From the IMG/VR virus record IMGVR_UViG_3300044846_002495, positions 1 through 31,169 of that record: a stretch of 31,169 nucleotides of DNA; one strand, written 5' to 3'. Both the position numbers and the translations under genes were made by a program. The notes beneath the pieces are model-generated. The model saw nothing but the letters and a program-made list of their open reading frames with translations, was not told the DNA's origin and ran no database searches. Origin of the DNA: a virus. Of this stretch, positions 1 through 31,169 are shown piece after piece (position 1 is the first letter of the stretch; the number at the start of each line of letters is the position of its first letter).

Positions 1-84
1 GTCTACAGCATGTGAGCGGCCGCCGGAAAAAACGGGGGGGCGGGGGGGGTGCCGCTGAGTTCGAGCGACCAAACGCGTTGCGTT

Positions 85-438
85 TCAGGTTTCGAGGTTT
101 CGGAACGCTGCGGGCGGTCCTTGCCTTCGTTGTTGTTGCGTTGTTGCGTTCGTGTTTGCTTGCTTTGCTTGCTCGTTGCAGGGGCGGCAGGCGGGGACCC
201 ATGCCCCGGGTTTTCCGTCGCGTAAATGTGCGGCGACCATCTCGCTTGCGTTGGTGAGTACCCGGCCGCACCCGTAGGCACACGGGGTCGGAAGGTTTGC
301 GATTAGTTGCGTTCTCGCGTTGCGATGGTCTCGGCCGTAGCCGCGTTGTGTGCTTGAACTTTTGTGCGTGCCGTTGCCGCACGAGGGGCAGCGGCCTTCG
401 GGGGCGGGGGTGCCACACCGTATGCAGGGGCGTTTCAT
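85..438 (-). CDS. HNH endonuclease
   Basis: A 117-aa protein with an N-terminal zinc ribbon (C5, C8, C17, C20), the RGYGRDHR segment that often precedes phage HNH cores, and an HNH core with C53/C57, H71 in AAHL, and C84/C87 followed by N88. Phage HNH proteins of this size nick or cut DNA; beside the terminase they assist cos cleavage and packaging (family knowledge). Here it is the last gene of the leftward block and sits at the window edge. If the molecule is circular or cos-ended it would directly precede the prim-pol/terminase genes of the right edge. ATG at 438; no strong Shine-Dalgarno is visible, and the gene has its own 55-base upstream gap with a weak promoter candidate. A homing role is possible but less likely. 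Confidence 0.85.
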   Translation of the reverse strand: MKRPCIRCGTPAPEGRCPSCGNGTHKSSSTQRGYGRDHRNARTQLIANLPTPCAYGCGRVLTNASEMVAAHLRDGKPGAWVPACRPCNEQAKQANTNATTQQQRRQGPPAAFRNLET

Positions 439-468
439 TTTTGTGACACGCCCCGCAAGATTGGTGGA

Positions 469-497
469 ACCGTAATGGGCGGGTGTCCACAGGTCAA
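469..497 (-). promoter_or_regulatory. weak candidate promoter upstream of HNH gene
   Basis: On the minus strand TTGACC (497-492) lies 17 bases before TACGGT (474-469). The -35 matches 5 of 6 consensus bases and the -10 only 3 of 6. It sits in the 55-base gap before the HNH gene, one of the few gaps in the early block. It could give HNH separate expression, but chance is a real alternative. Confidence 0.22.
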
Positions 498-1084
498 GGT
501 TGGTCCTTGCGGTCGGGGTGTGGGCATCGCACGCGCCTTCCTTCGTGGTGTTGTTCTAGCTCTTGAATTGTTGGGCGTAGGCCAGTCCTTGCGGCGTGGT
601 CATAGCACCAACGACACAACCATGCGGGTTCGCTGAGTGATCCGGCGACGGTTGTTCGTTCGTTGGTGAGCGGGGGTTCCCAACGTGGCACGCCTTTTGC
701 CGCTTCGGTTCGTGCGCATGATTCGCAATGCGGTTCGTTGGTTGTTGCGTTGCGGTGTCGTTCTAGGTCGGTTGGGTGTCGGGGTGTCCATTGTCTGAGT
801 ATGTCGGCGGCTCGGGTGAGGGCGGTTCGGGCGGTTTCGAGTGAGGCTTCAAACCTGGCGGCGTCGTTTGCTGCGGGGTCGGGTTGTAGTGCGGCGCGTG
901 CGGTTGGGTCGCTTGTTCCTGAGGCGGTGACTTTGTCGGTGTCGTATCGGGCGGCGCGTGGTTGTCCGTTGCGGGCGTCGGTCATTCGGGTGAGTGGTGT
1001 TTGTCCGTTGGTGTCGGGTTGTAGTGCGCGTGTTATTTCGTGGGCGAGTGTTTGCAGATGTTGGGCGCGTTCTTTGTGGTTCAT
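494..1084 (-). CDS. hypothetical protein with C-terminal zinc-binding cysteines
   Basis: A 196-aa protein I do not recognise. The first ~110 residues are rich in Ala, Thr, Arg and Asp and look partly helical (about 75-100). The C-terminal third has two CxxC pairs (C120/C123 and C157/C160, the latter as CRWCYDH) and a further C187, the spacing expected of a structural zinc site. Its start at 1084 is supported by GAAGGGAAC just upstream. It lies between the winged-helix replication candidate and HNH. The C-terminal zinc module followed by a basic tail suggests a nucleic-acid or protein contact, but that is inference. Confidence 0.75.
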   Translation of the reverse strand: MNHKERAQHLQTLAHEITRALQPDTNGQTPLTRMTDARNGQPRAARYDTDKVTASGTSDPTARAALQPDPAANDAARFEASLETARTALTRAADILRQWTPRHPTDLERHRNATTNEPHCESCARTEAAKGVPRWEPPLTNERTTVAGSLSEPAWLCRWCYDHAARTGLRPTIQELEQHHEGRRVRCPHPDRKDQP

Positions 1085-1169
1085 TTGGGTTCCCTTCGTG
1101 GCGTTTTGTCTGCGGTGTGGTTGTGTGGTGTTGTGTGGCGTTCGTGGTGCGTGTTGGGGGGTGCGCCGC

Positions 1170-1913
1170 TCATTCGTGGTCGGGGGGCGGTGTGGACCGT
1201 TCTAAGTGCCGTAGGACCGACGTTGCGCCGTTTAGGGCGTCGGCTAGTTGTGCTGCGGTGATGTTGGGGTATTCGGTGACGAGTTCGAGCGCGCGCGCTT
1301 CGGCTTGTTCTTCGTTGGTGAGGGTTTCGCGAATCCGTTTGAGATAGGCGGCGGGGGCTTTGACGTTGGGGGCGTCGCGTAGCCGTCGTTGGGCGACGAG
1401 TTCAAGTGCTGCGGTGACGCGTTCGGTTTCGGTTTGTTCTTTGTAAGTAGAAGAAGATTGATTAGTTACATCGGGGTACGGGGACGGGGTTGTTGAACTT
1501 CGGCCGTTGTTCGCCCGAACTTCGCCCGAACTTCCGTCGTTGTTCGGTTTGCGGCGTTTGCCCATGCGGGCTTTTGCTTGTTCTCGTTCGGCCAGCACCG
1601 CCGACCTGGCGGGGTTGTATTCGAGAAAGTCGTGCAACCGGTAGCCGTCGGGTTCTTTGTGCCATGCCCCCGAGGCGCATAGGCGTTCAATGAGGGTCGC
1701 GGCTTTGAGTTCGTAGGCGTTGCCGGTGTCGGTTATTTCTGCGCAACCGGTCAAGTCAATGAGTGAGCGGGCGACACGGGTTGGAACGAAACCGTCGGTC
1801 AAGTGCCGAGAGCAGTAACACAAGGCGGCGACGTGCCATGCCATCGCCAAAGGTCCGGCCGTGGCGATCTTCGGGTGGTCGGGGAATTGGTCGTCCAACT
1901 TGACCCACGTCAT
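1170..1913 (-). CDS. winged-helix replication-initiation-like protein
   Basis: A 247-aa protein starting MTWVKLDDQF. The N-terminal ~110 residues (KLDDQFPDHPKI, then a DG.VP..VA..L motif, then a GYRLHDFLEYNP wing-like segment) match the winged-helix module found in actinophage and Firmicutes phage replication proteins, often annotated as HTH DNA-binding or replisome organiser. A low-complexity Ser/Asn/Thr linker (about 135-170) separates a helical C-terminal domain. The upstream-extended frame was rejected: the ATG at 1913 has AAAGGGAACC in front of it and overlaps the previous stop as ATGA. As the window lacks a helicase and polymerase, this is a good candidate for the factor that marks the origin and recruits host replication proteins. 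Specific function is inferred. Confidence 0.75.
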   Translation of the reverse strand: MTWVKLDDQFPDHPKIATAGPLAMAWHVAALCYCSRHLTDGFVPTRVARSLIDLTGCAEITDTGNAYELKAATLIERLCASGAWHKEPDGYRLHDFLEYNPARSAVLAEREQAKARMGKRRKPNNDGSSGEVRANNGRSSTTPSPYPDVTNQSSSTYKEQTETERVTAALELVAQRRLRDAPNVKAPAAYLKRIRETLTNEEQAEARALELVTEYPNITAAQLADALNGATSVLRHLERSTPPPDHE

Positions 1914-2122
1914 TTCGGTTCCCTTTGCCATTGGTAGTCCACGGCGTAGGGGCGGCCTTGTTTGTCGGTGCCGACAACTAACTCGAGGGCTTGTTCGGCG
2001 ATGATGCGGCGGCCGTGTCCTATGCACCCCGGGCAATGCCAAACCCCGCCGGTCAGGCGGGTGCATGGCCGGTCCATAATGCAGGGCTGAACGGGGGCCA
2101 TCGCCCATAATTCCCGGGTCAT
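1910..2122 (-). CDS. small Cys-rich hypothetical protein
   Basis: A 70-aa protein with C14, C20 and a CPGC motif (C30, C33), followed by GHGRRIIAEQALELVVG. The four cysteines could bind one zinc. It overlaps its neighbours by 4 bases on both sides (ATGA at 2122-2119 and 1913-1910), so it is translated as part of a coupled trio with the winged-helix protein. Function unknown; the position suggests a replication accessory protein, which is only context. Confidence 0.7.
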   Translation of the reverse strand: MTRELWAMAPVQPCIMDRPCTRLTGGVWHCPGCIGHGRRIIAEQALELVVGTDKQGRPYAVDYQWQREPK

Positions 2123-2307
2123 TTGCGGCCCTTTCGGTGCTTAGCTTTGAGCGGGTAGGGGCGGTGTTGCGGTTCGCCGGGGTTGTAAGTGATGCGCGAA
2201 ACGGTTTGGCCGTCCTTGCCGGTGAGTTCGAGAGTTCCAAACGGTAGGGCGAACGTTGTTGCGGTCGGTTCGGGTGCGGGGTGTTTGCGGGTTTGTGTTT
2301 GTTTCAT
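2119..2307 (-). CDS. small basic hypothetical protein
   Basis: A 62-aa basic protein with a lysine/arginine-rich C-terminus (LKAKHRKGRK) and a central FGTLELTGKDGQTVSRITYNP segment that looks like beta strands. The ATG at 2307 has AAGGAAACG upstream, and the stop overlaps the next ATG (ATGA). No recognised family. A longer overlapping reading frame (2141-2428) has no such start context and runs into the Rpf gene, so it was left out. Confidence 0.65.
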   Translation of the reverse strand: MKQTQTRKHPAPEPTATTFALPFGTLELTGKDGQTVSRITYNPGEPQHRPYPLKAKHRKGRK

Positions 2308-2322
2308 TCCGTTTCCTTGTTC

Positions 2323-4011
<1,689 letters not shown>

Positions 4012-4015
<4 letters not shown>

Positions 4016-4362
4016 CGCATGCCTTCCCGTTCGGCCAGCACCAAAAGTTCGGGGATTGTGAGGCGGGCGAGGCGTCGGCGGGCGTCGGACTTTTCAGGCA
4101 AGCGGCGTCGGACAACTACGCGCGCGAGTTCGGCCGTTTTGTAATGCCCGGACGCGTAACTGCGATGTTGGCCGCCCCAAACGCCTTGCGTTTCGCCGTT
4201 CACGTTGGCGAGTTCCCGACAGTTCAGGCGGGTTGGGCATCGCTGACAAATTGCGATGGCGTCGGCGGGTGTTGAGAAGAACACGGCGGTCGGTATCTGT
4301 TCAACGCGGCACGTTGCGCGGTCGAACCATTCGGGTTGCCCCTTGTCAATGATTGTTTTCAC
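4012..4362 (-). CDS. WhiB-family transcription factor
   Basis: A 116-aa WhiB-like protein. The four Fe-S ligands are C18, C39, C42 and C48 (ATC...CQRC...C), followed by the GVWGG signature at 60-64 and a basic C-terminal stretch (VVVRRRLPEKSDARRRLARL) suited to DNA binding. The family is restricted to Actinomycetota and their phages, binds a 4Fe-4S cluster and acts with the principal sigma factor. Mycobacteriophage WhiB proteins such as that of TM4 repress host whiB2, affect septation and give superinfection exclusion. The GTG at 4362 is chosen over a longer frame because AAAGGGG lies 5 bases upstream and GTGA overlaps the previous stop. Confidence 0.92.
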
Positions 4363-4727
4363 ATTTCCCCTTTTGCTAGTTGGTTTATTGGTGTTTGAAA
4401 GGTTCCGGCGGTCCATTCGGTGTCGCCAGGTTTGCGCCAGCGGGCTAGCCATTGCCCGGGGTTTGGGTTGCCGCGTGTTCGGCGAACAACGATGGCGATT
4501 CGGTCGGGTCCGGCTTCGGTTTCGGCTTGTCGTTGCCAAGTGGGCCATGCTGAGGCGGCGCGGTCCTTGACTTCAATTGTCACGCCAACGATTGCGTCAA
4601 TGTCGCCGGGCTGGCGGCCGTCCCCGGCAAGGTAGCGGCGGGCGTCGGGCCATCCGTTTTCGCGTAGGTAGCGAACGACCGCGCGTTCGGCGTCGGCGCC
4701 TCGCCGTCGTGATGCTGCGCCGCTCAT
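4359..4727 (-). CDS. PDDEXK-fold nuclease, Holliday-junction-resolvase-like
   Basis: A 122-aa protein. The N-terminal GADAERAVVRYLRENG helix with its conserved Glu, the GDI metal site (PGDIDAIVG) and IEVKD form the E...GD...ExK pattern of Hjc/archaeal-resolvase-like PDDEXK nucleases, and a tail with RIAIVVRR matches the usual last strand. Such enzymes resolve branched recombination or replication intermediates before packaging. It is encoded with the ERF annealing protein in the same block, which fits a recombination role. It lies between two methyltransferases, but its size and start favour a resolvase over a restriction enzyme. The start at 4727 overlaps the previous stop as ATGA. Confidence 0.75.
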   Translation of the reverse strand: MSGAASRRRGADAERAVVRYLRENGWPDARRYLAGDGRQPGDIDAIVGVTIEVKDRAASAWPTWQRQAETEAGPDRIAIVVRRTRGNPNPGQWLARWRKPGDTEWTAGTFQTPINQLAKGEM

Positions 4728-4906
4728 TGTGGGTCGTGGTCGTCTAGGTCGGTCCATACGCGAACGACAAAGAAACAAACGTCACCGGTGAGCCAGTTTT
4801 CTTCGGCTTCGTCGTCTGTCATTGGTGTTCCTTCGTGCGTGTCGCATACGAGTTCGGTACAAAAGCCCGAGGCTTTGCCGTATGCCAACCAGTCGTGAAT
4901 GTCCAT
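4724..4906 (-). CDS. small acidic hypothetical protein
   Basis: A 60-aa acidic protein (MDIHDWLAYGK, CTELVCDTHEG, MTDDEAEENW, DVCFFVVRVW). Short proteins of this layout, with two early cysteines, a DTHEG motif and a C-terminal VVRVW, are a recurrent actinophage type without known function. The start is ATG at 4906, immediately overlapping the methyltransferase stop (TGATG); a GTG one codon upstream (4909) is equally possible. The stop overlaps the resolvase start (ATGA). Confidence 0.7.
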   Translation of the reverse strand: MDIHDWLAYGKASGFCTELVCDTHEGTPMTDDEAEENWLTGDVCFFVVRVWTDLDDHDPQ

Positions 4907-5928
4907 CACGGTTCCGGGTTGTATTCGGTACCCATTGCGGCGGCAAGAACGTGGGCGGCGAGTGTAGGGGCCACGGCGTTTCCTACTTGTTCAAATTGTT
5001 TGGTCTTTGAACCTTGCAGCGGGTAGTTGGCCGGGAACGATTGAAGAACAAGCGCGTCGGTTGGCGTTATCTTTACTGAGCCTTCGCGTTCTTGTCGTGG
5101 GCGTGACAAGTCCACGCCGGGACCGGCGAGAATGTCGGGACGAAACGAGCCGACGACACAAGTTGCGGGGCGTTCCCAACACCATTCGGCAAACTCGGCG
5201 CCTTCGACTTTTCGGGGCTTCCATTTTCCGTCGGCGATTTCGTCCAACATTCGAGCGCGGACAGTATGACCGCCGGAAAGAAAAGGATCGGGGGCGCCGT
5301 GAGTTCCTGCGCATAACGTCCACGCCGGTTCGGGCCTGCCCCAACCCAACGCGTCGGCCATCGTCACCCACGGTTTCAACTCGCCGCCAAACAACGAGGG
5401 CGCCGGGTGTTCGTCATGCGTTGGCGCTGGCGGTGCAACCCGCCCGTGTTTTGAAGCAATGAGAAAGGCACGGCGCCGGGTTTGTGGCACCCCGTAGTCG
5501 GCGGCGTTCAAAATCCCAACCCACGTCCAATAGCCCAACGATTCGAGTTCCTGCGCAAAGTCCCGCCAAATAGGCAACGCCAACGGCACCTGTTCGCAAG
5601 CAATCCAAACCGGGTCCAACGCCCGGGCGTACCGCATCACTTCCCAAATTAGTTGCCCGCGTTCCCCGTCAATTCCGGCACGTTTCCCGGCAAGCGAAAA
5701 GTCTTGGCACGGCGGCGAAGCGATAAGGCCGACAACTTCGCCGGGCTTGAACCGGTCAAAGCTGAGGGCCGCAACGTCGGCTTGTTCTGTTCTATGTCCT
5801 GCGGCTTCACGGGTTGCGCACGCTGCGGCGTCGGTTTCTATCCCGAGTTCTTGCGCGTGGTGTTCAGGGTCCAACATTCGCAACCCCTCACTCCACCCGC
5901 CCGGCCCGGCGAATAGGTCGAGGATCAC
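4906..5928 (-). CDS. dcm: C5-cytosine DNA methyltransferase
   Basis: A 340-aa enzyme, normal for the family. Motif I is DLFAGPGGW (4-12), motif IV is SPPCQDFS with catalytic C74, motif VI appears as CEQV (E112) instead of the usual ENV, motif VIII is QTRRR (149-153), and motif X is QVGNAVAP (about 314-321). The target-recognition region lies between VIII and X. It would methylate cytosine C5 in phage DNA, probably to escape host restriction. The open frame extends upstream to 6054, but motif I would then lie deep in the protein. The GTG at 5928 overlaps the stop of the membrane microprotein (GTGA) and places motif I at the N-terminus, as usual. Confidence 0.9.
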   Translation of the reverse strand: MILDLFAGPGGWSEGLRMLDPEHHAQELGIETDAAACATREAAGHRTEQADVAALSFDRFKPGEVVGLIASPPCQDFSLAGKRAGIDGERGQLIWEVMRYARALDPVWIACEQVPLALPIWRDFAQELESLGYWTWVGILNAADYGVPQTRRRAFLIASKHGRVAPPAPTHDEHPAPSLFGGELKPWVTMADALGWGRPEPAWTLCAGTHGAPDPFLSGGHTVRARMLDEIADGKWKPRKVEGAEFAEWCWERPATCVVGSFRPDILAGPGVDLSRPRQEREGSVKITPTDALVLQSFPANYPLQGSKTKQFEQVGNAVAPTLAAHVLAAAMGTEYNPEP

Positions 5929-6029
5929 GGGAGCCAACCCGCAAGCACTACGAACAAGAACCCGAACACTAGGGCGATGACGACAAACATTGCGATGGCT
6001 TCCCAAACGGTGTCGGGTCGGTCGTTCAT
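5925..6029 (-). CDS. 34-aa single-helix membrane microprotein
   Basis: A 34-residue protein with a short polar N-terminus (MNDRPDTVWEAI) and one strong transmembrane helix (about 12-31, MFVVIALVFGFLFVVVL-like, ending GWLP). Both ends are locked into the operon: its ATG overlaps the preceding stop (ATGA, 6029-6026), and its TGA overlaps the methyltransferase GTG (GTGA, 5928-5925). That double overlap supports it as a real gene. It could be a small membrane effector, for example in superinfection exclusion, but nothing in the sequence shows function. Confidence 0.7.
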   Translation of the reverse strand: MNDRPDTVWEAIAMFVVIALVFGFLFVVLAGWLP

Positions 6030-6214
6030 TTCGGTTCCATGCTTTCGGGGTCAAGTTGTTTCAGTTCGGACAGTTTGAAACGGTAGTGGCGGCCAACGAT
6101 GACAACCTTTGCAACCTTTGAACGTGGCGAAACGTACACGAGGCGCCCGGTCCTGCCGTCGGGGCATTGCACAAGCGCCCGGTCTTTGGCGTGAGTGAAG
6201 GCCCACGATTTCAC
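6026..6214 (-). CDS. small basic hypothetical protein
   Basis: A 62-aa protein, probably beta-rich (RALVQCPDGRTGRLVYVSPRSKVAKVVIVGRHYRFKLSELKQL), like small SH3- or KOW-type phage proteins. GTG at 6214 is preferred over an ATG at 6238, because the GTG overlaps the ERF stop as GTGA and the ATG has no ribosome site. Function unknown. Confidence 0.62.
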   Translation of the reverse strand: MKSWAFTHAKDRALVQCPDGRTGRLVYVSPRSKVAKVVIVGRHYRFKLSELKQLDPESMEPK

Positions 6215-6876
6215 GACAAGCCCCGCTCGTTGAACCATTCGAGAATCTTGTCGGCGTCGTCGTGCGTGATGCCTTCGGAAAGTTTCGGGATTCCCGAGGC
6301 CGCCCGGTACTGTCCATACGAAGCCAAGTCGTCGGCGTTGAGTCCGGCAAGCATCCCCTGCAACCGGTCCACGGCTTCGCGTGGCGCTAACGGGGCGCCA
6401 GGTTTGGCGCTCGGCTTCGGTTTCGGTGCTGGCGCTTTCCGGGGTTTCGGTGCCGCTTCGTACACTTCGCTGTCGGGGTCAGGGTCGTCGGTTGGAATGG
6501 TGAGCGTTTGCAAAAGACAAGTGCGGTACGCGACCGAGTAGGCCTTCGCGGTTGCTTTGTCTCCCATGTCGAACGATTCGCCAACAACAACCGCGTCGAT
6601 TGAATCCGACGCCGGGCCGTGAAACCGGTAGCGAACGTGAACAACGCAACGGCTAGCAATCTTGCCCGACGCTAGGGGCATCGGTTCGTAGGTCACTTGT
6701 TCAGTTATCGGAACACAAATCACCCCGTGTTTACGAAAGGCAGGGCCAACCGCGTTGAGAACCGAATCAATACCGCGAAAGGAAAAGTTCTGAGCGGTGT
6801 TCTTTGTGTCCTTGCGTACTTGGCGTACGTCGTCGGCTACTGCGGCGAGTGCCTGAACAATGTTCGGGGTTGTCAT
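6211..6876 (-). CDS. erf: ERF-family single-strand annealing protein
   Basis: A 221-aa ERF-superfamily recombinase. The core spans about 1-135, with FRGIDSVLNAVGPAFRKHGV (33-52) and GESFDMGDKATAKAYSVAYR (99-118) followed by LLQTLTIPTDDPDPD, the family hallmarks. A Pro/Lys/Ala linker (about 141-165) and a C-terminal helical domain follow. ERF proteins bind single-stranded DNA and anneal complementary strands in phage recombination and circularisation. It works plausibly with the Hjc-like nuclease in the same operon. The start overlaps the previous stop (ATGA). Confidence 0.9.
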   Translation of the reverse strand: MTTPNIVQALAAVADDVRQVRKDTKNTAQNFSFRGIDSVLNAVGPAFRKHGVICVPITEQVTYEPMPLASGKIASRCVVHVRYRFHGPASDSIDAVVVGESFDMGDKATAKAYSVAYRTCLLQTLTIPTDDPDPDSEVYEAAPKPRKAPAPKPKPSAKPGAPLAPREAVDRLQGMLAGLNADDLASYGQYRAASGIPKLSEGITHDDADKILEWFNERGLS

Positions 6877-7169
6877 TTCATGCCCCCGACGCTGAACAAA
6901 CGTGACACGTTCGCGAAGCGGTCCACGCCCTCTAGTGGCGTCGTTTTCGGGTCATCGAAAACGTATTTGATTGTTGGGAATGAACTCGGCCCGAAGCGTG
7001 AGCCGGTGCGTTCGGCCGCGAAGTGCAGGCGCCAAACATTCGCGGGGGTGATAATGCGCCGGTCGATCATCCATTCGGCGAGAAGGCCGGGGCTACTGAG
7101 CAACACCGCCTCAACGGCTTTGCCGTTGTCCCTTCCGAAGTGTTCGTCCATGAGTTCAACGAGATTCAT
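6873..7169 (-). CDS. hypothetical protein
   Basis: A 98-aa protein without a recognised family. The N-terminal half is helical (MNLVELMDEHFGR, AVEAVLLSSPGLLAEWMIDRRII), the rest mixed (ANVWRLHFAAERTG, PTIKYVFDDPK). AAAGGAACC sits 7 bases before the ATG at 7169. It is coupled to erf by an ATGA overlap, so it may support recombination; that is context only. Confidence 0.7.
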   Translation of the reverse strand: MNLVELMDEHFGRDNGKAVEAVLLSSPGLLAEWMIDRRIITPANVWRLHFAAERTGSRFGPSSFPTIKYVFDDPKTTPLEGVDRFANVSRLFSVGGMK

Positions 7170-7467
7170 TGCGGTTCCTTTCGTGGGTTTCTTGTTCCCA
7201 TTCGTGGCGAAGTGCCGCTAGTTCGCCTTGTTGTTCAAGGTGTTTCAGGCGGCGGGCGCGTTCAATTGCTGGCGGGGTTGGTTTGCTGAGCGAATACAAA
7301 CCGGCGGCAACCCCGGCGAGTATGAGGGCAAGCGTGATGATTGCGGCAAAGGTTGTGAGGCCGTGGCGTAGTTCAAACGCAGCGAGTGTTTCGACCGCCA
7401 GGTTTGCGAAAGCTAGGGCCGTGACAATGCCGAGGAATCCGGCGGCGCCTTTTAGGTTGTCACTCAT
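7156..7467 (-). CDS. two-helix membrane protein
   Basis: A 103-aa protein with two transmembrane helices (about 7-30, GAAGFLGIVTALAFANLAVE, and about 39-63, TTFAAIITLALILAGVAAG) followed by a highly charged, probably coiled, C-terminal tail (ERARRLKHLEQQGEL...HEWEQETHERNRNESR). Start at 7467 with GAAAGGGCC upstream; the longer frame overlaps the next gene and lacks a ribosome site. The topology resembles class II holins, but it is far from the endolysin and in the early block, so an early membrane effector is as likely. Confidence 0.7.
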   Translation of the reverse strand: MSDNLKGAAGFLGIVTALAFANLAVETLAAFELRHGLTTFAAIITLALILAGVAAGLYSLSKPTPPAIERARRLKHLEQQGELAALRHEWEQETHERNRNESR

Positions 7468-7690
7468 TGTCGGCCCTTTCGGTGTCGCGTTGTTTGGCGA
7501 TGACGCGGGCGAGTTCGAGCGCTGCGGTTCGTAGGTTGTCGAGTAGTTGTTCGGCGTTGCGCGTGTAAAAACTGACGCCGCCAAGTGTGACGGTGACGAG
7601 TTCCGGGTCGCCGACGTTGCCGCAATCGCTGGCCGATACGTTGGCCGTCAGGTTTCCGCGCACCGTGTAGTAAACGGGTTCGGTGTTCAT
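7460..7690 (-). CDS. hypothetical protein, beta-rich
   Basis: A 76-aa protein (MNTEPVYYTVRGNLTANVSASDCGN, VTVTLGGVSFYTRNAEQLLDNL, ARVIAKQR). It looks like a small beta-sheet followed by a helix; no family recognised. The ATG at 7690 has a very strong ribosome site (AAGGGGAAAC). The start region is identical over 23 bases to that of the gene starting at 9785. It is the first gene after the structured gap at 7691-7906. Confidence 0.7.
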   Translation of the reverse strand: MNTEPVYYTVRGNLTANVSASDCGNVGDPELVTVTLGGVSFYTRNAEQLLDNLRTAALELARVIAKQRDTERADNE

Positions 7691-7701
7691 TGTTTCCCCT
7701 T
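7679..7701 (-). repeat. 23-base direct repeat, copy 1, over ribosome site and start codon
   Basis: These 23 bases occur exactly again at 9774-9796. On the minus strand each copy contains the AAGGGGAAAC ribosome site, the ATG and the first codons (MNTE). The proteins that follow are unrelated beyond those residues. It may be a shared translation-initiation module or a recombination junction. Confidence 0.8.
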
Positions 7702-7794
7702 GCTTGTTGGTTTGTGTTGGGTTTTCCGTCGCCCCGTCCAATCATCGGGGACCGCTCGGCGTTGGGGTGCTTCGTGGTATGGCCCCGGAAATCC

Positions 7795-7880
7795 CGAAGG
7801 AATGAGCCGCAACCCCCGGCGGTTGGGGGGAACGCTGCGGCGCTCACGGCAGGCGGTTGCCGCTGCGGCTCATTCCTTCG
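7795..7880. repeat. 17-bp perfect inverted repeat, 52-base centre
   Basis: Arms at 7795-7811 (CGAAGGAATGAGCCGCA) and 7864-7880 are exact reverse complements. The centre contains further short complementary G/C tracts (CCCCCGG and GGGGGG; GGCGGTTGCCGC). As RNA it would fold into a long stem with a branched head. No target-site duplication flanks it and no transposase is present, so an insertion element is unlikely. Confidence 0.85.
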
Positions 7881-7900
7881 CGACCGCCGGGGGGCGGTCG
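7881..7900 (-). terminator. 8-bp hairpin after the winged-helix gene, no T-tract
   Basis: CGACCGCC (7881-7888), a GGGG loop, and GGCGGTCG (7893-7900) form a perfect stem six bases past the stop at 7907. No T-run follows on the minus strand, so it is at best a T-less attenuator of the type seen in actinobacteria, or an RNA-stabilising or processing structure. Confidence 0.4.
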
Positions 7901-7906
7901 GACTGC

Positions 7907-8263
7907 TCAGCCGTCCATTTCCCGCAATGCGGCAAGCCCGGCGGCCGTGATCCGGTAGCACCGCTGTTCCTCGCCGGTTTCAACGGTGCGGTTTTCGCCG
8001 GTGAATTGGATTAGCCCGGCCCGGGCGAGTTCGGACACTCGGGTCCAATACGAACAGCCGGGCTTGCTGGCGAGTCCTGAGGCGTGGCCGACTTCCCAAC
8101 TTGTGCGGCCGGTGTCGATTGCTGCGGGGTTCGTAAATGCGGCGAGTAGTTGGTGCCGGTGTGATCCGGCGCGCATACGGGCCGACGCTGCGGCTTTGTG
8201 TGAAGTTTTCGGGTCGCTGCGCCTCGCCGTAGGTTCGGCAAAGAGCGTCGGTTGTTCGGTCAT
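7907..8263 (-). CDS. winged-helix DNA-binding protein
   Basis: A 118-aa protein. After an N-terminal tail (MTEQPTLFAEPTARR) comes the SDPKTSHKAAASAR motif common in phage wHTH proteins. The winged helix follows: RHQLLAAF, TSWEVGHASGL, a YWTRVSELARAGLI recognition helix, and a wing ending CYRITAAGLAAL. Such proteins act as phage regulators or replication cofactors. Start at 8263 with AAGGGGAAAA upstream. A candidate promoter with an overlapping 7-bp dyad lies just before the gene, and a structured gap just after, which would fit autoregulation (inference). Confidence 0.75.
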   Translation of the reverse strand: MTEQPTLFAEPTARRSDPKTSHKAAASARMRAGSHRHQLLAAFTNPAAIDTGRTSWEVGHASGLASKPGCSYWTRVSELARAGLIQFTGENRTVETGEEQRCYRITAAGLAALREMDG

Positions 8264-8280
8264 GTTTTCCCCTTCGGTCG

Positions 8281-8298
8281 CCGCCTCTATTGAGGCGG
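8281..8298. promoter_or_regulatory. operator-like dyad before the winged-helix gene
   Basis: CCGCCTC (8281-8287), TATT, GAGGCGG (8292-8298) is a perfect 7-bp dyad. It overlaps the -10 of a candidate promoter and lies just upstream of the ribosome site of the gene at 8263. It could be a protein-binding operator or a leader hairpin. Confidence 0.4.
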
Positions 8299-8317
8299 GT
8301 GTTTTCGTGTTTGTCAA
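8289..8317 (-). promoter_or_regulatory. candidate internal early promoter
   Basis: A perfect TTGACA (8317-8312) stands 17 bases before CTCAAT (8294-8289, 3 of 6). It lies between the stop of the 68-aa gene (8314) and the winged-helix gene, one of the few gaps in this operon. The -10 is weak, as expected for an activated or repressed promoter. Confidence 0.38.
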
Positions 8318-8520
8318 GGTTTGCCCATTTCGTCACGTTCGTTGCGTATCTCCCGGGTCCGTTGGGCAAGGGCGGCTCGACACGGCGGGCAGGGGATTTC
8401 CCCGGCCCGGTAGTGGCGACGGGCGGCGGCGATTGTGCCGCATGGTTGAACGGTGCGCGGTGCTGCGCCTCGTTTGCGATCCCGGTATTCGCGGGACCGT
8501 TGGGCGTCATCCTTTGCCAT
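8314..8520 (-). CDS. small basic hypothetical protein with CG...CPPC motif
   Basis: A 68-aa basic protein starting MAKDDAQRSREYRDRKRG, with CGTIAAARRHYRAGEIPCPPCRAA and a C-terminal RTREIRNERDEMG helix. It belongs to a frequent actinophage family of unknown function in which a conserved CGT..A..RH..G...C..C core probably binds zinc. ATG at 8520, overlapping the previous gene by 14 bases. Function unknown. Confidence 0.72.
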   Translation of the reverse strand: MAKDDAQRSREYRDRKRGAAPRTVQPCGTIAAARRHYRAGEIPCPPCRAALAQRTREIRNERDEMGKP

Positions 8521-8740
8521 TGGTTGCCCGTTTCGTGGCCGACCGAACTAGGCGAGCGCTTTGTTCTGAGGCTTCGGCAACGGTGATGCCGTCAACGGCC
8601 ATGAGTAGCCCGGCGCAAATACCCCGGTAAAAGCTGGCCGAATAGGGCAGGTCGCTTCGGTAATTGGCCGCCAGGTCGGCGGCAATCGTGGCGGCGGCGT
8701 GCGCGCAATCCACGGCGTCGGCGGGTGTTAGTTGTGGCAA
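8507..8740 (-). CDS. small helical hypothetical protein
   Basis: A 77-aa, Ala-rich, helical protein (DAVDCAHAAATIAADLAANYRSDLPYSASFYRGICAGLLMAVDGITVAEASEQ). No family recognised. The start is TTG at 8740, 13 bases inside the previous gene, backed by AAGGGG at the correct distance; no ATG or GTG gives a better start. Confidence 0.65.
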   Translation of the reverse strand: MPQLTPADAVDCAHAAATIAADLAANYRSDLPYSASFYRGICAGLLMAVDGITVAEASEQSARLVRSATKRATNGKG

Positions 8741-8961
8741 GGGTTCCCCTTTGGTTGTTGTCCGTTTCGGTTGTCATATCGCATGAGTTCGCGGCCCTTG
8801 TCGTTGTCTAACGAGATAGGGGCGTCCGCTCGGGTGTTCACGTTGTCGGCGATTTGTAGGAACAAGGCAAGGGCCGTGACCCAATCGCACCGCCAAGAAA
8901 GCAGAGGGACGACACCGTTTGGGCCGTGAACGTTGACGAGCCATGTTCGTTCCTTGCTCAT
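8728..8961 (-). CDS. hypothetical protein
   Basis: A 77-aa protein (MSKERTWLVNVHGPNGVVPLLSWRCDWVTALALFLQIADNV...). The first half reads as short strands and a helix; no recognised family. The ATG at 8961 overlaps the previous stop (ATGA), which rejects the slightly longer frame. Confidence 0.65.
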   Translation of the reverse strand: MSKERTWLVNVHGPNGVVPLLSWRCDWVTALALFLQIADNVNTRADAPISLDNDKGRELMRYDNRNGQQPKGNPCHN

Positions 8962-9167
8962 TCGTCGTCCCACCCTGCGGTTCGCAGTTCGTTGTGTAGT
9001 TCGGCGATTGTGTCCTCACACTTGGCGGCTAGGCGGTCAATCATGCCGGTGAGGTGTTCTTGTCCGGCCTCGGCCGCAATGCTTCTCATTCGTTCAAGGC
9101 AAGTGAGTTCAACACCGGCCTCGTTGAAAGCGGCGAGAACGTCGGCCATGTATCCGGCGCGGCTCAT
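8958..9167 (-). CDS. small helical hypothetical protein
   Basis: A 69-aa protein that is almost entirely helical (MADVLAAFNEAGVELTCLERMRSIAAEAG, DRLAAKCEDTIAELHNELR) with an acidic C-terminus. Coupled on both sides by ATGA overlaps (9167-9164 and 8961-8958). Function unknown; could be a small coiled-coil binding protein. Confidence 0.65.
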   Translation of the reverse strand: MSRAGYMADVLAAFNEAGVELTCLERMRSIAAEAGQEHLTGMIDRLAAKCEDTIAELHNELRTAGWDDE

Positions 9168-9376
9168 TGTTCTTCCCATTCTTCGTCGTCGGGTTCGTCG
9201 TGAAGCCAGCACCCCGGCGGGGTGTGATGCCGGTAGCGGTCGGTTGCGGTGTCGAAATACAAAAGGCGGCGGCAGTCATCGCAAGTCATGGGCCGTTCGT
9301 CCTCGTCAAAATAGATGCGGTCGGGCCATTCTTCTTCGTATGCTGCGCAAGCGGCTTCGGGTGTTTCGTAGTTCAT
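9164..9376 (-). CDS. small acidic protein with zinc-ligand-like residues
   Basis: A 70-aa strongly acidic protein (NYETPEAACAAYEEEWPDRIYFDEDERPMTCDDCRRLLYFD, ending DEPDDEEWEEQ). CDDC plus RYRHHTPPGCWLH offers Cys/His ligands for one zinc. ATG at 9376 with GGGTGA in front. Its acidity and size fit a DNA-mimic or inhibitor type of early protein, but there is no direct evidence. Confidence 0.65.
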   Translation of the reverse strand: MNYETPEAACAAYEEEWPDRIYFDEDERPMTCDDCRRLLYFDTATDRYRHHTPPGCWLHDEPDDEEWEEQ

Positions 9377-9380
9377 GGGT

Positions 9381-9785
9381 TCACCCGATCCCGTTGTATG
9401 CGTTCCAACCGCAATCGGCGGCACGTTCGGCAAGGTCGGTGCCGTGTTCGGCAATGGCGGCGAGGCACCGGCGGGCGAAAGCGCCTGCGGTTTCGTCGTC
9501 GGTCGGTGCAACAAGCGCGTTCGGAATGAGAATGCCGAACCCGTCGCCAAACGAAACTTCATCGCGCCAGCAATTCGCTTCGGTTTCGTTGGGTCCGTCA
9601 AACCATCCGGGGCCGACCATCCATGCGGGGATTTGGTCGCCTTCGGTGTCGCGATACCACGGCCCGACATAAACGGTCGCGCACCCGCCGCCGCTTTGTG
9701 CGACGTATGCCGGAACGCCTGCGGCGTTGAACTCGGCGGCGATGGCTTCAAGGCTCATCGTTTCGGTGTTTGTTTCGGTGTTCAT
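9381..9785 (-). CDS. hypothetical early protein
   Basis: A 134-aa protein (MNTETNTETMSLEAIAAEFNAAGVPAYVAQSGGGCATVYVG, GPGWFDGPNE, VSFGDGFGILIPN, FARRCLAAIAEHG). Mixed alpha/beta, acidic, no recognised family. ATG at 9785 carries the strong AAGGGGAAAC site and the 23-base repeat shared with the gene at 7690. An in-frame Met ten codons in (MSLEA) is a weaker alternative. Confidence 0.68.
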   Translation of the reverse strand: MNTETNTETMSLEAIAAEFNAAGVPAYVAQSGGGCATVYVGPWYRDTEGDQIPAWMVGPGWFDGPNETEANCWRDEVSFGDGFGILIPNALVAPTDDETAGAFARRCLAAIAEHGTDLAERAADCGWNAYNGIG

Positions 9786-9796
9786 TGTTTCCCCTT
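9774..9796 (-). repeat. 23-base direct repeat, copy 2, over ribosome site and start codon
   Basis: Exact copy of 7679-7701, again covering the ribosome site, ATG and first codons of a gene. Confidence 0.8.
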
Positions 9797-9813
9797 CGGT
9801 TTGGTTTGGTTGT

Positions 9814-9993
9814 TTAGTAAATGACGGCGAGAACGTCGGACGAGTCAACGACAACGTGGTGGTAAGTTTCAGTGCGAATCTCGAAACGGTCGGCGCCGAC
9901 TTGGCGAAGAACCTTGCCGGTGTTCTCCCATGTGCGGCCGCTGCGGGTTGTGTAGCGAAACCGGACTGTTTGGCCCCTCGTGATGTTTTCCAT
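9814..9993 (-). CDS. small SH3-like hypothetical protein, first gene of the early operon
   Basis: A 59-aa protein with a run of short strands (GQTVRFRYTTRSGRTWENTGKVLRQVGADRFEIRTETYHHVVVDSSDVLAVIY), consistent with a small SH3-like barrel. ATG at 9993 with AAAGGGGCAAC upstream. It is the first gene after the strong promoter, so it should be among the earliest and most abundant products. Function unknown; first-position early proteins are often host-takeover factors. Confidence 0.72.
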   Translation of the reverse strand: MENITRGQTVRFRYTTRSGRTWENTGKVLRQVGADRFEIRTETYHHVVVDSSDVLAVIY

Positions 9994-9997
9994 TGTT

Positions 9998-10027
9998 GCC
10001 CCTTTCGTTGTTCGGGGCCTTTCCCCG
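9998..10027 (-). promoter_or_regulatory. leader with two competing short stems over the ribosome site
   Basis: In the early leader, CGGGG (10027-10023) can pair with CCCCG (10017-10013). The same C-tract, as GCCCC (10018-10014), can instead pair with GGGGC (10002-9998), which holds the ribosome site of the gene at 9993. The two stems exclude each other, so the leader could switch access to the ribosome site. They are only 5 bp each. Confidence 0.35.
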
Positions 10028-10047
10028 TACCCCCTCAGTATGGGGTA
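10028..10047. promoter_or_regulatory. dyad overlapping the early promoter -10
   Basis: TACCCC (10028-10033) and GGGGTA (10042-10047) are exact reverse complements separated by 8 bases and centred on the -10 box. This is a plausible operator for a dimeric regulator, though short. Confidence 0.4.
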
Positions 10048-10065
10048 GCCGTGGCGGTTTGTCAA
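10037..10065 (-). promoter_or_regulatory. strong sigma70/SigA-type early promoter
   Basis: On the minus strand a perfect TTGACA (10065-10060), a 17-base spacer and CATACT (10042-10037) form the best promoter in the window. It lies in the non-coding gap between the structural block and the first early gene, just downstream of the terminator. Transcription would start near 10030, giving a leader of about 40 bases before the ATG at 9993. Confidence 0.82.
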
Positions 10066-10094
10066 TAGTTGTCGGAAACCGGGGCCAGTAACGG

Positions 10095-10142
10095 AAAAAC
10101 GGCCCCGCCCCCAACACCCGAAAGCGTGAGAGGCGGGGCCGT
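10095..10142 (-). terminator. intrinsic terminator of the structural/lysis operon
   Basis: Perfect 11-bp G/C-rich arms at 10099-10109 and 10132-10142 (ACGGCCCCGCC on the minus strand 5' side) with a 22-base loop, directly followed on the minus strand by five T residues (10099-10095). It stands about 110 bases after the last virion gene and separates it from the early promoter. The remaining bases up to 10253 hold only a few short G/C dyads and no gene I can support. Confidence 0.85.
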
Positions 10143-10253
10143 AATCGCCCGGAACGGTTGTGGGGTTGGCGGGTTCGGCGTGAAGCCGACGGCTTGCCAA
10201 TAGGCGCGGCAGGATCGCGCCCTAGTTGTTCCGGGGGAACTCACCCCGAAGGG

Positions 10254-10856
10254 TCAAGCGATTTGCCCAACCGACACGACAACCGAAGGGGTCGCCGGAT
10301 AAGCAGGGGAAACCGAAACGGGGTCGGCCTGAAGTGACAACTGGGTCGAACTGCCGAGCCAAAAGATTTCCACGAAATCGCCGGGCGCTTGTGAAGTGCC
10401 AACAAACGTGACGGTCACCAATTGAGAGAACGGAACACCGGCCGACTTGCGCGCATGAGAGTTCGCGCGCGTCGCGGAGTTCGGATAGTCCGAACCGTTT
10501 AGGCGCAACCAAAACACGGCATCCTCAACACCGTTCGCCAGGTTTGAAAGCTGAGCAACAAACGTGAGGGCATACGTTCCAACGTGCGCGAGTGTGATTC
10601 GTGAACTACTGACAACCGAAACGCCGTCGGCCGTGTAGGTGCCGTTGAACGTGACGGCCTGCGCCGTGTTCGCGGTGCCGAGTGTTTGGTCGGCGGTGTT
10701 GTAGAACGCGCCGAACTTTCCGGCCCATGTTGGACCCGCTGGCCCTGACGCCCCGGCGGCAACAATCGTCGGCGCCGTTTGTCGAACCGTCACGGTTTCG
10801 CCGACACCGGTTCGCAAAGTGATTGCGTTTGTTCGGATTGTTACGGCGTCACTCAC
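10254..10856 (-). CDS. C1q/TNF-like fold minor virion protein
   Basis: A 200-aa protein. Residues 1-30 are a short strand-rich N-terminus, followed by a collagen-like GASGPAGPT and then a jelly-roll-type domain: GKFGAFYNTADQTL, SSRITLAHVGTYALTFVAQLS, AVFWLRLNGSDYPNSATR, GDFVEIFWLGSSTQLSL and a final PSVVVSVGQIA. This matches trimeric C1q-like domains common at phage fibre tips and capsid decorations. It would be exposed on the virion, probably for host or glycan binding. Its start overlaps the previous stop (ATGA). Confidence 0.75.
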   Translation of the reverse strand: MSDAVTIRTNAITLRTGVGETVTVRQTAPTIVAAGASGPAGPTWAGKFGAFYNTADQTLGTANTAQAVTFNGTYTADGVSVVSSSRITLAHVGTYALTFVAQLSNLANGVEDAVFWLRLNGSDYPNSATRANSHARKSAGVPFSQLVTVTFVGTSQAPGDFVEIFWLGSSTQLSLQADPVSVSPAYPATPSVVVSVGQIA

Positions 10857-11191
10857 CGGGTTACGTCCCGGTCAATGCGAACGGTTCCTGCAAGTAGCGT
10901 CGTCACGGTAGCGCCGTTGGTTTCTTGGCAATCCCAAACACCGGTGCCGATACTGAGCGCGGCGGTTGTCGTGGCCGACAAGGTGCAAGCGAACTGCCCG
11001 GCCGCTCCGTTCGTGACTGAACACGAGAAAGTCGCCAGCGGCGAAGCGGCGTCGGCGGTTGCTCGAACCTGCGCCGTGTAAGTGCGGCCCGTAATGTTCA
11101 CGGCCGCCCCTGACGAATCCTGAAGAGTGACCGAAACGGTTTCGGTGTCGCCGATACGAACGGCGAGGGGATAGTTGGCGGGCGTTCCCAT
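10853..11191 (-). CDS. small Ig-like minor structural protein
   Basis: A 112-aa beta-rich protein (IGDTETVSVTLQDSSGAAVNITGRTYTAQVRATADAASPLATFSCSV, CTLSATTTAALSIGTGVWDCQE, LAGTVRIDRDVTR). The layout matches the small beta-sandwich N-terminal module of phage baseplate or fibre proteins (BppU-like). It probably partners the following C1q-like protein, to which it is coupled by ATGA. Start at 11191 shares one base with the holin stop (TAATG). Confidence 0.65.
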   Translation of the reverse strand: MGTPANYPLAVRIGDTETVSVTLQDSSGAAVNITGRTYTAQVRATADAASPLATFSCSVTNGAAGQFACTLSATTTAALSIGTGVWDCQETNGATVTTLLAGTVRIDRDVTR

Positions 11192-11427
11192 TAGGCGTCG
11201 CCCTTTGGTGCCGCTAGCGATGCGGTGCCTTTGGTCCCGAAAGGTTCCGAAGCAATGGACGTGAGCGCGGACAGTACGGCCGCACCGGCGGCGAGGCCCG
11301 CCAAGTTCGCGAAGTCGGCGCTGAAAAGGTCAAAGCCTTTCGCCGCACCGATAGCAAGAATCACGGCCTGAGCCGCTGACTTGGCGGCACGTTCGGCAAG
11401 GTCAATGAGAAAGGTTCGGGAGAACAT
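11191..11427 (-). CDS. holin, r1t-like type
   Basis: A 78-aa protein beginning MFSRTFLIDLAERAAKSAAQAVILAIGAA, then FANLAGLAAGAAVLSALTSIASEPFGTKGTASLAA. Two hydrophobic/amphipathic helices and the C-terminal SxxSxxxGTxGTAS pattern match the small holins of actinophages (Phage_r1t_holin type). It would form membrane lesions that release the CHAP endolysin. It lies about 2.3 kb downstream of the lysin, with other genes in between. Confidence 0.78.
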   Translation of the reverse strand: MFSRTFLIDLAERAAKSAAQAVILAIGAAKGFDLFSADFANLAGLAAGAAVLSALTSIASEPFGTKGTASLAAPKGDA

Positions 11428-11557
11428 GGCAATCCGTTTCGGGGTTGGGGGGCAGGGGTACGGCGGGCGGGTCCACGAACTCGCGGTCGTCGTCGTCGGT
11501 TTCGTCGGCGCCGGTGTCGTCTAGATCCCATTCGGGGCGGGGCGGTGCGAGGGTCAT
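11402..11557 (-). CDS. 51-aa acidic proline-rich protein
   Basis: Short acidic protein (MTLAPPRPEWDLDDTGADETDDDDREFVDPPAVPLPPNPE...). ATG at 11557 has GGAAAGGAAACG upstream and overlaps the previous stop (ATGA). It overlaps the holin start by 26 bases, so it may couple or temper holin translation. It looks disordered; function unknown. Confidence 0.6.
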   Translation of the reverse strand: MTLAPPRPEWDLDDTGADETDDDDREFVDPPAVPLPPNPETDCHVLPNLSH

Positions 11558-11808
11558 TGCGTTTCCTTTCCTTTGCGCCAGCGGGCGGCGTTCGTTGCGT
11601 AGGTGCTGAGCCATAGAAGGGACAGAGCTAGGAACCCGAAGCGTGTTGGTTTCGCCAGTATTGAGAAAGCAATCCACGGCAACGAAACAAACCCGGCGAC
11701 GACAAGCCAACCGAACCAAAGTCGGCGACGGCCGACAAGTTGGCTCATTGCGGCAAGCCCGGCGAGTTCAGCGACGAAAAGGAACCAAGCCCATTCGTTG
11801 TCGTTCAC
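11554..11808 (-). CDS. three-helix membrane protein
   Basis: An 84-aa protein with three predicted membrane helices (WFLFVAELAGLAAMSQLV, WFGWLVVAGFVSLPWIAFSILA, FGFLALSLLWLSTY), basic connecting loops and a basic C-terminus. GTG at 11808 overlaps the previous stop (GTGA); the longer frame is rejected. Near holin and endolysin genes, a three-helix protein may be a second holin or an antiholin; this is inferred from topology and place. Confidence 0.68.
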   Translation of the reverse strand: MNDNEWAWFLFVAELAGLAAMSQLVGRRRLWFGWLVVAGFVSLPWIAFSILAKPTRFGFLALSLLWLSTYATNAARWRKGKETQ

Positions 11809-12164
11809 TCGTCGTCGTCGGTTTCGTCGTCTAAGTCCTCGAGCATTGTGTCGGGGTCGAAGGTGAGAACGCCCCAAAATGTTTCGGCGTAGCCCGCCAG
11901 GTCCACGCATCCGTCGCGCATAAGTTCCGGCGGGTGTCCTTCGTCCAAACCGTTTGCGAGGCGTGAAAGTTTGCACGCGACCATGAACAACACGCCCTCT
12001 TCGGCGGTGAGTTCAACGCCGGTGATTGCCCGGAAAATGTCAACGGTTCGGCCGAAGTTTATTGCCGGGTGGTTGTAAGCAGTCCCGCGGTCGGTGAACA
12101 CGAGGCGCGTTGCGTCGGCCGTTACAGAATCCCAAACGGCCGCGGTTTTTTCTTTATCGCTCAC
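11805..12164 (-). CDS. DUF6378-like phage protein
   Basis: A 119-aa protein with TDRGTAYNHPAINFGRTVDIFRAITG, LTAEEGVLFMVACKLSRLAN and CVDLAGYAETFWGV. This Y..P...F....di, K.sRl, D.aGYa pattern is a widespread phage domain (DUF6378 type) of unknown function, with resemblance to all-alpha nucleotide-processing folds. It ends in a long acidic tail (DPDTMLEDLDDETDDDE). GTG at 12164 overlaps the phosphoesterase stop (GTGA). Confidence 0.72.
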   Translation of the reverse strand: MSDKEKTAAVWDSVTADATRLVFTDRGTAYNHPAINFGRTVDIFRAITGVELTAEEGVLFMVACKLSRLANGLDEGHPPELMRDGCVDLAGYAETFWGVLTFDPDTMLEDLDDETDDDE

Positions 12165-13237
12165 CACTTTTCCTTTCGGCGGTCGGCAACCAAAATGGGT
12201 GCCGTCACGGTGATTCCATTCTCGGGGGTTACTAACCACATCGGCATTTGCGGGCGTTCGGGTCTGAAGTTCATTACCGCGGCGTACTCGTCATAGCCCT
12301 TCAAAGAACCGGCGACGATTAGCCCGGCCTCGGGTGCCATGATTTGCTGGTGCCAATGGCCCATTGCGATTGTGTCGAACGTGCGGCCTTCGGCGGCGTA
12401 GCGCTGCGCCTTGCGGCCACTCATGCGCATGATTGGCGGCCAAATACCGCCGACACCGCCGCCGCCGGTTGTTTGGTCGCCGTGCGTAAGTAGGTGCGTG
12501 TAGTTGTAAACGGGAACCCACGCGTCGGTGTTCTCGGGAATGTCGAACGTGACCGAATCCGAACGCAACTCACGGGCCAGCATGTGACCCAACAAGTAGT
12601 CCAAGTTGTCGCGGGCGCGTTGCTTTGTTCGTGGCTTGCGGGTCAGTCGTCCGTGATTGCCGACAACGCAAGCGATGTGCAGGCGGCCGAACTCGTCGGC
12701 AATCATGTTGAGTGCTGCGGCGATTTGTTCGGACCAATACAACAAGGAACCGAACAACGTGTCCTCGTTGGTTTCGGCTAGGTCATGTAAGTTGCCGGTG
12801 AAAATGTCGCCGCCGAGCATGACAACGGCGCCGTCGTAGGTGACGCCGGAAAGATAGTGGCGGGAAACTTTTACGATTCCTTCGGCCCAACGTTTCAAAC
12901 GTTGCGTGGCAATGGTGCGGTCGTAGGCGTTCAAGCCGCCGAGTTCGTCAGGGCTTACCACTTCGTCAAAGTGACAGTCCGAGAGCATGGCGACAAGTGT
13001 TGCGCGGTGACCGCTTTTCGGTTTCTTCGGGGTGAGCCATTGCGGCGGCTCCAGGTCGGCCGCTGCGGTTGCGTTATGGAACTCGAGCGCTTGTTCAAGG
13101 TCAAGGGCGCGAAGTTCTGCGGTTTCTAATTGCCGCCGAAGTTGGTTGTTGTCTCGCCGTAGTTTCGCGGTTCGCCGTGTTGCGGCGTCGTCGTCGGCGT
13201 CGTCGGCAAGGTTGCCAAGTTCGTCAGTTAGTGACAC
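12161..13237 (-). CDS. calcineurin-like metallophosphoesterase
   Basis: A 358-aa protein. A charged coiled-coil-like N-terminus (about 20-55) precedes the metallophosphoesterase domain with all metal motifs: SDCH (D87, H89), GGD (D144), GNH (N194, H195), THGD (H252) and GHWH (H294, H296). The family includes DNA exonucleases of the SbcD/Mre11 type and nucleotide or RNA phosphodiesterases; the substrate cannot be read here. GTG at 13237 is preferred (14-base overlap with the previous gene); ATG at 13264 is possible, and neither has a strong ribosome site. Its place among lysis genes implies late expression. Confidence 0.85.
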   Translation of the reverse strand: MSLTDELGNLADDADDDAATRRTAKLRRDNNQLRRQLETAELRALDLEQALEFHNATAAADLEPPQWLTPKKPKSGHRATLVAMLSDCHFDEVVSPDELGGLNAYDRTIATQRLKRWAEGIVKVSRHYLSGVTYDGAVVMLGGDIFTGNLHDLAETNEDTLFGSLLYWSEQIAAALNMIADEFGRLHIACVVGNHGRLTRKPRTKQRARDNLDYLLGHMLARELRSDSVTFDIPENTDAWVPVYNYTHLLTHGDQTTGGGGVGGIWPPIMRMSGRKAQRYAAEGRTFDTIAMGHWHQQIMAPEAGLIVAGSLKGYDEYAAVMNFRPERPQMPMWLVTPENGITVTAPILVADRRKEKW

Positions 13238-13448
13238 AACGCAACCGATGTCCGCGAATGGCATTGCCGGAAACCGTTAGCCCGCGCTTCGTGAGTGCGC
13301 GTGCGATGGCTTCGTTTGAGAATTGTTGCCCGGCGAGTATCTCGACAAGTTCGGGGCCTTCGTCGCCAAGTCCCGTGATGATTTGGCAAGTTAGGCAACG
13401 GTGACCGCCTTTGCGTGTTTCTGCGGCTATGTCGTCGGCGAGGCTCAT
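13224..13448 (-). CDS. small helix-turn-helix protein
   Basis: A 74-aa protein with a CLTC pair in its first third and an HTH-like C-terminal half (FSNEAIARALTKRGLTVSGNAIRGHRLRC). This pattern, a short Cys motif followed by a helix-turn-helix with a basic HR..C end, recurs in actinophage small DNA-binding proteins. ATG at 13448 overlaps the previous stop (ATGA) and has AGGTGG upstream. A regulator of late genes or a packaging cofactor are both conceivable. Confidence 0.65.
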   Translation of the reverse strand: MSLADDIAAETRKGGHRCLTCQIITGLGDEGPELVEILAGQQFSNEAIARALTKRGLTVSGNAIRGHRLRCVTN

Positions 13449-13684
13449 AGCCGCCACCTGCCCTTTCGTTTGTCATGGAGTTTCAAGTGATCGTCCAAAC
13501 GTTCGGAAACTGCCCGAACCTGCCCGGCCGTGTCGCGGGTGAGTTCTTCTATTCGGTCCAACTTCGCAGCGTTTTGTTCGTGTTCGTCGGTGTTGATTCG
13601 GCGGCCTTTGCGGGCCTGCCATACGACACCGGCGAAAGCTAGAAGGCCCGTGACGGCGGCGGCAATAATCGGTTCGGGTTCCAT
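13445..13684 (-). CDS. single-helix membrane protein with coiled-coil tail (DUF2746-like)
   Basis: A 79-aa protein: an N-terminal transmembrane helix (about 5-22, IIAAAVTGLLAFAGVVW), a basic stop (QARKGRR), then a coiled-coil tail (NAAKLDRIEELTRDTAGQVRAVSERLDDHLKLHDK). It follows the endolysin by 9 bases. Proteins of this form next to actinophage lysins are annotated as DUF2746 or holin-like, and could serve as pinholin, antiholin or spanin-like linker. Confidence 0.7.
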   Translation of the reverse strand: MEPEPIIAAAVTGLLAFAGVVWQARKGRRINTDEHEQNAAKLDRIEELTRDTAGQVRAVSERLDDHLKLHDKRKGRWRL

Positions 13685-13693
13685 TGCTGGCGC

Positions 13694-14680
13694 TTATGAA
13701 ACGAGAACGCGCCAAGTGTCGGGGCCGATGACCCCGTCCACGGCGATTCCTGCGGCGGCTTGAATGTTGCGGGTTGCGGCGTCGGTCAAGGGACCGAACA
13801 CGCCGTCAACGATTACGGCGGCGCCCTTTATGTTCAAACCAACCTGAGCGATTTTGACGGAACCGCCCCGAGAACCGACACGAAGGACGGTGCCAACGGC
13901 GGCGGTGAGCGCTGCGGCGAACTCGGGGTCAATGTGAACGGTCGGCGTTGGTGCTGCGCCTTGTGTTCCTAGCCATTGCAAAAGTTGTTCGGTTGCGGCT
14001 TGCGTGACCGGTCCCCAAATACCGTCGGCGGTGACACCGAGGGCGGTTTGCCAGCGGGTCACGGCGTCGGCGGTGTTTGGTCCGAACACCCCGTCGATGG
14101 CGACGCCAACGAGTTTCTGAATTGTCCGAACATACGGGGCGCGGTTGTTCACGTTGATTCCGTACAAGGTGCGGTCACCGGCGCCAGGTTCGACGGGTGC
14201 GGGTGCTGGCGTTGTGCCGTCATACGGCGGGCGGGCAAACTCGCGGATTCCGTCGCCGTCATAGGCGCGGAAGAAACGCCCTACCCGGTCGCCGACGTTG
14301 CCGCCAATAGTGACGATACCGCCGAGGTCAGGCCGGTTGCTTTCCACGATCTCGATGTGGTCATAGCCGCCCGAGGCGTAGCCGTCGCCGTACTCGAACG
14401 CCACGAGGTCGCCAGCGGTTGCGGCCGTTGGGTCGGTGAAGTTCCAACCCTGCCGCCTTGTGAAGTCAAAGCCCGCGGAAACCCAAGCGAAGCCGAGTGA
14501 AGTAGAGGCCGGGACGGGAAAGCCTGCGTCGTAAAGGCATCGGCTCACGAACATGGCGCACCATGCGCCGCGCATCCCGTACCAGTCGGTGATGCCCGGC
14601 ACGTTGTTTGAGCCTGACGGTTGTTCGGCCCAACCGATGCGGGCGCGGGCTTGTTCGAGAACGTCGTTGGCGGTTGTCAT
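13694..14680 (-). CDS. endolysin: CHAP amidase/peptidase with peptidoglycan-binding repeats
   Basis: A 328-aa lysin. The N-terminal CHAP domain (about 1-150) has the catalytic Cys in AWCAMFVSRC (C41) and His in YDHIEIV (H108). A Pro/Ala linker (155-168) leads to two peptidoglycan_binding_1 regions: about 175-235 with DGVFGP (196) and DGIWGP (219), and about 265-328 with DGVFGP (292) and DGVIGP (315). It cleaves the peptide part of host peptidoglycan once the holin opens the membrane. No signal peptide. ATG at 14680 overlaps the preceding microprotein stop (ATGA). No LysB-type mycolate esterase is seen, which argues against a mycolic-acid host. Confidence 0.92.
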   Translation of the reverse strand: MTTANDVLEQARARIGWAEQPSGSNNVPGITDWYGMRGAWCAMFVSRCLYDAGFPVPASTSLGFAWVSAGFDFTRRQGWNFTDPTAATAGDLVAFEYGDGYASGGYDHIEIVESNRPDLGGIVTIGGNVGDRVGRFFRAYDGDGIREFARPPYDGTTPAPAPVEPGAGDRTLYGINVNNRAPYVRTIQKLVGVAIDGVFGPNTADAVTRWQTALGVTADGIWGPVTQAATEQLLQWLGTQGAAPTPTVHIDPEFAAALTAAVGTVLRVGSRGGSVKIAQVGLNIKGAAVIVDGVFGPLTDAATRNIQAAAGIAVDGVIGPDTWRVLVS

Positions 14681-14784
14681 GCTTGTTCCTCGGGTGCTGG
14701 CGTTGCGGGGATTTGTCCGGCCGCGTCGGGGTCGGGAAGGTCGATGATTTCGGGCGGGTAGGTGTCGGCGGTTGTGTCGGTCAT
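14677..14784 (-). CDS. 35-aa acidic proline-rich microprotein
   Basis: A 35-residue protein (MTDTTADTYPPEIIDLPDP, then GQIPATPAPEEQA), acidic and proline-rich, probably disordered. TAGGACAC lies before the ATG at 14784, and the stop overlaps the endolysin ATG (ATGA), which supports it as a translated leader gene. It may mainly serve to couple endolysin translation to the tail genes. Confidence 0.62.
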   Translation of the reverse strand: MTDTTADTYPPEIIDLPDPDAAGQIPATPAPEEQA

Positions 14785-14792
14785 GTTGTGTC

Positions 14793-15275
14793 CTAGAAAG
14801 GTTGAACCATTAGAAAGCGGGCGGCGAATCCTGCGGCGGTGCCGGTTGTGCGGTAGCGAAGTTGGAAAGTGTGAGGGCCAACGGCAAGCCCCGCCGGGTC
14901 GATGATTGCCCGAACGTTTGTGAGGTTGACCGCCAAATAGGCCGGGCCTGAGTTGGAGTTTGCCAGCAAGTCAGCAAACAAAACGCCGTCAACGTACAAA
15001 CCAATTCCGGCGGTTGTGTTGGAAGGGCTATCAACGTAGGCCGAAGCGGTAACAAGAACTCGCGTTGTGTTTGTTGTGTTGATTGTGACAGTTGGGCCGA
15101 CTGTCGCGAGGTTCGTGTAACTCGTGGCCGTCGTTGTTTGGTACACGTCCACGAAGTTGTATGACCACGGGAGTTCCGTATCTTGTGCGCGCGGTGCGGT
15201 TTCCAAAACACGGACACGGCGCTCAAGTTCTTTGAGATACGTTCCCAAGTCCTCGGGTGTTGGAATGTCAGGCAC
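14793..15275 (-). CDS. minor tail protein
   Basis: A 160-aa protein. An N-terminal helix (EDLGTYLKELERRVRVLET) that may trimerise is followed by a beta-rich body (SYTNLATVGPTVTINTTNTTRVLVTASAYVDSP, GIGLYVDGVLFADLLAN, THFQLRYRTTG-like), typical of small fibre or adhesin modules. GTG at 15275 has AGGAGAAG upstream and lies 5 bases inside the tail-hub gene. Likely attached to the tail tip. Confidence 0.68.
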   Translation of the reverse strand: MPDIPTPEDLGTYLKELERRVRVLETAPRAQDTELPWSYNFVDVYQTTTATSYTNLATVGPTVTINTTNTTRVLVTASAYVDSPSNTTAGIGLYVDGVLFADLLANSNSGPAYLAVNLTNVRAIIDPAGLAVGPHTFQLRYRTTGTAAGFAARFLMVQPF

Positions 15276-16389
15276 TCGGTTCTTCTCCTAATGTCAACGT
15301 GACGGCTTCGGTTCCTTCGTCGTCCACCTCTACGGCGTAACCGACAATCCTTCGGAACGTGTCCAACCCGTCGGGGAAGCGTGGTGAAAAGTTAGGTGGA
15401 ATAATAATGCGGCAAGCGTCGCCGGTTATGTATGCCCCGAGTACCGGGTCCAAGTCTGCGCGAACCGTAAGCGTCGGCAACACGACGGGCGTTGCCGTGT
15501 AAGTGACACGGGCGCGGGCGCGGGCATCTAGGTTCGCTTGTTCGGTTTCGTCCTTGAGAGATACAACGTCCTCAAGTAACGGGTAGCCGGGGCCGCCAGC
15601 GCTGATCGGTTGGATTTGCTGCGCATCGGCGGCCGACGCAATAAGCATCGCGTCGCCCTCACCGTTGCCGGTCGCCCAAACCTTGTTACTCACTCGGGTT
15701 CCGTCGGTAGGCCAGGTGAACGAAAGAACGTTGCGGCCAACCTCGAAAACGTGGCCGCTTTGTTGGAAGTTGCGGCCGCGCCGCGGATAAGAAAGCCGAA
15801 GCGTTTTCACAAGTGTTGAACCTGACCACGCCGGTTCAATTGCCCAATCAAACCCGCGGTCCATTGTCGCCAAGTCCTCGAACGCTTCGGCAACGGGTTT
15901 GAGTTCGTATCTTCCGAAACTGAAATCGCGGGCAACGCCTGAGGTTGCGGCAACGGTCGTGATGTTTATGTTGCCGCCGGGTGATGCTTGCGCGTTGTCC
16001 ACTAACGCCCGGGCAATGGTGAGTTGGTCGGTTGCGGTCCATGCTGCGGCGTAGTCAATGCGGCGGCGCCGAAAATAGGACCAATCTTCTGCGGCTCGAA
16101 TGTTGCGGGTTTGGTTGTCGTCGTTGTATGGCGCCATCCAAATTATGCCGCACCATACGACCACGCCTTCGCGTTCAATGATGAGTTGGCGTCGGGCTTC
16201 GTCTACCGCGTCGTTTAGTGTTGCGGCGGTTGTGCGGTTCGCTGCGGTTGTTGGTGCGGGGAGAGCTAGAACGCCCGAGGCTTCGCCCGCGTCGTTCAAT
16301 GTTTGTGAGAACGAAAGTGAACGGAGCGGCAGTTCGGCAAGTTTTGTGCCGGTTCGTAGGTCGGCGGCTATGCAACGATAAGCAGCCAC
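15268..16389 (-). CDS. tail hub / minor tail protein (ReqiPepy6 Gp37-like)
   Basis: A 373-aa protein starting with AAYRCIAADLRTGTKLAELPLRSLSFSQTLNDAGEASGVL, then LIIEREGVVVWCGIIW. This is the actinophage minor tail protein type akin to siphovirus ReqiPepy6 Gp37, the hub that caps the tail tube (gp27/gp44-like). The C-terminal half continues in beta-rich hub segments. The open frame runs upstream into the previous gene; GTG at 16389, two bases after that gene's stop, is the sensible start. Confidence 0.78.
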   Translation of the reverse strand: MAAYRCIAADLRTGTKLAELPLRSLSFSQTLNDAGEASGVLALPAPTTAANRTTAATLNDAVDEARRQLIIEREGVVVWCGIIWMAPYNDDNQTRNIRAAEDWSYFRRRRIDYAAAWTATDQLTIARALVDNAQASPGGNINITTVAATSGVARDFSFGRYELKPVAEAFEDLATMDRGFDWAIEPAWSGSTLVKTLRLSYPRRGRNFQQSGHVFEVGRNVLSFTWPTDGTRVSNKVWATGNGEGDAMLIASAADAQQIQPISAGGPGYPLLEDVVSLKDETEQANLDARARARVTYTATPVVLPTLTVRADLDPVLGAYITGDACRIIIPPNFSPRFPDGLDTFRRIVGYAVEVDDEGTEAVTLTLGEEPSA

Positions 16390-16391
16390 GG

Positions 16392-17489
16392 TTACGACGG
16401 AGCGCCTGAAGGTCCGATATCTTCGATTGTAAATTGCGATGCCGACGCCGCACCGTTGACTTGAAAAGTTCCACCAACTACTGCTTGAAATCGGAGCGTG
16501 AAGATAGTTGGCACGGCCGGAGAGGTTCCAACGAAAACGCCCGCGTTCTGTACGCCGTCGCCTATGGTTGAGTTCTGTTGAAAAAACCGACCGACGGCAG
16601 CCGAGGTGGTCGCGTTGTAAAGTTCCAAAAGGCCACCGCCGCCAACGTTCGCGTAGTTTGCTGTCCAAGTAAAACGCAAGCGCCGGTTAGTAGCGGTGTT
16701 GACTGTCAAACGGTACGCCGCGCTGATCTCCGAAGGCGTCAGCGAAAAAGTTGAGAAGGATGAAGTAGTAGAAAAATGAGCGACCGTGCCCCACGGCATG
16801 TTCCACGGGCGACGGTATTGCGAGCCGTTGAAAAAGTAGGGGCCTTCGTCGATCGTGTTCAAGTTCAGGTAGTACGCCTGACCGTCAACCGGTGAAGGAT
16901 TCGCGACAGTAGCAAGCGCCGAACTGTTGTAGGTCGGAATCTTTCCGATCTGATTTGCAACGGTGCGAAGGTCGGTGATTTCTGCCGTGACGATTGAAGT
17001 ATCGCCAGCGGCAACGGCAACACGCGCCAACACCAACGAGTTTGGAAAACTTGAAAGCGACGGGTCTACAGGTGACGCCGCCGGGGTACCGGTCACGACA
17101 ATGATTCGCGCATCACTAGAGGCGCCCGAATAGTTCGCGTCGCGCGCCTGCGCAATGATGAGATCACGGCGCGGGTTCGTAGCGTCGGCCGCTGAAATCG
17201 CAACCGACAAAGTGCCGTCGTTCCATAAATGGTAGGCCCCTTGATTTGCCGATTGTGTGCCACGAATAAAACAACCGCCCGCCGCAACGTTCACCGTCAT
17301 GTTCGGCGTTCCGTTCTGAGTCACCGCCAAGTCGGTTGCTCGAACAACACCATGAGCCGGGTCAGACGAAGCGACACCGCCAGCGAATGAGCCGGTGACA
17401 CTCCCCAACATTCCCGCCAACATGAGTCGGGTTTCCTCGGCCGGGTGCGAATTGCCTTGAATAAAAATCGGGGTTGAACGAACGGGCAT
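16392..17489 (-). CDS. baseplate/tail fibre protein
   Basis: A 365-aa protein. The N-terminal module (about 1-170: TPIFIQGNSHPAEETRLML, GVVRATDLAVTQNGTPNMTVNV, GGCFIRGTQSANQGAYHLWNDG, AADATNPRRDLIIAQ, ITDLR) is common to actinophage baseplate or fibre-anchor proteins. The C-terminal half (about 200-365) is a different Asn/Thr/Ser-rich beta domain that is probably receptor-binding. ATG at 17489 with AAGGAC nearby. Sequence divergence between the halves is expected for host-range proteins. Confidence 0.8.
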   Translation of the reverse strand: MPVRSTPIFIQGNSHPAEETRLMLAGMLGSVTGSFAGGVASSDPAHGVVRATDLAVTQNGTPNMTVNVAAGGCFIRGTQSANQGAYHLWNDGTLSVAISAADATNPRRDLIIAQARDANYSGASSDARIIVVTGTPAASPVDPSLSSFPNSLVLARVAVAAGDTSIVTAEITDLRTVANQIGKIPTYNSSALATVANPSPVDGQAYYLNLNTIDEGPYFFNGSQYRRPWNMPWGTVAHFSTTSSFSTFSLTPSEISAAYRLTVNTATNRRLRFTWTANYANVGGGGLLELYNATTSAAVGRFFQQNSTIGDGVQNAGVFVGTSPAVPTIFTLRFQAVVGGTFQVNGAASASQFTIEDIGPSGAPS

Positions 17490-17498
17490 AAGTAGTCC

Positions 17499-18350
17499 TT
17501 AAATCCACGCGGAACGGAAAGAAAAAGAAACGGAACCGGTACCGGAAGTACCGGCCAAACGAATGGCGTTGTCTCCAGGTTGAACGGCGAACCATTGCGA
17601 ACCAACGACAAGCCATGAGTAACGCGAAGCCGTACCGTTCAACAAAACCGAACGGGCCAGCGAGTCAACCACCAACGTTTCGCCAGCGGCAACGGTGCCG
17701 GTGAATGCGAGTGTTTCGCCGGTTGTGATGTTCTCGAGCGTCGGGTTGACGATTGGCCCCGAGATAGTTGCGACCCACGGGGCGCCGAACTCACCGGCGT
17801 TGCTGGCCGTGAGTTGCCCGCCCGACACCGCCCCGCCGAAGCTGAGGGGAAACGTTACGGGGAACGTTACGCCAGTACCCGCCACGGTCGCTTGCGATGC
17901 GGTTTCGGTTATCAGGGTTTGAGAATAAACACGGGGGTCCGTGGCGTACCATTCGACCACGGCGCGGCCGTGGCCGTTCAAATAGTTTCGGTCCACGGGT
18001 AGGGACAGTTTGCGAACACGGGCGCCAACCTGAACGGCCGTGCCACGGGCAAGCCCCGGGATTTGAACACCGAGCGCCGCTTCGGATTCTGCGCCAACAA
18101 CAAGGGCCGACGAGAAATCTTGCCAAACCGTTTCCGAAGGGTGAGGCGCCACCACCTCGATTTCGGCGACAATGGACCGGCCCCCCAAATAGTCGGTGCC
18201 AGCAAACAAGCCATGAGCGCGGGCGCGTGTTTGGTCCGACGTGCGCACTTCCGGGGCGTCGTGAAAGCCGCTGAGTTCGGCCAGTAGATACGGGGAACCG
18301 TCACCCCCAATAGTGAGGCCCCCGAAAGTCATCGTCCAATCGGTAGGCAT
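17499..18350 (-). CDS. distal tail protein (Dit-like)
   Basis: A 283-aa protein between tape measure and hub, the standard Dit position. The N-terminal part (GLTIGGDGSPYLLAELSGFHDAPEVRTSDQTRARAHGLFAGTDYLGGRSIVAEIEV) matches the first domain of siphovirus Dit proteins; the C-terminal part is a galectin-like or carbohydrate-binding-type beta domain ending SVSFSFRSAWI. It forms the ring joining tube to tip. ATG at 18350 shares a base with the tape-measure stop (TAATG). Confidence 0.78.
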   Translation of the reverse strand: MPTDWTMTFGGLTIGGDGSPYLLAELSGFHDAPEVRTSDQTRARAHGLFAGTDYLGGRSIVAEIEVVAPHPSETVWQDFSSALVVGAESEAALGVQIPGLARGTAVQVGARVRKLSLPVDRNYLNGHGRAVVEWYATDPRVYSQTLITETASQATVAGTGVTFPVTFPLSFGGAVSGGQLTASNAGEFGAPWVATISGPIVNPTLENITTGETLAFTGTVAAGETLVVDSLARSVLLNGTASRYSWLVVGSQWFAVQPGDNAIRLAGTSGTGSVSFSFRSAWI

Positions 18351-20728
18351 TACCCGGCAACCTTTCGCGACCAAAGAACTTCGCGGCCTATGTCATACGC
18401 CGAAGCGTTGGAACCGTTGACGTACACGTTCACGGTATCGCCGCCGACGCCAGGTCCAACCCCGGCGCTTTCCAACATTCGTGAACTATCACGGTTTGAG
18501 AAAATCCGAACGCTTGACCCGATCTTGTGACCAATTTCGGGGCCTTCCTCGCCGACGGTGAACCATCCATCGGTCATGCGGCCACCCTTAGCCCACGGCG
18601 TGTAGTAGTTGCCATCGTTGCCGGGTGTGCCGTAGTTGACGTAATGGTAACTCTCGGCCGTGTAAACGCTTTTCGTGTACGCCCGCAACTTCTCGAGTTC
18701 CGCGTTGACTGCCGCAACGTTGCTCGTCACCGGAACGTGAACGCCTTTGCCGTCTACCGCGTCCGCGGTGTTGCCAACGCCGAGAATGTCATAGGACAAG
18801 TTCTTTGCGGCTTGTGAGTTCGGATCGAAACCGAAACCCTTTAGGTCTTGGAATTGTTGCAAAAGTTGTTCGGACCCTGCGCCGTCGGCTTGCGCGCTTT
18901 TCAATTCTAAGATGTCGCCCTTGTATGCAATGGCGGCGGTTGCGTTTGCGTAGGTTGCGTCTTTTGCTTGTTTGGAGTTCGGGCCGTAGTCGCGTACCGC
19001 AACGTTCAGCGCCTCTTGTGCTTTTGTCGCTTCGGTTTGTGATCGGTAAGCGGCGAACCACGGGTCGGTTTGTGCGCGTAGTTCGTCGGCAAGTGTTTTC
19101 AAGTCTTGAACTTGTTTAGCGACGGCGGCCGCTGCGTTTGTTGAAGCCCCGGCCATGCCTTCAAAAACGCGGGTTGTTGCTGAGCCTTTGGTCCCTGCGT
19201 TTTCGTATTGGTCTTGTAGGTCGTCAAAGGTCAACACGAGGTCTTTGATTTCGGTGTTGTTGAGTTCGCCCGAATCCTTGAGCCGTATCATTTCCTGCGC
19301 CACTACGTCGCCGCCTGCGGCAAGTTCGCGCATTTTTTCAACCAACGAATCCGCGGAGGCCTCTGTTCTGAAGAACAAGTCGCTGGACGCGTTGAACCCC
19401 TCGTCTTGTGATTCTTTGAAAGCGGTTCGGAACTTCTCGAACGAGTCCCCCGAGTTTGCTAACTCATTGCCCAACAGTTCAAGGTTTGTCGTTGTGCCGG
19501 TCAAGTTGTCGGCAATGTTTTTGTCGGCCAAAAGTTTTGCCGTTGCAATGTTCACATTGTCTTGAAGACTGCCGGTTGTTTTGTTGATTGCTTCGGCGTA
19601 GGCGTCTTGGCCCGCTGCGGCTTCGGCGGCGTCCTCGGCTTGTGCGCGTTGGTAAAACGAAAAGCCAATCATTGCCACGGTTGCGACGGCTAATGCGCCA
19701 GCAAGTCCCGTGGTGAGTGCGGTTGCCATGAACGAGGCAGTTTGCGACGACTTGGTCATTGAAGCGGTGAGCCCGTAGATCGCTTCCTGAGCTGACGCGA
19801 TACCACGCGACACCGCTTCAAACACGGGGGCGAAAACGTCGGCAAGTTTTGCAACAACGGTGACGACACCCGCTCCAATTGTCGCCAGTCCGGCAACCGC
19901 CGTGATGCCAGTTTGTACGCCGTCGGGTAACGCTTGAAAAGATTCAACAAGGAACTCGACACCGTCGGCGGCGGTTGAAACTATCGGAACAAGCGTGGCG
20001 CCAATCTGTTCTTGAAGGTTGCCAAGTTTGACCTTGAGTTGGTCTAGGGGTGTTTGTGCCGCTTCGGCCGCGCCCCCAAACTCTTTGCCGAGTTCTGCGA
20101 GAATTATTTTTTGGGCGCCGAGCGTGTCGCCCGCTTCGCTCATTGTTTTGATTTGGTCGCGTTGTTGTTCGTTGAACGTGACCCCGGCTTTGGTGAGTTT
20201 GCCCATTCCGCGCACCGGGTCGTTTAGTGCCTTGCCCAACATGACGGCGGCCGAACTGGCGTCGGTTCCCATGACTGCCGCCAAGTCCAACGCGTAGCCG
20301 GTCGCTTGGTCGAACACGTCGTTGCCTGCGCCAACCTCGTTGCGAACGTTTGTGAACGTCAGCAAAAGGTTTGCCGTTGATTGCACCAGTTCGTCGTCGG
20401 CGCCCGTCAAGTTTGAAAGCGATTCGGCGAGGCCCGAAACTTGTTCGGCCGTAGTCCATGAGGCGGCGCCGGTTGTCTTGATGACTCGTTCGGTTTCGCG
20501 TGAAATCTTTTGAGATTCAACCGCCGCGTCGAACGCGCCTTTTAGTGCAAACCCAACACCGGCAACGACACTCGCGGCCGCTGCGGTAACGGCCGGGGAA
20601 ATCTTCGAGCCCAGGTTCGCGAGTTTGCCGCTTGTGTTGTCCACTTCGTCGGACACGTTGCGCAAAGTTTTAGAGGCGCTGCGGTCCTCGCCGGTGAGGA
20701 CGATGGCTAGTTTGCGTTCGGTTGCCAT
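18350..20728 (-). CDS. tape measure protein
   Basis: A 792-aa, Ala-rich, mostly helical protein, the longest in the window. It starts with the TAMP-like region (ERKLAIVLTGEDRSASKTLRNVSDEVDNTSGKL) and has hydrophobic stretches around 43-68, 275-305 and 350-375. It sets tail length; at about 1.5 angstrom per residue the tail would be near 115-120 nm. It lies directly after the chaperone cassette, with GAGGACGG before its ATG. No lysozyme or peptidase domain is evident. Confidence 0.92.
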   Translation of the reverse strand: MATERKLAIVLTGEDRSASKTLRNVSDEVDNTSGKLANLGSKISPAVTAAAASVVAGVGFALKGAFDAAVESQKISRETERVIKTTGAASWTTAEQVSGLAESLSNLTGADDELVQSTANLLLTFTNVRNEVGAGNDVFDQATGYALDLAAVMGTDASSAAVMLGKALNDPVRGMGKLTKAGVTFNEQQRDQIKTMSEAGDTLGAQKIILAELGKEFGGAAEAAQTPLDQLKVKLGNLQEQIGATLVPIVSTAADGVEFLVESFQALPDGVQTGITAVAGLATIGAGVVTVVAKLADVFAPVFEAVSRGIASAQEAIYGLTASMTKSSQTASFMATALTTGLAGALAVATVAMIGFSFYQRAQAEDAAEAAAGQDAYAEAINKTTGSLQDNVNIATAKLLADKNIADNLTGTTTNLELLGNELANSGDSFEKFRTAFKESQDEGFNASSDLFFRTEASADSLVEKMRELAAGGDVVAQEMIRLKDSGELNNTEIKDLVLTFDDLQDQYENAGTKGSATTRVFEGMAGASTNAAAAVAKQVQDLKTLADELRAQTDPWFAAYRSQTEATKAQEALNVAVRDYGPNSKQAKDATYANATAAIAYKGDILELKSAQADGAGSEQLLQQFQDLKGFGFDPNSQAAKNLSYDILGVGNTADAVDGKGVHVPVTSNVAAVNAELEKLRAYTKSVYTAESYHYVNYGTPGNDGNYYTPWAKGGRMTDGWFTVGEEGPEIGHKIGSSVRIFSNRDSSRMLESAGVGPGVGGDTVNVYVNGSNASAYDIGREVLWSRKVAG

Positions 20729-20731
20729 TGT

Positions 20732-21249
20732 TTACCGTCCTCTCGTCCGGGTGTCGGCTAGTGCGTTTATGTCGTCAAGGTATGCGTGTAGTTCGGGCAA
20801 TGAAAGGCGGGAAACTTCCCACGGTTTGAGCCCGTAGGTACGCGAAAGAACAGGCCAAACTTCTAGAAGTTTGGCCCTTAGGATTCCGGGTTTTCGTCGT
20901 CGGTTTCTTCGGGGTCGATAACGACGGCTTCCAACATTCCGGGGGCGCCGATGTTCTCGGGCCAGTTTTCTTCTACTTCGGAAAGTTGCAGCGACGGTTC
21001 ACCGCAAGCGCGGCGACCTAACCAAAACAACACCTGAAAAGAATCAATGTCAATAGAAGAACTGTCGCCCCAAAAAGCCGAGAGGGGCAGACCGCCGCAC
21101 GCCTTTCGCAATGCGACTCGTTCACTTATCGGCAAGTTGTCGGGGCAAACTTCGACGGTCACGCCGTCAACTGTCAACCGCAAAACTTTTCGGGCTTGTT
21201 GCTGAGCCTCTTTGCGTTTTGAAACGCCGGGCCGTGGTGCTTGTGCCAT
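20732..21249 (-). CDS. tail assembly chaperone, long form by -1 frameshift
   Basis: The first frame (20878-21249) codes a 123-aa protein ending EETDDENPES. A second open frame, -1 relative to it, continues without a convincing start of its own to the stop at 20732-20734 and codes LLEVWPVLSRTYGLKPWEV, then SLPELHAYLDDINALA. If ribosomes slip at AAACCCG (20893-20887), a 172-aa fusion results (121 + 51 residues). The gene pair sits just before the tape measure, where siphoviruses keep a frameshifted chaperone pair (lambda G/GT; actinophage homologues) that binds the tape measure during tail assembly. The coordinates given cover the fusion. Confidence 0.82.
20853..20893 (-). promoter_or_regulatory. 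programmed -1 frameshift signal: slippery heptamer and hairpin
   Basis: The heptamer A AAC CCG (20893-20887) fits X XXY YYZ in the zero frame. Ten bases later a 24-base perfect palindrome (20853-20876) can form a 10-bp stem, GGCCAAACTT, with a CTAG loop. The zero-frame stop (20880-20878) lies between them. Slippery site, spacer and stem match the usual bacterial/phage arrangement, though AAACCCG differs from the better-known GGGAAAG type. Confidence 0.7.
20878..21249 (-). CDS. tail assembly chaperone, short form
   Basis: A 123-aa protein: a basic helical start (RPGVSKRKEAQQQARKVLRLTVDG), a central fold with VEVCPDNLPISERVALRKACGG and SIDIDSFQVLFWLGRRACGEPSL, and an acidic tail (PEETDDENPES). 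It is the expected major product of the cassette, with the frameshifted form made at lower level. ATG at 21249; the 23-base gap upstream holds AGGAGGA close before the ATG, a very strong ribosome site fitting high expression. Confidence 0.8.
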   Translation of the reverse strand: MAQAPRPGVSKRKEAQQQARKVLRLTVDGVTVEVCPDNLPISERVALRKACGGLPLSAFWGDSSSIDIDSFQVLFWLGRRACGEPSLQLSEVEENWPENIGAPGMLEAVVIDPEETDDENPES

Positions 21250-21272
21250 GTTGTCCTCCTGCGGAACGTTGG

Positions 21273-21764
21273 CTAGTCGGGGTACGCCTGCGCAATAAGG
21301 CGTTCAAGTGCCGCGGTGAGTGCGGCCATAATGTCGTCCTCGTGTCGTGCGAGGGCGGCGTTCAATGCGTAGGGGCCTTGTGTCGGGTTCAATAGTTCCC
21401 AAGTGTTCCCAACCCACGGGGGGTGCTGGCGTCCCTTGCTTTGCTGATACTTCTCGGCGGCATACCAACCGCTTCGCCGTTTCGCTCCCCAAAAAGCGAT
21501 GTTGGCGAAAGCGGTTGGGTTGCTTTTCGCTTTCGATTTGTTGATTTGGACCCGTGCTTCGCGTTGCGTTGCGGTGCCTTTGATTGCGCGGGCGGCTTTG
21601 GATTGAATCCCACCCATTCGGTGCGCCTCGGCTATAGAAACGCGTTCGGCAATCTTGGCAACGTCCACGAGACCTAGCCGAAGTTCTTTCGGCAGGTTGT
21701 CCCCGGCCGCCTTCAAAGCTGCGCGAAAGTCGCGCAAGCCTTGAACGGTTACGACGGGCGCCAT
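21273..21764 (-). CDS. HK97 gp10-like tail/head completion protein
   Basis: A 163-aa protein with VQGLRDFRAALKAAGDNLPKELRLGLVDVAKIAERVSIAEAHR, then RAIKGTATQREARVQI and a basic/aromatic middle (FWGAKRRSGWYAAEKYQQSKGR). This matches the HK97-gp10-like family involved in joining head and tail. ATG at 21764 lies just after the tail-tube stop. It follows the tube gene rather than preceding it, a modest departure from the commonest order. Confidence 0.72.
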   Translation of the reverse strand: MAPVVTVQGLRDFRAALKAAGDNLPKELRLGLVDVAKIAERVSIAEAHRMGGIQSKAARAIKGTATQREARVQINKSKAKSNPTAFANIAFWGAKRRSGWYAAEKYQQSKGRQHPPWVGNTWELLNPTQGPYALNAALARHEDDIMAALTAALERLIAQAYPD

Positions 21765-21766
21765 TG

Positions 21767-22915
21767 TTACGGGGTCGCGTCGCTGTTTACAAGGGCGACG
21801 GTGATTGCCGACGCATCGGTGGACGAAGCAACGCACTTGAACGGCACGGACTGAGTGAGAATCTCACGGCCCCCAACCTGCGGGGTTGTTCCATCGACCC
21901 GAACGTTCGTGGTGATCGTGACCGAATCGCTGCCCGACGTGAACGAAGCAACGAGGGCGGCTTCGGTGCCAGTAACGAAGCGGCGGTATTGGGTCAGGTC
22001 GGTGAACTCAACGTCAAGGCTTCCCGTGTATTCGCGTAGCCCCATTTCCAACGGTTCGGAAATAAACTGCGACCCGAGGAACCGCCGGGCGTCATCGATC
22101 ATGTTGTCGCCGGAAAGGGTAAAAGCCTTCACGTTCACCGACGCGCCGCCGAGAGTGATAGCGGCGTGGTTGAACTTCAAAGGTTTGATGTTTGCCGGAT
22201 ACGTTGCCGAGGCAAGGGCGATGCCGAGGGTAAACGTTACGCCAGTACCCGAGGCCGAAGCGTTCGCGGAAAGGGTCGCGGCGGTTGCTGAAGTAACAGC
22301 GGCGATTGTTGTTCCTGACGGAATACCGGTGCCGCTAATTGGGTTCCCAATGTCCGAAGCGTTGAACGATGCGGAGGCGCTTGTGATTGCGGCAGAACCC
22401 GAAGTGGTCACGCCGTCGGTTACGGCCCGGTAGTCAATCTCTCGAACGCCCACAAGGTCGGCGCCAAGTGTTGCGATTTCGCCAGCGTTGCAAGCGAGTT
22501 CCCAACTCTTGATCTTCATACCCGCATAGGTGAACGGGTACACCGTGCCGTTGATTGCTGGCCGTCCAACTTGAACGGTGAGCGCGTCGCCGGTCAGGTC
22601 GCCAGGTGTGAAGGTGTGGGTGTACGGGCCGGAGCCGGTTGTTGCTACTGCGCCAAACATGGCGGTAAAAATCTTGCCAAGTCCGCGGTTGTAAAGTTCG
22701 TGCTGAACGGAACCGGTGACCGTAATGTCGCCGCCGTTCCATTGGTCCGACGTGAGAACACGGCGCCCGGCGATAATGCCCGACGATTCAAGGCGGTTCC
22801 GTTCCTGCCCAAGTGATTCGGAAACAAGGGGAAGAAACGCGGTGACGGCAACGGGTGTGCCGACCGTGCTTTCTAGTGCGTAGCCGATTTGCGCGGCGAT
22901 GCCGGTTCGGGTCAT
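21767..22915 (-). CDS. major tail tube protein with inserted Ig-like segment
   Basis: A 382-aa protein. The N-terminal (about 1-165: GYALESTVGTPVAVTAFLPL, QHELYNRGLGKIFTAMFG, TYAGMKIKSWELACN) and C-terminal parts (SLDVEFTDLTQYRRF, PQVGGREILTQSVPFKC) match the siphovirus tail tube family. Residues about 168-235 are a Ser/Ala/Thr-rich insert (FNASDIGNPISGTGIPSGTT, ATLSANASASGTGVTF) resembling small add-on domains in phage structural and surface proteins, likely displayed on the outside of the tube. AAAAGGAACC precedes the ATG, which overlaps the previous stop (ATGA). Confidence 0.85.
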   Translation of the reverse strand: MTRTGIAAQIGYALESTVGTPVAVTAFLPLVSESLGQERNRLESSGIIAGRRVLTSDQWNGGDITVTGSVQHELYNRGLGKIFTAMFGAVATTGSGPYTHTFTPGDLTGDALTVQVGRPAINGTVYPFTYAGMKIKSWELACNAGEIATLGADLVGVREIDYRAVTDGVTTSGSAAITSASASFNASDIGNPISGTGIPSGTTIAAVTSATAATLSANASASGTGVTFTLGIALASATYPANIKPLKFNHAAITLGGASVNVKAFTLSGDNMIDDARRFLGSQFISEPLEMGLREYTGSLDVEFTDLTQYRRFVTGTEAALVASFTSGSDSVTITTNVRVDGTTPQVGGREILTQSVPFKCVASSTDASAITVALVNSDATP

Positions 22916-23109
22916 GACGGTTCCTTTTCAATCGTTGGCGCGTCGGCCTTCGGGGTTTTTGGTGTTTTCGCTTCGGGCTTTGTTTTCCAACCCTGCGCGA
23001 CAAGTTGTGCGGCGAGTGCTTCGGTTGTGTCGATTGTTTCGCCGTTGGCGACTACTGCGCCAAAGTCGGTGCAATACAAGTCAACGCCGGTCGTGTTCGT
23101 GACTTTCAT
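22912..23109 (-). CDS. small head-tail region protein
   Basis: A 65-aa protein: a compact beta start (MKVTNTTGVDLYCTDFGAVVANGETIDT), a helix (EALAAQLVAQGW), and a Lys/Pro/Thr-rich tail (KPEAKTPKTPKADAPTIEK). This G..V..GE.i......A..L..QGW pattern recurs in small proteins between actinophage capsid and tail genes. Same design as the 75-aa protein at 24137-24364 (fold plus Ala/Pro/Lys tail). Confidence 0.65.
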   Translation of the reverse strand: MKVTNTTGVDLYCTDFGAVVANGETIDTTEALAAQLVAQGWKTKPEAKTPKTPKADAPTIEKEPS

Positions 23110-23117
23110 TCGGATTC

Positions 23118-23564
23118 CTAGAGGAGTCGGGTTTCAATGGTGAGGATGAGTTCGCCGTATGCGGTCGGGCCTTCGGGGAACATGGCCGACGTTTGGCGGC
23201 CGTTGGTGAGTTCGGCAGACAACACCCCGTCCAAGTCCCCTAGGCTTGTGTCGTCGGCTAACAAGTTTTCGACAACGGCGACGAGTTCAAAAAGTCGCGA
23301 CATCGTTTCGTCAAGTGTGGCAAGTCCGATGACCCGAATTTGCATTGAAAGGGTGAACGTGTCGGCGCGTTGCTTGCGGCCGCCGGTCATTACGGGAACC
23401 GAGATAGGGCCGTCGATTTCGTCAAACCAAATGAGTTGCGCGGCGGGTACACGGTCGCCGGGCCAGCCAGGTTCAACGGTGACACCGGTCAAAGCTGGCG
23501 CCGAACGAAGCAACGCGCAAACTTGTTCCGTTGCTTGCCAACGAACCGATGTGGTCGCGCTCAC
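23118..23564 (-). CDS. tail terminator-like protein
   Basis: A 148-aa protein between the head-tail adaptor and the tail tube. It has an N-terminal helix (ATEQVCALLRSAPAL), beta strands (VPAAQLIWFDEIDGPISVP, TFTLSMQIRVIGLATLDETMSRLFELVAVVENLL) and a final TAYGELILTIETRLL. Position, size and the alpha/beta pattern fit tail terminator (gpU/gp17-like) proteins that cap the tube and meet the neck. GTG at 23564 overlaps the adaptor stop (GTGA). Confidence 0.65.
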   Translation of the reverse strand: MSATTSVRWQATEQVCALLRSAPALTGVTVEPGWPGDRVPAAQLIWFDEIDGPISVPVMTGGRKQRADTFTLSMQIRVIGLATLDETMSRLFELVAVVENLLADDTSLGDLDGVLSAELTNGRQTSAMFPEGPTAYGELILTIETRLL

Positions 23565-24133
23565 GCGATGCCCGGCGTTCTGTAGTTGTCAAGCGAATTG
23601 AGCAAGCGGTCAACTTCTAGGAAACCGGTTGGGCGGTTGCGGTTCCAGTCGGGTGTTGAGTAGCGGGTGAACGAGCCGTCGAAAGATTGGGCGATTACGT
23701 CGCGAGACTGTCCCGAGCGGTCGGCGAAAGCGACGGCGCGGCAGTATTCGGCGCAAGCGCGCAGCAATGCTTCGGGCGCGGTTGCTGCGCCGTGCGTGTA
23801 GGTCACGAGTAGAACTTCGCTGAAATCCCATGCGCCGCCGTAAATGGTGCCGGTTGCTTTTTCTACCGTCAGGTTGGCGACCGTTCCGGCCACGCCGTCC
23901 ACGGTGAACGCCGACACCGATTGCACCGGTTGGTTGCGTAGTTGCACCCAAGTGTTCGGGCGGGCGTGCTGCTCATTCGTGACGGTTCGGGTTTCGTAGG
24001 CCGTTTGCAAATAGCGTTCGGCAATGTCGGTGAACTCGTCAACTAGGTTCGTGAGTTCCGCGTCCGTGTATGTCGTCGTGTTGGACAGGGCGGGAACTCG
24101 TGCGCGAACTTGCGCGGGGGTCAGGTATGCCAC
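23561..24133 (-). CDS. head-tail adaptor (gp6/gp15-like connector)
   Basis: A 190-aa protein beginning AYLTPAQVRARVPALSNTTTYTDAELTNLVDEFTDIAERYLQ, the typical helical start of phage head-tail connector proteins, followed by a beta domain (TWVQLRNQPVQSVSAFTVDG) and HGAATAPEALLRACAEYCRAV. It would form the ring under the portal. GTG at 24133, two bases past the previous stop region; the ribosome site is weak. Confidence 0.78.
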   Translation of the reverse strand: MAYLTPAQVRARVPALSNTTTYTDAELTNLVDEFTDIAERYLQTAYETRTVTNEQHARPNTWVQLRNQPVQSVSAFTVDGVAGTVANLTVEKATGTIYGGAWDFSEVLLVTYTHGAATAPEALLRACAEYCRAVAFADRSGQSRDVIAQSFDGSFTRYSTPDWNRNRPTGFLEVDRLLNSLDNYRTPGIA

Positions 24134-24136
24134 GGG

Positions 24137-24364
24137 TCAGGCTTTCGGGGTCCGACGTGCGCGAGGCTTCGCGGTCGCTGCGGTTTCGGTTACCGGGTCG
24201 GCGGCGGCGGTTTCAATTTTGGGGGCTTTGCCGCACGCTTCGGCGTAGCCGTTAGCGATTAGGTCGGCCGCGACGTGATCGGCGAGTTCGATTTCGCCGC
24301 CTTTGCCGGGCCACTCTTGGCCGTCAATGCTTCCCGAAATGTCGATGAGTTGACGAACGCGCAT
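24137..24364 (-). CDS. small head-region protein
   Basis: A 75-aa protein: MRVRQLIDISGSIDGQEWPGKGGEIELADHVAADLIANGYAE followed by an Ala/Pro/Lys tail (ETAAADPVTETAATAKPRARRTPK). The MxVRxL..ISG..DG..WP..G pattern is a recurrent small protein directly after the major capsid gene in actinophages; head-completion or decoration role is inferred. AAAAGGAATC precedes the ATG at 24364. Confidence 0.68.
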   Translation of the reverse strand: MRVRQLIDISGSIDGQEWPGKGGEIELADHVAADLIANGYAEACGKAPKIETAAADPVTETAATAKPRARRTPKA

Positions 24365-24391
24365 GGCGATTCCTTTTCGTTTGGGGTGATA

Positions 24392-24428
24392 AGCGCCGCA
24401 CCCGGAAGGGGGGAACGGGTGCGGCGCT
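24392..24428 (-). terminator. strong 13-bp hairpin after the major capsid gene
   Basis: Arms AGCGCCGCACCCG (24392-24404) and 24416-24428 are perfect complements around an 11-base loop, 26 bases past the capsid stop. No T-run follows on the minus strand (TATCACC). It probably acts as a partial terminator or 3'-end stabiliser that raises capsid mRNA over the downstream genes. Confidence 0.6.
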
Positions 24429-24454
24429 CATCGGATTTGGTCGGGTGCTTCAGA

Positions 24455-25657
24455 TTACGAAGCGGCACCGCCGACAAAGTGCTTCACGGCCCCGGTCTGG
24501 TCAATGAGCAGACCGTCGGTGCGCATGGTCACTCGGAACGTTCGGACAGAGTAGTCGAACGCGAAATCGTCGGACACGTCCACGGTCAGGCCCGAGGCCT
24601 CGCGGATGAAATACGAGGGCAGGTGGCCGAACAGAACTGACTTGGCCGCGACTGCCGGGCTAGCCATTGAATCGTTGGCGTAAATGGGGAACCCGAGAAG
24701 CGAATCCGGGTCGCCGTTCATGCCAGGTGCAAACAGGTAGTGATCGTTTGTCGATCCCTTGAGTTTGCGGGCCGCTGCCATCGCGGTGTTGTTCATCATC
24801 CAACCAATACCGGGCTGCGACGTGTAAGCGGCGCCGACCGAATAGCGAAGGTCAATGAGATTGTCGCCGGTGAACGCGCCGGAAACCGCGGCGGCGCCGG
24901 TCACGCCAGCGGTTGAACTCGTGACAATACCGGTTGGCTTGCTTGAACCGTCGCCCGTGGTCATGTGGCCGCGAGTTGCGACACCAATTGCGGTGCCAGC
25001 CTGACGGGCGAGAAAGCCACCTACGTCCACGGCACCATCTGCCGCGAGTTCATTAGAGAGCTGTACCAACACGACGTACTTATGGGCGCCGAGTGCGCGA
25101 GTTGCGAGAGTCGGGTCAGACGTTGAAGCCTGCGCGGCTTCGCCAACAATCGAAGCGGTGGAAAACGCGGTCGAAGTCGGAACGTTCAAAGTCTCACCGG
25201 TGTTTGTGGTGACAACGGTTGCAACGTTGCGAACAACGTTGGCCATGACGAGGTGTTCAACAATGCGGTCGTAGACCGAAGTTGGCACGGAGCCGCCGCT
25301 GCTGCTCTTAGTGATTGCGCGCTTTTCAAAACGTGCGGAACGAATCTCGCCGGTCATGAGGCGGCGCACCGTGTCATCGTCGGTCGGTTCGTTGTTTGCG
25401 GTTTCCGGTGCGGAAAGTGAAGCGGCAACGCCGAGGCGTGAGCGGCTTTCTTCGATGTCCGCGTTGCGCTTTTCGGCGTCAAGAATGGACTTGATTCGCT
25501 GGTCGGTCGCGTCTAGGTCGGCGTTGATTCGGTCGAACTCGGCGCCTTCTTCGGCGCTGAGGTCGCGGGCTTCGTTGCTGGCGTGGTCAAGCAAGTTCTT
25601 TGCTTGTTCCCATGCGCGGGCGCGTTGCTCGCTGAGGTTCTTTACAAGTTCGCTCAT
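24455..25657 (-). CDS. major capsid protein, HK97 fold, with delta domain
   Basis: A 400-aa protein. Residues 1-75 form a charged coiled coil (delta/scaffolding domain), followed by a Pro/Glu/Thr linker to about 110. The HK97-fold body follows: TSVYDRIVEHLVMANVVRNVATVV, GETLNVPTST, KYVVLVQLSNELAADGAVDVGGFLARQAGTAIG, PGIGWMMNNTAMAAARKL, DYSVRTFRVTMRTDG. No separate scaffold gene is present, so the delta domain likely guides assembly and is removed by the protease encoded upstream; cleavage probably falls near 105-118. AGGAGTAC precedes the ATG. The 108-base gap upstream (25658-25765) holds no gene. Confidence 0.92.
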   Translation of the reverse strand: MSELVKNLSEQRARAWEQAKNLLDHASNEARDLSAEEGAEFDRINADLDATDQRIKSILDAEKRNADIEESRSRLGVAASLSAPETANNEPTDDDTVRRLMTGEIRSARFEKRAITKSSSGGSVPTSVYDRIVEHLVMANVVRNVATVVTTNTGETLNVPTSTAFSTASIVGEAAQASTSDPTLATRALGAHKYVVLVQLSNELAADGAVDVGGFLARQAGTAIGVATRGHMTTGDGSSKPTGIVTSSTAGVTGAAAVSGAFTGDNLIDLRYSVGAAYTSQPGIGWMMNNTAMAAARKLKGSTNDHYLFAPGMNGDPDSLLGFPIYANDSMASPAVAAKSVLFGHLPSYFIREASGLTVDVSDDFAFDYSVRTFRVTMRTDGLLIDQTGAVKHFVGGAAS

Positions 25658-25765
25658 GGCGTACTCCTAAGGTTGGGGGGTTTGTTGTTGTTGTGTTGTG
25701 CAAGTGGTGGAACTCCGGTGGTGTCCGCGATGCGGGCCGGGCGGGTTCTCCGGGTTGCGGTTCGT

Positions 25766-27094
25766 CTAGCGCTTTGCGGCTAGGTCGAAATAGCGGCGGG
25801 CGAGTTCAACGGAACGGCCCGGCGTTGTGTCGTCGGTTTCGGGTGCGGGTTCGATGTTGCGAACGCTGGCGCCTTCGGTGTCCTTGTATGCAGGGAAACC
25901 GCTTACCACCGAAACCTCGTGAAGAATCACTTGGGAAAGATTGCGCACGCCATCGGGTCCGACACTTTCGCCGCCCGAAGGAATCGAAAAGCCAAACGAC
26001 ATAGAATGAACATCGCCGCGTTCCATAAGTACCCGAAGGTCGCGGCCGGTTGTCGTGTCGGGCAGGTCGGCCTCAACGAACAAACCGCGGGAATCTTCGG
26101 CGAGGCGCAACGTTCCCGATTTGGTCGAAGCAAGAACGGCGTCCTGATTGTGATTCATAAACATTCGGACTTCGCGACCCGAGTTCAACGAACGTTTGAA
26201 AGCGCCCGGCGAAATTGTTTCAATGAACGGGAGCGGTTCGCTTCGTGAGTTGAACACCGCCGCGTAGCCGCGGAATGTTCCAACGTTGCCGGTGTCGGGT
26301 TGCGCGTCGCGTAGTTCTAAGCCGCCGACTTCAATTGTTCGGAACTCAACTTCGCGGCCAGCAACTTTGCGGCGTTCAAGTTCAAGGGCGGCGTATCGGT
26401 AGGGTTCTTCCATCGGTTCGTCCATTGCTTCGGCCGCCAGGTCGGCGGCTTCGGGGTCGGGTTCAATTGCGGTGAGCAGTCCGGCCGGAATGATCCAACG
26501 TTTGCAAACACCGGCCGGGGACACGGGACCGTCCACGATTTCGCAAGCGTTCCCGCCTTCAAAAAACACGCATGAGGAACACACCAAACCTTCGGCGGCG
26601 AACGGTGACGGTTCAACGTAATGGGCGCCGTCGGGTCCGTTGCCGCGGTCAAGTTTGCCGAACAGTTCGGCGTTTGATTCGTCGGCGTCATACTGCGCAA
26701 CCTGCCGAGGCGTAAGCGGATAGGCGCCCTCGCCGTTTCGTGTTTCGGTTTGTTCCATGAGTTCAGACCTTTTCGTTTCGTTTGCCGCTTCGACTAGTTG
26801 GGTTGCGCGTGTCCATCCGGCGTCGCCGCCCCATAAGGCCCACGCGATCCGACCGTTGGACGGGTAGCCCTTTTGGTCGGGTGACCAACCTTGCCCCTCT
26901 TTGTCGGATTGGTGCCGGTCGAAGTAGGCTTTGATTCGGCGCCATGTTTGAAGGGGCAGGTCTTTTCCGTTTGTTATGTCGCGGGCGCGTGCGATGCCCA
27001 CGGCAGTTCCCCCCCTGCCGAACTCGCGTCGCCACTCGAGGCCGCGTTCGGCTTCGGTGATCATGCCTTTGTTTGGCGGGTAACTGTCGGGCAT
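25766..27094 (-). CDS. prohead protease (S78) fused to two N-terminal domains
   Basis: A 442-aa protein with three parts. Residues about 14-100 (GRGGTAVGIARARDITNG, RIKAYFDRH, WSPDQKGYPSNGRIAWALWGGDAG) form a module also found fused to other phage head proteins. Residues about 170-205 have a CSSC...C...CKRW cluster (C172, C175, C184, C197), resembling a small HiPIP-like iron-sulphur or zinc site. Residues about 253-415 are the S78 prohead protease, with H315 (MNHN) and SMS (S364/S366). It matures the capsid. An internal ATG at 26758 (M113) has AAAAGG upstream and could give a shorter protein without the first domain. ATG shares a base with the portal stop. Confidence 0.85.
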   Translation of the reverse strand: MPDSYPPNKGMITEAERGLEWRREFGRGGTAVGIARARDITNGKDLPLQTWRRIKAYFDRHQSDKEGQGWSPDQKGYPSNGRIAWALWGGDAGWTRATQLVEAANETKRSELMEQTETRNGEGAYPLTPRQVAQYDADESNAELFGKLDRGNGPDGAHYVEPSPFAAEGLVCSSCVFFEGGNACEIVDGPVSPAGVCKRWIIPAGLLTAIEPDPEAADLAAEAMDEPMEEPYRYAALELERRKVAGREVEFRTIEVGGLELRDAQPDTGNVGTFRGYAAVFNSRSEPLPFIETISPGAFKRSLNSGREVRMFMNHNQDAVLASTKSGTLRLAEDSRGLFVEADLPDTTTGRDLRVLMERGDVHSMSFGFSIPSGGESVGPDGVRNLSQVILHEVSVVSGFPAYKDTEGASVRNIEPAPETDDTTPGRSVELARRYFDLAAKR

Positions 27095-28254
27095 TACTGC
27101 GCCGGGTCGTCGTCCACGCCGACGGGATCGGTTGGCGTACTTATTGGGGCGCCCGGCAAAGCAAGGACGAAAGCGTCGCCGCCTTCGTAGGGTTCCAGGT
27201 TCTCAACTTGGCGCGCTTCGTTCGGTGAAAGAATGCCGCTCATAATGCCGATTTGGTGAGACCGGTAGCGGTTGATTGTGTCGGCGCGAAGGAACGCGGA
27301 AGTGTCAAACTCAACACGAACGCCGGACGGCATAAGCGACGAGGCCGCCGCCTCAATTCGTTTGAGCCACGGCAACAACCCGTACTGGACGAATTGAAGG
27401 CCTAGCGCTTCGGTGTTGGAATAAACGTTGGACGGTCCCGAGCCGCCGACCATGTAGGGCGGGATTCTGAACACGCGCGCAATTTCGTTCACGGTTTCAA
27501 TCCGTGACGCCGTGAGTTCCATTTCGGCGGCCGAGGCTTGAACGGGTCGCCATTTCAAACCGCCCGACAACACCGCGGGTTTGCGGTGTCGGCGGTGCTG
27601 ACTTTCCCAAGTGGCCTGAAGAACTCGGGCCGCTTCGGGTGTGAGTTCCGCGTCCGTTTCCAATACCGACGAAGGGGTAGCGCCCTCGCCGTAGAACTGC
27701 GCCAAGTGTCGTGCCTGAGCTAGCGCAATGCCGAACGTTGTTCGTTGTTGGTGAATTGGCGAAATACCTTTCGCGGCCTGCGGCGGGGTGAACCAACGAA
27801 GGTGCATGATGTTTTCGGCAGGCACCGCAACGGCGCCGACCGTGTACGTTCGCACGTTTCCAACAATGGTGACCGTCACGTTGTCCGGGTGCAACGGGAC
27901 AACTTGGCCGGGTTGCCCGGCCTCGCCGCCTACCCAATCCATCCACCAGTAGGCGTTGCCGTGAAGGGCAAGACTTGTGACGGTCATGTGCATGAGTTCG
28001 TATGCGGTGACAGTAGGCGCCGGGTCTGTAATCCATGACGGCGCCGAGAGGCGTTCGGTTCGTGTTCCAACGTCGCGAATCGCAATGAACGGCAAAGCGG
28101 CGACGGAATCGGCCAGCAATGAAACGCACGCGAGAACAGTAGAAACCTCGAGCGCGGTTTCTTCGGTGACGGTTTCGCCAGTCCAGTTCGGGCCGATGCT
28201 GAACCCTGAGTTGCGCAACGGCACGGGCGCCGCACGTTTTGAGAAAAGGCTCAT
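27094..28254 (-). CDS. portal protein (HK97 family)
   Basis: A 386-aa portal. It has TEETALEVSTVLACVSLLADSVAALP, AYELMHMTVTSLALHGNAYWWM, ENIMHLRWFTPPQAAKGISPI, the crown-stem region IETVNEIARVFRIPPYMVGG, NTEALGLQFVQYGLLPWLKRIEAA, and ILSPNEARQVENLEPYEGGD: the hallmark HK97 portal series. Twelve copies form the DNA gate and bind terminase and adaptor. ATG at 28254 overlaps the microprotein stop (ATGA); the longer frame to 28344 is rejected. Confidence 0.93.
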   Translation of the reverse strand: MSLFSKRAAPVPLRNSGFSIGPNWTGETVTEETALEVSTVLACVSLLADSVAALPFIAIRDVGTRTERLSAPSWITDPAPTVTAYELMHMTVTSLALHGNAYWWMDWVGGEAGQPGQVVPLHPDNVTVTIVGNVRTYTVGAVAVPAENIMHLRWFTPPQAAKGISPIHQQRTTFGIALAQARHLAQFYGEGATPSSVLETDAELTPEAARVLQATWESQHRRHRKPAVLSGGLKWRPVQASAAEMELTASRIETVNEIARVFRIPPYMVGGSGPSNVYSNTEALGLQFVQYGLLPWLKRIEAAASSLMPSGVRVEFDTSAFLRADTINRYRSHQIGIMSGILSPNEARQVENLEPYEGGDAFVLALPGAPISTPTDPVGVDDDPAQ

Positions 28255-28394
28255 CGCTGAGCCGCCAGGTACGAACCGACGAGGGCAAGAATACCGCCGA
28301 CAATCAAAGCGGCAGGCACCGACACAAGCGCGACGCCGACACAAATTGCGGCGGCGCCGATGACTTCGGTTGTTGTCGTCAAGGCTTCACGCAT
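28251..28394 (-). CDS. 47-aa hydrophobic microprotein between terminase and portal
   Basis: A 47-residue protein (MREALTTTTEVIGAAAICVG, ALVSVPAALIVGGILALVG, SYLAAQR) with two hydrophobic helices. Its ATG (28394) overlaps the terminase end by 8 bases and its TGA overlaps the portal ATG (ATGA), so it fills the gap completely. Small membrane proteins occur at this place in other actinophages; function unknown. Confidence 0.68.
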   Translation of the reverse strand: MREALTTTTEVIGAAAICVGVALVSVPAALIVGGILALVGSYLAAQR

Positions 28395-29934
28395 CGGGCA
28401 AACTCCACGGGTCAATAATTGCGGGCGCCGCGTTTGCTGGCGCTTCGTGCGTAGCGTGCCAAATGGCGCGCTCTAATCCGGCGACGGCACAAACACCTAG
28501 GTCGATGTGCCGTTCGCTGTTCTTCGTTTCTTTGGTTGGGCGTGCGCCGCGGTTGTCAATCTTGAGAACCATTGAAGCAACGTGACGCGCAAGGCGCGGG
28601 TCGCCGTCATGCGTGAACGTTCCATCCAACACCGAATCGTAGAAAACTTGCCACGCTTTCACCATGCGTTCAACGGAACCCATCGGGTATTCAACAAGCG
28701 GCAAGCCCTCATCTTCTAGGACTTGCATTGAACGTTGCCAGCGGTAGGGGTCCATACCCAACTCAACGACGGGCATTGAACGCGCGGCAACGCGCAAACG
28801 TTCCTCAACGTCGGCGATTGGTACACGCCATGCGGTGCCGTCGTGCGGATTTTCCCAAAGGTCAACAACAAAAAGGTGCGGCGTTTCTTCGCAAGTGATC
28901 CCGACGACGCCGGTTGAATCGCCGGACCATGAGCCGTCGGCCATGAGTACGACGGGAACACTTGGGTCAATGGTGCGCGACGGTGCGGCCAAACGGTCCC
29001 ACGCGCCGTGCGGTAGTGCAGCGGTTGAACCAACCACCCAAACGTTGGTGCGTTTGGTGCGAAACTCGGCTTCGGGTGTGCGAACGATTGTGCTTCGGAA
29101 ATCTTCTAGCGAGTTGAGATCGCCTAGGCCGGGGTTGGCTTCGGCCCAAACTTTCGGGTCCGTGTAGTCGGCGGCCGCGCCGTGCTTCGGTTCCCACCAT
29201 GCAAAAAAGAATGTGGGGTCTTCGATTTCACCGGCCGCAACTTTCCGGCCGTGTTCGTACAACTTGAAACAATGAGAGTCACGCCCGAGGTTGTCGGTTC
29301 GACTTCCTGCGGTAGTGATGCCGAGCAACATAGGCTCGAGCCGTGCGCCAGCGCCTAGCGCCATGACGTTCCAAAGTTCGTCGTCTTGTTGAACGTGAAC
29401 CTCATCGAACACAACGAACGACGGTGACAAACCTTCGGACGCTGGCGCTTCGCGACTGAGTACCCGATATACCGAACCGGTGTCGGGAACTTCTATGGCG
29501 TCGCGGTACACTTTCGAGATTGCCGAAAGTTCCGGGTCAAGTTCCACCATGCGCTTTGCCGAAGCGAAAACAATTCGGGCCTGTTCGCGAGTACCTGCGC
29601 ACGAATAAACTTCGCCGCCAGGTTCGCCGCAAAAAAGCGACCACAAGGCGAGGCCAGCACCGAGCGCCGACTTGCCTTGTTTGCGTGGCAGGCCGACAAG
29701 GGCGGCGCGATGCCGCAACCTGCCCGACGAATCTTCGGCCAGTAGCCCGTCAATAAGCCGACGTTGCCACGGCCGCAAAGTGATTCGCTCACCAACGGCA
29801 CCGCCAACGGATGACTTCACAACACGGGCATAAGTGTTCACAAACTCGGCGGCCTCATCGCCACGGGTTCGAGTTCGTGCCGTGGTGTTCAAAGACAACC
29901 AACGCGGCGGCCAGCCCTTCGGCCTAGTTGCCAC
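28387..29934 (-). CDS. terL: terminase large subunit
   Basis: A 515-aa HK97-type terminase. The ATPase has Walker A GLPRKQGKSA (81-90), an adenine-binding RPWQRRLIDGL (54-64) and Walker B VVFDE (174-178). The C-terminal RNase-H-like nuclease has its first acid in LMADGSWSGDST, then VELGMDPYRW and a late acid in RHIDLGVCAV. It cuts and pumps DNA into proheads. GTG at 29934 is preferred, overlapping terS by 11 bases; TTG at 29955 is possible and neither has a clear ribosome site, so translation is probably coupled to terS. Confidence 0.93.
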   Translation of the reverse strand: MATRPKGWPPRWLSLNTTARTRTRGDEAAEFVNTYARVVKSSVGGAVGERITLRPWQRRLIDGLLAEDSSGRLRHRAALVGLPRKQGKSALGAGLALWSLFCGEPGGEVYSCAGTREQARIVFASAKRMVELDPELSAISKVYRDAIEVPDTGSVYRVLSREAPASEGLSPSFVVFDEVHVQQDDELWNVMALGAGARLEPMLLGITTAGSRTDNLGRDSHCFKLYEHGRKVAAGEIEDPTFFFAWWEPKHGAAADYTDPKVWAEANPGLGDLNSLEDFRSTIVRTPEAEFRTKRTNVWVVGSTAALPHGAWDRLAAPSRTIDPSVPVVLMADGSWSGDSTGVVGITCEETPHLFVVDLWENPHDGTAWRVPIADVEERLRVAARSMPVVELGMDPYRWQRSMQVLEDEGLPLVEYPMGSVERMVKAWQVFYDSVLDGTFTHDGDPRLARHVASMVLKIDNRGARPTKETKNSERHIDLGVCAVAGLERAIWHATHEAPANAAPAIIDPWSLPDA

Positions 29935-30352
29935 GTTGCGCGCGTAACTTTTCAAGCGTTGAGGCGGCCTTCACTTCGGCCAGCCCGAGGCGCGACCGTG
30001 CGGCAGGGTCGAAACCCAACGCCGAAAGCTGCCCTATGATTTGCTTGTCAAGTTCCCGCAATGCCTTTCGGGCGTCGGGTGACTGAGAAACGAAAACGGC
30101 GGCGCGAAGAACGGTGCGTTCTTCTAACGCCTCGCGCAACATTGCCAGCGCGACCGAATCCGTGGCCGCCAACCAAACCCGGCCAGCCTCAAGAACAACC
30201 TCGAGAGCGGCGGCCGGGTCCATTTCGGCGGGTTCAAGTTGTGCCGCGGGAACTGCGGCAAGGTTGCCGAGGTTCGGCACGCGGTCAGGGCGTGCGGTGC
30301 CGCGTTTCTTTTTAGCCTCTAAGGGCGCGGGCGGTCGCCCGGTTCTTGCCAT
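29924..30352 (-). CDS. terS: terminase small subunit (P27-like)
   Basis: A 142-aa protein. The basic start MARTGRPPAPLEAKKKRGTARPDR with RGTxRPDR is typical of P27-type small terminases. The rest is helical (VLEAGRVWLAATDSVALAMLREALEERTVLRAAVF, DARKALRELDKQIIGQLSALGFDPAARSRLGLAEVKA). It recognises the packaging site and loads TerL. ATG at 30352 has CTAGGGGAATCC upstream. Confidence 0.85.
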   Translation of the reverse strand: MARTGRPPAPLEAKKKRGTARPDRVPNLGNLAAVPAAQLEPAEMDPAAALEVVLEAGRVWLAATDSVALAMLREALEERTVLRAAVFVSQSPDARKALRELDKQIIGQLSALGFDPAARSRLGLAEVKAASTLEKLRAQRGN

Positions 30353-30362
30353 GTGGATTCCC

Positions 30363-30947
30363 CTAGCGAATAAGTGAAGCGATGACCGCCGACAAGTCCC
30401 CGAGTTCACGCGTTGTCGTCAACGCGTCACCGGTCACCGTCATGTAACGAGCCGAACCGTAGACCTCAACTTCGCCGCCCGGCACCGCAACACGGCGCCC
30501 GGAAAAGTCCAACGAAGCAAAGCCCCAAACGTGCAAGCCGTCCCCCGAAGGGGAACGCTCAACATACGTCGGCGGGACACGTTCCAAAATTGAAGCGGCC
30601 CACGGCGCCAGGTCGGCGCCCGTGAAGCAATGGTCAAAGTCAAGGCAGACAAGCCCGTCCCCGTTCAACACAAACCCGACACCGGCGCCAACGGTTGAAC
30701 CGCTGGCCGTTTCGTAGTCGGTCCACGTTGCCGGGTTCGTTGACGAAGCGGCCCGCCCGTTCGATTGCAGCGGGCGTTTGGTGCGTTCAAAGCGAACCCA
30801 ACGGGGTTCGTCAGTAAGTGCAGGCGGCAACAACGGGAGCGAAGCCCGCAACCGGTGAGCCGCAACGGCGCAACGGCCCCCGCACCAACGCGCGTCGGCG
30901 CGTTTCAGGGGTGACAAAGGTTCAGAGCAATGGCCGCAAAGTCGCAC
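30363..30947 (-). CDS. stand-alone prim-pol with N-terminal zinc ribbon
   Basis: A 194-aa protein. C4, C7, C22 and C26 form a zinc ribbon. The rest is the bifunctional primase/polymerase (AEP) core: KRPLQSNGRAASSTNPATWTDYETA, CLDFDH with metal ligands D103/D105, RSPSGDGLHVWG (134-142) and EVEVYGSARYMTVTG. There is no C-terminal helicase domain, unlike most phage prim-pol-helicase fusions. It could prime replication or act as a small polymerase. GTG at 30947 with TAGGA upstream. Being first in the structural operon, next to terS, it may be co-expressed with packaging. Confidence 0.85.
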   Translation of the reverse strand: MRLCGHCSEPLSPLKRADARWCGGRCAVAAHRLRASLPLLPPALTDEPRWVRFERTKRPLQSNGRAASSTNPATWTDYETASGSTVGAGVGFVLNGDGLVCLDFDHCFTGADLAPWAASILERVPPTYVERSPSGDGLHVWGFASLDFSGRRVAVPGGEVEVYGSARYMTVTGDALTTTRELGDLSAVIASLIR

Positions 30948-31021
30948 GGGACGATCCTAGCCGACCGAAGCGGGCGCCGTGTAAAGGCTACGGGCCGCCG
31001 ACCTGCGGAAATAGAAAAGCG

Positions 31022-31058
31022 AAAACAAAAACACCCGCCAGGTTGGCGCCTAAGCGCC
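31022..31058 (-). terminator. weak candidate terminator at the right edge
   Basis: On the minus strand CGCCA-ACC-TGGCG (31048-31036) is followed by GGTG and then TTTTTGTTTT (31031-31022). An overlapping GGCGC-TAAG-type stem lies at 31045-31058. The T-rich tract is clear, the stem short. If the ends join, this would stop transcripts coming through the HNH gene before the prim-pol gene. The rest of 30948-31169 holds no gene and no convincing promoter. Confidence 0.38.
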
Positions 31059-31118
31059 TGCCAGCAAGCCCGGCGAGTTGCCCTACCGGCCCAAAGCTGA
31101 GCGCCCGGCACCGGCCAA

Positions 31119-31154
31119 CGTCGAAAGTGTCCGGGCCGTTCGTGACTTTCGACG
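31119..31154. repeat. 10-bp perfect inverted repeat near the right end
   Basis: CGTCGAAAGT (31119-31128) and ACTTTCGACG (31145-31154) are exact reverse complements with a 16-base spacer. It lies in the non-coding end region between HNH and prim-pol/terS if the ends join, where a cos/pac or terminase-binding site would be expected. Confidence 0.5.
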
Positions 31155-31169
31155 GTGTGCGAAAGAGGC

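Follow-up and report, generated by a model that had tools for sequence, protein, structure and literature searches.

A conserved -1 frameshift in the chaperone genes of long-tailed phages was reportedly described by Xu, Hendrix and Duda in 2004. Slip sites of the lambda type have the form X_XXY_YYZ, for example GGGAAAG. In lambda, overlapping frames stand directly before the tape-measure gene and a low-rate -1 shift yields a G-T fusion; chaperone frameshifting of this G/GT type has been reviewed (PMC5009743). A study of 64 X_XXZ_ZZN heptamers assayed in E. coli (PMC4066793) provides the simultaneous-slippage model that we also apply here, together with a usual distance of 5-8 nt between slip site and stimulator. 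PRFect lists a hypothetical “threetwotwo” motif at annotated actinobacteriophage joins, most often in the form CCCGGAA, and gives GGGGGAA the name “fivetwo” (PMC10885494). The latter sequence was also proposed as the chaperone slip site of corynephage phi16 (PMC5506516).

We analyzed a viral stretch of 31,169 nt (positions 1 to 31,169 of IMG/VR record IMGVR_UViG_3300044846_002495, hereafter the window), the minus strand of which carries a phage tail gene cluster. As in lambda, a pair of overlapping frames lies immediately upstream of the tape-measure gene, which starts 3 nt past the stop codon of the -1 frame. The features of this cassette are as follows.

20878..21249, minus strand: G frame (short tail assembly chaperone), 123 aa, ATG to TAA
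20880-20878, minus strand: TAA, the zero-frame stop of the G frame
20887..20893, minus strand: A_AAC_CCG heptamer in X_XXY_YYZ register, found in the window only and probably incidental
20884..20890, minus strand: proposed slip site C_CCG_GAA (CCG to CCC, GAA to GGA), in frame in the window and 34 of 38 relatives
20878..20883, minus strand: 6-nt spacer TCCTAA, including the zero-frame stop TAA; its length is constant in relatives with CCCGGAA
20852..20877, minus strand: putative stimulatory hairpin, an 11-bp stem with a tetraloop, recognized from its fold, covariation and synonymous recodings
20732..20890, minus strand: -1 frame extension (T part) following the shift, from CCC to the stop at 20734-20732
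18350..20728, minus strand: tape measure protein, 792 aa, matching phrog_27166 (E 4.7e-32) and PF06791

This cassette is very probably the G/GT tail assembly chaperone gene of a long-tailed phage, with the shift taking place on C_CCG_GAA with the help of the hairpin. The comparative evidence gives good support to a longer chaperone made by -1 frameshifting, with a predicted G-T fusion of 172 aa. Two differences from lambda G/GT stand out. The proposed site, C_CCG_GAA, is followed by a hairpin at a tightly kept distance, and the G protein of the window could not be linked by sequence to any known family.

Using the G protein and alignments of it, we found 38 viral-contig loci besides the window, several of them on contigs that are near-duplicates of each other. 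Identity to the G protein of the window ranges from 33 to 66%. Loci found by motif were excluded from the conservation and covariation counts. The two overlapping chaperone frames named in a preliminary description of this DNA are present in the window and are retained by the relatives, nearly all of which have both G and a -1 T frame; the overlap in -1 register is conserved, as is the core of the T frame, WPxLSxxYGxxPWDxxRL. No cultured relative was detected when G and two fusion proteins were compared by tblastn with 50,697 phage records; short T-part queries returned only chance matches among cultured phage records, and a 56-nt consensus search for cultured relatives found nothing. Likewise, no prophage was recovered when 84,980 prokaryote genomes were searched at the protein level; 28 DNA-pattern matches in prokaryote genomes were chance-like and had no recognizable T frame. 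Neither G nor the fusion of the window matched PHROGs or Pfam, and weak Pfam matches of other members (MDMPI_C, DUF1192) were judged spurious. The predicted fold of G (pLDDT 72) weakly matched proteins annotated as tail assembly chaperones; its one confident match was an uncharacterized phage protein, and a comparison with the PDB gave no match.

The candidate site C_CCG_GAA, located inside the overlap 3 nt downstream of the AAACCCG heptamer and in register, occurs in register in the window and in 34 of the 38 relatives, all of which were found by protein similarity alone. Together these provide 22 distinct sequences of site and hairpin, some of them from loci with scarcely similar G proteins: L114, L117 and L121 have an identical site and spacing despite G proteins that hardly resemble that of the window. 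Four relatives (L106, L107, L115 and L120) lack CCCGGAA. L106 and L107 have a classical GGGAAAA at nearly the same place, with P-E (zero frame) and P-G (-1 frame) lost, and L120, a doubtful relative, has no clear slip site. In L115 (positions 2940-2970), CCCCCAA stands exactly in the place of CCCGGAA and is followed by the same GGGCC hairpin; it is perhaps a further variant slip site.

The ends of the overlap restrict where the shift can occur. In L096 and L112 a -1-frame stop, TGA, directly precedes CCC, and in L096 a zero-frame stop also directly follows GAA, such that the overlap is 7 nt long and consists of exactly CCCGGAA. The shift would therefore take place on CCG/GAA or just after it, and the sequences rule out a slip further upstream as the common mechanism.

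The region following the site contains the perfect 24-base palindrome GGCCAAACTTCTAGAAGTTTGGCC (20876-20853, minus strand), which lies within the hairpin and is the sole perfect stem of at least 10 bp in the 31 kb, compared with 0.6 expected in random sequence of the same composition. The preliminary description was right about this palindrome and fell short on its extent, since one more pair, a G.U, and the register that relatives keep constant bring the stem to 11 bp (20877-20852). All 22 distinct sequences with the motif have 6 nt between CCCGGAA and the stem, and CCCGGAA thereby has a stable structure with compensatory changes inside the 5-8 nt range. Across the 22 sequences, 82% of the cells are paired and six pairs are changed on both sides. 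The covariation score is 0.307, compared with 0.164 ± 0.021 for shuffled data (0 of 500), and it drops to 0.04-0.15 when the register is slid. In the main clade (14 sequences), 96% of the cells are paired and the register of the stem is fixed; in the more distant members L104, L114 and L117-L119 the stem is slightly shifted in register. The stem lies in coding sequence, and we therefore compared its folding energy with those of 1000 synonymous T-frame recodings at each locus. The hairpin was more stable than the mean of the recodings in 25 of 25 loci, with z down to -5.7, and its energy was below that of all 1000 recodings in seven loci. The window's own hairpin gives a modest result (z -1.65, 61 of 1000) that is not exceptional alone. 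Taken with the conservation of the site, these results strongly support C_CCG_GAA with a hairpin 6 nt downstream as the slip signal. A second structure is predicted after the hairpin at 20760-20830 of the window (minus strand), where a 134-nt fold has a z of -3.16.

From the frames, site, spacing and hairpin observed here, and from their conservation, we infer slippage, and the tRNA movements, efficiency and chaperone role may be pictured as follows. Most ribosomes would read the G frame to its stop at 20880-20878. When CCG occupies the P site and GAA the A site, the leading edge of the ribosome would meet the hairpin 6 nt downstream, and a minority of ribosomes would slip back by one base, with tRNA-Pro re-pairing from CCG to CCC and tRNA-Glu from GAA to GGA, the middle base pair of the latter becoming G.U. 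The shifted ribosomes would then read the -1 frame to 20732, producing the G-T fusion. By analogy with lambda, G may coat the tape measure and the T part may recruit the major tail protein.

The unusual step is the one in the A site. CCCGGAA is not of the form X_XXY_YYZ, since moving the A-site tRNA from GAA to GGA requires a G.U in the middle of the codon. The motif also lies outside the 64 heptamers assayed in E. coli, where the C_CCG tetramer reached only 1.8- to 3.6-fold over background (PMC4066793), a result that counts against it.

Moreover, overlapping coding for P-E in the zero frame and P-G in the -1 frame could alone preserve most of CCCGGAA. The last base of the motif is free at the level of the zero-frame protein, yet it is invariant: the Glu codon at the site is always GAA, never GAG, while GAA makes up 18-83% of the Glu codons in these phages. 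The joint chance of this is about 10^-5.5 if the loci are independent, an optimistic figure given that the relatives are not independent and that such joint probabilities are rough. A tRNA-Glu with a UUC anticodon would fit GGA through a single G.U pair, and one with a CUC anticodon would not. In addition, L106 and L107 exchange the whole motif for another recognized slip site at the cost of P-E and P-G, which favors slipperiness over the peptide as the conserved property.

The alternative that survives best is slippage of a single tRNA on CCCGGAA, with no double re-pairing: either tRNA-Pro moves from CCG to CCC ahead of the decoding of GAA, or tRNA-Glu moves from GAA to GGA in front of the stop. 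It is a genuine possibility, to which we give a minor share of the probability. In its favor, the change from CCG to CCC is one of wobble only, whereas the A-site change from GAA to GGA needs a middle-position G.U; a single-tRNA slip also agrees with L115, in which the Pro half of the site is kept and the Glu half changed, and with the several relatives in which the zero-frame stop adjoins GAA. Against it, the absence of GAG is expected if a UUC-anticodon tRNA-Glu must re-pair on GGA, and the distance of the zero-frame stop takes two values, with no accompanying change in the placement of CCCGGAA and the stem. The candidate site GGGGGAA, common in other tail chaperones, would involve an identical A-site step.

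The preliminary description had instead placed the slip on A_AAC_CCG. Its account of the window is accurate in that AAACCCG stands in register with a 10-nt gap before the 24-base palindrome, and the zero-frame stop does fall between the heptamer and the stem. What the relatives bear out is a conserved -1 shift joining two frames, with a hairpin as 3' stimulator; AAACCCG itself is not a conserved site. It is in register in none of the 38 relatives, though both frames persist in nearly all of them, and it is thus confined to the window rather than conserved together with the frames. At its position the closest relative (L083, 66% identity in G) has CGACCCG, and others have CCACCCG (L103), TACCCCG (L084) or TGACCCG (L096 and L112); the heptamer is destroyed in these loci while both frames and the hairpin persist. 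AAACCCG, suggested as an extension of the repertoire of slip sites, had moreover been assayed before, as one of the 64 heptamers tested in E. coli (PMC4066793).

A slip at A_AAC_CCG in this phage only (tRNA-Asn to AAA, tRNA-Pro to CCC), whether by itself or combined with one on CCCGGAA, is accordingly improbable. The heptamer is in register, slippage there would also yield the fusion, and it is not among the three motifs named as failing with the strongest stimulator in E. coli (PMC4066793). However, the stem is 9-10 nt away instead of 6, outside the usual 5-8 nt (PMC4066793), and in L096 and L112 a slip at this position would turn the P-site codon into TGA. In-frame X_XXY_YYZ heptamers make up 0.30% of codons in the genes of the window, and the chance of at least one in an overlap of about 39 codons is about 11%; on its own, AAACCCG is therefore weak evidence. 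It could add a little to the shift in this one phage.

Separate production of the T part by stop-start coupling, with ribosomes reinitiating at a GTG or TTG that overlaps the stop of G, can be set aside as highly improbable. Such a codon does stand at +9 from the site, in the -1 frame, in about half of the relatives, but a GTG at that point is a by-product of TGA or TAG serving as the stop. The +9 codon is no start in the window and L083 (CTA), L084-L087 and L114 (GTA), L103 (ATC), L112/L113 (ATA) or L116 (CTG). In the window, the -1 ORF has its first ATG, GTG or TTG only after the conserved WPxLS part, 90 nt downstream of the site. Reinitiation also leaves the invariant CCCGGAA and the fixed hairpin spacing unexplained.

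Returning to slippage on C_CCG_GAA, the proposal shares with PRFect's “threetwotwo” both the seven bases as a -1 motif and the G.U argument (PMC10885494). There CCCGGAA served as a hypothetical training motif. The present support comes from uncultured phages that lack close relatives in culture, where the motif is conserved, keeps a constant distance to a hairpin that covaries, and is bracketed by the ends of the overlap. As a slip site it had thus been anticipated as a hypothesis in the literature (PRFect, PMC10885494), and what our sequence comparison adds is strong comparative support. The putative GGGGGAA sites of phi16 and of Microbacterium phage Burritobowl (L108) have the same form, X_XXG_GAA. 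They would share the A-site step, in which GAA gives way to GGA and the middle pair becomes G.U, and they differ in having Gly (GGG) in the P site rather than Pro (CCG to CCC). In a sample chosen only by tape-measure similarity (L003-L082), a GGGGGAA candidate was seen in 9 of the 43 loci with any candidate, and a CCCGGAA candidate in 4 loci.

We lean towards the view that CCCGGAA and GGGGGAA are members of one separate and widely used class of bacterial -1 slip sites, X_XXG_GAA, in which tRNA-Glu would re-pair on GGA. If true, this class breaks the rule that the A-site codon shifts within three identical bases. Since frameshift finders and annotation pipelines mostly seek X_XXY_YYZ, they would report the wrong site here, or none. 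The conserved C_CCG_GAA with its fixed hairpin also offers a clean test of whether a middle-position G.U in the A site is tolerated in -1 slippage.

The signal could further help to annotate the tail chaperones of uncultured phages where protein similarity fails. Scanning 2.9 million viral contigs with GACCCGGAANNNTRAGGGCC returned 14 stretches, 10 of which were on contigs of relatives already found; the 4 new loci were all of chaperone type with both frames. A looser pattern scan (49 stretches) gave a mixture of chaperone loci and chance matches and was left out of the statistics. As the loci found by pattern have widely differing G proteins, CCCGGAA with its hairpin can find chaperones missed by protein searches. 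Chaperone loci first encountered through this pattern are L126, L130, L132, L135, L151, L160, L167, L168, L173 and L175.
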